Source: Leeia oryzae DSM 17879
GTDB lineage: Bacteria; Pseudomonadota; Gammaproteobacteria; Burkholderiales; Leeiaceae
NCBI RefSeq assembly: GCF_000376945.1
Contig: NZ_AQXU01000019.1
Coordinates: 124,001-188,000 of the forward strand
Length of the DNA: 64,000 nt
Reading direction: 5' to 3'
Positions within the stretch are counted from its first letter, which is position 1. Every line of letters begins with the position of its first letter. Below are positions 1 through 64,000 of this stretch, piece after piece. A model generated the notes under the pieces. It did not search any database, had not been told where the DNA came from, and saw only the letters and a list, made by a program, of their open reading frames with translations. The translations under genes and the position numbers were made by a program.

Positions 1-59
1 TGTTTTAAATGTAACTTGTAACCGTGTTATTGGTAATGTTTGAATGGTAATAAGCTGTA

Positions 60-91
60 AAGGGCATTCTTCGGAATGCCCTTCGCTTTTT
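60..91. terminator. Intrinsic terminator of a gene left of the window
   Basis: A perfect 10-bp stem (60-69 with 74-83) closed by a TTCG tetraloop is followed by a short T run at 87-91. It probably ends transcription of a gene whose body lies to the left; one frame is open from base 2 to a TGA at 41-43, but that is too short to identify. Confidence 0.85.
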
Positions 92-202
92 GTACTTCCC
101 GTTTTGATGATCGGCATGGTGTATCGCTATTGGCCATGCTGCCATGTACACCTCATCGGCATGTCTGCTGATTTAATCCTGTACCAAATCCCTGTTACAA
201 AA

Positions 203-236
203 TTGGCTCTATTGCATCAACCATTTTTGGCTCTAT
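203..236. promoter_or_regulatory. Tandem direct repeat TTGGCTCTAT upstream of a GNAT gene
   Basis: The decamer TTGGCTCTAT occurs at 203-212 and again at 227-236, a 24-bp step, 59 bases before the acetyltransferase start at 295. Direct repeats about two helical turns apart are typical of operators bound by dimeric regulators that read half-sites head to tail, as known for MocR-type GntR regulators. Assignment to that family is a guess from the layout. Confidence 0.4.
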
Positions 237-294
237 AAATGGTGCCATAAAGGCTTTACCATCCATGTCATGCCCGATAAAAATGGAGACAGAC

Positions 295-735
295 ATGCAG
301 ATTCGAATGGTAACGTCACAAGACTTTGACCAATGGTTGCCTTTGTGGAAAGGCTATCAGACCTTTTATAAGGTGGATCTGGCCGATGAGGTCACACAGC
401 AGACATGGCAACGCTTTCTGGACCCGGCAGAACCTATGCACTGTGCGGTAGCAGAAGTGAATGGCGAGCTGGTGGGCATGGTGCATTACATTTATCACCG
501 TAGCTGCTGGACCATGGGTGACTACTGCTATTTGCAGGATTTGTTCGCCGTGCCGCAGCAACGCGGCAAAGGGGTTGGCCGCGCACTGATCGAACACGTC
601 TATGCAGCCAGCAAGGCGGCCGGTGCGGCCCGGGTATGGTGGCTAACGCACGAAACCAATGAAGAGGCCATGAAGCTGTACGACCGGATTGCCGACAAGA
701 GTGGTTTCATCCAGTACCGCAAGGTGCTGCCTTGA
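295..735 (+). CDS. GNAT family N-acetyltransferase
   Basis: A 146-residue cytosolic acetyltransferase of the GNAT superfamily, which moves an acetyl group from acetyl-CoA to an amine. The acetyl-CoA pyrophosphate loop is QQRGKGVGRA (about residues 88-97), after the central strand YLQDLFAVP; the C-terminal part (WWLTHETNEEAMKLYD) is the usual cofactor- and substrate-side helix. I chose the ATG at 295 because GGAGA sits 7-8 bases before it; an upstream ATG at 265 lacks such a site. Its compact length and C-terminal pattern resemble small-molecule (diamine or amino acid) acetylases more than ribosomal-protein acetylases, but the substrate cannot be read from sequence. A second, unrelated GNAT follows 84 bases downstream. 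Confidence 0.85.
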   Translation: MQIRMVTSQDFDQWLPLWKGYQTFYKVDLADEVTQQTWQRFLDPAEPMHCAVAEVNGELVGMVHYIYHRSCWTMGDYCYLQDLFAVPQQRGKGVGRALIEHVYAASKAAGAARVWWLTHETNEEAMKLYDRIADKSGFIQYRKVLP

Positions 736-819
736 GCATATGTCTGGCTTGGCCGCAAAATGAACCTGATCGTATCTGAAATCGTACTTGAATGTATTTG
801 AATACCTGGAAAAGCAACC

Positions 820-1545
820 ATGAAACATCAGCTTAACGCATACGGGCAACCCATCGGACTGGATGTCCCCCACTGGACACCAAGACCATACCCGTCCGGT
901 GATACCTTGCAAGGCCGCTATTGCCGGCTGGAACATGTAGACCTGGTTCGGCATGGAGATGACCTTTTTGCCGCCTACCAAGCGGCAACCGATGGCCGTG
1001 ACTGGACGTATATCCCGGTAGGGCCGTTTACGGACAGAGCCTTGTTTGCGCAGCACCTGCAAACCATTCAGGCTTCCAAAGATCCGCTGCATTATGCCGT
1101 GATCGATCAGCAATCCGGCAAAGCGCTGGGTACCTTGTCCCTGATGCGGATAGACCCGCAGAACGGGGTGATCGAGGTAGGGTTTGTGGTGTATTCGCCA
1201 GCCCTGAAACACACGCGCATAGCCACCGAAGCCCAGTACCTGCTGATGGCATATGCGTTTGATACGCTAGGTTACCGTCGTTACGAGTGGAAGTGTGATG
1301 CGCTCAACGCGCCATCCCGTGTGGCGGCAGAACGTCTGGGCTTCCGGTTTGAAGGGGTATTCCGCAATGCGAGTATTTACAAGGGCCGCTCGCGCGATAC
1401 CGCCTGGTATTCGATCACGGATGCGGAGTGGCCAGCGGTCAGACACGCTTTATGCCAATGGCTGGATGCGGCCAACTTTGATGCAACAGGCAAGCAGAAG
1501 CAGGGCTTGAGCCTGTTGATGTCGCAACGCGACGCCAGCGTTTAA
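820..1545 (+). CDS. GNAT family N-acetyltransferase, RimJ/RimL type
   Basis: A 241-residue GNAT protein of the RimJ/RimL-like subgroup. Typical signs are the strand GVIEVGFVVYSP followed by the cofactor-binding helix starting TRIATEAQYLLM, then YEWKCDALNAPSRVAAERLGF, and the terminal GRSRDTAWYSITDAEWP segment that is highly characteristic of this subgroup. Family members acetylate protein N-termini or small amines; the natural substrate here is unknown. It lies 84 bases after another GNAT on the same strand and may be co-transcribed with it. The gene is complete and shows no anomaly. Confidence 0.85.
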   Translation: MKHQLNAYGQPIGLDVPHWTPRPYPSGDTLQGRYCRLEHVDLVRHGDDLFAAYQAATDGRDWTYIPVGPFTDRALFAQHLQTIQASKDPLHYAVIDQQSGKALGTLSLMRIDPQNGVIEVGFVVYSPALKHTRIATEAQYLLMAYAFDTLGYRRYEWKCDALNAPSRVAAERLGFRFEGVFRNASIYKGRSRDTAWYSITDAEWPAVRHALCQWLDAANFDATGKQKQGLSLLMSQRDASV

Positions 1546-1577
1546 CGCTGTCTCTACTGCAAGCGGGAGGTGCCAGG

Positions 1578-1937
1578 TTAACCCGCCAAAGAAAGTGCTG
1601 CTGGTTTGCCGGACGGATTTTTCAGGCCAATCCGGCGATTCACCTGTACTGCAATCCCGAAAGTCTTGAGCGCCTTTTCCGGTTTGGGTTGTGCCTGGGG
1701 CAAAGGCTTTGCCTGTGGCAAAAAACAGAAGTAGCCATTCAGGCAGAGGGATTCTATGGCTTGTGTGCTGCGCAGGCAATCTGGCAGGCTGATATCCCGG
1801 ATGTGACTTTCATAGACATAAGCAAGTTCGTCCAGATGAATGGACGCTTCTTGCGCCAGTATCGACCGGTCCAGACCTGGTCGGACAGCCACCATGAATG
1901 GCTGGTTGCTGGTACTGTGATAAAGCTGTATCCGCAT
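1578..1937 (-). CDS. Hypothetical protein, 119 aa
   Basis: A small protein I do not recognise. The start at 1937 is preceded by GGAG six bases upstream, a much better site than the in-frame ATG twelve codons earlier. The N-terminal half (MRIQLYHSTSNQPFMVAV) and the middle look like a folded soluble domain; the C-terminal third is rich in Pro, Lys and Gln (PQAKPLPQAQPKPEK) and is probably disordered. There is no signal peptide or membrane segment. It converges with the upstream GNAT gene, ending 33 bases from it. Coding status rests on the good ribosome-binding site and the sensible amino acid composition. Confidence 0.55.
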   Translation of the reverse strand: MRIQLYHSTSNQPFMVAVRPGLDRSILAQEASIHLDELAYVYESHIRDISLPDCLRSTQAIESLCLNGYFCFLPQAKPLPQAQPKPEKALKTFGIAVQVNRRIGLKNPSGKPAALSLAG

Positions 1938-2321
1938 GCTGTGCTCCAGACCAATGCCTTTTACTGTCTGCAACTTAAATGCTGATGATCAGTAAGGTAC
2001 TGGTCATTGATTACCAATGACATGTGTCGGATGATACCGGGCGGATATTACAAGAGAGTGTCAGCACGAATTACCATCAATTCGTCTGCTGGCTGGCGGT
2101 GGCCGAAACGCATTAAGACGTGGCAAATAAAGACAACGGCGGTTAATTACCCTGGCCGTCTGGATGAACAACACCAGTAAACGCCACGCTATTTTGCGGC
2201 GCGTTTACTGGTGGGTATTGCACAATCAAATCACGATCAAATCATCTTATGCCATCACATGACATGCCATGCAGGCGCATGCGTGATATATCGGTGGCAT
2301 GTCTCGATGTTAATGCGCTAT
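1938..2321. other. Intergenic region with one hairpin
   Basis: No convincing gene. The region lies between the start of the small hypothetical gene and the end of the H-NS gene. Its only clear structure is the 13-bp inverted repeat at 2172-2213. Confidence 0.5.
2172..2213. terminator. 13-bp perfect inverted repeat downstream of the H-NS gene
   Basis: Bases 2172-2184 are the exact reverse complement of 2201-2213, with a 16-base loop. It lies about 110 bases beyond the H-NS stop. No T run follows on either strand, so it is either a Rho-dependent or processed 3-prime end, or a protein-binding dyad. Confidence 0.4.
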
Positions 2322-2648
2322 TCAGATCGCCATATCTGATTCTTTTTTGCCGCTGGCAATGGCGGCTTCAAACCATTTCGGTTTTCTGCCTTTTCCGGTC
2401 CAGGTTTGAGAACGGTCAGCCGGGTTAGCGTATTTTGCAGCAGATACTTTGGCCGGTTTGCCTGCATTCTTCTTGTTCAGCAATGAGGAAATATCATCGA
2501 CATTCATGCCAAGGCTCTCTGCCTTTTGCTTGATGGTATCCAGCAACGCACTGACTTCAGATTGTTTACGGTTTTTGACTTCCATATCAATTTGCTCGCG
2601 CAGGCTGGTCAGTTCATCAAAGCTGAGTGTGGCTAAATTAATGTTCAT
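2322..2648 (-). CDS. H-NS family nucleoid-associated protein
   Basis: A 108-residue histone-like nucleoid-structuring protein. The N-terminal half is a predicted coiled coil for dimerisation (FDELTSLREQIDMEVKNRKQ); the C-terminal half is the DNA-binding domain with KYANPADRSQTWTGKGRKPKW (about residues 72-92), where TWTGKGRKP is the AT-hook-like minor-groove loop typical of betaproteobacterial H-NS relatives. Such proteins coat AT-rich DNA and silence genes there. It has a long divergent upstream region of more than 700 bases that is itself AT-rich around 2850-2960, which would allow autorepression. The genome may carry further paralogues outside this window. Confidence 0.93.
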   Translation of the reverse strand: MNINLATLSFDELTSLREQIDMEVKNRKQSEVSALLDTIKQKAESLGMNVDDISSLLNKKNAGKPAKVSAAKYANPADRSQTWTGKGRKPKWFEAAIASGKKESDMAI

Positions 2649-3258
2649 GTTTGTCTCGTTTCCATATTTTTGTGTGAGCGAAGCCGCTTGCCATTCTTCT
2701 AATGGGGGCCATCAAGCATATTTCAACCTTTTTGCCATTAGAAGGACGTGTCATTCATCGAATGCATGCAAACAGCACTTTACCGATGCGCAATTTGACC
2801 GGTCTCGGGAATTACCCATACAGGGGACCGGGTCAATTTCTTGTTATTAAGAATAGGTGTCTAAATCGCAAAGAAAGTTCATTTCCAGTTTACGCTTTTT
2901 AAAAATAAATTTCATTTCCCTGAAAGACAAATTTTTTCCGGCACTTGAATTACATCTTTCCCAGACCGCATAACGGGCCCATTTCTGCTTTTGCCCAAAT
3001 ACACACCATCATTATTCTGGACACTGATCGATAGAGGCATATCGCTCATGAAGTGCATCGCTACCTTGGTTGTTATCCGTTAGCAGGGTTAATCGAACCT
3101 CAATGGCCACAAGAAGGCACAACTGCACCACGGTGAAGCAATGCTGCACCGCAATGCAGCAAATGACCGCCGGCATGATCGGGCTGGCAAACGGGCGACG
3201 GGTTGCAAGTCAAGCCCTGACGCCTATATAGGGTTTTTTCATCGCTTTCTTATACAAG
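2649..3258. other. Long AT-rich intergenic region between H-NS and an EAL operon
   Basis: About 600 bases with no credible coding region. Bases 2850-2960 are markedly AT-rich. The stretch should hold the H-NS promoter and, if the sigma-54 promoter at 3259 is real, the enhancer sites for its activator. A CCCT/AGGG mini-stem followed by six Ts near 3214-3240 could be a weak terminator that insulates the operon. Confidence 0.5.
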
Positions 3259-3274
3259 TGGCATGCAAATTGCT
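3259..3274 (+). promoter_or_regulatory. Sigma-54 (RpoN) promoter
   Basis: TGGCATGCAAATTGCT fits the sigma-54 consensus TGGCACG-N4-TTGCW with one mismatch (T for C at the sixth base). The invariant GG (3260-3261) and GC (3272-3273) are exactly ten bases apart. Transcription would begin near 3285 and give a leader of about 100 bases before the EAL gene. RpoN commonly drives flagellar and chemotaxis genes, which agrees with the operon content. Confidence 0.75.
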
Positions 3275-3298
3275 TTTTCAGGGATAAGGAATTCGGGT

Positions 3299-3369
3299 CA
3301 AAGGCGGCCCTTTGCAATAGAACAATGGCGTTCTCCGGGGATTTACCCCTGGCGAGCGCTTTTTTTTTT
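3299..3369 (+). terminator. Leader hairpin plus intrinsic terminator (candidate attenuator)
   Basis: Two stems lie in the leader. CAAAGG/CCTTTG (3299-3304 with 3309-3314) has a CGGC loop. The second stem pairs 3328-3340 with 3346-3359 around an ATTTA loop, with one bulged T (3350) and one mismatch, and is followed at once by ten Ts (3360-3369). The T run ends six bases before the ribosome-binding region of the EAL gene at 3384. Since the sigma-54 promoter is upstream of it, the terminator lies inside the operon's own leader. What would control read-through is unknown. Confidence 0.75.
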
Positions 3370-3383
3370 AGAGGATAGACAAT

Positions 3384-4703
3384 ATGGAATATACGGCCAA
3401 TGTCTTGCCGCAAAGCGTGAGCCCGCTATGGGGTGCGCGCCATGTCCGTCCGCTTGTGCCGGACATGCCTGGCCAGCCTCCCTTGGCGGTTGTCTTGCAG
3501 GCCATGCAGGAAGAGGGGGGACGAGCGAAAGGCATGTTCCGTCATCTGCGCATGGATAGCGGGTTTCAGCCAATTTATAGCTTGCCGCATAGTCGCATTG
3601 TCGGGCACGAGGCATTGCTGCGGGCCACGCAAGCGGATGGGATGGCGGTCTCGCCAAAACTGGCGCTGGAAATGGCCCGTACGGATGCCGAACTGGTGTT
3701 TGCAGACCGTTTGTGCCGGGCTGTCCATCTGCGGAATTATCAGATACAGACCCAGCCGGTGCATGATCAGACCTGGCTGTTTCTGAATGTCTCGACCGGT
3801 GTGGTGGCCCAGCGTCGTGACTTTGGCTCTTTTTTTACCGATCTGCTCGCGCATGCCGGATTTCCTGCCAGGCGGGTGGTGGTGGAGATTCTGGAAGGCG
3901 CGGTGCCGGATTTGGGTCTGCTGGCAGATGCCATTGCCTGGTATCAGCACTTGGGGTGCCTGGTCGCGCTGGATGATTTTGGCGCAGAAGCCTCCAATAT
4001 CGAGCGGATCTGGCGTACCGCGCCGGATATCGTCAAGCTCGACCGTGAACTGATTGCCTCGGCAGAGCGTTCGGCCAAGGCTCGCAGGGTGTTGCCGGGT
4101 ATTGTCGATCTGATTCACGAGGCCGGTAGTCTGGCCTTGATTGAAGGGGTCGAAACGGTATCGCAAGCCGCCTTGGCGATTGATGCCGGGGCAGATCTGG
4201 CGCAGGGCTACCATTTTGCCCGGCCGGCGCCTAATCCGCTACGCGAGGGGGATGGCGGTATCCGTGCACTGGCGGTGCAAAAAGAAATCTCGGTCGCCAG
4301 ACAGCGTAGTGAACTGGAGCCCTACATGGCTGCGGTACGTCAGTCGGCCAAATGCTTGCAAGCACAGATGCGTCTGACGGATGCGTGTGCAGAGTTGCTG
4401 CGCCAGCCTGGGGTGGACCGCTGTTATCTGATTAACGAAAAAGGGGTACAGGTAGGGGAAAGCATCCTGCCCGCCGGCCAAGAACCGGCCGCTTCCCGGT
4501 TTGCACCGCTGGAAAATGCCGCAGGCGCCAACTGGTCTTCCCGCTCTTATCACTACTGCGCCATTGCCCAGCCGGGCGAGGTGCAAGTCAGCCGTCCCTA
4601 TCTGTCGGTGGCCAATTCATGCCTGTGCATTACCTTGTCGCTGGCTATCCGGGTCTCGGATACGTTGAGCGTTTTGTGTTGTGATCTTAACTGGGAGGAA
4701 TGA
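3384..4703 (+). CDS. EAL-domain cyclic di-GMP phosphodiesterase with C-terminal Cache-like domain
   Basis: A 439-residue protein expected to hydrolyse cyclic di-GMP to pGpG. The EAL domain (about residues 55-285) keeps the catalytic set: EALLR (76-80), Asn in FLNVS (135), Glu in VVEILE (168), DDFG (197-200), Lys in VKLD (218), Glu residues in IEGVET (254, 257) and Gln in QGYHFARP (274). I therefore expect an active enzyme. The C-terminal 150 residues contain [13 protein letters not shown] and [17 protein letters not shown], matching the PAS/Cache-like sensory domain found C-terminal to EAL in YkuI-type proteins. No membrane segment is visible. AGAGGA precedes the ATG by 9 bases. The receptor gene downstream starts one base after this stop codon, so translation is probably coupled. 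Confidence 0.93.
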
Positions 4704-4704
4704 C

Positions 4705-5910
4705 ATGACTCATCTGCTGATCCATCCTGCCATGGCCTTGCTGCATCGCCTGCGTCTGCGGGGCAAGTTTTTACTGGTAGGCACCTTGTTTGTATTGGCC
4801 ATGTCCGGCATGGCGGTTGCCAGCCAGCTGACCAGTATCGGGGCATTCCGGCCATGGCTAGAGGCAACCTCGTGGACGCTGGCCATTCTGGGGCTTTATG
4901 CGTTTGCTGCACTGTATCGGGTGACCATCACGACTGTGCAAGAAGTCTTGCAGACAGTGCAACGGCTGGCCGAGGGGGATCTGGTCGCCCGTGCCGCGGT
5001 AGACGGCAAGGATGAAATGGCCAAGGTGGCGATACGCCTGAACGAAATGGCGCGCGAGAACGGCAGGCTGATTGCCGATGTGCGCGGCGCGGCAGAAGAG
5101 GTCGCCAGCGCAGCAACCGAGCTGGCGCTGGCGTCTGGCCGGGTGTTGAACGGGGCGGCCACCCAGAGCGAGCTATCCAGTGCCACGGCCACCGCCATGA
5201 CGCAAATCCAGAGCAATGTCGAGCAGGTGGCGGCCAATGCCAGAGACACCCAACTGATTGCAGATCATTCCGAAGTGCTGGTGCAGGAAGGCGTGACGAT
5301 GGTGAGCCAGGCAGAGGCCGAAATGGTGGGTATCCGGGATGCCGTCATGCAGCTCTCGCAGCTGATTGCATCGCTAGGGCTCCGGTCTGGCGAAATTGGC
5401 GGCATTGTCGGGGTCATTCGGGAGATTGCCGACCAGACCAATCTGCTGGCCCTGAACGCCGCTATCGAGGCGGCCAGGGCCGGTGAACAGGGCAGAGGGT
5501 TCTCGGTGGTGGCAGATGAAGTCCGAAAGCTGGCAGAACGTACCAGCGTAGCCACGCGTGAAATCAGCCAGTTGATTGGCACGATTCGGACGGAAATTGA
5601 TTCGGCAGTGCTGCGCATGGATGAGGGGCGTTTGCGGGCAGACCGCGGGGTGCTGCTGGCGGATCAGGCCGCCCGCTCGCTGGAGGGCATGCGAGAAGGG
5701 GTGCATCGTACAAAAGACCAGGTCAGTGCCATTGCCATGTCTACCAAAGAGCAGAGCGAGGCCAGTCGTAGTGCGGTCGATAACATGACGCTGATTGCCG
5801 GCAAAGCGCAAGAAAACCATACCGCCAGCAGCGAGGCTACTTCGGTGGCACGGTATCTGGAGGAGTTGTCTGCCGGTTTGCGTGCGGTTGCCGTGCGTTT
5901 CCAGATTTAA
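4705..5910 (+). CDS. Methyl-accepting chemotaxis protein lacking a periplasmic sensor domain
   Basis: A 401-residue chemoreceptor. Two membrane segments (about residues 21-40 and 54-72) are separated by only about 13 residues, so there is no periplasmic ligand-binding domain. A HAMP linker follows (about 73-125, with [20 protein letters not shown]), then the coiled-coil signalling domain whose hairpin tip [20 protein letters not shown] begins near 240. There is no C-terminal CheR-binding pentapeptide. The start at 4705 is chosen because GGGAGG lies 6-11 bases before it, inside the end of the EAL gene; a GTG at 4681 is a poorer choice. Input must come from the membrane, the HAMP domain or a partner; the next gene encodes a candidate partner. 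Confidence 0.95.
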
Positions 5911-5932
5911 CCTCAATTACCCAGGAGTTCAC

Positions 5933-6799
5933 ATGGAAACGGTCTTGATCAGTATCGGTTTGTTGTCTGGTGTGTTTGTGCTGCTCCACTGGTTGCAACG
6001 CAAACTGGCGCAGATGAGCCAGTTGCGTCGTCAACGCGGTTTGGGCGCGGTCAAGGCCGGCGTTAATCTGATGACCTGTGTCCAGCAGCATCGCGGCATG
6101 TCTGCTGCCCTGTTAAGCGGTGATCACAGCTTCAAACCACGCTTGCTGGGTATGCAGGACAAGATTGCCCAGGCCCTGAATCAGGTATCCGATGCACTGA
6201 CCAATGCGCCAGAGCAAGGCATGGCCAGACGGCGCTTCTTGCAAATCCAGCAGGCATGGTCACAATTGCAGCAGCAGGTACAAACCCTGAACCCGGAGCA
6301 AAGCTTTAAGCAGCATACGGGGCTGATCCGGCAGGTACTCTATCTGCTTGGGGACATGGGGGAGCGTGCCGGTCTGCTGGAAGGCCACCGGTTGGCGCAA
6401 ACGCAGTTGGCAGAAGTCTTGCTGCAGCGTTTGCCGTTGCTGGCAGAAAGCATCGGCCAGGCACGTGCGCTGGGCAGCGCCAGTGCCGCCAAAGGGGCTT
6501 GTGGTGCCGTCGGGCGAATTCGACTGGCGTTTCTGCTGCAGCGCATCCGGACTTGCCAAACCCAAACGGACATTGCGTTTGATTATCCGGCGCTAACCGC
6601 CTTGGCTACCCGCTGTAGCGAGAAGGTAGATGCCTTGCAAATGGTCATCTCAACCCGCATTCTGGGCCCGGATACGATTGACCTGGCACCGGATGCATAT
6701 TTCAAGATGGCCACAGACGCCATTGATGCCTGTCTGGCGCTTTGGCAAGCTGCGGCCGGGCTGGTTGCAGAAGGCGATGGCATGGCGATGCAAACTTAA
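5933..6799 (+). CDS. Membrane-anchored NIT-like (nitrate/nitrite sensing) domain protein
   Basis: A 288-residue protein with one N-terminal membrane helix (about residues 3-20) and a long all-helical remainder. The motif QQHRGMSAALLSGD (51-64) resembles the NIT signature (Q-x-x-RG-x-S) of nitrate/nitrite-sensing domains, and a second helical repeat holds GDMGERAGLLEGHRLAQTQL. NIT domains normally sit N-terminal to kinase, receptor or antiterminator outputs; here no output domain follows. AGGAG six bases before the ATG at 5933 fixes the start, 22 bases after the receptor stop. Gene order suggests it works with the EAL protein and the receptor. The family call is from motif memory and is moderate; ligand binding is inference. 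Confidence 0.7.
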   Translation: METVLISIGLLSGVFVLLHWLQRKLAQMSQLRRQRGLGAVKAGVNLMTCVQQHRGMSAALLSGDHSFKPRLLGMQDKIAQALNQVSDALTNAPEQGMARRRFLQIQQAWSQLQQQVQTLNPEQSFKQHTGLIRQVLYLLGDMGERAGLLEGHRLAQTQLAEVLLQRLPLLAESIGQARALGSASAAKGACGAVGRIRLAFLLQRIRTCQTQTDIAFDYPALTALATRCSEKVDALQMVISTRILGPDTIDLAPDAYFKMATDAIDACLALWQAAAGLVAEGDGMAMQT

Positions 6800-6846
6800 G
6801 GCCTTGTTCTGCCAACGATCTTGCCCATGCTTTGGGCGCTGAACTG

Positions 6847-7371
6847 TCAGGGGCGGTCAAGCTGTAACATGACACGGCCGCTGTCATCAAAACATGCAAT
6901 ACTCCTGCTTGCATCCGTTGTGCAGAACTGTTCGCGCCGGGCCTCCTCCATGCTACCGATTTTGACTTGGGTTCCGAGCCGATCATTCAAAAAAGCTTCT
7001 GCCCCAGTCGCACTATAATCATACTTATGATCAGAAAACGGATGGCATGTATTCAGGGATTCACATTTGAAATCAATGTATCTGGTTTGTTTCCAGTCGT
7101 TCGTCTCGGCGTCACGACTTACAGAGACAAAGATTTCTTTCTGCCCGCTTTTACATGAGACTGCGTCTTTTTTAATATACATTTTTTCGCCGTTGACACC
7201 TTCGGCTACGTCTTCCGTTGCGCAGGTATACCCTGCCTTTTTCAGGTTTTTGAAAATTGTGCCAGGTTTCATGAATACATTTACACCAACGAGTGTAATT
7301 GGACTTGTGCCTGCCATGACAGTTGTGGATAACGCTGCCGCAATAAGGAATAGGGCTTTGTTCTTCTTCAT
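6847..7371 (-). CDS. Exported cysteine-rich hypothetical protein
   Basis: A 174-residue protein beginning with a classic signal peptide (MKKNKALFLIAAALSTTVMA, cleavage expected after AMA-like VMA-G). The mature part has six cysteines, at GYTC, AVSC, DFKC, LNTC, EQFC and SIAC, consistent with three disulfides in the periplasm. No enzymatic motif or known family is apparent. GGAG six bases before the ATG at 7371 supports this start over the in-frame ATG at 7383, whose own codon is part of that site. It converges with the EAL/receptor/NIT operon. Monocistronic as far as can be seen. Confidence 0.75.
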   Translation of the reverse strand: MKKNKALFLIAAALSTTVMAGTSPITLVGVNVFMKPGTIFKNLKKAGYTCATEDVAEGVNGEKMYIKKDAVSCKSGQKEIFVSVSRDAETNDWKQTRYIDFKCESLNTCHPFSDHKYDYSATGAEAFLNDRLGTQVKIGSMEEARREQFCTTDASRSIACFDDSGRVMLQLDRP

Positions 7372-7383
7372 GATTTTCTCCAT

Positions 7384-7729
7384 TTAGAGCAGAGTAAATT
7401 GCTTCAGGTACGCATTTTAAATAATGCAGGTGTCAACATGGCATTCTAACCTGGCGTGTACATTCAACATGTCGCTGTTCAGCATAAAATGGATAGCAGT
7501 TGCCCAAAAGTAATCAATAAAACGCCATGACTACACATGAGGTGCTAATCAGTCGAGTGCCGAATGTGATATGGCCGGAAATAATGCACAGGCCAACGAG
7601 GCTAACGATGGTGTGACGTCCTGTGCTAAATTCTGTGTCCGGTAGCCATGACAGATAACTCATGTACACCAATACTTGCTCATTACCGGAAAAGCGTACT
7701 CTGGTATTCATTAATGCTTTGGGATTGTC
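7384..7729. other. Intergenic region without visible features
   Basis: About 345 bases between the divergent exported-protein gene and the ABM gene. I see no gene, strong hairpin or repeat; it should hold both promoters. Confidence 0.5.
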
Positions 7730-8014
7730 ATGTATAAATTCCTGATTTCCATTCAGCTGCAACCCGGTACGCGCGACAAGATTCTGGCGGCTGCTGCACC
7801 CGTCCAGGCATTGACCCGGGCAGAGCCAGGCTGTATCGCCTATGACTTTTTTACTTGTACCGATGACCCGGACCGGCTGGTGTTTGTGGAATGCTTCAAA
7901 TCCAAAGCCGACCATGAATACCATTGCGAGCAGGATTACACCAAAACGTTTATTGCCTTGCATGAACCGTTTCATGTTTCGCTGAGTTTTGAAACCATCA
8001 ATATTCATGCATGA
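7730..8014 (+). CDS. ABM-domain (YgiN-like) putative monooxygenase
   Basis: A 94-residue single-domain protein of the antibiotic-biosynthesis-monooxygenase fold, a ferredoxin-like dimer. Typical signs are the first strand and helix (YKFLISIQLQPGTRDKILAA), the EPGCIAYDFF strand and the VFVECFKSKADHEYHCE segment. Members such as YgiN act on quinones, others degrade haem or are of unknown role; no cofactor motif lets me choose. The gene lies 45 bases before tadA on the same strand and may share its transcript. Confidence 0.85.
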   Translation: MYKFLISIQLQPGTRDKILAAAAPVQALTRAEPGCIAYDFFTCTDDPDRLVFVECFKSKADHEYHCEQDYTKTFIALHEPFHVSLSFETINIHA

Positions 8015-8056
8015 GTTCCTGTGTTAGATTTGGCGTCTGCCCCCATTAACTGATGA

Positions 8057-8575
<519 letters not shown>

Positions 8576-8590
8576 TACCCTTGCGGGTCA

Positions 8591-9406
8591 TCAAACTCTG
8601 GGCTTGCCACCCAGCTTGTCGATCAGGTCCAGCAGTTTGGGCGCAATTTCATTTTCCAGAATGGCCTGATTCAGGCGGAATGCCGGGCCGCTGCAGTTAA
8701 GCGACAAGTGTGACTGGCCTGGCTGGCTGCTGGCCAGTGGCGCGCCAATGGCATAGATGTCGGGTTCGTATTCGCCCAGCGAAATGGTAAAGCCGTGCTC
8801 GCTGTAATAATCCATGGCGGCATTCACCGGTTTTAGCATGGCCGGCCAGCGCGCGCCGTAGTGCTCTGCCAGTTGTTGTAACGTGGCCTGACGTTCCGGG
8901 TAAGATAAGCCTGCCAGCCAGGCACGTCCGATAGCGGTGGTGGCCAATGGCACACTCGACCCCACATCGTGTTTGACGCTAACCCGGGCCGCCGCGCGGC
9001 AAGCCTCGATATATATCATGTTGTGGCCAGAACGGGCCGCCAGCGTGACAGACAAGCCGGTATCCAGCGACAATTCGCGCATCAGGGGCAGGGCCACCTG
9101 ACGGATATCCAGCGTAGACAAAGCCGCATAGCCCAGACCCAAAACAGCCACCCCGGGACGATAGCGACCGTTATCCGGGTCTTGCGTCAGGTAGCCCAGT
9201 TGAAGCAGGGTATAGGTCAGACGGGAAATGGTAGATTTGGGCAGGCCGGTACGTTGTGCAAGTTCCTGATTGCCCAGCCAGGTATCGCCCGGTTTAAAAG
9301 CGCGCAACACCATCAGGCCGCGGGCCAATGCAGTCACAAACAGCCGGTCTTTGCTTTCTGATTCGACAGCATCACTGCCGTCTTCTTGCGGGATTACATC
9401 TGTCAT
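8591..9406 (-). CDS. IclR family transcriptional regulator
   Basis: A 271-residue regulator. The N-terminal winged helix-turn-helix (about residues 22-85: FVTALARGLMVLRAF, then LAQRTGLPKSTISRLTYTLL) and the C-terminal effector-binding domain (DTGLSVTLAARSGHNMIYIE, PLATTAIGRAWLAG) are those of the IclR family, whose members usually control aromatic or carboxylic acid catabolism. Its upstream region has CGGAATTCCG (9410-9419) and ATGCGGAA (9427-9434), similar in core to the dyad in front of the gcdH gene at 16.7 kb. No catabolic gene adjoins it, so its target is unassigned. Confidence 0.93.
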   Translation of the reverse strand: MTDVIPQEDGSDAVESESKDRLFVTALARGLMVLRAFKPGDTWLGNQELAQRTGLPKSTISRLTYTLLQLGYLTQDPDNGRYRPGVAVLGLGYAALSTLDIRQVALPLMRELSLDTGLSVTLAARSGHNMIYIEACRAAARVSVKHDVGSSVPLATTAIGRAWLAGLSYPERQATLQQLAEHYGARWPAMLKPVNAAMDYYSEHGFTISLGEYEPDIYAIGAPLASSQPGQSHLSLNCSGPAFRLNQAILENEIAPKLLDLIDKLGGKPRV

Positions 9407-9408
9407 TT

Positions 9409-9437
9409 GCGGAATTCCGTTTTGTTATGCGGAATAT
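9409..9437. promoter_or_regulatory. Candidate operator of the IclR-type gene
   Basis: The palindrome CGGAATTCCG (9410-9419) and a further GCGGAAT (9429-9435) lie immediately upstream of the regulator's start at 9406. Read on the minus strand, TTCCG and CGGAA face each other across ten bases. The position fits autoregulation. Confidence 0.45.
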
Positions 9438-9574
9438 TAACAGCCGCAGGGCTAACCTGTCGATAGATGATCCATCCCCCTCCAAAAAGAGTAGGCCCGA
9501 CGTGTCTTCAGGGAGAATTCGACACGCCGAGCCCCTCAATACAGATCAAACACAGGGTTATTTCATGGCTGCTC

Positions 9575-10126
9575 TCAGCCTTGATCAGGCCCTTTGCCGT
9601 CACGGCCATGCATGCGCTCATGCATCGGCGCACGCAACATCCAGATGACTTTGTCACCCAGTTTCGCTTTTTGTTCCGGGGTCAGAATGGCCAGTGCAGC
9701 CAGCAAGTTGGTTTGCTCCTGTTTGGAGACGGTATCCATCAGGGCCAGACGGGCCTTGCGGTTTGCTTCCAGTTTAGCGGTGTCCAGTTTGGGTGCTGCC
9801 AGCAACTGGCGAAATTCGTCATGCTGTTTGCGCATCTGGTCACGCAGGCTGGCAGAAGACGTACGTGCATCATCGGCCAGTTTTTTCAGCTTGGCCTGCT
9901 GGTCTGCCGTCATGCCGGCAGATTGCATCAGGTTGTCCATGCCATGCTGGCGGCGATCCATTTTTCTGTCCATGTTGCGGCCCATCTGGTCTGGTCCGCC
10001 TTGCCCGTCCATCATCGGGCAGTTCGCAGCATCCCGGGGGGCGGCATAAGACACGGTATAAGCGGCAGCCAGGCCAAGGCCGGCAACCACAAGCAATTTA
10101 GCCAAGGGGGATTTTTTGAATGTCAT
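9575..10126 (-). CDS. Spy/CpxP family periplasmic protein
   Basis: A 183-residue exported protein. The signal peptide (MTFKKSPLAKLLVVAGLGLA, ending near SYAA) is followed by a Met- and Arg-rich region (MGRNMDRKMDRRQHGMDNLM) and a helical domain with two LTxxQ-like motifs: GMTADQQAKLKKL near residue 70 and ILTPEQKAKLGDKV near 146. This is the pattern of the Spy/CpxP chaperone family, ATP-independent periplasmic chaperones induced by envelope stress, and some relatives bind metals. AGGAG eight bases before the ATG supports the start. Proteins with the same domain (CnrX/ZraP type) are alternatives, but no metal-resistance genes are adjacent. Confidence 0.88.
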   Translation of the reverse strand: MTFKKSPLAKLLVVAGLGLAAAYTVSYAAPRDAANCPMMDGQGGPDQMGRNMDRKMDRRQHGMDNLMQSAGMTADQQAKLKKLADDARTSSASLRDQMRKQHDEFRQLLAAPKLDTAKLEANRKARLALMDTVSKQEQTNLLAALAILTPEQKAKLGDKVIWMLRAPMHERMHGRDGKGPDQG

Positions 10127-10232
10127 GCCATTTACTCCTTATAAGAGAAGGGTGGTCCCTTCATTACCTACAAGGCTAAATGCCAAACGTAACCAGATGA
10201 TGTCCGGTTTGTAAAAAGTTGTTCAGATTGTG

Positions 10233-11198
10233 TCAAGACTGTCGCTTGGGTTCGAACAGCACAATGATGATGCCAAGTACCATCACGGCAGAACCAGACC
10301 AGAAATACGCAGGGGGGATTTCATCAAAGAAGACATAGCCCAGAATGGGGGAGAACAGTAACAGGCTGAAACTGCCGGCTTCGACTGCGCTGGCATCCCC
10401 GATACGGTAAGCCTTGATGTAGCAGATAAAAATGCCAAGGGTGCCAATCCCGGCCAGAAAGAACCAGCCCCAGGCAGCAGCAGGGAGCGCTGGCAAATGA
10501 AACCGGGTCAATATGCCAAAGACCACAAAGTTAGATGTGTAACTCCAGAAGATCATGGCTGCGGAGCGTTCTTGCGCACTGACTTTTTTCAGCACAACCC
10601 CCAGCATGGCTTCCGACATGGCCGCGGTCAGCGCCAGAACCGCGGCAAACTGCAAGCCGCCAAAATCCGGCCGCAAAATCATCAGCACCCCGATAAATCC
10701 GATAAATACGCCTATCCAGCGCAGCATGTGCGATTTCTCGGCCAGAAACAGCCAGCCCAGCGGCAGCATGAATAGCGATGCACTCATCAGAAACGCATTG
10801 GCTTCTGCCAGACTCAGGTGCGTGACCGCATAGGCATTACAGTACGCAGAAATGGTGATGAACAAGCCCCGCAGCAAATGCAGTTTCACATTGTTGGTCG
10901 CCACAATCTTGCCTTTGGTCCGCAAGATCAAGGGGGACATCATCAGCAGCACCATCAATGCCCGCCCGAATACCAGTTGGTCTGCGGCAAGGTGGTAAGT
11001 CAGCAGGACTTTATTGCAGGCCCCAACCAGCGCCCATGCCAGCATGGCACCCACCACCCAGATAATGCCTTGGGTGTTATGACTGAATCTGGATGCATTA
11101 AACAGTTTGGACATGGTCAGGTGAGTATCCGGGTAACGGGTCGATAGTTGATCAAACAATGAAAAACGGAATAAGCCGTATTTGTATGTTGTATCCAT
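10233..11198 (-). CDS. DMT superfamily (EamA) transporter
   Basis: An inner-membrane protein of up to 321 residues with about ten membrane helices in two EamA repeats (for example GIIWVVGAMLAWALVGACNK and PILGYVFFDEIPPAYFWSGS). Such carriers export amino acids, nucleobases or other metabolites; the substrate cannot be read here. Two starts are possible: 11198 and an ATG at 11114 (MSKLFNASRF), which lies closer to the first helix; neither has a clear ribosome-binding site. A pair of TTCATGAA palindromes at 11240-11275 lies just upstream. The gene is followed downstream by the Spy-like gene on the same strand. Confidence 0.85.
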   Translation of the reverse strand: MDTTYKYGLFRFSLFDQLSTRYPDTHLTMSKLFNASRFSHNTQGIIWVVGAMLAWALVGACNKVLLTYHLAADQLVFGRALMVLLMMSPLILRTKGKIVATNNVKLHLLRGLFITISAYCNAYAVTHLSLAEANAFLMSASLFMLPLGWLFLAEKSHMLRWIGVFIGFIGVLMILRPDFGGLQFAAVLALTAAMSEAMLGVVLKKVSAQERSAAMIFWSYTSNFVVFGILTRFHLPALPAAAWGWFFLAGIGTLGIFICYIKAYRIGDASAVEAGSFSLLLFSPILGYVFFDEIPPAYFWSGSAVMVLGIIIVLFEPKRQS

Positions 11199-11239
11199 TG
11201 TAATGGGTTCGCAGGGTCAACAGCGTATTCGCCCAGAGC

Positions 11240-11275
11240 TTTTCATGAAAAAAATGTCACTTTTCTTCATGAAAA
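11240..11275. promoter_or_regulatory. Two TTCATGAA palindromes 24 bp apart
   Basis: TTTTCATGAAAA (11240-11251) is a perfect 12-bp palindrome, and TTCATGAAAA recurs at 11266-11275 with a step of 24 bp. They lie 42-77 bases before the upstream start of the DMT transporter, within the 329-base intergenic region, and form a candidate operator pair. Confidence 0.45.
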
Positions 11276-11360
11276 CCACAAAAGCCATTTGCTGCATGCC
11301 TGGTTCGAACCCGATTTCTAACCTGCTGGCAGCATATCGAAATCAGGTTGTACAAATGAT

Positions 11361-11390
11361 TTGAGGTTCACACAATTGAGCCGTTATACT
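11361..11390 (+). promoter_or_regulatory. Sigma-70-like promoter before the CHASE4 gene
   Basis: TTGAGG (11361-11366) and TATACT (11385-11390) with an 18-base spacer point towards the CHASE4-GGDEF-EAL gene, about 135 bases upstream of its start. Confidence 0.4.
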
Positions 11391-11527
11391 CGGCAACCTG
11401 ATCTACCGCAAAACAATTACCGGACAAGCCATTTATGATCTTGTTATAGATGCTTGTAACGGGCTGTTTCCTGAATTCCGGTAGGCCAATAGCAGAACAG
11501 AAATCGTGTCATTTCAGGCGTGAATGA

Positions 11528-13918
11528 ATGTTAACCAAAACCCGGCAAGTCGTAGACAGTATCTCGCAGTACACATGGGGCAAACTCCATGCAAGGATCT
11601 TGCGTCTGATCGGCATTACGTTGCTGCTGACGGTGACGACAGGCGCGCTGGTGTCATGGTGGATTCTGGATTACCGCTTCAAGGCACTGGAAACCCAGCA
11701 GATCATGGGACAGCTTTCTGCCGCAGACGCGCTGGTGCAAGACCGTATTTCCGGCCTCTCCCGTGCCGCGGCAGATTACGCGCTGTGGGACGATTCCTGG
11801 AACTACATGACGGCCGAGAACCCGACTTACGATACCTCGACCTTTACCCCTGAAGTTCTGAAAAATCTGGATATCGACCTTTTCATGATGATCCGGATGG
11901 ATAAATCCGTCCGCGTCGCCGTGGGCACCCCCACCTTCTTTTTATGGTCAGACAAGCCCGTTACCATTTCCAAGACGTTTCACCATCTGACCACCCGCAT
12001 GCTGGGGAAGATCAACTGGCAAGACATCCAGATGCAGCTTGACCAGAAGAAACACGCTGGTCAATGGCTGACTGTCGAGCACCAGCAAATGCTGGTGGGT
12101 ATTTCCCCGATCATGCACAGCGATGGCAAAGGGCCGCAAAGAGGCTATTTGCTGATGCTCAAAGTCATTACCCCGGCGCGGCTGGCGGCCATGCAAAAGT
12201 TGACGAACAGCCCCTTCCGGATTGTGCCGGTGTCATCGGTGCAAACATCGGGCGTACGCTTTGGCGAGGATACTTTTAATGCCGTCATGAGCACCGCGAT
12301 TGCGCGAAACAGTGGCTATGCGCTGACTTATGCGGGCGAACGACCCTCTAACAAAGAGCGCTGGATTGCGTTTTTCCTGCTGCTTGCCAATGTGATCCTG
12401 ATTTTTGCCGTGGCGACCGTCGTCATCATGACGGGGTTATCCCGGCTGGTTGTCAAACGGTTGCAGCATTATTGTGTGCAGCTGGGGCGCTATGAATCTG
12501 AAGGGCGCTCTATGCGCTTGCAGCATGAGGAGGTCGATGAAGTAGACAGTCTCGGACACCACGTCAACGACCTGCTGGCCAAGGTGGAAGACCATCATCA
12601 GCAGCTATCTTATGATGCCACGCACGACCATCTGACCTTGCTGGAAAACCGTATTTTGTTGCAGCAACGAATCGAAGCCGTCTGCAACCGCGCAGAGACA
12701 TCCGTTGCTGGCATAGCGCTGATCCTCATTGATCTGGATTTTTTCAAGAACATCAATGATATCCATGGGCATCCGGCTGGCGATGACCTGCTGAAAGAGC
12801 TGGCACAGCGTTTATTGGCACTGTCTGGCAAATCGCATGCTGTGTCCCGGCTGGGGGGCGACGAGTTTGCCATCTTCATGCCACATGTCTACCGCCAGGA
12901 AGACGCCATGCTGCTGGCCGAAGAGATCAAGCTCCATTTGCAGAATGGTGTCATGGTGGACCAGATAAGCTACCGCATGACTGCCAGTATCGGTGTGGTG
13001 TTTATTGAAGGCGCCCATGTGGCCGAAAATTCTGCTGCTATTTTGCTCAAGAAGGCAGATATCGCCATGTATCGCGCCAAACAACACGGCCGAAATACCG
13101 TCATTCTGTTCGCAGACTGGATGCAGGCCCTGCTGGAAGAAAACAACCGGCTGGAGCTTGAGCTGATAGAAGCCATACAGCAGCGGGCAATTGATTTTTA
13201 CCTGCAGCCCATTGTTGACATTGCCCATCACTGTTTAAGCTCTGTCGAGGTACTGGCCCGGTGGCCACACCCACGTCTTGGCATGGTCATGCCGGGGACT
13301 TTCATCCCGATTGCAGAGCAAGGCAGACTCATGCAAAAACTGACCCTGAGCCTGTTGCACAAGGTTTGTCGCCAATGCAAGCCACTGGTTCAGCAAAACC
13401 CCGGTTTGCGCATTTCCATGAACGTCTCTACACAAGAGCTGCTGGAAGAAGGTTTTGTAGAAGAGCTGGCCCTGATTCTGCGACAGCACGAGTTTTCTGG
13501 CGAATGGCTGAATCTGGAAATCACCGAGTCCTTGCTGGAAACCAATGAAAAAAACCTGATCGGGCCGATGAAATATTGTGCCGACCTCGGGATTCATTTC
13601 CATCTGGATGATTTCGGCACCGGGTATTCATCACTTGCCAGGTTGCATACCTTGCCGTTTACCACGCTCAAGATCGACCGCGCCTTTGTGTCTCGGCTGG
13701 GCTTCGAGGGCGACAGCATAGTAGAGGCCATTGTGAAAATGGCGCATGCGCTCTCGCTGAAAGTGGTGTGCGAAGGCGTGGAAACGCAGAAACAATATCA
13801 GCTGGTGCAGGCACTCTCAGCGGACGAGGTACAAGGTTACCTGTTTGCCAGACCCATGCCGGCGCATGAACTTCCCGCCTGGCTGGAGAGCTTTCAGGCG
13901 GAGAACCTGAGCGTCTGA
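11528..13918 (+). CDS. CHASE4-GGDEF-EAL cyclic di-GMP turnover protein
   Basis: A 796-residue inner-membrane protein. A membrane helix (about residues 25-46) leads to a periplasmic CHASE4 sensor with the signature ALWDDSWNYM (86-95); a second helix lies near 277-303. GGDEF domain: intact GGDEF at 443-447, but the RxxD inhibitory site is absent (GKSH occupies that position). EAL domain: EVLARW, Asn in MNVST, Glu in EITESLLE, LDDFGTGYSSL, Lys in LKIDRAFV, CEGVET and QGYLFARPMP are all present. Either or both activities are possible; the full EAL set argues for phosphodiesterase function, with GGDEF active or serving as a GTP-sensing module. The gene stands alone. Confidence 0.95.
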   Translation: MLTKTRQVVDSISQYTWGKLHARILRLIGITLLLTVTTGALVSWWILDYRFKALETQQIMGQLSAADALVQDRISGLSRAAADYALWDDSWNYMTAENPTYDTSTFTPEVLKNLDIDLFMMIRMDKSVRVAVGTPTFFLWSDKPVTISKTFHHLTTRMLGKINWQDIQMQLDQKKHAGQWLTVEHQQMLVGISPIMHSDGKGPQRGYLLMLKVITPARLAAMQKLTNSPFRIVPVSSVQTSGVRFGEDTFNAVMSTAIARNSGYALTYAGERPSNKERWIAFFLLLANVILIFAVATVVIMTGLSRLVVKRLQHYCVQLGRYESEGRSMRLQHEEVDEVDSLGHHVNDLLAKVEDHHQQLSYDATHDHLTLLENRILLQQRIEAVCNRAETSVAGIALILIDLDFFKNINDIHGHPAGDDLLKELAQRLLALSGKSHAVSRLGGDEFAIFMPHVYRQEDAMLLAEEIKLHLQNGVMVDQISYRMTASIGVVFIEGAHVAENSAAILLKKADIAMYRAKQHGRNTVILFADWMQALLEENNRLELELIEAIQQRAIDFYLQPIVDIAHHCLSSVEVLARWPHPRLGMVMPGTFIPIAEQGRLMQKLTLSLLHKVCRQCKPLVQQNPGLRISMNVSTQELLEEGFVEELALILRQHEFSGEWLNLEITESLLETNEKNLIGPMKYCADLGIHFHLDDFGTGYSSLARLHTLPFTTLKIDRAFVSRLGFEGDSIVEAIVKMAHALSLKVVCEGVETQKQYQLVQALSADEVQGYLFARPMPAHELPAWLESFQAENLSV

Positions 13919-14262
13919 GGTGACGGCAATACAGCTCACTTTTGCTTTCTGATTTTCAGGGGATATTAAACCTGGGGCTCGGCAAACCTCTGCCGTGATA
14001 AGCAAGGGAATGAAATCATGCTTGATGCTGGTTATTCAATTTAGAATATTTTCTTGTATATATTCGATTATATAAACTCATATATTTTTTTAATATGCAT
14101 ATCTTTCTTATTGTAAAGATATCGTTAAGAAAAACTCCATTTTGTATCTATTTGTAAATATTGAATGATTTGGTAAAAAACACCTTCGTGCCATTTATTG
14201 GGAAATTATGTGCATCTATAATTTCTGCAAATAAACAGCAATACATCAGAAGGGTTATTATC
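13919..14262. other. AT-rich intergenic island
   Basis: A gene-free stretch whose part 14030-14250 is strikingly AT-rich compared with its neighbours, with runs such as TTTTTTTAATATGCATAT. It holds the promoter of the DUF4405 gene and is a plausible H-NS binding region. Confidence 0.6.
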
Positions 14263-14787
14263 ATGTCAAATAGTGCAAGCACCATCAAGCCGGCAGTAAG
14301 CCCGGGTTTCCTGAAACGAAACGCCACCCAGCAAGTCATCCCGCTGTCCCTTATTGTGGCGGTCACGGGTGTGATGATGTTCTTTCATCTAGCGCAGGAC
14401 AAAGTCTCGGCTTTGCACGAATGGCTGGGGCTGGCATTTGTGGTCGCCATGGTGCTGCATATCATGAAAAATTCAAAACCGTTTATCAATAGTGCCAATA
14501 CACCAAGAACCCGGCTGTTTATCGGTTTGTTTCTGATAGTCTCTGCAAGCTTTGTTTTTTATCCAAAAGGCGAAGAAGATAATCCATTCCGTAAAGCCAC
14601 TACTTTATTGATGAATGCCTCCATAGCAGATGCGGCACCAGTATTCGGTTTATCCGGTGAGGAAATGGTCAACAGACTGGCCAAAGCATCTCAACAAACC
14701 GTGACGACGACAGATTCCATCCAGTCCATTTCCGATAAAACGCACCAAAATCCGGTGGTGCTATTGCGTGCTGTGGCATCCAGGTAA
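14263..14787 (+). CDS. DUF4405-type cytochrome b561-like membrane protein
   Basis: A 174-residue inner-membrane protein. Helices lie around IPLSLIVAVTGVMMFFHLAQ, HEWLGLAFVVAMVLHIMKN and LFIGLFLIVSASFVFY. The pairs VTGVMMFFH and HEWLGLAFVVAMVLHIMKNSKPF match the DUF4405 family, whose conserved histidines resemble di-haem cytochrome b membrane anchors. The C-terminal part (VFGLSGEEMVNRLAKASQQ to HQNPVVLLRAV) is a small domain found after the helices in this family and is probably periplasmic. AAGGG before the ATG at 14263 fixes the start; an ATG at 14161 lies in AT-rich DNA without a site. Haem binding is inferred from the family only. Confidence 0.75.
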   Translation: MSNSASTIKPAVSPGFLKRNATQQVIPLSLIVAVTGVMMFFHLAQDKVSALHEWLGLAFVVAMVLHIMKNSKPFINSANTPRTRLFIGLFLIVSASFVFYPKGEEDNPFRKATTLLMNASIADAAPVFGLSGEEMVNRLAKASQQTVTTTDSIQSISDKTHQNPVVLLRAVASR

Positions 14788-14969
14788 CTGGGTCATCTCT
14801 GCAAGTACCAACCTGGCGGTCAGGGCATGACATGTGGTCACCCGCCTCATTGCATAAAGCCTGTTACAGAGAGTGATCAGATAGCTAATCTATATTTGAC
14901 ATCAGGAATCCGCCGGCGTAAGACATCACATATTGCCTTGGTAGGCTGTTTCCAGTCAGGGGGATTCAG

Positions 14970-16430
14970 ATGTCAAAAGATCTTGCCGAATCGGGCCGGT
15001 TACAAACCTTGCTGTCACGGCTGGGGGCCGGGCTGGACGAATACCTCAAGTTCAAGCATCCGGATGCACTGCATCCGGGCTATCACTGGCGCCAGTATCT
15101 GGATATTCCATTACCGAAGCAGGGTATCGGTATTGATGCGGTGACCGATGAGCTGTTGCAGCATGTCATCCCCAACGGTTCTGCCGTCCCAAGGCCTGGG
15201 TTCACGTCATTTATTACCACGGGCGGTACCACCGCCGCCATCCTTGCCGCCACCGCTGCCAGCGTGGCAGCCCCCCAGCGCTATACGCTAATGGCTTTTA
15301 ACCTGCTGGAAGAACTCTCCTTGCAGTGGCTGGCCGACATGTTTGGCCTGCAGAGCATGAAAGGGGTGTATAGCAGTGGCGGTTCGGTTGCCAATCTGCT
15401 GGCACTAGGCGCCGCCCGCCAGTTTGCGTTTGAACAACAGGGGCGAGACCCCGGGCTGGACGGCGTAGACCGGCCGGTGCGTATTTATGCGACCGAAGAA
15501 GCACACCATACCGTTCAGCGATCTGCCGGCGTGCTGGGCCTCGGACGGCATGCGGTTTTTGCCGTTGCTTGTGATACAGAAGGGCGCATGTTGCCAGATG
15601 CGTTACGCCACGCCATCGCCAAAGACCGGCAAGCCGGTATCTTGCCGATGGCGATTGTCGGCAATGCAGGTACGACCAACCGGGGGGAGATTGACCCGTT
15701 GCGGGCGTTGGGCGAGATCGCCAAAGAAGAAAACATCTGGTTCCATGTGGACGGTGCTTACGGCCTGCCGGGTATGCTGGATGAACGTATCCGTCATCTT
15801 TACCAGGGGCTGGAACTTGCCGACTCTGTTATTACAGACCCGCACAAATGGCTAGGGGCATCTGTCGGTGTGGCCGCCACGTTTGTCCGGGACAGGGAGT
15901 TGCTCAAGCGGGCTTTCATGCAGGAACCCGCCCATTATCTGGAGGGCTCGGTCGAGTCGGTAGAGGGAGATGCACCGGTACCCGAGCATTCGCTGAACGA
16001 CTTCGGCATACCGTACTTTGATTATGGGGTTGAACTGAGCTCCCCCAGCCGTGGCGTGGTGGTGTGGGCTCTGATCCGCGAAATCGGAGTGTCCGGCATG
16101 GCAGAGCGCATCCGCCGGCACAACGACATGGCCTCCAAGATTGCGCAGGTCGCCAGCGAACACCCTCATCTGGAACTGCTGCAAAAACCGACTCTGTCTA
16201 TTTGCTGCTTCCGGTATGTGTCTGACAAGGTCACCGATCTGGATGGCCTGAACCGGCGCATCCATCGCCAGTTGTTGCAAGAGAACAAGAACATGCCCAG
16301 TACCACCATCGTGAATGGCAAGCTGGCCATTCGCCCGTGCTTTGTCGGGGCCAGGACCGAAATGTCACATGCAGATGCCCTGGTAGAGGATGTGCTGCGC
16401 ATAGGCGCCGAGCTCTCCGGGTCTGCCTGA
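14970..16430 (+). CDS. Group II pyridoxal-phosphate-dependent decarboxylase
   Basis: A 486-residue PLP enzyme of the aromatic-amino-acid/glutamate/diaminobutyrate decarboxylase group. The Schiff-base lysine is in DPHKWLGASVG; the PLP-binding Asp region is WFHVDGAYGLPGM; GFTSFITTGGTTAAILA and YSSGGSVANLLALGAAR form the phosphate-contacting N-terminal part. It catalyses removal of the alpha-carboxyl from an amino acid to give an amine. Which amino acid is used cannot be settled from motifs; relatives act on tyrosine/DOPA, tryptophan, glutamate or diaminobutyrate. AGGGGG lies before the ATG. The gene is monocistronic and ends in a strong terminator at 16436. Confidence 0.9.
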   Translation: MSKDLAESGRLQTLLSRLGAGLDEYLKFKHPDALHPGYHWRQYLDIPLPKQGIGIDAVTDELLQHVIPNGSAVPRPGFTSFITTGGTTAAILAATAASVAAPQRYTLMAFNLLEELSLQWLADMFGLQSMKGVYSSGGSVANLLALGAARQFAFEQQGRDPGLDGVDRPVRIYATEEAHHTVQRSAGVLGLGRHAVFAVACDTEGRMLPDALRHAIAKDRQAGILPMAIVGNAGTTNRGEIDPLRALGEIAKEENIWFHVDGAYGLPGMLDERIRHLYQGLELADSVITDPHKWLGASVGVAATFVRDRELLKRAFMQEPAHYLEGSVESVEGDAPVPEHSLNDFGIPYFDYGVELSSPSRGVVVWALIREIGVSGMAERIRRHNDMASKIAQVASEHPHLELLQKPTLSICCFRYVSDKVTDLDGLNRRIHRQLLQENKNMPSTTIVNGKLAIRPCFVGARTEMSHADALVEDVLRIGAELSGSA

Positions 16431-16435
16431 CTTCA

Positions 16436-16482
16436 CCCCTTGATGGCACTGATCATCTGTGCCATCAAGGGGAGTTGTTTTC
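16436..16482 (+). terminator. Intrinsic terminator of the decarboxylase gene
   Basis: A 14-bp stem (16436-16449 with 16459-16472) starts five bases after the stop codon and is followed by AGTTGTTTT. It also shields the gcdH promoter region from read-through. Confidence 0.85.
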
Positions 16483-16786
16483 CTCGTTGTGCCACCATCC
16501 ATTTATTGCTGTAACCCACGGTTGAATGACGTCTGCCGAGCAACTTTCCCCGTACCTGAATATCCCTTCACTATATGCATGAATTGGCTGCCAGACGGGT
16601 CATTAAGACAGGTCTGTTTCAGGTTGTGTTTGGGACATTCAAGCCTGTTTTCTGTTTTTTGACCGATTGATCAATTTCTTGCAATTTCTGCTTTGCTTTT
16701 TTTTTCTGCTTGCGTTACCATTTTTGCATTGTGAAATTTAGTTCTGCAATGCGGAACTAAAACCCCAAAAAGCCAAGGAGACCAAA
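16483..16786. other. gcdH promoter region
   Basis: About 300 gene-free bases upstream of gcdH. Visible elements are the palindrome ATTGATCAAT (16666-16675), a long T run near 16695-16705, a weak sigma-70 pair (TTGCGT 16710-16715, TGAAAT 16732-16737) and the large dyad at 16737-16761. Confidence 0.5.
16737..16761. promoter_or_regulatory. 25-bp near-perfect dyad operator in front of gcdH
   Basis: TTTAGTTCTGC and GCGGAACTAAA flank a central AAT. The arms are 11 bp with a single mismatch. The dyad sits just downstream of the predicted -10 region and 26 bases before the gcdH start, where a bound protein would block transcription. The core TTCYGC-AAT-GCGGAA resembles sites used by IclR-family regulators. 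Confidence 0.75.
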
Positions 16787-17965
16787 ATGAGCAAATTCAA
16801 TTTCCAATGGGATGATGCACTCTTGTTATCAGACCAGCTGACAGAAGAAGAACGCATGGTGCGTGAAGCTGCCTACAGCTACTGTCAGGAGCAATTGATG
16901 CCGCGCGTTCTGGAAGCGAACCGCCACGAAACATTCGATACCAGCATCATGAGAGAGATGGGCGAGCTGGGCTTTTTGGGTGCAACCATTCCTGAAGAAT
17001 ACGGTGGCGCTGGTCTGGGCCATGTTGCCTACGGCCTGATTGCCCGTGAAGTAGAGCGTGTTGACTCTGGTTATCGTTCTGCCATGAGCGTGCAGTCTTC
17101 TCTGGTGATGTACCCGATTTACGCCTACGGTTCTGAAGAACAGCGCAAGAAATACCTGCCACGTCTGGCCACCGGTGAAATCATCGGCTGTTTCGGCCTG
17201 ACCGAACCTAACCATGGTTCTGACCCTGGCAGCATGATTACCCGCGCTCGTTCTGTAGACGGCGGTTACTCTCTGTCCGGTAGCAAAATGTGGATCACCA
17301 ACTCGCCAGTAGCTGACGTGTTCATTGTCTGGGCAAAAGACGACGCAGGTGAAATCCGCGGCTTCATCCTGGAAAAAGGCATGAAGGGTCTGTCTGCACC
17401 AAAAATCGAAGGCAAGTTCTCCCTGCGTGCTTCTATCACCGGTGAAATCGTGATGGACGAAGTGTTCGTACCGACAGAAAACATGCTGCCAAACGTAAAA
17501 GGCCTGAAAGGTCCGTTCGGTTGTCTGAACAAAGCCCGCTTCGGTATCGCCTGGGGCGTGATGGGTGCTGCCGAATACTGCTGGCACGCTGCCCGCCAGT
17601 ACACCATGGAACGCAAGCAGTTTGGTCGCCCACTGGCCGCCAACCAGCTGATCCAGCTGAAACTGGCCAACATGCAGACTGAAGTGACGCTGGGCCTGCA
17701 GGCTTGTCTGCAAGTGGCTCGTCTTCTGGATGCCGACAAATGGGCACCAGAAATGATTTCCCTGATCAAGCGTAACAACTGTGGCAAGGCACTGGATATC
17801 GCTCGCGTATCCCGTGACATGCACGGTGGTAACGGTATTGCGGATGAATACCATGTCATCCGTCACGTGATGAACCTGGAAGCCGTGAATACCTACGAAG
17901 GTACCCACGACGTTCACGCCCTGATTCTGGGCCGTGCACAGACCGGGATTGCCGCATTCAGCTAA
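16787..17965 (+). CDS. gcdH: Glutaryl-CoA dehydrogenase
   Basis: A 392-residue FAD enzyme that oxidises and decarboxylates glutaryl-CoA to crotonyl-CoA, in lysine, hydroxylysine and tryptophan degradation. The catalytic base is Glu in [15 protein letters not shown] (near residue 371), and the glutaryl-carboxylate-binding Arg is in [14 protein letters not shown] (near 92), which separates GcdH from other acyl-CoA dehydrogenases. FAD-contacting motifs [17 protein letters not shown] and KMWITNSP are present. AAGGAG lies six bases before the ATG. The CoA-transferase gene follows after 45 bases, the usual gcdH partner. Codon use is more biased than in neighbouring genes, suggesting high expression. 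Confidence 0.97.
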
Positions 17966-18010
17966 GCGGCATCGTCACTGACGTTACGGAAACGCGATAA
18001 GGATAATTGC

Positions 18011-19219
18011 ATGGGCGCACTCTCTCATTTACGAGTACTTGATTTGTCACGTGTACTGGCCGGCCCTTGGTGCAGCCAGAATCTGGCCGATCTGGGTGCG
18101 CAGGTTATCAAGGTAGAGCGTCCGGGTAACGGGGATGACACGCGCGGGTGGGGGCCTCCTTTCCTGAAAGACCAGGAAGGGCAGGATACCCGCGAAGCCG
18201 CCTATTACTTGTGCGCCAATCGCGGCAAGCAGTCCATCACGGTCGATTTTACCCAGCCGGCAGGGCAAGCCCTGCTGCATGAGCTGGTGAAGCATTGTGA
18301 TGTGGTGCTGGAAAACTTCAAGGTCGGTGGCCTGAAAAAGTACAAGCTGGATTACGACAGCATCAAGGCAATCAAGCCGGATGTCGTGTATTGCTCGATT
18401 ACCGGTTTTGGCCAGTCTGGTCCGTATGCTGAACGTGCCGGTTACGACTTCATGATCCAGGGCATGGGCGGATTGATGAGCATTACCGGTGCGCCGGAAG
18501 GCGAACCGCAGAAGGTTGGCGTTGCGGTAACCGATCTGTTTACCGGCATGTATGCGACAACCGCCATTCTGGCTGCTCTCAACCACCGTCAGGTGACGGG
18601 TATTGGCCAGCATATCGACATCGCCTTGCTGGACTGCCAGCTGGCCATGCTGGCCAATGTTGCCAGCAACCATCTGGTCGGCGGCATTACGCCACCGCGC
18701 CTTGGCAATGCCCACGCCAACATCGTGCCTTACCAGGTGTTCGAAGTGGCAGATGGTCACGTGATTGTGGCCGTTGGCAATGATACCCAGTTTGCCCGTT
18801 TTGCTGCGCTATGTGGCCATCCGGAATGGGCAGAAGACGAACGCTTTACGGCTAACAAGTCACGGGTACGCAACCGTCAGGTACTGGTGCCAATGATTGC
18901 CGAAGCCATGAAGTTGCGTCCGCGGCAAGACTGGCTGGAAATGCTAGAAGCAGAAACCATCCCTTGCGGACCGATCAACAATATTCCGCAAGCGTTTGCA
19001 GACAAGCATGTGCAATACCGTCAGGTCAAAGTGAACGTACCGCATCCGCAAGCGGGGAGTGTACCGCTGGTGGCAAGCCCGATGCGCTTGAGTGCTACGC
19101 CGATTACCTATGACGTTGCGCCGCCGCTACTGGGGCAGCATACCGATGAAGTACTGGCAGATTTGCTGGGTAAAGATACAGATACATTGAACGCATTGCG
19201 AAGCGCAGGCGTGATTTGA
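18011..19219 (+). CDS. CaiB/BaiF CoA-transferase, likely succinyl-CoA:glutarate CoA-transferase
   Basis: A 402-residue family III CoA-transferase. The N-terminal Rossmann-like part (LRVLDLSRVLAGPWCSQNLA, DLGAQVIKVERPGNGDDTR) and the catalytic aspartate in GVAVTDLFTGMYATTA are diagnostic. The neighbouring gcdH makes a role in activating glutarate to glutaryl-CoA with succinyl-CoA as donor the best guess, as for the gcdH-linked enzyme of pseudomonads and the human SUGCT homologue. AAGGA seven bases before the ATG; same operon as gcdH. The family as a whole has wide substrate range, so the specificity is inferred from context. Confidence 0.9.
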   Translation: MGALSHLRVLDLSRVLAGPWCSQNLADLGAQVIKVERPGNGDDTRGWGPPFLKDQEGQDTREAAYYLCANRGKQSITVDFTQPAGQALLHELVKHCDVVLENFKVGGLKKYKLDYDSIKAIKPDVVYCSITGFGQSGPYAERAGYDFMIQGMGGLMSITGAPEGEPQKVGVAVTDLFTGMYATTAILAALNHRQVTGIGQHIDIALLDCQLAMLANVASNHLVGGITPPRLGNAHANIVPYQVFEVADGHVIVAVGNDTQFARFAALCGHPEWAEDERFTANKSRVRNRQVLVPMIAEAMKLRPRQDWLEMLEAETIPCGPINNIPQAFADKHVQYRQVKVNVPHPQAGSVPLVASPMRLSATPITYDVAPPLLGQHTDEVLADLLGKDTDTLNALRSAGVI

Positions 19220-19229
19220 ACGCATGAAG

Positions 19230-19275
19230 ACAATCAGGGGTAACACAACACACATGTTGTCTTACCCCTGATTGT
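19230..19275. terminator. Long hairpin after the CoA-transferase gene
   Basis: A 14-bp stem (19230-19243 with 19262-19275), one mismatch, then 6 bp (19245-19250 with 19255-19260) closing on a 4-base loop. It begins 11 bases after the stop codon. No long T run follows, but the fold is stable and lies between convergent genes, so it probably acts as a terminator or 3-prime end protector for both. Confidence 0.65.
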
Positions 19276-19354
19276 TGCAAAGATTGATTTCCTCTGCAGT
19301 CGTGGTGGGCCGTCCGGTTTTCCGGCGGCCCTTTTTTTGGCTTGTTACAACGCC

Positions 19355-20833
19355 TTACCAGCTACGACCATTGCCGCTGCCACCCAGCAAGGCTGGGGTC
19401 TGCTTTGGCTTGTTGCCTGGTGTCCGCGGTGCATGCTGCGGACGAGCCTGGGCTTGCTGGCCTTCTGGCTTGCGGTTGCCCTGGCCTTGAGGCGCGCGAC
19501 GCTCTTGTGCCGGCTTGCCATCTGCCGCAGCAGCTGCAGGACGGCGGTCGCCGTGACGACTGTCGCCGTTACGACTGTCAGAAGGACGACCACCACCAGA
19601 ACGAGGCTTGTTGCGATCGCCCTGGCTACCACCTGCACGGCGCGGGTTATGGCTTGGCGCAGGACGATCAGACGCGCTCCGCACTTCGACCGGTAGTTCG
19701 CTAACGTCGGCCTTGATGGCCGGGATTTCCCGTTTGATCATGCGCTCGATGTCGTGCAAGGCTTTGACTTCATCCGGGCTGACCAGTGACGTTGCTTCGC
19801 CAGTGGCACCCGCGCGGCCGGTACGGCCAATACGGTGCACATAGTCTTCAGAAACGGTTGGCAACTCGAAGTTCACCACGTGTGGCAGTTGGTCAATGTC
19901 CAGGCCACGGGCGGCGATATCGGTTGCTACCAGAACTTGCAGTTTGCCGGTCTTGAATTCTGCCAGCGCACGGGTACGTGCTCCCTGGCTCTTATTGCCG
20001 TGAATGGCCAGTGCCGGGATATCGGCCTTCACCAGCTTCTCGGCCAGCGCATTGGCGCCATGCTTGGTACGGGTAAACACCAGTACCTGAAACCAGTTGT
20101 GTTTGCGGATCAGGTCAATCAGCAATGCACGTTTGAATTCTTTCGGCACCAGATACACTTGCTGGCTAACAGACTCAGCCGCCGTATTGCGGCGAGCCAC
20201 TTCAATGGTGTCCGGATTGGTCAGGAAGCTCTGGGCCAGACCTTTGATCTCGTCAGAGAAGGTGGCAGAGAACAACAGGTTCTGACGTTTCTTCGGCAGC
20301 AGGGCCAGAATCTTGCGAATGTCACGGATAAAGCCCATGTCCAGCATGCGGTCGGCTTCATCGAGCACCAGAATTTCTACCTGGGACAAATCCACGGTTT
20401 TCTGGTTAACGTGATCCAGCAGGCGGCCGGGGGTAGCAACCAGAATGTCCACACGGCTTTTAAGCGCCTTGATTTGCGGATTGATGCTCACGCCACCAAA
20501 CATGGCCAGCGAGGTCAGTTTCAGGAACTGGCCGTAGGTTTTAACACTTTCTTCCACCTGGGCCGCCAGTTCGCGGGTCGGGGTCAGAATCAGTGCGCGC
20601 ACTGGCGGGCGGCCTTCAGAAGGGCCCTTGGATGCGCGGTTGGACAGCTTGTGCAAGATAGGCAGGGTAAAACCAGCGGTTTTACCGGTACCGGTCTGGG
20701 CACCTGCCAGCAAATCTTTGCCTTCCAGTACCGCAGGGATGGCTTGCGCCTGGATAGGGGTAGGCGTGGTGTAGCCTTGCGCAGCAATAGCACGCAAGAT
20801 TTCCTCGGACAGGCCGAGTTCTGTAAACAACAT
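19355..20833 (-). CDS. rhlE: DEAD-box ATP-dependent RNA helicase, RhlE type
   Basis: A 492-residue RNA helicase that remodels structured RNA in ribosome assembly, decay or cold adaptation. The motifs appear in order: Q motif ([14 protein letters not shown]), Walker [30 protein letters not shown] box [14 protein letters not shown] (FSATF), ARGLDID and [10 protein letters not shown]. The C-terminal 110 residues are a low-complexity basic tail rich in Gly, Arg, Pro, Gln and Asn, typical of RhlE proteins and able to bind RNA non-specifically. The start at 20833 has AAGGA eight bases upstream; an ATG 33 bases earlier does not. Convergent with the gcdH operon. Confidence 0.93.
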
Positions 20834-21132
20834 GGGGTGGTTCCTTGGGTTAGAGCCGCTCACCACAAGGGGATTCAGTCCGGGCTAAACCGATAGGTCA
20901 ATAAGGATCTTACAAGAAAGCCGGTCAATGAACCGGCATCAAGGCAACCCGCGACTGAAAAGTGGGTTGAATAAGAGCCGCTATGGTAACAGATATTCAC
21001 CGCTTTGAGTTTTTTACCTGTAAATCACTGAAAACCGGCATTTGCATATTGGCAGAAGACCCCATTTCATTGGAAAATCGAACTATTATTGACCTCGCGG
21101 CGTGAATAGCGCCGGTATAAGTTACTTATCCC

Positions 21133-23760
21133 ATGAAAAGCGCAGAAATCCGTCAAAAATTCCTGGAGTTCTTTGCCAGCAAAAATCACCAGATTGTGGC
21201 CTCCAGCCCACTGGTCCCCGGCAATGATCCGACCCTGATGTTTACCGTAGCCGGCATGGTGCAGTTCAAAGACTGTTTCCTGGGCTTTGAAAAGCGTAGC
21301 TATACCCGTGCAGTGACCTCCCAGCGTTGCCTGCGTGCCGGTGGCAAGCACAATGACCTGGAAAACGTCGGTTATACCGCTCGTCACCATACCTTCTTCG
21401 AAATGCTGGGCAACTTCTCGTTTGGTGATTATTTCAAGCGCGAAGCCATTACCTACGCCTGGGAATTCCTGACCGGCAGCGCCTGGCTGAACCTGCCAAA
21501 AGACAAACTGCTGGTCACCGTATACGCCTCTGATGACGAAGCATTCGACATCTGGAACAAGGAAGTCGGCGTTCCTGCTGACCGTATCATCCGCATTGGC
21601 GATAACAAAGGCGCGCCTTATGCGTCTGACAACTTCTGGACCATGGGCGATACTGGTCCTTGTGGTCCGTGTACCGAGATTTTCTATGACCACGGCCCTG
21701 AGATAGCCGGCGGCCCTCCGGGCAGCCCGGATGAAGACGGTGACCGTTTCATCGAAATCTGGAACAACGTGTTCATGCAGTTCAACCGCGATGAAAGCGG
21801 CGTGCTGCATCCGCTGCCAAAACCATCTGTCGATACCGGCATGGGCTTGGAACGTTTGTCTGCCGTCTTGCAGCATGTGCATTCCAACTTCGAAATCGAC
21901 CTGTTCGTGAACCTGCTGAAAGCAGCGGCACGCGAAACCGGTATCGAATACAGCCAGCAGCAGCCATCCCTGAAGGTGATTGCCGATCACATCCGCGCCT
22001 GTTCATTCCTGATTACCGACGGCGTGCTGCCAAGTAACGAAGGCCGTGGTTACGTCTTGCGTCGCATTATCCGCCGCGCCGTGCGTCATGGTTACAAGCT
22101 GGGGCAGAAACAAGCCTTCTTCCACAAAATGGTGCCAGATCTGGTACGCGAAATGGGCGAGGCTTATCCTGAGCTGAAAGAAGCGGAATCTCGCGTGATT
22201 GCCGCACTGAAAGCAGAAGAAGAGCAGTTTGCCAAAACACTGGAAAACGGCATGCAGGTGCTGGAAGACGCACTGGCAGCCAACAGCAAGGTGCTGGCAG
22301 GCGAGGTCATCTTCAAGCTTTACGATACCTTTGGCTTCCCGGTTGACATGACTGCCGATATTGGCCGCGAACGCGGGATTGAAGTGGATCTGGACGGCTT
22401 TGAACGTGAAATGGAAGCCCAGCGCGAACGTGCGCGTGCTGCATCCAGCTTCAAGTCGGTGGGTAATGTCGACTACAGCGGCGCGGCAACCACTTTTGAA
22501 GGGTATGTCGAAGCAAGTGTCGATGCGACCGTACTGGCCCTGTATAAGGATGGCCAGCCAGTCGAGCGTCTGGCCAAAGGGGATAGCGGCATTGTCGTGC
22601 TGGACTGCACTGCATTTTATGCAGAAGGTGGTGGCCAGGTTGGCGATACTGGCGAAATTTCTGCCACCGGCGGTGTTGACGCGCTGTTTGATGTGCAGGA
22701 TACCCTGAAGATACAGGCAAACGTATTCGGCCATCACGGTGTGTTGAGCCGTGGTGCATTGTCTGTGGGTGACAGCGTGCAGGCGACCATTGATTTGCAT
22801 CGCCGTCAGGCAACTGCCCGCAACCACTCTGCTACTCACTTGTTGCATGAGGCATTGCGTGAAGTGCTGGGTACGCATGTAAGCCAGAAGGGTTCTCTGG
22901 TCAACCATGAACGCACCCGTTTTGACTTTGCGCATGGGCAGCCAGTGACGGCTGCAGAAATTGCAAAGATCGAAGCCATCGTGAACCGTGTTGTCATGTC
23001 CAACCATGACGTGAGCGCCAGCCTGATGTCATTTGATGATGCCATCAAAACCGGTGCCATGGCACTCTTTGGCGAGAAATATGGCGATGTTGTCCGCGTA
23101 TTGCAAATGGGCGATTTCTCTACCGAACTGTGCGGCGGTACGCACGTTCACCGTACCGGTGATATCGGTTTCTTCAAGATTGTTTCTGAAGGTGGGGTAG
23201 CTGCAGGTGTTCGCCGTATCGAGGCGGTCACAGGTGAGGCCGCAGTCCAGTGGGTACAGCAACAAGACCAGTTGCTGAAAGAAGCGGCTTCCATTCTCAA
23301 GGCACCGGTAACAGATCTGACCAGCCGTATTACCCAGACCCAGGATAACGTCAAGGCGCTGGAAAAAGAACTGCAACAGCTGAAATCCAGACTGGCCAGC
23401 AGCCAGAGTGGTGAGCTGGTTGAAAAGGCTGTGTCTGTGAATGGCGTCAAGCTATTGTCGGTTGAACTGGCTGGTGCTGATGTGCCGACCTTGCGTCAGA
23501 CACTGGATACCCTGAAAGACAAACTGGGTAGTGCCGTGGTGGTGTTGGGGTCGCACGCCGATGGCAAAGTGTCTCTGATTGCCGGCGTAACGGCTGATCT
23601 GACCGGGCGTTTCAAGGCTGGCGAAGTGGTTAACTTTGTTGCCCAGCAAGTCGGTGGCAAAGGGGGCGGTCGTCCGGACATGGCACAAGCAGGGGGTACC
23701 CAGCCAGAAAATCTGGCGGCAGCCCTGGCCAGCGTCGCAGAATGGCTGGCCAGCAAGTAA
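21133..23760 (+). CDS. alaS: Alanyl-tRNA synthetase
   Basis: An 875-residue class II synthetase that charges tRNA-Ala, full length for the family. The catalytic domain begins [16 protein letters not shown] and contains the motif 2 region [16 protein letters not shown] and motif 3 [12 protein letters not shown]. The editing domain has the zinc ligands in [12 protein letters not shown] and [13 protein letters not shown], which remove mischarged serine and glycine. The C-terminal oligomerisation and C-Ala part ends with [14 protein letters not shown]. No clear ribosome-binding site precedes the ATG. Transcription ends at a strong bidirectional terminator 25 bases after the stop. Confidence 0.98.
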
Positions 23761-23784
23761 GTAAGTCCTTTGCTGACCTGATAC

Positions 23785-23812
23785 AAAAAAGCCACCTTCG
23801 GGTGGTTTTTTT
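23785..23812. terminator. Intrinsic terminator after alaS
   Basis: Stem CCACC/GGTGG (23792-23796 with 23801-23805) with a TTCG tetraloop, flanked by six As on the left and seven Ts on the right, so it can work in both directions. Confidence 0.93.
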
Positions 23813-23912
23813 GTACCGGTGGATCTGATCCGGCCTCGGGCACCGTAGTTTCACCCATTGCAGTGGTTGCCATTAGATTTTATTGTCATGATCCCCCAAG
23901 GATGAATCTGCC

Positions 23913-24839
23913 ATGCAAAAGAACATGAACTACCAAACCATTCTGGAAGACATCGCCCGTGAAGTGGCGCCGCTGACCCATCAGGGAAAGGTGGCAGATT
24001 ATATTCCTGCACTTGCTTCGGTGCCGCTTGGCAAGTTTGGCATGGCGATCCAGACCGTGGATGGACAATGTTTTAGCGTGGGTGATTCAACCGAACGGTT
24101 TTCCATCCAGAGCATGTCCAAGCTGTTTACGCTGACCATGGCGTTTCGTCTACTGGGTGAGGACTTGTGGCAGCGGGTAGGGCGTGAGCCTTCGGGTACG
24201 CCGTTTAACTCACTGGTGCAGCTGGAATACGAGCAAGGCAAGCCCAGAAACCCGTTTGTGAATGCAGGTGCACTGGTCGTGACCGATATCCTGAGCAGCC
24301 ATTACGTTCAGGCAGAAATTGCATTTTTGCAATTCATGCGCAAGCTGACAGGCATTACCTCGATCAACTTTGATACGAACGTGGCCATTTCCGAGCTGGC
24401 TACATCATCCCGGAATGCGGCCATGGCCCATTTCATGAAGAGCTTCGGCAACCTGAAATCCCCGGTGGATATCGTGCTGAACAGCTACTGTCACCAGTGT
24501 GCGGTAGCCATGAGTTGTGAGGAGGTCGCCAAAGCGGCGCTGTTCCTGGCTAACCATGGAGAAGTACCGCTGACGGGTGAACGCTTGCTGACGGTCAGTG
24601 CATCCAAGCGCATGAGTGCTGTCATGCTGACTTGCGGTACTTATGATGCTGCCGGAGATTTTGCGTTTCGGGTTGGTTTGCCTGCCAAGAGTGGTGTGGG
24701 TGGCGGCATTGTTGCGGTGATTCCAGGTGAAGCGTCCGTGTGCGTCTGGTCGCCTGGCCTGGATGCAAACGGTAATTCGCTGGCGGGCGGCATGGCACTG
24801 GAGCTGCTGACCACCATGACCGGACGTTCGATTTTCTAA
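23913..24839 (+). CDS. glsA: Glutaminase
   Basis: A 308-residue enzyme of the beta-lactamase-like glutaminase family that hydrolyses glutamine to glutamate and ammonia. The catalytic Ser-x-x-Lys is in FSIQSMSKLF (Ser67, Lys70), with further conserved segments SGTPFNSLVQLEYEQGKPRNP and NAGALVVTD, and a glycine-rich GLPAKSGVGGGIVAVIPG near the C terminus. Members of this family are used for nitrogen handling and acid resistance. AAGGA lies about 12 bases before the ATG at 23913; an ATG four codons later is an alternative. The gene is bounded by terminators on both sides and is therefore monocistronic. Confidence 0.96.
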   Translation: MQKNMNYQTILEDIAREVAPLTHQGKVADYIPALASVPLGKFGMAIQTVDGQCFSVGDSTERFSIQSMSKLFTLTMAFRLLGEDLWQRVGREPSGTPFNSLVQLEYEQGKPRNPFVNAGALVVTDILSSHYVQAEIAFLQFMRKLTGITSINFDTNVAISELATSSRNAAMAHFMKSFGNLKSPVDIVLNSYCHQCAVAMSCEEVAKAALFLANHGEVPLTGERLLTVSASKRMSAVMLTCGTYDAAGDFAFRVGLPAKSGVGGGIVAVIPGEASVCVWSPGLDANGNSLAGGMALELLTTMTGRSIF

Positions 24840-24864
24840 GCAACGGGCCGGTATATCACTTCAT

Positions 24865-24901
24865 GATGAATCCTTGAGAGAAGAGGCTGCAAGGATTCAT
24901 C
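24865..24901. terminator. Terminator between convergent glsA and the EAL-HDOD gene
   Basis: A perfect 12-bp stem (24865-24876 with 24890-24901) centred between two convergent genes. There is no strong T run on either side, so it may depend on stem stability. Confidence 0.6.
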
Positions 24902-24911
24902 ACGCTGTTTG

Positions 24912-26141
24912 CTAGATGGCTTTACTAAGCTGATTGGCCCAGTCCAGAGCGGAGAGTTCGGCAGTTAGCAGGTCATCTGCCGTAAGTTGCGGCCAGGCTG
25001 AAAAGTCGATGACCTCGGTTTTTTGTTCGGTGTTTTCCATCAGTTGTAACAGCTGCCCGAGTTTGCCTTTTCTTTCCAGCAGTGCTGCATTCATGGTCTC
25101 GCCCAGATTCAGCGGCGTGATCACGTCATGGAGAGGTTGATTGAAAAGAGCATCCAGCAAAGAAAAAATCCCCACCATGAAGGCCTTGTCCTGCTCTTCG
25201 AGTGTAAATCCAAGCTTGGCGGACAGCAGTTCCATCTGTTTGCCGCGGACAATCGCCAATAGCATCAGCGGATTGTCTTCTTTCATGTCGCCGGTATCTT
25301 TGACCGCAAACATCAGAATCTGTAACCAGCGTTTCAAATGCTGGCGTCCCAGAACCACCAGTGCCTGATTCAGACTGTCAATCTGTCTGCCAACCCCGCT
25401 GCCAACCGAGTTCACCAGCTTCATCAGGTTAACGGCCAGGTTCGGGTTGCGCTTGAAAATCTGTTCGATCTCGGCAATGTCTGCATCACGTATCACCAGA
25501 CCAAGCAGGCTGAGCAGGGCAATTTTGGAGGTATCCGTCCGCTTGCCTTCCAGCATGGTGGGCTTGGCAAAATAGTAGCCCTGAAAGAGGTCAAAGCCCA
25601 GCTTCATGCAAAGCGCATGCTGTTCTTCGTTATCTATTTTTTCGGCCAGCAATTTGACCGGCCAGCGCATGAGCGCCCTGACGGTTTTTTGCAAGTCGGG
25701 TACCGACATGGCCAGTACATCCAGTTTGACGATATCGATGTAAGGCAATATCGATTCGATTTGCGCATCCATGCCAATCACGTCATCTAGCGCCAGGGTG
25801 AATCCTTTGGCTTTCAGGTCAGCGCAACGCTGGATGATTTGCTCATCAATGGTGATGGTTTCAAGCAACTCCAGCACCACTTGCGTTTTGGGAAGCAGTT
25901 CAATCAGGTCAGAAAGCAGCAAATCTTTGGAAAGGTTGATAAACCCCTGGTAATTGCCCAGTACATGCTGAATGCCCAGTTCAGAAAAAGCATAGTGAAT
26001 TACGCTAGAGGTCGCCCCGACATCATCATCAATGATGGCACCATTATGCTGGCTGGAGCGGAATAATAGCTCATAAGCCACTTGCCCGCCTGCGCGGTTA
26101 AGTATGGGTTGTCGTCCTAAAAAAAACGATTGCTGGTTCAT
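24912..26141 (-). CDS. EAL-HDOD signalling protein with degenerate EAL domain
   Basis: A 409-residue cytosolic protein of the YuxH/CdgJ type. The EAL domain (about residues 1-205) is degenerate: YELLFR in place of EALLR, LDDVIGMDAQIES in place of DDFGTG-x-S and LAEKIDNEEQ in place of EGVE. A catalytic role is unlikely; such proteins usually bind other components. The HDOD domain follows (about 205-390, with NPNLAVNLMKLVNS and LGRQHLKRWLQILMF). In other bacteria, proteins of this build govern motility or type IV pili without degrading cyclic di-GMP. Divergent and isolated from pgm by about 316 bases. Confidence 0.92.
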   Translation of the reverse strand: MNQQSFFLGRQPILNRAGGQVAYELLFRSSQHNGAIIDDDVGATSSVIHYAFSELGIQHVLGNYQGFINLSKDLLLSDLIELLPKTQVVLELLETITIDEQIIQRCADLKAKGFTLALDDVIGMDAQIESILPYIDIVKLDVLAMSVPDLQKTVRALMRWPVKLLAEKIDNEEQHALCMKLGFDLFQGYYFAKPTMLEGKRTDTSKIALLSLLGLVIRDADIAEIEQIFKRNPNLAVNLMKLVNSVGSGVGRQIDSLNQALVVLGRQHLKRWLQILMFAVKDTGDMKEDNPLMLLAIVRGKQMELLSAKLGFTLEEQDKAFMVGIFSLLDALFNQPLHDVITPLNLGETMNAALLERKGKLGQLLQLMENTEQKTEVIDFSAWPQLTADDLLTAELSALDWANQLSKAI

Positions 26142-26457
26142 GAGGGGATATCACTAAAGTTGCTTGGGCAAGGGTTACATTCAACACGAGTCAGTGTGAA
26201 CAGGCAAGGCATTGTGCAGGGAGAATCATGCGTTTGCATCAGTTAAATGGTTAAAACTTGATAAATCCGGGTTTATCGATTTTACGCCAATCATTTGCCG
26301 GCATTACCTTGCAGTTGTCATGGTCTGTGCATGCCATCTACTTATGCTAAGCGTAAGGTCGCCATCCGGGAAGTAGCAGATGCACATTGCTTACTGACTG
26401 CCCGGATCAGATGCCATTTGGCTGTCGGATCAGGGCAGTCTAACCGGATTTGTTGGA
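26142..26457. other. Intergenic region without visible features
   Basis: About 316 bases between the EAL-HDOD start and the phosphomannomutase stop, both on the minus strand. I see no gene or clear hairpin; it must contain the EAL-HDOD promoter. Confidence 0.5.
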
Positions 26458-27837
26458 TCAGAACGGAAGTACCAGTGCAGGGTTGACTTTATGTAGTTCG
26501 GTACGGAATTCGTGCTGAATCCGGGCCAGGGCGGCATCGTCTTTACCTTCAAACCGGAATACGACCACCGGGGTGGTATTGGAGGCTCGGGCCAGGCCAA
26601 AACCATCCGCATATTCGACACGCAGGCCATCTATCCGGATCACTTCAGTTGCGCCCTTGAAGGTGGCAACCTTGCCCAACGTATCGATCAGCGCGTGCTG
26701 ATCCCCCTCTTTTGCACACTGCAGGTGAAGCTCCGGGGTCGATGGACGAATCGGCAGTGCTTCTAGCAAGGTGGACGGGTCTTCCACCTTGGAGAGAATC
26801 TCCAGCAGACGTGCACCGGCATAAATGCCATCATCAAACCCGTACCAACGCTCTTTGAAGAAGATATGGCCGCTCATCTCGCCGGCGAGCGGTGCTCCGG
26901 TTTCTTTCAGCTTGGCCTTCATGAATGAATGCCCGGTGCGCCACATGAGGGGTTTGCCGCCGTATTCTTTGATCCATTCTGCCAGCAAACCGGTAGATTT
27001 CACGTCAAAGATGATTTCGGCACCAGGATTACGCTCCAGCACATCGGCTGCAAACAGCATCATTTGCCGGTCCGGGTAGATAATCTGGCCCGAGCGGGTT
27101 ACCACACCAAGCCGGTCACCGTCACCGTCAAAGGCAAGCCCGAATTCTGCATCGGTTTTCTGGAGGGCATCAATCAGGTCCACCAGATTTTCCGGTTTGG
27201 CGGGGTCCGGGTGATGATTGGGGAAGTTGCCGTCCACATCACAAAACAGTTCACGCACCTTGCAACCGAGCCTGCGGTAGAGAACCGGGGCAAATGCGCC
27301 GGCCACGCCGTTGCCTGCATCGACAATGATGTTCATCGGACGGGCCAGTTCGATATCTTCGCAAATGCGGTTCAGATACGCCTCAACCACATTCTGCTGG
27401 CTATACTTGCCTTCCCCTGTCGGGAAATTGCCTGCATTGATGGCTTGCCACAGCGCCTGAATGCGCTCACCAGCCAGTGTCTCTCCTGCCATCATCATCT
27501 TCAGCCCGTTGTATTCCGGCGGATTATGGCTGCCGGTGATCATGACGGCCGAGCCGGTATCCAGATAATGGGCGGCAAAATAGGTAATCGGGGTGGCTAC
27601 CTGGCCGACATCAATGACGTCGGTCCCGGTGGATTGAATACCTTGCGCAAGCGCATGCGCAAATGCAGGCCCCGAGTGACGGCCATCACGGCCAATGACA
27701 ATGGCTTTTACGCCGAGTGTGCGTGCTTCAGCGCCCAATGCCTGACCAACCTGAAACACGACTTCGTCTGTCAGGTTTTTACCCACGATGCCGCGGATGT
27801 CATAGGCTTTGAAAATGTCTTTTGCAGGGATACTCAT
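26458..27837 (-). CDS. algC: Phosphomannomutase/phosphoglucomutase
   Basis: A 459-residue alpha-D-phosphohexomutase interconverting the 1- and 6-phosphates of mannose and glucose, feeding LPS core, exopolysaccharide and nucleotide-sugar synthesis. The phosphoserine loop is MITGSHNPPEYNG (near residue 108), the metal loop is FDGDGDRLG, the sugar-binding loop is GEMSGHIFFKERW, and the phosphate-binding loop near the C terminus is RIDGLRVEYADGFGLARAS. AGGAG six bases before the ATG. It sits 39 bases after a YheT-type hydrolase gene, downstream of waaF on the same strand, which suggests one envelope-related transcription unit. Confidence 0.95.
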   Translation of the reverse strand: MSIPAKDIFKAYDIRGIVGKNLTDEVVFQVGQALGAEARTLGVKAIVIGRDGRHSGPAFAHALAQGIQSTGTDVIDVGQVATPITYFAAHYLDTGSAVMITGSHNPPEYNGLKMMMAGETLAGERIQALWQAINAGNFPTGEGKYSQQNVVEAYLNRICEDIELARPMNIIVDAGNGVAGAFAPVLYRRLGCKVRELFCDVDGNFPNHHPDPAKPENLVDLIDALQKTDAEFGLAFDGDGDRLGVVTRSGQIIYPDRQMMLFAADVLERNPGAEIIFDVKSTGLLAEWIKEYGGKPLMWRTGHSFMKAKLKETGAPLAGEMSGHIFFKERWYGFDDGIYAGARLLEILSKVEDPSTLLEALPIRPSTPELHLQCAKEGDQHALIDTLGKVATFKGATEVIRIDGLRVEYADGFGLARASNTTPVVVFRFEGKDDAALARIQHEFRTELHKVNPALVLPF

Positions 27838-27876
27838 GCGTTGCTCCTGAAAGAGGGGTGGCTGCCGGCTATATGT

Positions 27877-28842
27877 CTAAAGCTGTTGCTGGCAGAAATG
27901 AAATATCTTCTGAGGTAATTTGCTGTTATACCTCATCCAGGGCCATGCATGAATAAAACCGGCATGGCCGCCGTGTGCGGGAAAATCCAGGGTAATGCTT
28001 GCGGACACTTGCTCCTGAGTCGGCAATGAATCTGCTGGGATGAACGGGTCGTTGCGCGCGTTCAAAACCAGTGTTGGGACCGTGACAAACTGCAGGTAGG
28101 GCAGGCTGCTGGCACGCTGCCAGTAATCATTGACGTCCCTGTACCCGTGCAATGGCGCGGTAAACAGATCGTCAAATGCACGGATGGTATCAATACGCGC
28201 CAGTTTTTCCATGCTGTACCGGTGTTGCAGGGCAGGATGGCGGATCAGCAATTGCTTGAGCTTCGGTTTCAGTGTCTTGAGAAAGGTCTGGCTGTAGAGG
28301 CGCCGATTCCAGCCTTTATCCAGGCTGTCTCCCGCCTTGGTCAGGTCCATGGGTGCAGAAATGCTCACCGCTGCCCGTACCCATTGGCGAGCTTTTTCCG
28401 GATACTCTCCCAGCCACTTCAGCATGGCATTGCCACCCAGAGAGATTCCTACCGCAAAGCGCGGATTATCCGGATACCGGTTGATTACCTGACTGATCAT
28501 CCAGTCGATTTCCTGACTGTCTCCTGCATGGTACGCCCTGGCTTGCAGATTGCCCAGTCCGCCACATGTCCTGAAGTGGGGGACGACTGCATGCCAGCCC
28601 AGAGACTGGGCCTTGGCCAATAACTGACGGGCATAGTGACTCTGGCTACTGCCTTCCAGTCCGTGAAACAGGATCATGACCGGCGCCTGTGGTGATTGTC
28701 CGTTCAGTACATCAACGGCAATCTGGTCCTGGTCTGGGGTCTGCCAGACGTCTCGGTGCAATGGAACTTGGGGGCGGTAAGCCAGCGTTGCCGGGATAAT
28801 CGTTTCTGCATGCGCCCGCAGGCGATCCAGCAGTTTAGTCAT
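27877..28842 (-). CDS. YheT-type alpha/beta hydrolase
   Basis: A 321-residue serine hydrolase of the YheT/ABHD1-3 family. The oxyanion region is LFHGLEGSSQSHY, the nucleophile is Ser in GISLGGNAMLKWLGE, the acid is probably Asp in NARNDPF, and the catalytic His is in PAHGGHAGF. Substrates are thought to be short- or medium-chain esters, but the physiological role is unknown. The ATG at 28842 shares its first base with the TGA stop of the gene before (TGATG), a sign of translational coupling; a TTG three bases earlier is less likely. Confidence 0.93.
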   Translation of the reverse strand: MTKLLDRLRAHAETIIPATLAYRPQVPLHRDVWQTPDQDQIAVDVLNGQSPQAPVMILFHGLEGSSQSHYARQLLAKAQSLGWHAVVPHFRTCGGLGNLQARAYHAGDSQEIDWMISQVINRYPDNPRFAVGISLGGNAMLKWLGEYPEKARQWVRAAVSISAPMDLTKAGDSLDKGWNRRLYSQTFLKTLKPKLKQLLIRHPALQHRYSMEKLARIDTIRAFDDLFTAPLHGYRDVNDYWQRASSLPYLQFVTVPTLVLNARNDPFIPADSLPTQEQVSASITLDFPAHGGHAGFIHAWPWMRYNSKLPQKIFHFCQQQL

Positions 28843-29255
28843 CAATGCAGGACCGGTGCCAGGTCATCATCAGCGAGCAAAGGCGAAGCGTGATGCGCCA
28901 GAATGCGCCAGCCGTGCTCGGTGAGTACATAGATATTGGTGGCGTTAACCCAGTGCTGCTGCGCGGTATCACCAATCACGTGCACCATTTCCGTGACGTG
29001 ATGGATGGTGACGCCTTGCCCCTGAATCACGCGGCGATCCTGCACATGGATGTGCAGGTCGGGCATGTGTTCGAACAACGCTTCCCAGCCGGCCTGAATG
29101 GCGGGCAGGCCGAGCATGCGGTGCCCGGCCGGATGAACGCAGAAAGCGCGCTCGTCTTCGGCCCACAAGGCGATCATGGCACGCAGGTCGCGCCGCTCAA
29201 ACGCTTCGTAAAAGGCAAGTTCCAGATCCAGGGGGGAGGCAAATGTATCAGGCAT
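28842..29255 (-). CDS. SnoaL/NTF2-like domain protein
   Basis: A 137-residue single-domain protein with the cone-shaped NTF2-like fold. Signs are LELAFYEAFERRDLRAMIAL and WAEDERAFCVHPAGHRMLG at the N terminus, then paired strands ending VNATNIYVLTEHGWRILAHHAS. Members of this SnoaL-like subset include ketosteroid-isomerase relatives and stress-linked proteins of unknown function. Its start lies inside the end of waaF (8-base overlap), and its stop overlaps the YheT start, so all three are tightly coupled. The conserved histidines could form a pocket, but no reaction can be assigned. Confidence 0.85.
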   Translation of the reverse strand: MPDTFASPLDLELAFYEAFERRDLRAMIALWAEDERAFCVHPAGHRMLGLPAIQAGWEALFEHMPDLHIHVQDRRVIQGQGVTIHHVTEMVHVIGDTAQQHWVNATNIYVLTEHGWRILAHHASPLLADDDLAPVLH

Positions 29256-30306
29256 GTTGTTCTATGGATGGTTGAGAGGAACCTTTGGCAGAAGAGACAA
29301 ACTCCATTTTCTGCCAGACATAGTCGGGGCTGAGGTCTTGCAGGCATTGCAAGTGACCAAGCGGGCACGTCCGCTGAAAACAGGGGCTGCATTCCAGTGC
29401 CAGATGGGCCAGACGGGCCTTGTCCGACAAGGGCGGCGTGAAGTCCGGGCTGCTGGAGCCATACAGCGCTACCATGGGGCGGTTAAGGGCTGCCGTCACA
29501 TGCATCAGGCCGGAGTCGTTGCTGATCACCTGGCTGGCCATGGCAATCAGGTCAATTGCCTGGGTGAGGTGGGTTTTGCCACACAGGTTGATGGCTTCCG
29601 GACTGATTTGCCGGATGGCTTCTGCATCGGCATGATCTTTGGCGGACCCCAAGAGCCAGACTTGCATGCCGGCCTGCACGGCTTTTTGTGCAATCGTGCC
29701 AAAATGCGGTGTCGGCCAGCGTTTGGCCGGCCCAAACTCTGCACCCGGGCACAAGACCAGTATCGGGGATTGGTCATTCAGTTCCAGCGCAGACAAGGTT
29801 GCCAGTTGCTGTGCTCTGGTACTGGTAAGCGAGGGCTTGGCTATGTGTGTTGCAGGTATCGGGGCCGCATCTGCTGTCTCTGCCAGCCAGGCAAACCGTT
29901 CTGCCATGGTTGGCAGGCGTGTGGCATCCAGATGACGCAGGTCATTTAGCAGACCGTAGCGTTGTTCACCTTTAAAACCGGTGCGTTTGGGAATGCCGGC
30001 AAAAAAAGGTACAAGTGCCGATTTTAGCGAATTTGGCAGAACAATGGCCTGGTCATACTGCTGCAACGACATGGCCCGGCCCAGTTTGAAGCGGGCCCGA
30101 AGGCGGATGTCACCATGGGCAAACGGATTATCGAAGCTGGCATTTACTTCCGGCATGCGTGCCAGAAGAGGACGTGTCCATGACGGGGCCAGTACATCGA
30201 GCTGCAGACCAGTGCCTTGATGAATCTCGTGCAGACGTTTCATCATGGGTTGGGCCAGGACCGTGTCACCGACCCAGGCAGGCGCAACAATCAGGAGTTT
30301 ATACAC
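29248..30306 (-). CDS. waaF: ADP-heptose:LPS heptosyltransferase II
   Basis: A 352-residue glycosyltransferase of family GT9 that adds the second heptose to the LPS inner core on the cytoplasmic face of the inner membrane. Conserved segments are ILIVAPAWVGDTVLAQPM-like at the N terminus (residues 3-21), NSLKSALVPFFAGIPKRTGF, CPGAEFGPAKRWPTPHF and SNDSGLMHVTAALNRPMVALYG in the donor-binding half. The KRW and SNDSGLMH motifs separate WaaF from WaaC only weakly, but overall length and GAEFGPAKRWP fit WaaF. It overlaps the SnoaL-like gene by 8 bases. Confidence 0.95.
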   Translation of the reverse strand: MYKLLIVAPAWVGDTVLAQPMMKRLHEIHQGTGLQLDVLAPSWTRPLLARMPEVNASFDNPFAHGDIRLRARFKLGRAMSLQQYDQAIVLPNSLKSALVPFFAGIPKRTGFKGEQRYGLLNDLRHLDATRLPTMAERFAWLAETADAAPIPATHIAKPSLTSTRAQQLATLSALELNDQSPILVLCPGAEFGPAKRWPTPHFGTIAQKAVQAGMQVWLLGSAKDHADAEAIRQISPEAINLCGKTHLTQAIDLIAMASQVISNDSGLMHVTAALNRPMVALYGSSSPDFTPPLSDKARLAHLALECSPCFQRTCPLGHLQCLQDLSPDYVWQKMEFVSSAKGSSQPSIEQHA

Positions 30307-30353
30307 GTGCTGACTTCTTTACTTGCTGTATGTCAGAGGACAACATCAAGGGC

Positions 30354-30560
30354 TTAATGATGGCCACCTTTTGCAGGGCCACCTTTCAGCGTGTAGTGCG
30401 TACCGCAATACGGGCACAGTGCTTCACCGGTTTTCTCGATTTGCAGGAAAACGCGTGGGTGCGCATTCCATTTTTGCATGTTAGGCATCGGGCAATGCAG
30501 TGGCAGGTCTTCTGCGGATACTTCTACGGAACGCTTGGTGTTTTCAATCAGTCCAGACAT
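30354..30560 (-). CDS. CHCC-type zinc-finger protein
   Basis: A 68-residue protein of the zf-CHCC family. The zinc ligands are in LPLHCPMPN and the closing CPYCGTHY pair, with PRVFLQIEKTG between. This family is related to a small mitochondrial complex I subunit (NDUFS6), but in betaproteobacteria it is found as a lone gene beside ilvE and waaF, as here, and its role is not established. I chose the ATG at 30560; an upstream in-frame ATG at 30608 would overlap the hairpin after ilvE. Confidence 0.9.
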   Translation of the reverse strand: MSGLIENTKRSVEVSAEDLPLHCPMPNMQKWNAHPRVFLQIEKTGEALCPYCGTHYTLKGGPAKGGHH

Positions 30561-30585
30561 GGTTTTACCTTTTAAAACAACGAAG

Positions 30586-30607
30586 TGCCCGGCATGGCTG
30601 CCGGGCA
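30586..30607 (-). terminator. Hairpin between ilvE and the zinc-finger gene
   Basis: A perfect 9-bp stem (30586-30594 with 30599-30607) with a 4-base loop lies 20 bases after the ilvE stop. On the minus strand it is followed by a T-rich stretch (CTTCGTTGTTTT). It likely ends or attenuates ilvE transcription before the zinc-finger gene. Confidence 0.65.
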
Positions 30608-30626
30608 TGATGATGCTTGAGTGCGA

Positions 30627-31550
30627 TTACTTGACGTAAGTCAGCCAGTCGCTGTGTTTTTCGTCACGACCCTGAACAACGTCAAAGAACATTTTTTGCA
30701 ATGCTTTGGTCACAGGTCCTGCCGTGCCTTCGCCGATCTGGCGGTCATCCAGTTCACGGATTGGCGTAATTTCTGCCGCAGTACCGGTAAAGAAGGCTTC
30801 GTCAGCCGTATAAACTTCGTCACGGGTAATGCGTTTTTCTACCACGGTCAGACCCATTTCGTGGGCCAGTTGTACCACCGTGTCACGGGTAATGCCTTCC
30901 AGCGCAGAGGTCAGGTCTGGCGTAAAGATTTTACCTTTGCGGATAATGAAGATGTTCTCACCGGAACCTTCTGCGACAAAACCGTCCACGTCGAGCAGCA
31001 GGGCTTCATCGTAACCAAGGCTGCTGGCTTCCTGGAAGGCCAGAATGGAGTTGACGTAGTTGCCTGAGGTTTTGGCTTTGCACATGGTCACGTTGACGTG
31101 GTGACGCGTGAAAGACGAGGTCTTGATGCGAATGCCTTTTTCCAGGGCTTCTGCGCCCAGATATGCACCCCATGTCCAGGCCGCAACGGCGACGTGTACG
31201 GACAGGGTTTTGGCTGAAATGCCCAAGGCTTCCGAGCCATAGAAAGCAAACGGGCGCAGATAGGCGGATTCGAGCTTATTGTCCCGGACCACGGCCACCT
31301 GAGCGTCCATCAGGGTTTGCATGTCGTAAGGCACTTTCATGCCCAGAATTTTGGCCGAATTCAGAAGACGTTCCGTGTGTTCTTTCAGACGGAAAATGGC
31401 CGGCCCGTTAGGGGTGTTGTACGCACGTACGCCTTCAAACACGCCCATGCCATAGTGCAGGGTGTGGGTGAGTACATGGGTAGTGGCATCGCGCCAAGGC
31501 ACCATTGCGCCGTCATACCAGATCAATCCGTCACGGTCAGACATCGACAT
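30627..31550 (-). CDS. ilvE: Branched-chain amino acid aminotransferase
   Basis: A 307-residue fold-type IV PLP enzyme that makes or breaks down leucine, isoleucine and valine by transamination with glutamate/2-oxoglutarate. Conserved parts are WYDGAMVPWRDATTHVLTHT and HYGMGVFEGVRAY (substrate pocket), CKAKTSGNYVNSILA with the Schiff-base lysine just after the NVTM segment, EGSGENIFIIRKG and GITRDTVVQLA. AGGAGA precedes the first ATG by six bases. Followed by a hairpin, then the zinc-finger gene. Confidence 0.97.
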   Translation of the reverse strand: MSMSDRDGLIWYDGAMVPWRDATTHVLTHTLHYGMGVFEGVRAYNTPNGPAIFRLKEHTERLLNSAKILGMKVPYDMQTLMDAQVAVVRDNKLESAYLRPFAFYGSEALGISAKTLSVHVAVAAWTWGAYLGAEALEKGIRIKTSSFTRHHVNVTMCKAKTSGNYVNSILAFQEASSLGYDEALLLDVDGFVAEGSGENIFIIRKGKIFTPDLTSALEGITRDTVVQLAHEMGLTVVEKRITRDEVYTADEAFFTGTAAEITPIRELDDRQIGEGTAGPVTKALQKMFFDVVQGRDEKHSDWLTYVK

Positions 31551-31662
31551 GCTGCGTCTCCTGAAGCTTTTCTTGTGGGGGCAAAATGCATTTGCCGGTT
31601 ATATAAAAACAGCAAACCCTGATTGTAGCGCGTTTTCTCTGGCGAGGGTATGGGTCACCGCA

Positions 31663-31698
31663 CAGGTGCATGACCTGCCACTTCCGGGCCTGCACCTG
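31663..31698. repeat. 8-bp inverted repeat between glnE and ilvE
   Basis: CAGGTGCA (31663-31670) and TGCACCTG (31691-31698) face each other across 20 bases in the 227-base gap between the glnE end and the ilvE start. Role unclear: a glnE 3-prime stem or an operator for ilvE. Confidence 0.35.
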
Positions 31699-31777
31699 CT
31701 CGGCCCTGGCTGGTCAACCCATGATACCGGTAGGCGGCAGGGTGGACGTACGTGTCCCTGCCGGACCACAATCCCGA

Positions 31778-34465
31778 TTACCGCGCTTGACCGAATACTT
31801 GTTGCCAGAGCGCGCGGATGGCCTGTTGTTCCTTTTTGCGTTCGTGTTCATCAATCCGGTTATTTTGCTGGCCGGACAGGCGCAGTACATGCTGCTGGTG
31901 GCGCAAGCTGCGGTAGGCATTGCTGGCGGCCAGCGCAATGTCTGGCGGCATGACGCCAAGTGCACCTGCGGCGTTAAGCAGGGCGATATTGCCGCTGTTT
32001 CGCGTCAGGTCCGGGTACTGAGGGGCCAATGCCAATACCAGATATTGAACACAGAATTCCACATCAATCAGCCCGCCGGCATCATGTTTGACATCGAATT
32101 CACCTGCATGCGGCGGATGCGCGTCGTGCATTTTCTGCCGCATGGCCATGACTTCATCCTTGAGTGCTTTCAAGTCACGTTTCTGACTGAGTACATTCAT
32201 TTTGATGTCGTCAAACTGCTGGCCAACCAGTGCGTCGCCGGCCACAAAACGGGCGCGGGTCAGTGCCTGGTGTTCCCATATCCAGGCAGACTTTGACTGG
32301 TATTCTGCAAAGGCTTCAACACTGGAGACCAGTAAGCCGCTTTCGCCGTTCGGGCGCAAGCGGAGGTCCAGCTCATAGACAGTTCCGCCAGCGGTCGGGG
32401 TGGTCAGCCAAGAGGATAAGCGCTTGGCGAGCCGCGCGTAGTTCTCGGCCGCATCCGGATGGTTGTCATCGTAAAGGAAGATGATGTCCAGATCGGTGGC
32501 ATAGCCTAGCTCCTTGCCGCCCAGCTTGCCATAACCGATGACGGCAAACTTGGGTGTCTCGATGTGCCGTTGCTTGATTTCTTTCCAGCAGCGGTACACG
32601 CAGGTATCCAGAATGACGTCTGCCAAATCTGAAAGATAGTCTCCCAGCGCTTCCACGCTGTGCATGCCGGCCAGATCTTGCGCCACCAGCCGGAACACTT
32701 GTGTGTGATGCACGTGCCGCAGGATGTGCATGATCTGTTCGGTATCCCCGGCTGCCTCGTCAAGGAGCTCGTTTAATTCCTGTCGCAGTCTTTCCTTGTC
32801 CGGATTCTGGTACAGGATGCGGCCATCCAGCAGCTCGTCCAGCAAGATCGGGTGACGTGTGAGGTATTCGGAGACCCATGGGCTTGCACTATAGAGCGTG
32901 GCCAGCTTTTGTAGCGTTTGCGGGTGTTCGACCAGCAAGGCCAGATAAGACTCCCGACGGCTGATGGCTTCCAGCAGGTTCATCAGCCGGTGGAGGGTGG
33001 TATCCGGCTGTGGCTGTCTGGCGGCAACGGCGAGCAGTGGCGGCACCAGCGTATCAAAGCGGCGTTTGCAGTTGGTGGGCAAGTTCAGGTAGCGGTGACT
33101 GTTTTTCATAGAAATCAGTAACTGCTGTGTGCCTTTGGGGTCACGGTAGCCTATGGTGGCCAGGGCATCCACCGTGGTTTCCTGATTGTCACAATCCAGC
33201 CAGACGGCATCCAGCGGGTGGCTGGCGTTATCCATCGGCGCAATGAAGACTTGTTCGAAGTGCCGGCTGACCAGGTGGCGGTGGGTATCCAGCTCAGCCA
33301 GCAAGGCGTTGTAACTTGGTGTGTCCATGGCCATCGCCAGACGGTGCTGGTCTTCGGGGTTTCTGGGCAAGGTCTGGGTTTGCTGGTCATCCAGGTACTG
33401 GATCCGGTGTTCCAGCCGGCGCAGAAACTCATAGGCTGCCAGCAGCTCATCCACTGCCTGTTCGGGCATCAGGCCCAGGGTGGCGATTTCTGCAAAGGCC
33501 TGGCGGGTGCTGCGCACTTGAAGTTTTGGGGTACGTCCGCCACGAATCAACTGAAAAATCTGGGCAATGAATTCGATCTCGCGAATTCCGCCCGGCCCCA
33601 GTTTGATGTCGTCGGATTTGTCACGGCGGGTCACTTCACGACGGATCTGGCTGTGAAGATCACGGATGGAACTGTAGGCGCCATAGTCCAGATATTTACG
33701 GAAGACAAACGGTTTGACCAGCTGCATCAGGCTGGTTTCATCGCCGGTGAGAACGCGGGCTTTCATCCAGGCGTAGCGTTCCCATTCCCGCCCTTGGGTA
33801 ATCAGGTAGTTTTCCAGCATGGCGTGGCTGGCGACCAGCGGGCCTGAGTCGCCGTGCGGGCGCAGGCGCATGTCGACGCGGAACACAAATCCATCGGCTG
33901 TCGCATCGTTCAGCGCCTTGATAACGCGTTGCCCCAGACGGGTAAAAAACTCCGAGTTGCGGATCACCCGCGGGCCTTCGGTATCGCCATCTTCCGGGTA
34001 GACAAAAATCAGGTCGATATCGGAAGACACGTTCAGTTCTTCGCCTCCCAGTTTGCCCATGCCGACAATGGCCAGTGACTGGTGGGTACGTGTGTCTTCG
34101 CCTACCGGTTCGCCATGCACGCTAACGAGCATCTGATGGTGATAATCCAGCGCTGTTTCGATGACAAATTCGGCAAACCAGCTGACCGATTTGACGACTT
34201 CATCCAGCGGGGCCAGGTTGTTCACGTCCCGAATGATCAGGTGCATCATCATGCGCTGGCGCAACTGGCGGAGCTGCGCGGCCAGTTGTTCATCCGACGT
34301 GACGGCAGGCAATGCGCGCCACCATTGCTGAAACACCGCTTTGCTCATGGGCGTTTGTATGTCATTCATTACCTTTTCGACCATTTCCGGTTTGCTGCCA
34401 GAAAGGCGACTGATGTAATGACTGACGTTTTGGGCTTTTTCGAGTAAAGGGAATTGCAATGTCAT
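31778..34465 (-). CDS. glnE: Bifunctional glutamine synthetase adenylyltransferase/deadenylase
   Basis: An 895-residue enzyme that switches glutamine synthetase off by adding AMP and on by phosphorolytic removal, in response to PII. Both nucleotidyltransferase domains are present: in order along the protein, LNVSSDIDLIFVYPEDGD (about residues 154-171, deadenylase side) and GYATDLDIIFLYDDNHPDA (adenylylating side, near 660), each with its metal-binding D-x-D. Full length for the family. Divergent from yhdP. GlnE next to ilvE is a common betaproteobacterial arrangement. Confidence 0.97.
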   Translation of the reverse strand: MTLQFPLLEKAQNVSHYISRLSGSKPEMVEKVMNDIQTPMSKAVFQQWWRALPAVTSDEQLAAQLRQLRQRMMMHLIIRDVNNLAPLDEVVKSVSWFAEFVIETALDYHHQMLVSVHGEPVGEDTRTHQSLAIVGMGKLGGEELNVSSDIDLIFVYPEDGDTEGPRVIRNSEFFTRLGQRVIKALNDATADGFVFRVDMRLRPHGDSGPLVASHAMLENYLITQGREWERYAWMKARVLTGDETSLMQLVKPFVFRKYLDYGAYSSIRDLHSQIRREVTRRDKSDDIKLGPGGIREIEFIAQIFQLIRGGRTPKLQVRSTRQAFAEIATLGLMPEQAVDELLAAYEFLRRLEHRIQYLDDQQTQTLPRNPEDQHRLAMAMDTPSYNALLAELDTHRHLVSRHFEQVFIAPMDNASHPLDAVWLDCDNQETTVDALATIGYRDPKGTQQLLISMKNSHRYLNLPTNCKRRFDTLVPPLLAVAARQPQPDTTLHRLMNLLEAISRRESYLALLVEHPQTLQKLATLYSASPWVSEYLTRHPILLDELLDGRILYQNPDKERLRQELNELLDEAAGDTEQIMHILRHVHHTQVFRLVAQDLAGMHSVEALGDYLSDLADVILDTCVYRCWKEIKQRHIETPKFAVIGYGKLGGKELGYATDLDIIFLYDDNHPDAAENYARLAKRLSSWLTTPTAGGTVYELDLRLRPNGESGLLVSSVEAFAEYQSKSAWIWEHQALTRARFVAGDALVGQQFDDIKMNVLSQKRDLKALKDEVMAMRQKMHDAHPPHAGEFDVKHDAGGLIDVEFCVQYLVLALAPQYPDLTRNSGNIALLNAAGALGVMPPDIALAASNAYRSLRHQQHVLRLSGQQNNRIDEHERKKEQQAIRALWQQVFGQAR

Positions 34466-34730
34466 CCTGGGTGCCTTGTGGAAATTTCCTGTCTGGTATT
34501 CTTTTTTTACCTGGTTTTACCAGAAACTTACGGTATGTATTAAAGTCTTACAAATACAACGCTACCGATCATAGGTAGAATGCATATATGTTGGGTAGGC
34601 CTTTGCAGCATAATTGCTGTTGGCCTAACGTTTGTCACAAGCATATCACCGTACAGGTTAATTTTTGTCCGAAACCATCAAATCCATTTCTGCTGCCAAA
34701 GTATTTCTTTCCAGATTGAAGGAAGCTTTG

Positions 34731-37700
34731 GTGCATTCTGCATTTTGGCATGCCCGCTGGTTTCGCCGGATTCTTTATGCGCTGATTTTTGCGGTTGCTG
34801 CGGTAGTGCTTGGCTTGCGCTACTGGATTTTGCCCAATATCGACGGTTATCGCCCGCAGATAGAAAGCATGCTGTCTTCTGCCATGGGCTCGAATATCCA
34901 GATAGCAAAGCTCGAAGCGGATTGGCAAGGACTACGGCCGCATCTGACCACCTACGGGCTAACGGTTTTTGACCCGCAAAAACGGCCGGCCATCTATCTG
35001 GAGCGCATTGACAGTACCTTGTCCTGGTGGTCGGTATTTACGGGCGAGATCCGGTTTGCCGAACTCGACTTTGACTCGCCGGTCCTTTATTTCCGCAGGA
35101 ACAAGGCGGGCGTTATCGACCTGGCCGGTATTCCGCTGAACCAGTCTTCTGCCAGCACCGATACCAGCATGGCAGACTGGCTGCTACGACAGGGCCGGCT
35201 GGATATTCGCCAGGCGCGGCTGATCTGGCTGGATGAGCAGCGCAGCAATCAGCCGTTGATGCTGGAGCATGTTCAACTGGTATTGCAAAACAGTTTCTCC
35301 AGACACAAGTTTCTGCTGCAGGCCAAGCCGCCTGCAGAGCTGGCCTCCATGCTGGATATCCGCGGCAATCTCAAGGGCAAGCGTTTCTCTGAATGGGATC
35401 AATGGAAAGGGGAGGTCTTTACCCGCCTTGATTACACCAGCCTGCCAGCCTGGCGTACCTGGTTGCCTGAGTCCGTGACCCGTTCTGGCATTTATCCGGA
35501 CAAGGGCAGGGGCGGTGTACGTGCATGGTTCGGGATTGCGGACGGACGGGTATCCAGTGCCACGGTCGATCTGGCGCTGGCTGATGTCCGGGCGCATTTG
35601 TCCAAAACGGTTCCTGTGCTGCCGTTAAAGCAGCTGACCGGCAGGGTGAGCTGGAGTTTGTCAGACAAAGATGTACAGGTTGCTACTGATAATCTGAAAC
35701 TGTCGCTGGCCAATGGCGTGGCGTTGCCACCATTGTCGCTGTCGCTGCTGCTGAACCGTGGCAAAGGGACTGAGATAGTGGGCGGTAAACTGCAGGCAGA
35801 TCATCTGCCGCTGGAGCCACTGACAAAAATCGCCCAGTTTCTGCCGTTGCCTGAAGGCGTAGAAGACCCGCTGATGACCATGTCGCCGAGCGGTAGCCTG
35901 GATCAGATGTCGTTTGAATGGGCTGGGCAGAAAACGCTATCCAGTTATAAACTGGACGGGCAATTTAACCGCCTGGCCAGCAAGCCCTGGAAAAAAATGC
36001 CCGGTATTACCGGTATCAGTGGCCGTGTCAACCTTGACCAGACCAAGGGGCAGATAACGCTTAATGGCAATAAGACTGTCCTGGACTGGCCGTCGATTTT
36101 TGCCGTGCCGTTATCGACGGACCGTTTGAGCAGCCAGCTACACTGGCAAAAAGAAAACGGTCAATGGCTGGTGACACTCGACAGGGTTGCCCTTGAAGGG
36201 CCGGAAGCAGAGGGTGAGTTTGCCGGGCGATACCGCACGGAAGCGACTGGCCCGGGCTGGATAGATTTGCGTGGCGGTTTGCGTCGTGGTGCTGCCAATG
36301 CCGTATGGAAATACCTGCCGCTGGTTGTCGATTCTGCGGCTAGGGAATGGCTGAAAACAGGCCTGATAGAAGGCGAGGGTACCAATGCCCGGCTGCAGCT
36401 GACCGGGCACCTGAACGAATTCCCGTTTGAGAACGGCAAAGGGCTGTTCCGCATTACGCTAGACGCCCATAAAGTCCGCATTCCTTATGCGCAGGGCTGG
36501 CCCGAGCTGAAAGATGTGGAAGGTTCTTTGCTGTTTCAAGGCGACCGGATGGAGGTTCATGCCACCAGTGGCAAGATCCTGAATACGCAGGTTGGCAAAA
36601 CGGTGGTGACCATACCTACACTCAGTCACGCCAATCTACTGACTGTGGACGGAGAGGTAACCGGTGCCACGACGGATTTCATGCAGTTTGTCCAGCAAAG
36701 TCCGGTCAACAAAGTGGTCGACCAGTTGCTGGCAGGGTCGGCATTTAAAGGTAATGCCTCCCTGAAGCTAAAGTTAGGCATTCCGCTTAGCCATGCTGCA
36801 GATACCCATGTAGATGGCGTGCTGCAATTTGCAGACAACCAGATTCAGCTTAACGACCTGCCTGCGCTGGATAAAGCGACCGGCACGCTCAGGTTTACCG
36901 AAAAATCCATCCGTCTGGACAATGCCCGGGCCAACTTGTTGGGTAACCCGGCAAAATTTGGTGCAAGCACAGACACTGCGGGTGTGGTACAGATTACCGG
37001 TAGTGGCCGGATGTCTGCCCAGCAACTCAAGCAGCAACTGGGGGATTCGGTCGGGAATATGGTTCAGGGGGATACCGACTGGCAGGTGCTGGTTACGCTG
37101 AACAAGCAAAAAGCGAATGTGGTGCTGTCCAGCACGCTGAAGGGCATGTCGCTGGATCTGCCGGCCCCGCTCAGAAAGTCTGCGGGTGACACCTGGCCGC
37201 TCAAGATTGAAAAACAAGCTGCTGCGGACGGTTTCTCTGCCTGGAACGGCAAGCTAGGTAATATTGTGTCGGCTGTACTTCGATTCCAGCAAAATGCCAA
37301 AACAGGGGAGCAAGGACTGGAGCGGGGTGTTATCCAGTTGGGTAATACGGCTGCGCCGCTGACACTACCTCTGGCTGCCGGGCTGGTGGTACAAGGCAAT
37401 GTCCCGAGACTTAACCTGGATGCATGGCAAGACTGGGCAGATAATCAGCAAGCAACCAGCGGTAACGGCCTGCCGCTCAATACGATCCGGCTAAACGTAC
37501 CCGAGCTGACCGTGGCCAACCGGGTTTGGCACGATGTATCTGTGGTGGCGAACCGTTCCCGTTATGGCGACAAGCTGGATCAGACACGCTGGAGCAGCCA
37601 GACGAGTGCACAAGAATTTGAAGGTCGGGTGGACTGGCTGAGCGAGCGTGGCGGTCTGATTGTGGCCAAACTCAAGCGTCTGACCTTGCCCAAACAGCAA

Positions 37701-38582
37701 GATACCACCACCAAAGGCCTGACTGATCCCAAGCAGGCCAGCCGTCCGCCGGCACTGGATATCGAGGTAGGCCAGTTCCAGTATGGTGACAAAAAACTGG
37801 GCGAACTCAAGGTGCTTGCCAAACCGGATGGGGCTGACTGGCGTCTGCAGCAGGTCAAATTGACGACCCCCGAGGGCGCGCTCAATATGGACGGCCTCTG
37901 GCAGGATAATGAACCCAACTCCGTGTTGAAGGTGAATGTGCATATTGATGCGCAGGATACCGGCAAACTGCTGGACCGGCTCGGATTCCAGGATGCACTT
38001 CGGCGCGGAAAAACCACACTGGACGGGCAACTGGCCTGGGTGGGCAGTCCGTTTGAGCCGAATATCCCTACCTTGACCGGCAAGCTGACCCTGAGCGCCA
38101 AGAATGGCCAGTTTGTGAAGCTGGACCCAGGGGCTGGCCGTTTGTTGGGGGTGATGAGCTTGCAGTCATTGCCACGACGGATTACGCTGGATTTCCGTGA
38201 TGTATTTTCCGAGGGGTTGGCGTTTGATGAAATATCCGCTACTGCCAAGGTGCAGCAGGGCGTGATGCATACCGAAGACCTGAAACTGGTCGGCCCGGCT
38301 GTGGCCGTACTGATGAAGGGGGATGTGGACATGGTGCGCGAGACGCAAAACCTGCACGTCCGGGTGGTGCCTGTGGTCGGTGATTCGGTCTCGGTGGCCG
38401 CCGGCCTGGCGATGGCCAACCCGGTCGTTGGTCTGGGGACGTTCTTGCTGCAGAAGCTCTTTAGGGACCCGCTCGGGCAAATGATCGCTTTTGAATATGA
38501 TGTAACGGGGGGGTGGAGCAACCCGACCGTGGTGAAAACCGGGGACGGCAAAACTGTCGAACCCCAAAAGCCAGCTCCCTGA
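34731..38582 (+). CDS. yhdP: YhdP family AsmA-like envelope lipid-transport protein
   Basis: A very large inner-membrane-anchored periplasmic protein (1,283 residues from the chosen start). One N-terminal helix (RRILYALIFAVAAVVLGLRY) is followed by a long beta-rich AsmA-like/DUF3971 region and the AsmA_2-type C-terminal part with DPGAGRLLGVMSLQSLPRR and RVVPVVGDSVSVAAGL. In E. coli YhdP is one of the bridge-like proteins that carry phospholipid to the outer membrane. There is no suitable ATG: the GTG at 34731 has AAGGA seven bases upstream and is preferred over the TTG at 34665, which has only AGG. It begins an envelope/maintenance run with nitrilase and tldD downstream. Confidence 0.9.
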   Translation: MHSAFWHARWFRRILYALIFAVAAVVLGLRYWILPNIDGYRPQIESMLSSAMGSNIQIAKLEADWQGLRPHLTTYGLTVFDPQKRPAIYLERIDSTLSWWSVFTGEIRFAELDFDSPVLYFRRNKAGVIDLAGIPLNQSSASTDTSMADWLLRQGRLDIRQARLIWLDEQRSNQPLMLEHVQLVLQNSFSRHKFLLQAKPPAELASMLDIRGNLKGKRFSEWDQWKGEVFTRLDYTSLPAWRTWLPESVTRSGIYPDKGRGGVRAWFGIADGRVSSATVDLALADVRAHLSKTVPVLPLKQLTGRVSWSLSDKDVQVATDNLKLSLANGVALPPLSLSLLLNRGKGTEIVGGKLQADHLPLEPLTKIAQFLPLPEGVEDPLMTMSPSGSLDQMSFEWAGQKTLSSYKLDGQFNRLASKPWKKMPGITGISGRVNLDQTKGQITLNGNKTVLDWPSIFAVPLSTDRLSSQLHWQKENGQWLVTLDRVALEGPEAEGEFAGRYRTEATGPGWIDLRGGLRRGAANAVWKYLPLVVDSAAREWLKTGLIEGEGTNARLQLTGHLNEFPFENGKGLFRITLDAHKVRIPYAQGWPELKDVEGSLLFQGDRMEVHATSGKILNTQVGKTVVTIPTLSHANLLTVDGEVTGATTDFMQFVQQSPVNKVVDQLLAGSAFKGNASLKLKLGIPLSHAADTHVDGVLQFADNQIQLNDLPALDKATGTLRFTEKSIRLDNARANLLGNPAKFGASTDTAGVVQITGSGRMSAQQLKQQLGDSVGNMVQGDTDWQVLVTLNKQKANVVLSSTLKGMSLDLPAPLRKSAGDTWPLKIEKQAAADGFSAWNGKLGNIVSAVLRFQQNAKTGEQGLERGVIQLGNTAAPLTLPLAAGLVVQGNVPRLNLDAWQDWADNQQATSGNGLPLNTIRLNVPELTVANRVWHDVSVVANRSRYGDKLDQTRWSSQTSAQEFEGRVDWLSERGGLIVAKLKRLTLPKQQDTTTKGLTDPKQASRPPALDIEVGQFQYGDKKLGELKVLAKPDGADWRLQQVKLTTPEGALNMDGLWQDNEPNSVLKVNVHIDAQDTGKLLDRLGFQDALRRGKTTLDGQLAWVGSPFEPNIPTLTGKLTLSAKNGQFVKLDPGAGRLLGVMSLQSLPRRITLDFRDVFSEGLAFDEISATAKVQQGVMHTEDLKLVGPAVAVLMKGDVDMVRETQNLHVRVVPVVGDSVSVAAGLAMANPVVGLGTFLLQKLFRDPLGQMIAFEYDVTGGWSNPTVVKTGDGKTVEPQKPAP

Positions 38583-38619
38583 ACCTGAATGGCAACGTGG
38601 ATTTGAGCAGAGACAAAAC

Positions 38620-39432
38620 ATGACATTACCGACAGCAATTAAAGTGGCGACCATCCAGATGGTCTCCGGCACAGACTGGCAAGCCAATCTGGATGAAGCC
38701 GAAAAGCTGGTTCTTGAAGCTGCGGCTCAAGGTGCCAGACTGGCCGTATTGCCTGAATACTTTGTATTGATGGGCCAGCAGGATGGCGACAAGGTCAAAC
38801 TGGCCGAACCGGCGGGCGACGGGCCGATCCAGCGCTTTTTGAGCAATCTTGCCAAGAAGGCTGGCATCTGGCTGTTTGCCGGCACCATTCCCCTGGCGTG
38901 TGATACCCCGGGGAAAATCCGGAATACCTTTCTGGTGTTTGATGACCAGGGAGTGCAACAGGCCCGCTATGACAAAATCCATTTGTTCGGTTTCAAGAAG
39001 GGAACCGAGCAATACGAAGAAGCCAGAACCATCGAGGCGGGTGACAAGATAGTGGTCATTGACACCCCGTTTGGCAGGATTGGCTTGTCGATCTGTTACG
39101 ACATCCGCTTTCCGGAGCTGTTCCGCCAGATGGGGGCTGTCGATGTGCTGATGGTGGTGGCAGCCTTCACCAAAACCACCGGCAAAGCGCACTGGGAAAC
39201 CATCCTCAAGACGCGTGCCATCGAAAACCAGTGTTTCCTGATTGCCTCCGGTCAAGGCGGGCACCACCAGAACGGGCGTGATACCTTTGGCCATAGCATG
39301 GTGATCGACCCATGGGGTGAAGTACTGGGTCTGAAAGCGGAAGGTGCCGGTGTGGTGACTGCCGTGCTAGACCCGCATGTGCTGGCGACCGTGCGGGAAA
39401 ACCTGCCCGCCTTGCAGCACAAGGTGCTGTAG
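38620..39432 (+). CDS. Nitrilase-superfamily amidohydrolase (deaminated glutathione amidase type)
   Basis: A 270-residue carbon-nitrogen hydrolase. The catalytic triad is Glu in AVLPEYFVL, Lys in RYDKIHLFG and Cys in LSICYDIRFPELFRQMG. The last segment is typical of the Nit1/NIT branch, whose members hydrolyse deaminated glutathione, a metabolite-repair reaction. It lies 37 bases after yhdP and upstream of tldD, an order conserved in many beta- and gammaproteobacteria. A terminator follows at 39453. Confidence 0.93.
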   Translation: MTLPTAIKVATIQMVSGTDWQANLDEAEKLVLEAAAQGARLAVLPEYFVLMGQQDGDKVKLAEPAGDGPIQRFLSNLAKKAGIWLFAGTIPLACDTPGKIRNTFLVFDDQGVQQARYDKIHLFGFKKGTEQYEEARTIEAGDKIVVIDTPFGRIGLSICYDIRFPELFRQMGAVDVLMVVAAFTKTTGKAHWETILKTRAIENQCFLIASGQGGHHQNGRDTFGHSMVIDPWGEVLGLKAEGAGVVTAVLDPHVLATVRENLPALQHKVL

Positions 39433-39452
39433 CTGCATCAAGACACATCCAT

Positions 39453-39484
39453 CCGGCTGGCCAGCATTTGGCCAGGCCGGTTTT
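39453..39484 (+). terminator. Terminator after the nitrilase gene
   Basis: Arms 39453-39463 and 39469-39480 pair with one bulge around a 5-base loop and are followed by TTTT. A TATAAA at 39489-39494 just behind it may be the -10 element of tldD. Confidence 0.7.
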
Positions 39485-39567
39485 ATGGTATAAATGTATC
39501 CATACCCGTGCATCTGCATGTCAGTTGCACCTCCAGAATCCAGCAATACAGAAAAGAAATACACTGA

Positions 39568-41007
39568 ATGACAACTGCTTCCATGTTCGACCAGGCGCAA
39601 CACCACCTGCTGACCACCAACCAGATTGATGAAACCAGTCTGGATCAGGTGTTCGGCCGCATCATGCAGCACAATGCTGATTATGCGGACCTGTACTTCC
39701 AGTATTGCCGCAATGAAGGCTGGTCGCTGGATGAGGGGATCGTCAAGGCAGGCAGTTTCAGCATCGACCAAGGGGTAGGTGTGCGTGTGGTGAGCGGCGA
39801 GAAAACGGCGTTTGCCTATTCGGATGAAATCAGTCTGCCCGCCTTGCAACAAGCTGCGGATGCAACCCGCGCCATTGCGCCGACTGGTGCCGGTAAAGTG
39901 GGTAACCGTCAACCGGTAGATGGGCGTGGCCTGTATTTGCCTGAGGACCCGATTGCCAGCCTGGCCGCCGCCGAGAAAGTCGCCTTGCTGGAAAAACTGG
40001 AACAGATGGCACGCGCCATGGACCCGCGCATCAAGCAGGTTATGGCCAGCATGGCCGCGCAATATGAGGTGGTGTTTGTAGCGCGTGCCGATGGTGTGCG
40101 TGCGGCAGACATCCGCCCGCTGGTGCGTGTGAACGTGCAGGTCATTGTGGAACAGAATGGTCGTCGCGAGCAGGCAGGTGCCGGTGGCGGTGGCCGGTTT
40201 GATTTTTCGTATTTTACCGATGCGGTGCTGAAGTCTTATGCAGAACGCGCTGTCAAGGAAGCGCTGACCAATCTGGAGGCGCGTCCGGCGCCTGCAGGGC
40301 AGATGACCGTGGTCCTTGGGCCAGGCTGGCCTGGCGTGTTGCTGCACGAGGCCGTTGGCCATGGTCTGGAAGGTGACTTTAACCGCAAGGGAAGTTCTGC
40401 GTTCTCTGGCAAGATCGGCCAGCAAGTCGCTGCCAAAGGTGTGACTGTTGTCGATGACGGTACCCTGGCCAGCCGTCGCGGTTCGCTGTCTGTAGACGAT
40501 GAAGGGACGCCAACCCAATGCACGACCCTGATCGAAGACGGCATCCTGAAAGGCTATATGCAAGACACCATGAATGCCCGGTTGATGGGCATGGCGCCTA
40601 CCGGTAACGGTCGCCGCGAGTCTTATGCCCATTTGCCCATGCCGCGCATGACCAATACCTATATGCTACCGGGCGCCCATGACCCGCAAGAAATCATTGC
40701 GTCGGTGAAAGATGGCTTGTATGCCGTCAATTTTGGTGGCGGCCAGGTAGACATTACCAGTGGCAAGTTTGTGTTCTCGGCCTCGGAAGCCTGGAAGATC
40801 GAAGACGGCAAGCTGGTGTACCCGGTCAAAGGGGCGACGCTCATCGGTAACGGTCCGGAAGCCATGAACCGCATTTCCATGATCGGGAACGACATGCAGC
40901 TGGATACCGGCGTCGGGGTCTGCGGCAAAGACGGCCAGAGCGTGCCAGTGGGCGTTGGCCAGCCGACACTCCGGATTGATGGCTTGACTGTGGGAGGGAC
41001 AGCCTGA
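39568..41007 (+). CDS. tldD: Metalloprotease TldD
   Basis: A 479-residue zinc protease subunit that works with TldE (PmbA) to degrade unfolded peptides, and in enteric bacteria takes part in microcin maturation and CcdA decay. The metal-binding HExxxH is at residues 260-265 ([20 protein letters not shown]), with a further conserved [19 protein letters not shown]. The partner gene tldE is not in this window, which is common. A new promoter may lie at 39489, and a bidirectional terminator follows. Confidence 0.97.
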
Positions 41008-41058
41008 CACGCTGGCACCTTAGCGGACAGCCACGGGTTTGCCCGGATGGCAGGCCAT

Positions 41059-41097
41059 AAAAAGCACTTGTGCCTGAATAGGGCCAGGTGCTTTTTT
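41059..41097. terminator. Bidirectional intrinsic terminator between tldD and dnaB
   Basis: An A run and AGCACTTG (41059-41070) pair with CAGGTGCT and a T run (41085-41096), with one G-T wobble. The A/T flanks let it act on both strands. Confidence 0.88.
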
Positions 41098-41158
41098 CAT
41101 GCCGCTAAAAGAAGTGATTTGGTCAAAGTGGACCGTAGTATCCCACTCGGCCTGAGCG

Positions 41159-41164
41159 TATAAT
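41159..41164 (+). promoter_or_regulatory. Consensus -10 element of dnaB
   Basis: A perfect TATAAT lies 33 bases before the dnaB ATG. No good -35 hexamer is visible 16-18 bases upstream. Confidence 0.5.
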
Positions 41165-41197
41165 CCCACCTTTGATTCATCCGCCAAGAAGTTCGAT

Positions 41198-42634
41198 ATG
41201 ACCAATATGCAACCCCCGTTTGCGATGCAGTCTGATCCTCAGATTGCTCAGCTGAAGTTACCGCCGCATTCGATCGAAGCCGAGCAAAGCGTGCTGGGTG
41301 GCTTGATGCTCGATAACGAGGCATGGTCCAGAATTTCTGATCTGGTGAATGATGCCGAGTTTTATCATAGCGGCCACAAGCAGGTGTACTACGCCATTGG
41401 CCGTTTGATCGAGCGTAACCGCCCGGCCGACGTGATTACCGTGGCCGAAGAGCTGGACCGTCTGGGCAAGCTCGAAGACGTGGGCGGCTTGGGGTATCTG
41501 GGCCAGCTGGTAGAAACCACGCCGTCCGCTGCCAATATTCGCCGCTATGCCGAAATCGTGCACGAGCGTTATGTATTGCGCGAACTGGCCAGGGTGGGTA
41601 ACGAGATTGCCGAATCCGCCTATTCGCCCGAAGGGCGGGATGCTGAAGAGCTGCTGGATAGTGCCGAGACGGCCGTGTTTAAAATTGCCGAATCCGGTAA
41701 CAACCAGAAGCAAGGGTTTCTGGATACCCAGACCCTGCTGACCCAGGTAGTGGAGCGTATTGACGAACTTTACCACCGCGACTCTGACAGCGATGTGACG
41801 GGTATTGCGACCGGGTTTGTGGACCTGGACAGCAAAACCTCTGGCTTGCAGCCCGGTGACCTGATCATTGTGGCGGGTCGTCCTTCGATGGGTAAAACCG
41901 CTTTTGCCGTGAACGTAGCCGAAAACGTCGCCATCAAGGTGGGCGCGCCGGTGGCCATTTTCTCGATGGAGATGGGCGGCGCCCAGCTGGTCATGCGGAT
42001 GATCGGTTCTGTGGGGAGTCTGGACCAGCACAAACTGCGTACCGGTAAATTGGACGATGATGACTGGCCGCGGTTGACCCATGCGGTGGGCAAGCTGCAC
42101 GAGGCGCCCATTTATATTGATGAAACCGGCGGTTTGTCGTCTACCGAACTGCGCGCCAGATGCCGCCGCCTGATGCGTGATCTGGCCATGAAAGGCATCA
42201 ACAACGGCAAGCTCGGCCTGGTGGTCATTGACTACCTGCAGTTGATGAAAGGCAGCAGCAAAAGCGCGGGTGAAAACCGTGCTACCGAAATTTCCGAGAT
42301 CTCCCGCTCGCTGAAAAGCCTGGCCAAAGAACTGGAAGTACCGGTTGTGGCCCTGTCACAGTTATCGCGGGCGGTAGAACAACGTCCGGACAAACGTCCG
42401 ATGATGTCGGATTTGCGTGAATCCGGTGCTATCGAACAGGATGCCGACGTGATTCTGTTCATGTATCGCGAGGAGTATTACTTCCCGGACAAAGAGGAAG
42501 TCAAAGGCACGGGCGAAGTGATCATCGGTAAGCAGCGTAACGGCCCGGTGGGGCGTGTCCGGTTGACCTGGCTGGGCAAATACACCCGTTTCGAGAGTTA
42601 TGCAGGCGGCGGCTTTATTGCTGACGATAATTAA
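41198..42634 (+). CDS. dnaB: Replicative DNA helicase DnaB
   Basis: A 478-residue hexameric helicase that unwinds DNA at the replication fork. The N-terminal collar domain (PPHSIEAEQSVLGGLMLDN) is followed by the RecA-like motor with Walker A VAGRPSMGKTAFA (Gly227 onward), Walker B LGLVVIDYLQLMKG, the conserved VPVVALSQLSRAVEQR and the R-finger region RESGAIEQDADVILFMYR. No intein or insertion: length is normal. A 9-bp hairpin follows the stop. Confidence 0.98.
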   Translation: MTNMQPPFAMQSDPQIAQLKLPPHSIEAEQSVLGGLMLDNEAWSRISDLVNDAEFYHSGHKQVYYAIGRLIERNRPADVITVAEELDRLGKLEDVGGLGYLGQLVETTPSAANIRRYAEIVHERYVLRELARVGNEIAESAYSPEGRDAEELLDSAETAVFKIAESGNNQKQGFLDTQTLLTQVVERIDELYHRDSDSDVTGIATGFVDLDSKTSGLQPGDLIIVAGRPSMGKTAFAVNVAENVAIKVGAPVAIFSMEMGGAQLVMRMIGSVGSLDQHKLRTGKLDDDDWPRLTHAVGKLHEAPIYIDETGGLSSTELRARCRRLMRDLAMKGINNGKLGLVVIDYLQLMKGSSKSAGENRATEISEISRSLKSLAKELEVPVVALSQLSRAVEQRPDKRPMMSDLRESGAIEQDADVILFMYREEYYFPDKEEVKGTGEVIIGKQRNGPVGRVRLTWLGKYTRFESYAGGGFIADDN

Positions 42635-42657
42635 CAAAGTTCAGTTCACAGTAAGGT

Positions 42658-42681
42658 GGGTACGGATGCTGTTCCGTATCC
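42658..42681 (+). terminator. Hairpin after dnaB
   Basis: A 9-bp stem with one G-T wobble (42658-42666 with 42673-42681) and a 6-base loop, followed by GTTTCTTTTCC a few bases on. It lies between dnaB and the next small gene and may weaken read-through. Confidence 0.55.
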
Positions 42682-42709
42682 ATGCGTTTCTTTTCCAGAC
42701 GGCTTGACC

Positions 42710-43066
42710 ATGACCACATTTTGCATTCAGATTCAACCAGACCGGGCGCCCGGCCTGGACCTTGCCACCCTCAAGCAATTCTGCGAAACGCTTGCTGCTG
42801 AACAGCCGGCCATTGAGCGGTTTGGCTTGATCGAAGGGGATGATGAAGGCCCCTTCATCAACCTGATGTTTGAAACCGACGATGAGTTTGCACTCTGGAA
42901 ACTGGTTAAAAAGCAGTTGTTCAAGCATCCGGTATTTGGCAAGGTGCTGAAACAGGCCTGTATGGTGTTATGCAGTGGCGAAGAGGGCTGGGATGATTAT
43001 CTGCTGCTGCATCATTACGATGAAACCATCGAGTGCGATGCTTTAGACGATCTCGATCTTGAATAG
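42710..43066 (+). CDS. Conserved-looking small acidic protein, function unknown
   Basis: A 118-residue soluble protein I do not recognise. It is acidic (ends DALDDLDLE) and has a mixed alpha/beta look: TTFCIQIQPDRAP strand, TLKQFCETLAAEQPAIERF helix, FINLMFETDDEFALWKLVKKQLF strand-helix, ACMVLCSGEEGWDDYLLLHHY strand pair. No catalytic or metal motif is obvious. It sits 75 bases after dnaB and 16 bases before a LOG-family gene, and is probably translated with the latter. The ATG at 42710 is preferred over an upstream alternative that would overlap the hairpin. Confidence 0.75.
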   Translation: MTTFCIQIQPDRAPGLDLATLKQFCETLAAEQPAIERFGLIEGDDEGPFINLMFETDDEFALWKLVKKQLFKHPVFGKVLKQACMVLCSGEEGWDDYLLLHHYDETIECDALDDLDLE

Positions 43067-43082
43067 GGAACAGGTTGCTCCC

Positions 43083-43646
43083 ATGATGAAACTTGCTGTT
43101 TTCTGCGGTTCCCACGCCGGACATGATGCCGTGTTTACCGATGCGGCCATTGCCCTTGGCAAGGCCTTGGCCGATCAGGACATCGAGCTGGTGTATGGTG
43201 GTGGCAAGGTCGGACTGATGGGAGAAATTGCCAACGCTGTCATGCAACATGGCGGCGTGGTGACGGGGGTGATCCCTGAGGCCTTGAAGCAAAAAGAACT
43301 GGCCCATACCGGGATTACCCGATTGCATGTGGTAGATGACATGCATCAGCGCAAGAACATGATGGCCAGTTTGTCAGACGGGTTTATTGCCATGCCCGGG
43401 GCAGCCGGTACGCTGGAAGAGTTTTTCGAGGTCTGGACCTGGGCGCAACTGGGTTACCACCAGAAGCCTTGTGCCATCCTGAATGTGAACGGGTTTTTTG
43501 ATCCGTTGATCGAGATGATGCAGAAGGTGGTTGCGCATGGTTTCATGCGCGATGCCCATCTGGACATGATCATCATCAGCCAGGACCCGGCAGAGATTCT
43601 CCGGCAGATGAAGGAATACAAGGCACCGGGTACCAAGTGGAGCTAG
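43083..43646 (+). CDS. LOG family protein (TIGR00730-type nucleotide phosphoribohydrolase)
   Basis: A 187-residue protein of the LOG family, related to plant cytokinin-activating LOG and bacterial 5-prime-nucleotide N-glycosidases. The nucleotide-binding GGGKVGLMGEIANAVM and the partner motif MPGAAGTLEEFFEVWTWAQLG are present. In most members the latter reads PGGxGTxxE; here the second Gly is Ala. The catalytic Arg (MHQRKNMM) and Glu (LEE) remain, so activity on AMP- or related nucleotides is likely. AGG eight bases before the ATG at 43083; the ATG at 43086 is an alternative. Confidence 0.93.
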   Translation: MMKLAVFCGSHAGHDAVFTDAAIALGKALADQDIELVYGGGKVGLMGEIANAVMQHGGVVTGVIPEALKQKELAHTGITRLHVVDDMHQRKNMMASLSDGFIAMPGAAGTLEEFFEVWTWAQLGYHQKPCAILNVNGFFDPLIEMMQKVVAHGFMRDAHLDMIIISQDPAEILRQMKEYKAPGTKWS

Positions 43647-43695
43647 CCCCAGCCGATCATTAGATCAAACCCTGATGACCACACAAGAGATTACC

Positions 43696-44124
43696 ATGCA
43701 AATCCGGGATGTGCAGCCAGACGATGCAATTGCCATTGAAGCCTTGCTGACCTCGCTAGGTTACCCGGGGACGTCCTCTTTCATCGCAGATAAACTTCAG
43801 CAGCAGCTTGCGCATCCGGATGCAAAACTGCTGGTGGCTGTAGAAGACAGCCAGGTTCTCGGGTTTGTATCACTGCATTTCATCCCACAAATTGCCCTGC
43901 CGGGCGACTTTTGTCGCATCAGCTATTTTTGTGTGGCAGAAGCCGCAAGAAGCAGCGGCATTGGCCAGGCACTGGAGCTGGAAATCGTGAATCAGGCCAA
44001 GGCACGCGGCTGTGACCGCATTGAAGTACATTGCCATAGCCGCCGAGAAAAGGCGCACCGGTTTTATGCACGGCAAGGCTATCTGGAGTCTCCCAAATAT
44101 CTGGTCAAGTCACTGTTGGCGTAG
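43696..44124 (+). CDS. GNAT family N-acetyltransferase
   Basis: A 142-residue GNAT protein. Motif A appears as CRISYFCVAEAARSSGIGQA, with the acetyl-CoA loop ARSSGIGQ, and motif B as EVHCHSRREKAHRFYARQGY, the usual N-terminal-amine or antibiotic-type GNAT ending. The chosen ATG at 43696 has AGAGA 6 bases upstream; an ATG at 43675 is the alternative. Substrate unknown. It lies 49 bases after the LOG gene on the same strand and may be co-transcribed. Confidence 0.88.
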   Translation: MQIRDVQPDDAIAIEALLTSLGYPGTSSFIADKLQQQLAHPDAKLLVAVEDSQVLGFVSLHFIPQIALPGDFCRISYFCVAEAARSSGIGQALELEIVNQAKARGCDRIEVHCHSRREKAHRFYARQGYLESPKYLVKSLLA

Positions 44125-44134
44125 GCGTATCGGT

Positions 44135-44884
44135 TTAGTTCCGGGCATGGGATAACTGATATTCTTCTATCCCTTCCAGTTGCTCCAGTTCATCAGCGAT
44201 GTGCTGAATGGACGGGGTTCTCATGTTATGGATGTCGATCACTACAAAGCGCCACTCGATGTGGTTACCCTGCTTGGCTACCGACAGAGAGCCTTCCGCA
44301 AAGTTGAATCCCAAGGTGTGAATCCAGCTGCGCAAGAAATCGATAGTGGGTTTGTAACCTGCTTTGTAGCGGATATGCACCGCGACTGCCTGACGGCTGG
44401 GCAGCAGGTTTTCCAGTTTTGGTCCCCACATCATGCAGATGGCAGACAGTAGCCCCAGTGTGATGGAGGCGGCATAAAACCCCAGCCCGACCAGCACTCC
44501 GATGGCGGATGAGGCCCAGATAGAGGCCGCTGATGTCAGCCCGCTGATGGTAAAGCCGTCTTTCATGATGATGCCGGCCCCCAGAAAACCAACCCCGGTG
44601 ACAATGCCCTGTATGACCTGGGTAGGCTGAGAGGTGATCGCAACCCCAGTGTGTCCGCCAAACCAGAACTCGGGGTATCCCACCACGACAGTAAGCGCAG
44701 TCGAGGCCATGGCCACCAGGCCATAGGTACGCATGCCTGCTGCACGGCCGTGATACGACCGCTCGTAACCCACCAGCATCCCAAGCAGCAAGGCGCCAAA
44801 AATGTTCAGCGCAATGGTGACATTGGCGGCCAGAAAGGTCGTTGACCAATAGGCGGTCAGGGCGTCAATCGACAAAGTGTTCAT
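44135..44884 (-). CDS. MgtC/SapB family membrane protein
   Basis: A 249-residue inner-membrane protein. Several helices (FGALLLGMLVGYERS, GIVTGVGFLGAGIIMKDG, GLTSAASIWASSAIGVLVGLG) carry the MgtC signature, notably the GVGFLGAG and TSAASIW segments. A C-terminal ACT-like cytosolic domain follows (IEWRFVVIDIHNMRTPSI). In pathogens MgtC limits ATP synthase and aids growth at low magnesium; homologues in environmental bacteria are less clear. GAGG before the ATG at 44884 fixes the start. The gene converges with the GNAT gene, 10 bases away. Confidence 0.92.
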   Translation of the reverse strand: MNTLSIDALTAYWSTTFLAANVTIALNIFGALLLGMLVGYERSYHGRAAGMRTYGLVAMASTALTVVVGYPEFWFGGHTGVAITSQPTQVIQGIVTGVGFLGAGIIMKDGFTISGLTSAASIWASSAIGVLVGLGFYAASITLGLLSAICMMWGPKLENLLPSRQAVAVHIRYKAGYKPTIDFLRSWIHTLGFNFAEGSLSVAKQGNHIEWRFVVIDIHNMRTPSIQHIADELEQLEGIEEYQLSHARN

Positions 44885-45273
44885 GCATACCTCAGGTAAG
44901 GGGCCATATTTTTTGGCATGGCCATGATTTGGGAATATCGCGCCTGCAAGGGTATCTGTCAATTACTGTATACCGCTATTGAAGTGGATATTGCTAGAGT
45001 GACGGCCATTTTTTGGGCTGATCTTGCGAAAGATCTATGACTAAGCCGGAAGATGCATATTGGTGAAAAGGAACTCAAATAAACCAGCGGACGTTTAATC
45101 ATTAAGTCACGTAACCATCGGTATTCAATACGTTGGGTTGTTGATTTATCCGGACAGGGATTTATTTGAATTATTTTGAGTAAATTCGCCTTTGCCATTA
45201 CTGGTGATCTATTATACTTGATAAATTAATCTTGACTGGATAACCGGGCGATATGCCTAAAATCTGACGCGAT
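44885..45273. other. Divergent promoter region of mgtC and the MASE1 gene
   Basis: A gene-free 389 bases. Directly upstream of the mgtC ribosome-binding site the minus-strand leader can fold GGCCAT against ATGGCC (44902-44907 with 44918-44923). Towards the MASE1 gene, TTTGCC (45191-45196) and TATACT (45213-45218) form a weak sigma-70 pair. Confidence 0.45.
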
Positions 45274-46668
45274 ATGGATAAAAAGAATGTGACGGGTCTG
45301 GTATTGGCGAGCGTGTGTTATTTTCTGCTCGCAAAATTCGGAATGCTGATGTTTGCCATCCAGCCCAGCAATATTACACTGCTATGGCTGCCTTCCGGTA
45401 TATCCCTCATCATGTGTCTTCAGTGGGGTGTCCGGTCTTTTCCGTTTATTGTTGCGGCCAGCTTTTTAGCCAACTATGCCGGCATGCATACTCAGGAGGC
45501 GGGTTCCTATGTCTATTTGCTGGTAGCGGCCTGTATTGACGGTTTTTCCGGGGTGTTGTCCGCGACCTTGTTAAAGCGGTTTCTGCCCAATGGCTTGGTC
45601 AAAACACAGCATCTGTTTCCCTTTGTCGCGTGGGTGTGTCTGGCGTCTCCGTTAATTACCAGCCTGATGCTGACAGCAAATTTGCTGATTGGGCATTATA
45701 TCTCGCTGGCTGATGCTCCCGGGTTTGTGGGAATGCTGATTCTGGCTGACAGTTTAGGTATTTTGCTGGTGTATCCGGTGTATGCAGCCATGCAGGTTTC
45801 GTCTGAGCCGATGACAATGATCCAGAAGAAGTGGCTGACTGGCGCGGCAATTGTGCTACCTGTATTGTTGTTCTTTAGCACACTGGGTCCGGATTGGCTT
45901 ACCTTTTTTATGCTGCCAACGTTAGTCATCTTGTCATTTAGCGTGGGTATTTTCTGGACGGTGCTAATGAGTTCGCTGTCCATGGTGTTGACGGTGGCAG
46001 GGACGGCGCAGAAGCTTGGCCCGTTTGTCGGCGCTTCTGATCAGGAATCCCGCTTTGGACTGATGGCCTTTGCGTTTTCCAGTGCGCTTACCATTCTGGG
46101 GATCGCCTTGCAGAACCGCCAGTTGAAGATGGCCGAGTTCGGGCAAGAAAGATGGAAGTCCGAAGCCGAGACGGACGTGATGACCGGACTCTTTAACCGG
46201 CGAGCCTTTTTCCCGCTGCTTAACCGCATGCACCAGCAAGCCATTGTCTCGCAAAGCACTTATGCGGTTGCGGTGATTGATCTGGATAACTTCAAGCAAA
46301 TCAATGATCGTTTTGGGCATGCCGTAGGGGATGAAGTGCTGGTATCACTGGCGCATGTGCTGGTACACCATTGTCGTGCCGGTGACATTGCAGCACGTCT
46401 GGGCGGGGATGAGTTTGCGATGCTGATCCCGTTGGGTTCCGGCAAGGATGCCTTGTCTCTTTTACAGCGTGTACGCAGTGAAATTCTCGAGACAAAAGCA
46501 GTGGTTGGCGTCAATGATGAAGTCGCATTTGATGTCAGTATTGGTGTGGCGTTATTCGAGTCTGCCGCAGAGAGCGAAAATGATTTATTAAGGCGTGCCG
46601 ATAAAGCTTTATACAAAGCCAAAACAACCGGCCGAGGTCGTGTTGTATTGGCAGATGCTTATCAATAA
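45274..46668 (+). CDS. MASE1-GGDEF diguanylate cyclase
   Basis: A 464-residue inner-membrane protein expected to make cyclic di-GMP. The first 285 residues are about eight helices of a MASE1 sensor (NITLLWLPSGISLIMCL and SFPFIVAASFLANY are typical). The GGDEF domain is complete: DNFKQINDRFGHAVGDE, active-site GGDEF at 377-381 and the RxxD inhibitory site (RAGD, 368-371) at the proper distance, so product feedback is likely. No strong ribosome-binding site is visible. An intrinsic terminator follows, separating it from the binding-protein gene. Confidence 0.94.
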   Translation: MDKKNVTGLVLASVCYFLLAKFGMLMFAIQPSNITLLWLPSGISLIMCLQWGVRSFPFIVAASFLANYAGMHTQEAGSYVYLLVAACIDGFSGVLSATLLKRFLPNGLVKTQHLFPFVAWVCLASPLITSLMLTANLLIGHYISLADAPGFVGMLILADSLGILLVYPVYAAMQVSSEPMTMIQKKWLTGAAIVLPVLLFFSTLGPDWLTFFMLPTLVILSFSVGIFWTVLMSSLSMVLTVAGTAQKLGPFVGASDQESRFGLMAFAFSSALTILGIALQNRQLKMAEFGQERWKSEAETDVMTGLFNRRAFFPLLNRMHQQAIVSQSTYAVAVIDLDNFKQINDRFGHAVGDEVLVSLAHVLVHHCRAGDIAARLGGDEFAMLIPLGSGKDALSLLQRVRSEILETKAVVGVNDEVAFDVSIGVALFESAAESENDLLRRADKALYKAKTTGRGRVVLADAYQ

Positions 46669-46673
46669 ACCAT

Positions 46674-46710
46674 ATAGGCATTCCATATCAATATGCCTAT
46701 TGTGTTTTTT
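46674..46710 (+). terminator. Intrinsic terminator after the MASE1-GGDEF gene
   Basis: ATAGGCAT (46674-46681) pairs with ATGCCTAT (46693-46700) and is followed by TGTGTTTTTT. It starts six bases after the stop codon. Confidence 0.8.
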
Positions 46711-46817
46711 CCGGATTTTCTAATTTGAGGTTGCTCAATGACCTGTATTGACTATAAATCGAGTACAGGTATTAAGCTATTTTAAGTATTTAAACCCTCA
46801 ATTAATCCCGGTAACGC

Positions 46818-47624
46818 ATGACGCATATGAAAAACACCCTTGGCTGGCAAAGATTACAGAAAAGATGTGCTGTCGGCTTGCTGGCATGGGGAATGGTATT
46901 GCCTTTGCTTGCAGCCCCCCGGATTATCCCGTTTTATACCTACAATGAAGACCCTCCCTTTAACACCAGCCAGACCGAGGATAGCATCACCACCCTGTAT
47001 GCCCGGCTATTGTCCGAGCACTCCAAGGGGCAGTATCTGTTCAAACCCATGCAGATTCCTCGTTTGCGGCTTGATCGCATGCTGGAAAGGCCCAATTGGG
47101 ATGGCGTAATTGCCTGGGAGAATCCCAGATGGTTCTTTGACAATGCCAAGCGGAAGTTCTTCTGGAGCCTGCCCATTATTCAGGATCTGGATCTGGTGAT
47201 CTCCAATGTCAGGCGGCCGGTGGTCTATGATAAGTCGCTCTTGCCGATAAACCACCTGACCCTGGGGGCAATTAACGGCTACGTATTTGATGATGTGGAT
47301 AGCGCAATTGGTGCCGGCAAAATCACCATCAAGCGCGACGATGTGACCAGCCATGAAAAGAACCTGGAGAAACTGAAACTCCAGCGCATTGATGTAACAT
47401 TTGTAGCAAGAAGTTCTTTCATATACTATTTGAAAAAATATCCGCAAGACCGGAAATTTTTTTCAATTTCTGAAATTGATCGTGGAAGTTATTTTCGTTA
47501 TCTGTTCACCAGTTTGAAAAATCAAAAACTGATGGATTATATAAATGAAAGCATTCCGGTTCTTGACAAGAATCTGACCTGGCAGATGATGCGTAATACG
47601 TATTTTTTGCCCATGACTGATTAG
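46818..47624 (+). CDS. Orphan periplasmic solute-binding protein (SBP_bac_3-like)
   Basis: A 268-residue exported protein. A signal peptide (about residues 13-34, ending LLAAPR) precedes a periplasmic-binding-protein fold of the family-3/TctC-like amino-acid-binding size: IIPFYTYNEDPPFNTSQ at the N terminus resembles the opening strand of these proteins, and WDGVIAWENPRWF the domain-crossing region. No ABC transporter genes adjoin it. A Cache-type chemoreceptor starts 24 bases downstream on the same strand, so a role in delivering a ligand to that receptor, or in sensing, is more likely than transport. The family call is moderate. Confidence 0.75.
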   Translation: MTHMKNTLGWQRLQKRCAVGLLAWGMVLPLLAAPRIIPFYTYNEDPPFNTSQTEDSITTLYARLLSEHSKGQYLFKPMQIPRLRLDRMLERPNWDGVIAWENPRWFFDNAKRKFFWSLPIIQDLDLVISNVRRPVVYDKSLLPINHLTLGAINGYVFDDVDSAIGAGKITIKRDDVTSHEKNLEKLKLQRIDVTFVARSSFIYYLKKYPQDRKFFSISEIDRGSYFRYLFTSLKNQKLMDYINESIPVLDKNLTWQMMRNTYFLPMTD

Positions 47625-47648
47625 ATATCTACAGAAAAGAGCGAGACA

Positions 47649-49592
47649 ATGGCCAGACAATCTTCCATCAGCAAAAAACTGCTAATCAGTGTCACCACCA
47701 TCCTGCTGTTGTCGTTATGTTGTGTGGGATTTGTCTCCATTTATATCTTTAAATCTACCCTGACCGAGCGGGCCGAAAAGGTCGAGTTGCCACAAACCGT
47801 ACAGGCTATTCGCAATGACCTGGATAAAACCATTTCGGTGCCGCTTTACCAGGCATTGCAAGTGGCTAACAATACCTTTCTGGTGGACTGGCTGAATAAC
47901 GGGGAGCCGGAAGACGGGATTCCTGCCTGGCAGAAGTATGCCAACAAAGTGCAACAGACGGCCGGGGTACTTGGGGTGAATCTGGAGTCTGAAAAAACGC
48001 TGAACTACTATGATGGCCAAAAAGGTATTGCCAGAAAGCTGGAGCCTAATGGTAATGATGGCTGGTTCAAGCGTTTTCTCGATAGCGGCAAACCTTACGA
48101 ATTCAATCTGGGTACCGAACCCGGCAAACCAGGCGTGATGATGTTTATCAATGCCAGGATCAAAGACAGCCAGGCAACGCGGGCGAATGCCAGTATTGCG
48201 CTGGATGTGACCGCCATGGCGGACAAGATCAGAAATGTGTCGATTGGCAAAACCGGTCAGGTGTATGTGGTGGATGCCAGTGGCGGTATCCAGATTCACC
48301 GTAATCCGGATCTGGTAAAAGTGGCAGAGAAGGTGAATCTGGCTTCCTTGCCGGGCATGGCAGATGTGGCCAAATCGCTGCTGGTCAAAGCACCTTTTAA
48401 CCTGGCCCATTACAATAATGGCAAAGGCGAGATCATGGTGGCATCCAGTTATCTGGAAACGGCCAACTGGTTTGTGATTGTGGAGGTACCGGAGGCAGAG
48501 GTATATGCGGCCGTTACCAAGAGTCTCGAGCTGACCATTACCATTGTGGTCGCTGCCCTGATTGTGTCGCTGTTACTGATGGTGACGCTGCTAAAAACCA
48601 TTACCCGTCCGCTCAGCAAACTGCGCAAAGCCATGCTCGACCTGACCAGCGGGGAAGGGGACCTGACCCGTCGGCTGCAGATCGAGAGCCATGACGAAAT
48701 CGGTGAAATTGCCCAGTATTTCAATTCGTTCATGGAACAGCTGCATGTCATGTTCAAGCGCGTTCATGAACAGACCGTGACCCTGAATGACAGCGTGAAA
48801 CAACTGGGTGACATGACCGACAACCTGCAGCGCGATGCCCAGGAGAACGCCGGCATTGCTGAAGCAACGGCCGCAACGGTAGAAGAAGTGACTGTGAGTG
48901 TGGCCCACATTGCCGACAATACGCGAGATGCCGCGCAGATCGTCAAGGATGCGGGCAGCCTGTGTGCCGACAGTTCGACATCGGTCACCAGTGTTTCTCA
49001 TGAGATCCAGAACGTGGCCCAGTCCATTCACGGCCTCACCCAGGTCATTAGCGACCTGGAGTCCGGCTCCGGCAAAATCGGCTCTGTGGCGAACGTGATC
49101 AAGGAAATTGCCGAGCAGACCAACCTGCTGGCGCTCAATGCGGCCATTGAGGCTGCGCGAGCCGGCGAACAGGGACGCGGTTTTGCAGTGGTAGCGGACG
49201 AGGTAAGGAAACTGGCGGCCCGAACCAGTACCGCAACCATCGAGATTGACCAGCTTGTTTCCTATATGCGACAAGCCACCATTCAGGCAATTTCCAGCGT
49301 GCAACATACGGACGGCTCTGTGAAAACCGGTGTTGAACTGATGAACGTGGCCTTGAAACAGATGGAAAACATCCAGTCCAGCATGGCGCTGGTGGTGGAC
49401 AAGACCAATGAAATTCGTGATGCGGCAGAAGAACAGACCCGAGCGACGGAAGACCTGGCCAGTTCTGCCGAGAATATGTCGCGCAGGGTGCAGGATGAAG
49501 AACATGAAATCATGCGTACCAATCATGTGATTGATGCGCTGGAGAACCTGTCGGTAGAACTTAACCATATTGTCAGTCGCTTCAAGATTTGA
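47649..49592 (+). CDS. Methyl-accepting chemotaxis protein with periplasmic Cache-type domain
   Basis: A 647-residue chemoreceptor. A membrane helix near residues 10-32 is followed by a periplasmic domain of about 250 residues with a double-Cache look ([20 protein letters not shown] is the usual distal Cache strand pair), a second helix near 297-317 and HAMP ([18 protein letters not shown]). The signalling hairpin [20 protein letters not shown] begins near 486. There is no CheR-binding pentapeptide. The gene follows an orphan binding protein by 24 bases and probably shares its transcript. It ends in a strong terminator. Confidence 0.96.
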
Positions 49593-49623
49593 TCATTCCC
49601 TACTGCTGTTGTGACCCCTCATG

Positions 49624-49656
49624 AAACCCCGGGTAATTGCCCGGGGTTTTTCTTTT
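49624..49656 (+). terminator. Strong intrinsic terminator after the chemoreceptor
   Basis: A perfect 10-bp stem (49624-49633 with 49640-49649), a 6-base loop and a T-rich tail (TTCTTTT). Confidence 0.95.
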
Positions 49657-49719
49657 CCGTTGATCTCCGGAATGTTTGGGAGGACCCGGGTGTGTGGCTG
49701 ATAACCTAAACACCACTTG

Positions 49720-49781
49720 TTTGATCAAATTATTGAATTTCAGGCAAATTAATGTTCTAATTCTTTGAAAATTTGATCAAA
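49720..49781. promoter_or_regulatory. Two identical TTTGATCAAA palindromes 52 bp apart
   Basis: The palindrome TTTGATCAAA occurs at 49720-49729 and 49772-49781, both followed by T. The step of 52 bp is five turns of B-DNA, so both sites face the same side of the helix. They lie 99 and 151 bases before the first dehydrogenase gene, within an AT-rich stretch. A regulator that loops or polymerises across them is likely; its identity is unknown. Confidence 0.7.
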
Positions 49782-49879
49782 TAACAATGGGTTTTCGGCG
49801 AGGCCAGAAGTTCTGAGGCCTGTATCTACCAGATGCAGGCAGCGGACGCTGACTGCACCGGAAACCACAGGAGAGAGAC

Positions 49880-50662
49880 ATGCACGCTTTGTTCAACCTG
49901 CAAGGCCAGGTGGCGCTGATAACGGGCGCTGGCAGTGCCGAAGGCATCGGGTTTGCCTGTGCCAGGCTGCTGGCAGAGTTAGGGGCAAGAGTGGCCATTA
50001 CGGCCACCGGGCCACGGATTCACGAACGGGCCAAAGAGCTGCAGACGGCCGGGCATCAGTCCAAGGGTTATATCGCGGACCTGACCGATCGGCAGCAAAC
50101 CCGGGACTTGCTGTCCAGTATTCATGAGGATTTCGGTCGGGTGGATATTCTGGTCAACAATGCGGGCATGTCCAAAGAAGGTTCTCCCGAGGTTTATCAG
50201 CTGTTTCATGAAAGTGACGACGATGAATGGGACATTGCCATCGAGCGGAACCTGACGACCTGTTACAACGTGACACGGCAAGTCATTGCCGGCATGGTAG
50301 AGCGCAAGTACGGACGCATTGTGAATGTGTCTTCAGTCACGGGGCCACTGGTCAGCGGCCGTGGTCTGGCGGCTTACAGTGCGGCCAAGGCCGCCATGAT
50401 CGGCATGAGTCGCAGCATTGCACTGGATGTGGCATCCGACGGCATCACTATCAACAACGTGGCGCCTGGCTGGGTGGCGACGGCTTCTCAGACGTCAGAT
50501 GAAAAAGTGGCATCTGGCTATACCCCGCTGGGGCGAGCGGGTACGCCGGCAGAGATGGCCAGCATGGTCGCGTTTCTGGCCAGCCCTGGTGCCAGTTACA
50601 TTACCGGACAAATGATGGTGGTAGATGGGGGTAATTGTTTGCAGGAGCATAAAGGCGCATGA
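49880..50662 (+). CDS. Short-chain dehydrogenase/reductase (SDR)
   Basis: A 260-residue classical SDR. The cofactor motif is TGAGSAEGIG (residues 15-24), the structural NNAG is present, and the catalytic Tyr-x-x-x-Lys is YSAAK with Ser in VNVSSVTG. Closest-looking relatives are 3-oxoacyl-ACP reductase-like and alcohol/sugar dehydrogenases; the substrate is open. Good ribosome-binding site (AGGAGAGAG before the ATG). Its stop overlaps the start of the next SDR by four bases (ATGA), so the pair is translationally coupled and probably acts on the same pathway. Confidence 0.92.
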   Translation: MHALFNLQGQVALITGAGSAEGIGFACARLLAELGARVAITATGPRIHERAKELQTAGHQSKGYIADLTDRQQTRDLLSSIHEDFGRVDILVNNAGMSKEGSPEVYQLFHESDDDEWDIAIERNLTTCYNVTRQVIAGMVERKYGRIVNVSSVTGPLVSGRGLAAYSAAKAAMIGMSRSIALDVASDGITINNVAPGWVATASQTSDEKVASGYTPLGRAGTPAEMASMVAFLASPGASYITGQMMVVDGGNCLQEHKGA

Positions 50663-51441
50663 ATACGATATTTTCCAGCCAGCTGTTTGAAGGCAAAGTC
50701 ATTCTGATTACCGGCGCTGGCGGTGGTGTGGGCCGTGCCACGGCAGCCTTGCTGAGCAGTCTGGGCGCATCGGTAGTGCTGGCCGATAGCAAGCCGGACC
50801 CGCTCTGTGCGGTGGCGGCGCAGGTGGGTGGTTTTCCGATTCTGGCGGATTTGCGCCGTGCCAGCGAGTGCGAGCGCATTGTTGCAATGACGCTGGAGCA
50901 TTATGGCCAGCTGGACGGGTTGGTGAATTGTGCGGGGGTCTGGGTAGAGGGCGACAGCAGTCTGGCCACCGAAGAAGACTGGGCGCGCTGCATGGACGTG
51001 AACCTGAAAGGCAGCTTTTTCATGTGTTCACGTGCCATTCCGGCCTTGAAGGAAACCCGCGGGGCGATTGTGAATATCAGCTCTGACGCGGGCGTGACCG
51101 GCAACGCTGGTGCGGCCATTTATTGTGCCAGCAAAGGCGGTGTTACCATCATGAGCAAGTCTCTGGCAATCGAACTGGCCCCGTTTGGCATTCGCGTCAA
51201 TGCCTTGTGTCCGTCCGACATCATGAGCCCGATGCTGACCTTTCAGGCGGAAAAATTTGGGGAAGGTGACCCGGGCAGTTACTTTCGCAAACTGTTATCC
51301 AACTATCCGCAAGGGGAGCAGGCCCGCTTTATCGAGCCGGCAGAAGTTGCCCAGTATATTGCCTATCTGTTGTCGCCTGCCGGGCACGCCATTACCGGTG
51401 CCAGTGTCATGATGGATTTTGGCGTGACTTCCGGGTATTGA
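50659..51441 (+). CDS. Short-chain dehydrogenase/reductase (SDR)
   Basis: A 260-residue classical SDR with TGAGGGVGRA as cofactor loop, NCAG in place of NNAG, and the catalytic Ser (VNISSDAG) and YCASK. It differs clearly from the SDR before it and so is not a recent duplicate. Asp in LADSKPDP after the second strand suggests NAD(H) rather than NADP(H). The coupling to the upstream SDR suggests that the two oxidise or reduce successive or stereochemically different groups of one substrate. Confidence 0.92.
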   Translation: MNTIFSSQLFEGKVILITGAGGGVGRATAALLSSLGASVVLADSKPDPLCAVAAQVGGFPILADLRRASECERIVAMTLEHYGQLDGLVNCAGVWVEGDSSLATEEDWARCMDVNLKGSFFMCSRAIPALKETRGAIVNISSDAGVTGNAGAAIYCASKGGVTIMSKSLAIELAPFGIRVNALCPSDIMSPMLTFQAEKFGEGDPGSYFRKLLSNYPQGEQARFIEPAEVAQYIAYLLSPAGHAITGASVMMDFGVTSGY

Positions 51442-51465
51442 GAGGGCCATGCCGCATGGCAGAGG

Positions 51466-52992
51466 TCAGCTGTAAGCGCAGCTCTGGTTTCTGCCATTGG
51501 ATTTGGCCTGGTACAGCGCCACATCTGCTGCGGCCATTAGCATCGGCGGGTCTGCCGGGTGCAGGTCGGTACTGCAGGCATACCCGACGCTGACGGTAAT
51601 GATGTGTTCCGGGCTAGCGATATGCTCGATCTGAAGTGCCCGGATACAGGCTATGATTTTTTCGGCTACGCGATGCGCACCGTCCTTGCCGGTTTCTGGC
51701 AGCACCACCACAAATTCTTCCCCGCCAAACCGGGCCAGGATGTCTGCTGGCCGCTGGACGCAGCTGGCAATCCCTCTGGCGACCGCAATCAGGGCTTCGT
51801 CACCGGTGTGGTGGCCGTAGGTATCGTTATAGCGTTTGAACCAGTCGATATCGATAAACAAGATGGATAAAGGCTGATGGTTCCGTTGTACCCGTTGCCA
51901 TTCCTGCGGCAGGCGCTCGTCCAGCATGCGCCGGTTATGAATGCCGGTAAGACCGTCTTCTCGCGAGAGCAGAAACAGGTCTTTTTCTACCGTCAGCCGG
52001 CGCTTGAATTCTTGGGTCAGGAACCAGGTGGTGATCAGCAGTGCCAGTACCAGCACCCCGGATAAAATACCGATATAGAGCGCGTGCCGGCGCCACTCTG
52101 CCAGCATGTCGCGCGTGCTGGTGCCGACATTGACGGTAAAGGGAAGATTATCGAACGCTTTGAAGGTTAACAGGCGTTCTTCGCCGTCAAATGACGAGAC
52201 GCCGATAAAGTAGGGTTCACGCAGTTGCAGATAGCGCTTGAAATTGGGGTTGTGACTGATGTCGCTACCGATGAGTTTTTCCCGATAGGGTATCCGCATC
52301 ACGATGGTGCCATTGTTCTGGATAAGCACAACAGAGCTGTGCTCGCCCAGCTTTAACCCGGAGAGCAATTGCCTGAAATAGTCCAGCTCGATACCGCCTA
52401 CCACCACGCCGGCAAAGCTGCCATCAATATGGCTGACCCTGCGGCTGAGCAGCAGAATCAGCTTGTTGTCCCAGTCATGGGCTACTTTTGGGGGGCTGAT
52501 ATAAAGCCCGCTCACCGGATTGTTCTTGTGGGCGGTAAACCAGCTTTGTTCTTTGTAATTGCCGGCAAAGGGGGAGTAGTTGAGCGAGTTGACCACGTTA
52601 TTGCCATTTGCATCAATAAACGCCACGCCACCCATGAAATGGCTCTCTGTCACCGCCCTGTCAAAGAGGATGCTGCGGCGATAATTGCCAGGCATCTGCA
52701 TCACGGCCGGGTCGTTGACGCCATTTACAACCGCTTGTAGCGAATTGTCGAACAGTTCCAGATTCCGGCTGATGTCCCGCTCGACTATCAGGCTGAGATT
52801 GCCTGCATTTTCTGCTGCATGTGCAAGAATCTCGCGGCGCTCATATTGCAGTTCCAGTGTGACCATCGAAATCATGATGATGGCCGTTAGCAATGGGCCG
52901 ATAAAGATAAAGTTCGGATTTTTGGCCCATAGCTGGCCAAACCATTTGCGGATAGCAATCAGGTGCGGATTAGTCAGTAAGCGTTGAGGCAT
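51466..52992 (-). CDS. Cache-GGDEF diguanylate cyclase
   Basis: A 508-residue membrane protein. Helices at about residues 29-47 and 307-325 flank a periplasmic double-Cache sensor (VAFIDANGNNVVNSLNYS and VVLIQNNGTIVMRIPY are typical). The GGDEF domain has IDIDWFKRYNDTYGHHTGDE, an active-site GGEEF (423-427) and an RxxD inhibitory site (RPAD, from 414) at the right spacing. It should make cyclic di-GMP under the control of an extracellular ligand and of product feedback. It converges with the SDR pair (24 bases apart). Confidence 0.94.
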   Translation of the reverse strand: MPQRLLTNPHLIAIRKWFGQLWAKNPNFIFIGPLLTAIIMISMVTLELQYERREILAHAAENAGNLSLIVERDISRNLELFDNSLQAVVNGVNDPAVMQMPGNYRRSILFDRAVTESHFMGGVAFIDANGNNVVNSLNYSPFAGNYKEQSWFTAHKNNPVSGLYISPPKVAHDWDNKLILLLSRRVSHIDGSFAGVVVGGIELDYFRQLLSGLKLGEHSSVVLIQNNGTIVMRIPYREKLIGSDISHNPNFKRYLQLREPYFIGVSSFDGEERLLTFKAFDNLPFTVNVGTSTRDMLAEWRRHALYIGILSGVLVLALLITTWFLTQEFKRRLTVEKDLFLLSREDGLTGIHNRRMLDERLPQEWQRVQRNHQPLSILFIDIDWFKRYNDTYGHHTGDEALIAVARGIASCVQRPADILARFGGEEFVVVLPETGKDGAHRVAEKIIACIRALQIEHIASPEHIITVSVGYACSTDLHPADPPMLMAAADVALYQAKSNGRNQSCAYS

Positions 52993-53323
52993 CCGTTTTT
53001 AATCCCCGGACTGGCGCATGTGAAATAAGTGGCGATTCATCTTCTATCTGGCTGGCGATGACGCATTCCTGGATGGATTATAGACGCAGTCTTTCATATG
53101 ACATGCTGGTTTGGTGCAAAAAAACAGCTTAAGTTCAGCGGATGCCGCCAGTTTGGAGTTGTGTGCTGGTTGCATGGGGGAATCGCCACCAGCCACAGTA
53201 GCTGCCACTACCTGGCAGATTTATTGAGACCCAGCCAGAAAACCCGTTAGACTCCGTTCTGCCACGGCGGTGTGAGATCCGGCGAAGGCATGGCTGCACG
53301 AATTCAAGTATAGGGTATCCGGC
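52993..53323. other. Divergent region between Cache-GGDEF and nhaR
   Basis: About 330 bases with no gene, terminator or clear operator. It should hold both promoters; I cannot place them. Confidence 0.45.
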
Positions 53324-54220
53324 ATGAACCTCAAGCATCTGTATTATTTCTGGAAAGTGGCCAAGCATGGCGGGGTGATCCGTGCCGGCGAGGCCATACA
53401 CATTACCCCGCAGACGCTCAGCGGGCAGATCAAGTTGCTGGAAGACAGCCTGGGCACGCCCTTGTTCTCGCGAGAAGGCCGGTCAATGGTACTGACGGAT
53501 GCCGGTCGGCTGGCGCTTGAGTATGCAGATGAGCTGTTTGCCCTGGGGGCAGAGCTTGAGCAGGTGATCCGGCATTATCCCAAGGGGCGCCCTACCGAGT
53601 TTCGGGTAGGGGTGTCGGATGTGGTGCCCAAGTCACTGGCCTACCGGTTGCTAAGACCGGCGATGAAGGTTCCGGAACCGGTGCGCATTGTCTGCCGGGA
53701 GTGGCAGCTGGAAAGGCTGCTGGCCGAGCTGGCGGTGCACCGTCTGGACCTGGTGATTTCTGATGCACCCATCCCTGCATCGGTAGACGTTCGGGCCTAT
53801 AGCCATCGTCTGGTGGAGTCCGGGCTCAGTTTTATCGCCCATCAGGATCTGGCGGCGCAAACCGGCTTGCCGTTCCCGCAATGTCTGGCGGCGTTGCCAT
53901 TGCTGGTGCCGAGCGACGATTCGGCCGTCGGGCGCAAACTCAAGGAGTGGCTGGACAAGCAGCGTTTGCGTCCGAATATTGTGGGCGAGTTTGATGACAG
54001 TGCGTTGATGACCGCTTTTGGTCTGGAAGGGAATGGGGTATTCCCGGTACCGAGCGTGCTGGAGGCCGAATACGTCAAAGACAACAGTACGGTAGTCTTG
54101 GGCCGAGCCAGTGACTTGCAGCTGGAATACTATGCCTTGTCGGTCGAGCGCAAGCTAAGCCACCCCTGTGTGGTGGCGATTGCTGACTCTGCCCGTACCG
54201 AGCTCAGCAACCGCTTGTAA
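53324..54220 (+). CDS. nhaR: LysR family transcriptional activator NhaR
   Basis: A 298-residue LysR-type regulator whose N terminus (MNLKHLYYFWKVAKHGGVIR, then ITPQTLSGQIKLLEDSLGTPLF) matches NhaR closely. In E. coli NhaR activates the Na+/H+ antiporter gene nhaA in response to sodium and also the pga biofilm polysaccharide operon. No nhaA is next to it here; the neighbouring genes are two cyclic di-GMP proteins, so a biofilm-side role is possible, but this is inference. The C-terminal effector domain is intact. Confidence 0.92.
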   Translation: MNLKHLYYFWKVAKHGGVIRAGEAIHITPQTLSGQIKLLEDSLGTPLFSREGRSMVLTDAGRLALEYADELFALGAELEQVIRHYPKGRPTEFRVGVSDVVPKSLAYRLLRPAMKVPEPVRIVCREWQLERLLAELAVHRLDLVISDAPIPASVDVRAYSHRLVESGLSFIAHQDLAAQTGLPFPQCLAALPLLVPSDDSAVGRKLKEWLDKQRLRPNIVGEFDDSALMTAFGLEGNGVFPVPSVLEAEYVKDNSTVVLGRASDLQLEYYALSVERKLSHPCVVAIADSARTELSNRL

Positions 54221-54273
54221 CCACACTCATGGGGTTCAGGTCTCTGCCGCCATGCCGGCAAAGGGATGCATGA

Positions 54274-56901
54274 CTATTGCGCCGGTGTCTCGTCCAGCAT
54301 GGTTTCAAAATCTGCAATGGGAACGGGACGGCCAAACAGATACCCTTGATAGATATGGCAGTCCACCCGCTCCAGAAACGCTTTCTGACTGGCGGTTTCC
54401 ACACCCTCGGCAATGACTGACATGCCCAGGCTTTTGCCCAGCGCAATGATGGTACGGGCAATGGCGGCGTCGTTCGGGTCTACCAGGATATCCCGCACAA
54501 AAGACCGGTCGATCTTGAGTTGATCCAGCGGCAAGACACTCAGGTAAGACAGGGACGAAAATCCGGTGCCAAAGTCATCCAGAGACAGCATCACCTGCAT
54601 GGATTTGATGGCAAACATCTTGGAGATGGTTGCTTCGGTATTTTCCAGCAATACGCTTTCGGTCAGCTCGATTTTTAACTTGTGCTGATTTCCCGCCGTT
54701 TTTTGCAGGTGTTCGCGCAGCTCGTTCTCGAAGCCCGGCATGCCGAACTGTCTGGCACTGACGTTTACCGACAGGGCCAGATTGGCTGTGTTGGGCTGGT
54801 TGGCCCAGCGAGCCAGCTGCAAACACGCCTGGTCCAGAACCCAATGCCCGATCGGAACAATGAGGCCGGTTTCTTCGGCCAGCGGGATGAAGTCCAGCGG
54901 CGAAATCATGCCTCTGACCGGATGTTGCCAGCGAATCAGCACTTCTGCACCAATGATCTGGTGCTGGCTGTTGACCTGCGGCTGGAAATGCAGAATGAAC
55001 TGGTTTTCTTCGATGGCGCGACGCAGCTCGTCTTCCAGCGCTACACGGGCCAGGATGCGGGCCTGCATGTCCGGGTCAAAAAAGCGGAAGGCATCCCGAC
55101 CGGATTCTTTGGCCCGGTACATGGCGGTGTCGGCACGTTGCAGCAGTTCTTCAGCCGTGACAGCGGTGCCGCGGAAGAGGGCAATGCCCATACTGGCGGA
55201 GCAGAAGTGGGTCGCGCTTGTTTCCTGGGTGTCTGAGTGCTCGACCAGCAGGTACGGCGCCCCCAGCGCTTTTAAGAGGTTTTCGGCAATCCGCTCGGTT
55301 TCGATGTCTGCGTGATCATCCGGGCTCAGATTGCGCAGAATGATGACAAATTCGTCACCGCCAAGCCGGGCCACGGTATCGCCATCGCGCACATTTTTCA
55401 GTAGCCGCTGTGATACCTCGATCAGCAGTTTATCGCCCAGATCATGCCCGCGGGTGTCGTTCAGCGTCTTGAAGTTATCCAGATCAATCAGCAGCAATGC
55501 CCCTTGTTTGCCGGAACGCGCGCTGTCCAGCATCGATTGTCTCAGCCGGTCCAGCATCAGCCGCCGGTTGGGCAAGCCGGTAAGCGAATCATGAAACGCC
55601 AGGGTTTCAATTTCTTTTTCATACCGTTTCCGGTCGGTGATATCCAGCAGGGCAAATAACAGAATCTGCTTGCCCTTGTATTCGATCAGCATCAGATGCA
55701 CCTGGGCATCCCAGATCTCGCCGTCTGGCCGACGGTGCCGCCATTCAAAGAGATGGCTTTTTTTCTTGCGGGCAATCCGGATGTGTCTTTCTGCTGCCAC
55801 GGAGGAGGGACTGCCATCGTACTGGGTTTCATCCGATACGTCGGCAGGTGTCAGGCCCAGTACCTTGTCACGACTTGGCAGATGATAGATTTCCTGTGCG
55901 GCGGCATTGCAGTCGATAAACCGGTAGGTGTCGGCATCCATGACGACCATGGGCATTTGGGACGAGGCAAACAGGGCCTTGTTGTAGGCCTCGCTATCTT
56001 CCAGCGCCGCCATGGCCTGCGAGAGGGCCGCAGTCCGGGAGTCTACCTGACGCTTGAGAAACCGGCTCCAGGCCAGCATGCCCAGTAGCGCCGCAATGAC
56101 TGCGGCAAAGCCATAGGCGCCATAGATCACCCAATCGGACATCTCTTTATCGGGCATGCCTTCACCGTACCAGTGTTTTTCAATGGCGGTACGTTCGGCC
56201 GGGGTGATACTGGCAAACCCTTTGGCAATCAACGCTTTCAGCGCTGGTTGTCCTTTGGCGATGGCCCAGTGAAACTCGCCAGAGTAGAGCGGCTCGGTAT
56301 AGCGAAACGAATTGATAGCGCCTTCTTGCGCAAAAAAGTAAAAAGCAGGCGGGCCGTCGATGCAGATCACGCTAATCGAGCGCTGGACTGCGGCTTTGAC
56401 CAGTGCCTGATAACTGGGGTAAGGCTTCAGGTCGCTGATGCCCTTGGCCTGCAGATATTCGATACAGGCATCGCCCGCTTTGACACCCACCACAAACCCT
56501 TTGGCGGATTCTGCATTGGTAATGCCAGCGATACTCTTATGGAAAAAAATGTAGGTGTTGATCTTGGCGTGAGGGGCAGAGAAATCGTAAAACTTTTTGC
56601 GCTCTGGGGTTTCGAACATGGTGTCAATGGCATCTGCCTGACGGGTTTTCATCATGTTCTGGGCGATGCCCCAATCTGTTGCGATAAAGTCTACCGGGAT
56701 ACCGGTTTTTTGCTGCCACAGACGCCAGACATCTCTCAGGATGCCTTGGGGTTTGCCGTCTGCACTCTTGAAGGTATAGGGCGGGTAGTTGTCATCAATG
56801 ACAACGCGCAGCTTCCGGGGGGCTTCTTCTGCGTTGGCAGGGCCAAGGCACACGGCGCCGATGACGCTTAACCAGCAGATAAGTGCTGCACCAATCCTCA
56901 T
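54274..56901 (-). CDS. SBP_bac_3-PAS-GGDEF-EAL cyclic di-GMP turnover protein
   Basis: An 875-residue membrane protein. A signal peptide (first 24 residues) leads to a periplasmic family-3 binding-protein domain (KLRVVIDDNYPPYTFKSADG to IEKHWYG, about 30-245). After a membrane helix near 258-278 come a PAS domain (about 300-420), GGDEF (514-518, with the inhibitory RDGD at 505-508) and EAL with full catalytic set: GAEVLIRW, Asn in SVNVSARQ, ELTESVLLE, LDDFGTGFSSLSYL, LKIDRSFV, AEGVET and QGYLFGRPVP. It likely senses an amino acid or similar nutrient outside the cell and sets cyclic di-GMP. Confidence 0.96.
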   Translation of the reverse strand: MRIGAALICWLSVIGAVCLGPANAEEAPRKLRVVIDDNYPPYTFKSADGKPQGILRDVWRLWQQKTGIPVDFIATDWGIAQNMMKTRQADAIDTMFETPERKKFYDFSAPHAKINTYIFFHKSIAGITNAESAKGFVVGVKAGDACIEYLQAKGISDLKPYPSYQALVKAAVQRSISVICIDGPPAFYFFAQEGAINSFRYTEPLYSGEFHWAIAKGQPALKALIAKGFASITPAERTAIEKHWYGEGMPDKEMSDWVIYGAYGFAAVIAALLGMLAWSRFLKRQVDSRTAALSQAMAALEDSEAYNKALFASSQMPMVVMDADTYRFIDCNAAAQEIYHLPSRDKVLGLTPADVSDETQYDGSPSSVAAERHIRIARKKKSHLFEWRHRRPDGEIWDAQVHLMLIEYKGKQILLFALLDITDRKRYEKEIETLAFHDSLTGLPNRRLMLDRLRQSMLDSARSGKQGALLLIDLDNFKTLNDTRGHDLGDKLLIEVSQRLLKNVRDGDTVARLGGDEFVIILRNLSPDDHADIETERIAENLLKALGAPYLLVEHSDTQETSATHFCSASMGIALFRGTAVTAEELLQRADTAMYRAKESGRDAFRFFDPDMQARILARVALEDELRRAIEENQFILHFQPQVNSQHQIIGAEVLIRWQHPVRGMISPLDFIPLAEETGLIVPIGHWVLDQACLQLARWANQPNTANLALSVNVSARQFGMPGFENELREHLQKTAGNQHKLKIELTESVLLENTEATISKMFAIKSMQVMLSLDDFGTGFSSLSYLSVLPLDQLKIDRSFVRDILVDPNDAAIARTIIALGKSLGMSVIAEGVETASQKAFLERVDCHIYQGYLFGRPVPIADFETMLDETPAQ

Positions 56902-57212
56902 GCGTTCGCTTTCCGTAAAAGCAATGTACCCGTCAGGTTGGTCGGGTACGTGGCTGATTGAGGTATTGCGCTTGTGGACCGTGATGTTGCAGTCTGGCTG
57001 CCTTCATCCCCAAGCGATCATGATCATTTCATGATCAAGCCACAAACTGGCAGGCGGGTCAATATGTGCTGGTCATGAAAAGGGGCAAGCAGTCATGGCA
57101 AGGCCGTCTTCCCGTGATGGCACTGGCGGGTCAGTTACCGGGCATGCATGAACGTCTTGCATGATCCGGCCGGCAAATCGATGGAGGGCCAATGGCTGGC
57201 AGGATGGCTAGC
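56902..57212. other. Upstream region of the SBP-GGDEF-EAL gene
   Basis: No gene. Two ATGATCA palindromic elements (57020-57027 and 57031-57037) lie about 120 bases upstream of the start and may be an operator. Confidence 0.4.
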
Positions 57213-57252
57213 CATAAAAAAAACGGTAGCCAACCTGGGGCTGGCTACCGTT
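57213..57252 (-). terminator. Intrinsic terminator of the Tim44-like gene
   Basis: An 11-bp perfect stem (57222-57232 with 57242-57252) is followed, on the minus strand, by a run of eight Ts (A run at 57216-57223). It lies 21 bases after the Tim44-like stop codon. Confidence 0.93.
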
Positions 57253-57272
57253 GCTACTGCTTGACGTGCGTG

Positions 57273-58169
57273 TTAGTTGGCTTGCTGGATACCGGCCAAC
57301 AACCAGCCGCAATTGCCGGCACGCGGTTTGACCAGATGCCAGATTTCGTTGATCGGCTCTGCCGGGCTATGCTTGTCTTCCCGGATCAGGCCGGTAAAAC
57401 GCACGCTGGCCACCTGGCGAGAAGACTCATCAATTACCTCGATCACTTCTGCATCGATGTTGACCACGTCGGTTTCCTGATGGGCACCTTTGCGGTCGGA
57501 GATATCCATCTTGATCTCGGCAAACATCTCTGGCGTTGTAAACTCGCGGATATCATCCAGGTTGCCGCTATCGTTGGCGGCCTGCAAGCGGATGAAGTGA
57601 ACCTTGGCACTGCGTACAAAGCCTTCTACATCAAAGCCGGCCGGGATAGCGCTTGGGGCGGCGTTATACGACGCGCTGCCGCCAATCGGCGTGGTGCTGT
57701 TGTAGTCTTGGTTGTATGATTTCTGCGCTGCAGGCATGTATTCCACATTGGAAGACATGTTCTGGTAGCGGTTCATCCCGGCCATGGCCGGTTGCTGCGC
57801 CGCTGCGCGACGTCGCATGATGAAGCCGATGACCATTAGCACCGCCATCACCAGCAAGCCGATCATCATCATCGAGGCCAGTTCTTGCCCGAACCCGAAG
57901 TGGGATGCCAGTGCCGCCAGACCAATACCCGCTGCAAGACCAGCCAATGGGCCGAGCCATGAGCGTTTGGGCTGGGCTTGAGGTACCGCCGCAGGTTGCC
58001 TGGTATTGGGGTTGGTGGCAAAGGGCGTTTGCGCCTGCTGGTTAGGTGTGGTCATTTGCCGCTGCATGCCGCTGGAGCGGCCACCACCAAGGCGTTTGGC
58101 TTCTGCATCGACGCTAGCCAGTGTCATGCCCAGCGTCAGTACGATAGCCAGCATGGATAAGAATTTCAT
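57273..58169 (-). CDS. Tim44-like domain membrane protein
   Basis: A 298-residue protein with a signal peptide or N-terminal helix (MKFLSMLAIVLTLGMTLASV), a Gln/Pro-rich linker, further hydrophobic segments (WLGPLAGLAAGIGLAALASH and MMMIGLLVMAVLMVIGFIMR) and a C-terminal Tim44-like domain (FDVEGFVRSAKVHFIRLQAA to NEIWHLVKPR). The Tim44 domain is an NTF2-like fold found in mitochondrial import and in bacterial inner-membrane proteins whose role is not settled. The gene is monocistronic with its own terminator. Confidence 0.9.
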   Translation of the reverse strand: MKFLSMLAIVLTLGMTLASVDAEAKRLGGGRSSGMQRQMTTPNQQAQTPFATNPNTRQPAAVPQAQPKRSWLGPLAGLAAGIGLAALASHFGFGQELASMMMIGLLVMAVLMVIGFIMRRRAAAQQPAMAGMNRYQNMSSNVEYMPAAQKSYNQDYNSTTPIGGSASYNAAPSAIPAGFDVEGFVRSAKVHFIRLQAANDSGNLDDIREFTTPEMFAEIKMDISDRKGAHQETDVVNIDAEVIEVIDESSRQVASVRFTGLIREDKHSPAEPINEIWHLVKPRAGNCGWLLAGIQQAN

Positions 58170-58359
58170 GATTGTCTCCTGTTAAAAATAGGACATTGCA
58201 TACAGGAGCATATAGAGCTTATTGATGAAATAAAAACAGTATTATTTTTATGTATTGTTCGTAAAAAACTGATAAATACACAAGAAGCATCTCTAGCCTT
58301 TGCCAGACTCCCCGAGGAGATGTGTTGAGGTGAGAGATTGATGACGGTGGGAGTCGCCT

Positions 58360-58386
58360 CGGCGCATGCCGGCATGGCATACGCCG
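58360..58386 (-). terminator. Hairpin after kynA
   Basis: CGGCG/CGCCG and ATGCC/GGCAT, with one mismatched pair between, form a 10-bp stem (58360-58370 with 58376-58386) 13 bases after the kynA stop. No T run follows on the minus strand. Confidence 0.5.
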
Positions 58387-58399
58387 AAACGTTCGGGGC

Positions 58400-59245
58400 T
58401 TACAGCGCCGTGCGTAAACGCCAAAGTTCCGGGAACAACACCACGTCCAGCATTTTCTTCAGGTAGCTGGCGCCTTCTGTGCCGCCGGTACCGCGCTTGA
58501 AGCCGATGACGCGTTCAACGGTGGTCAGGTGACGGAAGCGCCACAGTCGGAAAGCGTCTTCCAGATCGACAAATTTTTCGCCCAGCTGATACAGCGCCCA
58601 GTGCTTTTGCGGGTCTCGGTAGACTTCCAGCCAGGCAGCCTCTACCGATTCGTTGTACTGGGTCGGCTGCGTCCAGTCGCGTTCCAGACGGTCTGCATCA
58701 ATGGTGAAGCCTTGTTTGGCCATCAGCTTGATGGCTTCGTCGTAGAGGGACGGGGCGACCAGCGCTTCTTCCACACGCTTGAGCAGTTCGTCACGGTGGG
58801 CGTGCGGCTTGAGCATGGCCGGGTTTTTGTTGCCCAGGATGAATTCGATCTCGCGGTACTGGTAAGACTGAAAGCCGGAGGACTTGCCCAGATAAGGGCG
58901 CATGGCGGTGTATTCCGGTGGCGTCATGGTGGCCAGTACGCTCCACGCCTGGACCAGTTGCTCCATGATGCGCGAAACGCGTGCCAGCATCTTGAAGGCC
59001 TCCGGCAGGCGTTCTTCCTTGACGCAAATGCGCGATGCGTGCAGCTCGTGCAGCATCAGCTTCATCCATAGTTCGCTGGTTTGATGCTGGATGATGAACA
59101 GCATTTCATTGTGGTCTGGCGACAGGGGGCTCTGCGCATTCAGGATTTTGTCCAGCGACAGATAGTCGCCATAGCTCATTTCTTTGCTGAAGTTAAGCTC
59201 GGCACCGTGCCAGCTGCTGTCTTTCGGGGTTTGTTCTGTTGTCAT
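58400..59245 (-). CDS. kynA: Tryptophan 2,3-dioxygenase
   Basis: A 281-residue haem dioxygenase that opens tryptophan to N-formylkynurenine. The haem-side His is in [14 protein letters not shown] (near residue 54), the axial His in [20 protein letters not shown] (near 238), and the substrate-binding Arg and GTGGT loop are present ([15 protein letters not shown]). The bacterial tetrameric form with typical length. AGGAG six bases before the ATG. Last gene of the kynBUA operon: kynU ends 82 bases upstream. Confidence 0.97.
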
Positions 59246-59327
59246 GTCGTGCTCCTGGTCGTTGGGGCCGGTGCTTGTTCTGGCCCGTCTTATCGTTATG
59301 TGTCCGTGGATGGGTCTGGCCGGGGTA

Positions 59328-60593
59328 TCAGGTTACCGCGCCACGGCGATGGAACTGTGGCTGATCCCATGACTTGCTATCCAGTATGTCCTTGAGAATC
59401 GCCACTGCGTGCCAGACATCTTCAAAGCTGGTGTAAAGCGGGGTAAAGCCAAAGCGCATGATGCGGGGTTCGCGGTAATCCGGAATCACGCCACGGTCGA
59501 TCAGTGCTTGTACCACGGCAAACCCTTGCGGGTGCTCATAGCTGACCTGGCTGCCGCGAATGGCGGGGTCAGTCGGGGTGATCAGGGTCAGTGGATGGTC
59601 ACTGCATTCCTGCTGTACCAGTTCCATAAAGAGGGTGGTCAGGCCGAGGGATTTTTCGCGCAATGCAGTCATGCTGGTCTGGCCGAACGTATCCAGGCCG
59701 CATTCCACCATGGCCAGCGAGGTAATCGGCTGGGTGCCGCACAGGTAGCGGGAAATACCCTGATGCGGCTGATAACCGGGCTCCATGGCAAACGGGCGGG
59801 CATGACCCCACCAGCCTGAAAGCGGCTGCCAGAAGGCATCCTGATGTTTGGCGTTGACCCACAGAAAGGCCGGTGAACCAGGGCCGCCGTTCAGGTATTT
59901 GTAGGTACAACCAACCGCGTAATCCGCATTGGCATCGTTGAGCGCAACGGGGACAGCACCGGCTGAATGGGCGAGGTCCCACACGGTTAGCGCTCCGTGC
60001 TGATGCACCGCGCGGGTGGTATCTGCCATGTTGTACATATAGCCGGTCTGGTAGTTCACATGCGTCAGCATCACCACGGCGACATCGTCACCCAGTGCAC
60101 CGTGCAGTTCTTCAGGCGAATCGATCAACCGCAGTTGGTAGGCGGGGGCGCCATGGGCGTGCAATTGTTCGATCAGGCCCTGGGCAATGTAGAGGTCAGT
60201 CGGGAAGTTACGGCGTTCTGACACGATCACGCGTTTAGTCGGGGCCTTGGCCTCTTGCTGGCGTAGCGCCGCAGCCAGTACCTTGAACAGGTTAATGGAG
60301 GTGGTGTCGGTCACAACCACCTCGCCATCGTTAGCACCAATCAGTTTGGCGAGTTTGTTGCCAAGACGTTGTGGCAGGTCGAACCAGCCGGCAGTATTCC
60401 AGCTACGGATAAGTCCGACACCCCATTCTTCTGTGATGACTTGCTGCGCACGGGCTGGTGCCGCTTTGGGCTGGGCGCCCAGCGAGTTGCCATCCAGGTA
60501 GATGACGCCTTCGGGCAGGGAGAATTGATCCCGCAGCGGGGCGAGTGTGTCTTGCTGGTCCAGTGCCTGGCAATGTGCTTGGGTGATGTGCAT
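59328..60593 (-). CDS. kynU: Kynureninase
   Basis: A 421-residue PLP enzyme that cleaves kynurenine to anthranilate and alanine. The Schiff-base lysine is in [18 protein letters not shown], the PLP-contacting Asp in [13 protein letters not shown], and the N-terminal [14 protein letters not shown] and [12 protein letters not shown] segments are typical. GAGGA lies before the ATG. It lies between kynB (105 bases away) and kynA. Confidence 0.97.
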
Positions 60594-60698
60594 GGCGGTG
60601 TCCTCTTGGTGACGTTGCTTGGTGGATATCGCTTTGCTTTATCCACCCTACGGGTTTACTGCTTTATTGTTGGTATTTGGCGGCGCGTTACAAACGCC

Positions 60699-61325
60699 TT
60701 ATAACGTCCTCAGCACGGCGCGGACCGGGCTGGCGTCGAGACCGGCCAGCTTGAGCGGCAGGGCGATCAGCTCAAAATCGCCTTCTGGCACCTGGTCCAG
60801 CACCAGGCCTTCCAGAATGGCCATGCGGTGCTGGCGTATCTGGTGATGTGCGTCCATGGTTTTAGACGTTTCCGGGTCGAGTGAAGGGGTATCGATGCCG
60901 ATCAGCCGCACGCCTTTGCTGGCCAATAGCGCGATGGTCTCTGGCGCGACAGCACAGAAGGCGCTGTCCCATGTGGTTTGGGGGGCGGTCTGGCAGGTGC
61001 GGATCAGTACCCGGGGCGGCAGGTTGTCCAGCGCGTGCTGAATGTGTTGCGGCAGAACCAGCGGCAGGGTGCCGATGCAATAAATGACCCGGCAGTTACC
61101 GATGTAGGTATCCAGCGGTACATCTGCTACCGAGAGCCCGTCTGCGTCGTAATGCAAGGGGGCATCGGCATGCGCGCCGGTATGGGGAGACATGGTCATC
61201 CGGCCGACATTGACCGGGCAGCCGGGGCTGATTTCCCAGACTTTTTCCAGCTTGACCGGGGTATCTCCTGGCCAGACCGGTGTCTGGTTGTGTACCAGCG
61301 GGCTGATGTCGATGATGGTGCGCAT
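60699..61325 (-). CDS. kynB: Kynurenine formamidase (arylformamidase)
   Basis: A 208-residue cyclase-family hydrolase that deformylates N-formylkynurenine to kynurenine. The metal-binding motif is [11 protein letters not shown] (the bacterial KynB signature HTGTHxDAPxH, with Ala for Thr), preceded by the substrate-binding WPGDTP region. The ATG at 61325 is chosen because AAGGA lies 10 bases upstream; an in-frame start 41 codons earlier would run into the regulator promoter. First gene of kynBUA. Confidence 0.96.
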
Positions 61326-61471
61326 GGTGTGTTTTCCTTGCGATGGTTGAGGTGTTGTTGAGGTGTATCTTATGCAATTAACTGCGAAATAGGCTGTCTT
61401 TTTTTGTGCCTGTATGTATGTATAATGAAATTTATAGACACAATTCATCTATATCTTGGAATTATCTGCAC
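61326..61471. promoter_or_regulatory. Divergent kynB-kynR control region
   Basis: A 146-base AT-rich region between the divergent kynB and Lrp-type genes. TATAAT (61421-61426) could serve the regulator gene. Such a layout suggests that one Lrp-type protein acts here on both promoters. Confidence 0.55.
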
Positions 61472-61966
61472 ATGATGTCACTAGACGTAATCGACCTGAA
61501 AATTTTGGCCCTGTTGCAAGAAGATGGCCGGATGAGTAATCAGCTGCTGGCCGAGAAAGTGGCCTTGTCGCCGTCGGCGTGTTTGCGGCGGGTAAGGTTG
61601 CTGGAAGAGGGCGGTGCCATTTCCGGTTACCGGGCGGTACTGGATGCGTCACGCCTGGGGCTGGAGCTGGAAGCGATTGTCCAGGTGTCGATGCGGCAGG
61701 ATGTAGAAGGCTGGCACGAGCTGTTTAGCGCCGCGCTCAAGGGGTGGGCAGAAGTCACATCTGCTTATATCGTGACCGGCGAATGCAATTATATTCTGCG
61801 GGTACGGGCGCGCAATCTGCACGAGTACTCCGAGTTTGTGATCAACCAGCTGTACAAAACCAAGGGTGTTCAGGATATTCGCAGCAATATCATCATGCAG
61901 CGGCTGAAAGAAGAAGAAGGGAAAATCTCGCCGGATTTACTCGCCAGCAGCCATAAAAAACCCTGA
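61472..61966 (+). CDS. kynR: Lrp/AsnC family regulator, probable KynR
   Basis: A 164-residue Lrp/AsnC protein. The helix-turn-helix is MSLDVIDLKILALLQEDGRM and LAEKVALSPSACLRRVRLLE; the RAM effector domain follows (LELEAIVQVSMRQDVEGWHE, SAYIVTGECNYILRVRARNL). KynR of Pseudomonas aeruginosa is an Lrp-type protein divergent from kyn genes and activates them with kynurenine; context here is the same. The ATG at 61472 (or 61475) is chosen; in-frame codons before it lie in the promoter. Confidence 0.92.
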   Translation: MMSLDVIDLKILALLQEDGRMSNQLLAEKVALSPSACLRRVRLLEEGGAISGYRAVLDASRLGLELEAIVQVSMRQDVEGWHELFSAALKGWAEVTSAYIVTGECNYILRVRARNLHEYSEFVINQLYKTKGVQDIRSNIIMQRLKEEEGKISPDLLASSHKKP

Positions 61967-61979
61967 GTACCACACCTCC

Positions 61980-62013
61980 AAAAAAAAGCCCTCTGACCAT
62001 GCTGGCCAGAGGG
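61980..62013 (-). terminator. Intrinsic terminator between kynR and the lactate permease gene
   Basis: CCCTCTG (61989-61995) pairs with CAGAGGG (62007-62013), extended by two more pairs after a mismatch. On the minus strand the stem is followed by GC and eight Ts, so it terminates the permease transcript; it may also act weakly on kynR. Confidence 0.88.
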
Positions 62014-62135
62014 TAATGCCCACAACATCCGGGATATGTCTTGCTGGCAAGTGCCGCAGGCGGATCCCCCCAATCCTGCTGCTCTTGTCTGCGCCCCATA
62101 CCCCTGTTGCAATCAGTTCACTGCATATTTTGTAC

Positions 62136-63767
62136 TTAGATAAAGTACGCCATCACATAGGTCATGATGCCGACAAACGTGCAGAAGATCAGACTGTGCT
62201 TCACGGTAAAGCGCAGCAGGTCGGACTCTTTGCCCACCAGCCCCACCGCTGCACATGCCACGGCAATGGATTGCGGAGAGATCATCTTGCCGGTCACGCC
62301 GCCAGTGGTGTTGGCCGCTACCAGCAGGGTGTCGGATACGCCAATCTGATGCGCTGTCGTGGCCTGCAATGAGCCAAATAAAGCGTTAGACGATGTATCA
62401 GAACCGGTCAGGAACACGCCCAGCCACCCAAGGAACGGGGAGAAGAACGGGAACGCAGCGCCCGTGCCGGCCAGCAGCAAGGCCAGCGTGGCAGACATGC
62501 CGGAGTAGTTGGCCACAAAGGCGAACGCCAGCACCATGCCGATCGACAGGATAGGGCGCTTCAGTTCAAATAGGGTTTCCTTGAAGGTGCGTGCAGCTTC
62601 AGCCGGTTTCATCTTCAGGATGACCATGGTAATCAGCGCCGCGAAGAAAATGGCGGTACCCACGGCAGAGAACCAGTCAAATTTCAGGATGGCATCGTAT
62701 GGCTTGGCAGCGGTCACGATTGGCGGCATCTTGATGACCAGATTATCCAGGTGCGGGATATGGAACTTGATGACCCAGTTTTCCAGACTGCCGCCTTTGG
62801 CAAACAGTGCCTTGAACGGTTTGATACTCCAGATGGTGACCATGGCGGTCAGGATCATGAACGGAGACCAGGCCTTGAACACCTGACCACTGGTGTATTG
62901 CAGGTTGTTGGCCTTGGTCTGGCGAGTCTGTCCGTCAAAGGTAAAGATGTTCTTTGGCTGCCAGAATTTCAGGAACACGGTCAGGCAGATCAGGCTGACC
63001 AGCGCAGAGGTAATGTCTGGCAGTTCCGGCCCAACGTGGTTAGAGGTGAAATACTGGGTAATGGCAAAGGACGCACCGGCAACCAGTACGGCTGGCCAGG
63101 TTTCTTTCACACCCTTGACGCCATCCATCATCATCACCAGCCAGAAAGGCACGATAACGGACAGTATAGGCAGTTGATGACCGGCAACGGCGCCGATATG
63201 GAACGGGTCCAGCCCGGTTACCTGGCCGGCAATGATGATGGGAATCCCCATCGCGCCAAAGGCGACCGGTGCGGTGTTGGCAATCAGACACAGGCCGGCG
63301 GCGTACAGCGGGTTAAAGCCCAGACCCACCAGCAAGGCAGCGGTAATGGCCACGGGCGCCCCAAAACCGGCAGCACCTTCCAGGAACGCACCAAACGAGA
63401 AACCCACCAGCAGCATTTGCAGGCGCTGGTCTTCGGTCACGGAAATGACGGACGCGCGGATGATGTCAAACTGGCCGGTCTTGACGGTGATCTTGTACAG
63501 AAACACGGCGGTAATGATGATCCAGGCAATAGGCCACAAGCCATAAGCAAAGCCGTAAGCCGCAGAGGCAAACGCCATGTCGACCGGCATGCGGTACACA
63601 AAAATGGCAATTACCAGCGCAATCAGCACGGTCAGGGTACCGGCGACGTGGCCTTTCAGGCGCAGGACGGCCAGCGCGGTGAAAAAGAAAATGATCGGGA
63701 TGGCAGCAAACAGGGCCGATAGGCCAAGGCTGCCCAAAGGTGCATAGACTTGTGTCCATGTTGGCAT
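62136..63767 (-). CDS. lldP: L-lactate permease
   Basis: A 543-residue inner-membrane carrier of the LctP family that takes up lactate (and often glycolate) with protons. It has about a dozen helices; [20 protein letters not shown] and [20 protein letters not shown] are conserved family segments, and [22 protein letters not shown] and [16 protein letters not shown] lie near the end. GGAGG eight bases before the ATG at 63767 fixes the start; the in-frame codons up to 63857 are not needed. A small hairpin (63841-63857) lies in the leader. The gene upstream ends about 140 bases before it. Confidence 0.95.
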
Positions 63768-63909
63768 GAGAGGTTCCTCCAGGCACTGAACGCCATCATC
63801 TGTGTGTGGCTTTTCAGGTGCGGTTTTGCGGTTTGGTCGTGTGCCATCGGGTGGCACTTGGTGTTATCTGGTTGTGAAGTCCGGCGCTAACCGGTCAGAA
63901 AAACTGTCG

Positions 63910-64000
63910 TCATGCAGAGGTCTCCTCGGTGGATATAAAGTCCGGCTTATCTGGTGTGCCGGTTGTGGTACAGGCATCAAGCAAGGCTTCGATGCTCTGG
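63910..64000 (-). CDS. C-terminal end of a gene cut by the window edge
   Basis: On the minus strand a frame is open from the window end to the TGA at 63910-63912 and would encode a tail of 29 residues (QSIEALLDACTTTGTPDKP, then DFISTEETSA). Composition and codon use look natural, and it is followed by about 140 bases before the lactate permease. Function cannot be told; a lactate-utilisation or regulator gene would be a usual neighbour of lldP. Confidence 0.4.
   Translation of the reverse strand, partial: QSIEALLDACTTTGTPDKPDFISTEETSA

Follow-up and report, generated by a model that had tools for sequence, protein, structure and literature searches.

Introduction

In Leeia oryzae, a predicted operon encoding an EAL-domain protein, a methyl-accepting chemotaxis protein (MCP) and a NIT-domain protein (EAL-MCP-NIT) is preceded by a leader in which a sigma-54 promoter is followed closely by an intrinsic terminator, an arrangement that raises the question of which signals start transcription of these genes and which allow it to proceed beyond the leader. 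Dependence on two regulators has precedent in nitrogen metabolism, as the nas genes of Klebsiella require the Ntr system as well as NasR (PMC5424462). RNAs targeted by ANTAR proteins bear six-base loops with A1 and G4 as their signature, and the ANTAR antitermination targets known so far are mostly nitrogen-metabolism genes (PMC3369931). In NasS-NasT systems the complex comes apart in response to nitrate or nitrite, and the freed NasT binds leader RNA (PMC3795266; PMC6759348). In this work we analyze the promoter, the leader RNA and the genes of the EAL-MCP-NIT operon, together with orthologous operons and a survey of 399 genomes of the order. The EAL-MCP-NIT leader is a predicted switch of a known type on an unexpected behavioral target.

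Methods

The window is the whole stretch of Leeia oryzae DNA that was analyzed (64 kb), and all coordinates refer to it unless a locus is named. Transcription start was predicted by setting the C of the promoter GC at -12. Orthologous operons were located using the NIT gene as marker, and five leaders with the EAL gene first, the window included, were compared; three of the five come from metagenome-assembled genomes (MAGs). EAL similarity alone was rejected as an orthologue criterion, as it led to other operons with no convincing leader match (L008-L020, L067-L079).

Two covariance models were used. R1 was built from four leaders, the window included; the MAFFT hairpin alignment misplaced the P1 register, and linkers were therefore trimmed in two nas seeds. 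The seeds of R2 were 14 nas leaders, taken as untrimmed matches and without the window. In the survey, sigma-54 sites with up to two mismatches were sought within 160 nt of each leader, and the first batch of leaders comprised 76 from the survey plus two found separately.

Results and discussion

Promoter and upstream sites

The features of the region are collected in Table 1. The sigma-54 promoter reported in the initial annotation, in which ten bases separate GG from GC, was borne out: the element shows the GG-N10-GC spacing within TGGCAYG-N4-TTGCW and is the sole perfect match to the TGGCAYGNNNNTTGCW consensus on either strand of the whole 64 kb window, with no perfect match in 30 dinucleotide shuffles of the window. 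Placing the C of GC at -12 sets the predicted +1 at 3285. The two NtrC-like sites are spaced 21 bp apart and precede the promoter by about 100-135 bp. By chance, a window should contain about six single NtrC-like sites with two mismatches, but a pair within 60 bp was found in none of 30 shuffles. The sequence CCTATATAGGGTTTTTT, at 3220-3239 just 5' of the promoter, resembles a small terminator-like repeat and could shield the operon against transcription from upstream.

Table 1. Features of the EAL-MCP-NIT operon and its control region in the window
Feature	Position	Strand	Basis
NtrC-like enhancer site 1 TGCACCACGGTGAAGCA, putative	3124..3140	+	2 mismatches to TGCACC-N5-GGTGCA
NtrC-like enhancer site 2 TGCACCGCAATGCAGCA, putative	3145..3161	+	2 mismatches
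Sigma-54 (-24/-12) promoter TGGCATGCAAATTGCT	3259..3274	+	Perfect consensus; conserved in orthologous leaders
Antiterminator hairpin P1, GGGUC[AAAGGC]GGCCC, hexaloop with A1 and G4	3295..3310	+	Fold, R2 match, covariation
Antiterminator hairpin P2, AGAAC[AAUGGC]GUUCU, hexaloop with A1 and G4	3319..3334	+	Fold, R2 match, covariation
Intrinsic terminator, stem 3328-3359 plus ten U 3360-3369	3328..3369	+	Retained in each of the five EAL leaders
Shine-Dalgarno AGAGG of the EAL gene, probable	3370..3374	+	Direct reading; ATG at 3384
EAL-domain c-di-GMP phosphodiesterase, predicted, 439 aa	3384..4703	+	Pfam EAL, 140.6 bits
Methyl-accepting chemotaxis protein, 401 aa	4705..5910	+	Pfam MCPsignal and HAMP
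NIT-domain protein, 288 aa, one N-terminal TM helix, without ANTAR	5933..6799	+	PF08376, 39.4 bits, over cut-off

Leader RNA

The key feature of the leader, absent from the initial annotation, is the pair of hexaloop hairpins P1 and P2. The 3' half of P2 forms part of the terminator 5' arm (overlap 3328-3334), and RNA folding shows P2 and the terminator to be mutually exclusive: RNA extending to 3344 folds as P1 plus P2, and in the full leader the terminator replaces P2. The hairpins are separated by a linker of 8 nt (3311-3318), which falls within the workable length known from Enterococcus faecalis eut, where linkers of 5-12 nt function and those of 3 and 14 nt are impaired (PMC3369931). The window contains a single instance of a dual hexaloop combined with an overlapping terminator, and none appeared in 100 dinucleotide shuffles of it.

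Each arm of the terminator stem spans 13 positions, a single mismatch interrupts the pairing, and the folding energy is -20.8 kcal/mol; this internal mismatch is probably the reason why the stem at 3328-3359 was absent from the list returned by a simple terminator scan. The long stem and the ten Ts ahead of the ribosome-binding site had been described correctly in the initial annotation, but not their distance of 54 nt from the start, since from a predicted start at 3285 the RNA reaches the stem after about 43 nt; a terminated transcript would measure about 85 nt. On sequence grounds, the leader is a predicted ANTAR-target (NasT-type) antiterminator RNA and displays all the defining features of this class that could be tested.

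The terminator could be governed by a small-molecule riboswitch, for instance one for c-di-GMP, to which the operon is related, or by a translated leader peptide, given that a short frame running from ATG 3325 to a stop at 3378 can be read across it. Either is highly improbable. A search of the whole window against Rfam gave no match at the gathering score of any family, the dual hexaloop is of the ANTAR type, and ATG 3325 has no Shine-Dalgarno sequence and is not conserved, as the other orthologues have AACGGC where the window has AATGGC.

Conservation in orthologous operons

Andreprevotia chitinilytica DSM 18519 (63/60/51% identity) and MAG CTSoil_114 (66/67/56%) also carry the complete EAL-MCP-NIT operon. 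Two further MAGs, one of Formivibrio and one of Pseudogulbenkiania, have the EAL gene and its leader on one contig and MCP-NIT on another. The sigma-54 site recurs in all five EAL leaders; it matches the consensus fully in the window and in Andreprevotia and Pseudogulbenkiania, and carries one mismatch in CTSoil_114 (GGGCATGTATATTGCT) and two in Formivibrio (GGGCATATATATTGCT). All five leaders likewise contain the dual hexaloop and, directly 5' of the gene, a terminator with 7-10 T, so that the stem and T run, whose absence from orthologues would by the initial annotation have refuted it, are both found in all five EAL-first operons. Changes on both sides affect five of ten base pairs, and 98% of alignment cells are paired, as against at most 62% in slid controls. 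The Andreprevotia, CTSoil_114, Formivibrio and Pseudogulbenkiania genomes encode one ANTAR protein each, and the same-genus genome G001 has neither an R2 match nor an ANTAR protein.

A Gallionellales MAG carries the genes in the order MCP-NIT-EAL behind a sigma-54 promoter and encodes a NasT-like ANTAR protein. Hexaloops and a terminator were looked for in this leader and are absent, which indicates that the RNA elements accompany the gene order with EAL in front.

An RNA match at L162 626-683 was discarded as a candidate MCP-NIT leader because it precedes another gene, and weak matches such as L098, apparently located within an elongation-factor-G-like coding region, were taken as chance.

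The probable regulator and the nas leader of the same genome

Leeia oryzae encodes one ANTAR protein, a receiver-ANTAR protein of the NasT type located beside nasS. The neighborhood of nasT/nasS contains the NMT1-type NasS, a nitrate/nitrite MFS transporter, nirB and nitrate reductase. Between nasS and the transporter gene lies the nas leader of this genome, which comprises, in order, an NtrC site (TGCACTGCAACTGTGCA, one mismatch), a sigma-54 site (TGGCACGGTTGATGCT), a dual hexaloop (AATGAC and AAAGGC) and a terminator that overlaps the second hexaloop. These elements recur in an identical arrangement in the EAL-MCP-NIT leader, with putative NtrC sites.

The nas leaders of Leeia oryzae (L037 / L005 about 13830-13815) and CTSoil_114 (L268) have an additional A1/G4 hexaloop hairpin upstream of P1-P2, such as GCC[AAAGGC]GGC, which is possibly a tandem NasT site. 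Within the nas cluster, a gene for a fused PP2C phosphatase / Ser-Thr kinase (L005 10801-12468, minus strand) is located between those for the nitrate transporter and NirB.

The similarity between the two leaders can be quantified with the covariance models. R1 matched further nas leaders in other families, and the seeds of R2, all upstream of nas genes, nearly all have a sigma-54 site and a terminator of their own. R2, whose calibrated E-values are rough and whose independence is incomplete because its seed loci were located by R1, which contained the window, matched 3294-3335 with 43.1 bits (E 2.5e-8 in the 64 kb window, 1.4e-6 genome-wide). In the whole genome it scored the nas leader at 46.3 bits and a third match at 18.4, so that Leeia oryzae has two clear ANTAR leaders. 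A search of plasmids for the leader returned no match.

These results bear on whether the structure is regulatory at all. Intrinsic terminators are common, and the structure might be a plain terminator or chance fold, acted on by no regulator and passed by low constitutive read-through. We consider this extremely improbable, given that the geometry is kept with covariation in five orthologues, that no shuffle reproduced a matching structure and that the score of the nas-only model lies far above background.

They also bear on the identity of the antiterminator. The presence of a NIT protein in the operon, and the coupling of NIT to ANTAR in NasR (PMC5424462), would suit nitrate autoregulation by the operon's own NIT protein or by a NasR-like NIT-ANTAR protein. 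There is, however, no NIT-ANTAR protein encoded in the genome, its sole ANTAR protein being the receiver-ANTAR protein beside nasS, and the product of gene 3 has no ANTAR domain and is therefore not the antiterminator; the chance that this explanation is correct is minimal.

Survey of the order

R2 yielded 104 matches (E <= 0.003) in 92 of the 399 genomes. Gene context was examined for 101 matches: 96 precede nitrate-assimilation genes, two precede the EAL operon (those of Leeia oryzae and Andreprevotia) and three are unassigned (L230, L232, L256). A sigma-54 site was detected in 97 of 103 leaders (75/78 in the first batch and 22/25 in the second), compared to 1.5% in the shuffled control, and 74 of the 78 first-batch leaders have a T tract. 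NtrC-like sites with at most two mismatches are present in 35 of 74 upstream regions, versus 49 of 1480 shuffles (3%). These counts establish a sigma-54 promoter followed by a terminator as the ordinary nas layout in the order, and overturn the view of the initial annotation that early termination behind such a promoter is unusual. The novelty of the EAL-MCP-NIT leader is its target genes, not the layout of promoter and terminator. Among the unassigned matches, L230 (G372:C16:7953-8007) combines the R2 match with a sigma-54-like site and a T tract, 5' of a 294-aa frame with a signal-peptide-like start, and is a possible further non-nas NasT target.

The survey helps to weigh the candidate activators. 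The genome encodes an NtrC equivalog, which is the likely activator of the EAL-MCP-NIT promoter judging by its upstream sites. Several other sigma-54 activators are also present and the operon carries motility-type genes, as would be expected if NasT antitermination operated with another enhancer-binding protein, flagellar or NtrX-type, the inputs then being nitrate and a motility signal. This variant appears unlikely in view of the tandem NtrC-like sites at enhancer distance, the enrichment of such sites in the leader class as a whole and the one-mismatch NtrC site at the genome's own nas promoter.

Genes of the operon

In alignments, the EAL protein conserves E76, N135, E168, D197/D198, K218, E254 and Q274, which we take to be the expected EAL catalytic residues. 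Its C-terminal part (residues 290-439) contains an 11-residue motif, is conserved in three aligned orthologues and has no Pfam match; it may be a sensor domain. The MCP gene starts 1 nt past the EAL stop, and no ligand-binding domain was recognised in its product by Pfam search.

The assignment of gene 3 as a NIT protein derives from a whole-genome family search, its orthologues and its fold. Default hmmscan missed NIT in the window's own gene 3, and five of six members of its family match NIT by hmmscan. The AlphaFold model (mean pLDDT 73) has NasR (4AKK) as its best PDB match, with a modest TM-score of 0.57-0.60. The NIT domain of PA4520 does not bind nitrate, and NIT domains are thus not always nitrate binders (PMC6381276). 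The MCP and the NIT protein would together constitute a split chemoreceptor.

Proposed mechanism

We propose, with a probability of roughly 0.85, that the region 3124-3384 is a two-input nas-type nitrogen switch on a behavioral operon, combining NtrC-P/sigma-54 initiation with NasT antitermination. The proposal builds on what can be read from the sequence: the predicted promoter, the dual hexaloop with its overlapping terminator, their conservation, the sole NasT-type ANTAR protein and the matching nas leader. From these we infer NtrC as the activator, binding by NasT, nitrate as the signal and a behavioral output. When nitrogen is limiting, NtrC-P would occupy the tandem sites (3124-3161) and activate sigma-54 RNA polymerase at 3259-3274. 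By default, the terminator (3328-3369) would form within 85 nt and transcription would stop. If nitrate or nitrite is present, NasS would release NasT, which would bind the A1/G4 hexaloops of P1 and P2 and keep P2 closed, leaving the terminator 5' arm unpaired. Read-through would then deliver a c-di-GMP phosphodiesterase, a sensorless chemoreceptor and a NIT nitrate/nitrite-type sensor protein, and the output would probably be lower c-di-GMP and nitrate-guided motility. The double gating and the nitrate-linked antiterminator suggested in the initial annotation are hence well supported, but the antiterminator is likely NasT, with NasS as the sensor, and not a NasR-like protein or the operon's own NIT protein.

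The use of the same two-step switch as the nitrate-assimilation genes suggests that nitrate also tells cells how to move. We put forward only tentatively, and with the odds somewhat against it, the fuller notion that NasT controls behavior through an ANTAR-switched split nitrate chemoreceptor, made up of the sensorless MCP and a membrane-anchored NIT protein, and a c-di-GMP phosphodiesterase, such that nitrogen-starved cells meeting nitrate abandon sessile life and steer by it.

Comparison with known systems

The leader shares with the nas leaders of its own genome and of the order the NtrC-like site, the -24/-12 promoter, the dual hexaloop, the P2-overlapping terminator and the close first gene, but those leaders control nitrate transport and reduction, whereas this one controls EAL-MCP-NIT. 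Ntr-dependent initiation, nitrate-responsive ANTAR antitermination and a dual hexaloop are also shared with Klebsiella oxytoca nasF/NasR (PMC5424462, PMC3369931). In Klebsiella the NIT sensor and ANTAR belong to one fused protein, NasR; here, NasT would act with a separate sensor, NasS, and the NIT protein of the operon has no ANTAR domain. EutV and AmiR targets have in common with this leader two small A1/G4 hairpins, the second overlapping the terminator (PMC3369931), and differ in signal and controlled genes.

The NasT regulon of Bradyrhizobium (nos, nap, nirA) extends beyond the nas operon, as is proposed here, and no mention of chemotaxis, GGDEF or EAL was found in the paper describing it (PMC6759348). 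Within the literature covered, in which subscription journals are thinly represented, we found no NasT/ANTAR target in c-di-GMP or chemotaxis genes. A link between nitrate and a chemoreceptor also exists in Pseudomonas aeruginosa McpN (PilJ domain), the transcript of which falls with nitrate (PMC6381276), whereas EAL-MCP-NIT is predicted to be nitrate-induced; McpN has its own periplasmic sensor domain, unlike the MCP studied here. In Burkholderia pseudomallei nitrate lowers c-di-GMP, with NarX/NarL as the proposed route (PMC5524735), from which a NasT route to c-di-GMP, if true, differs. A NasT-type leader on a chemotaxis/c-di-GMP operon would couple nitrate sensing with lifestyle decisions via a simple RNA switch, and would also provide a likely signal for the MCP-NIT gene pair that recurs in the order.

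This pair of an MCP gene and a separate NIT gene is seen in several genomes of the order, whether or not an EAL gene accompanies it (L158-L166, e.g. L159 2665-4705 and L165 5267-7309), and the loci in G389 and G110 have sigma-54-like sites upstream without an ANTAR leader. A second c-di-GMP enzyme, a CHASE4-GGDEF-EAL protein, is encoded a few genes downstream of the operon, at 11528-13918 of the window.
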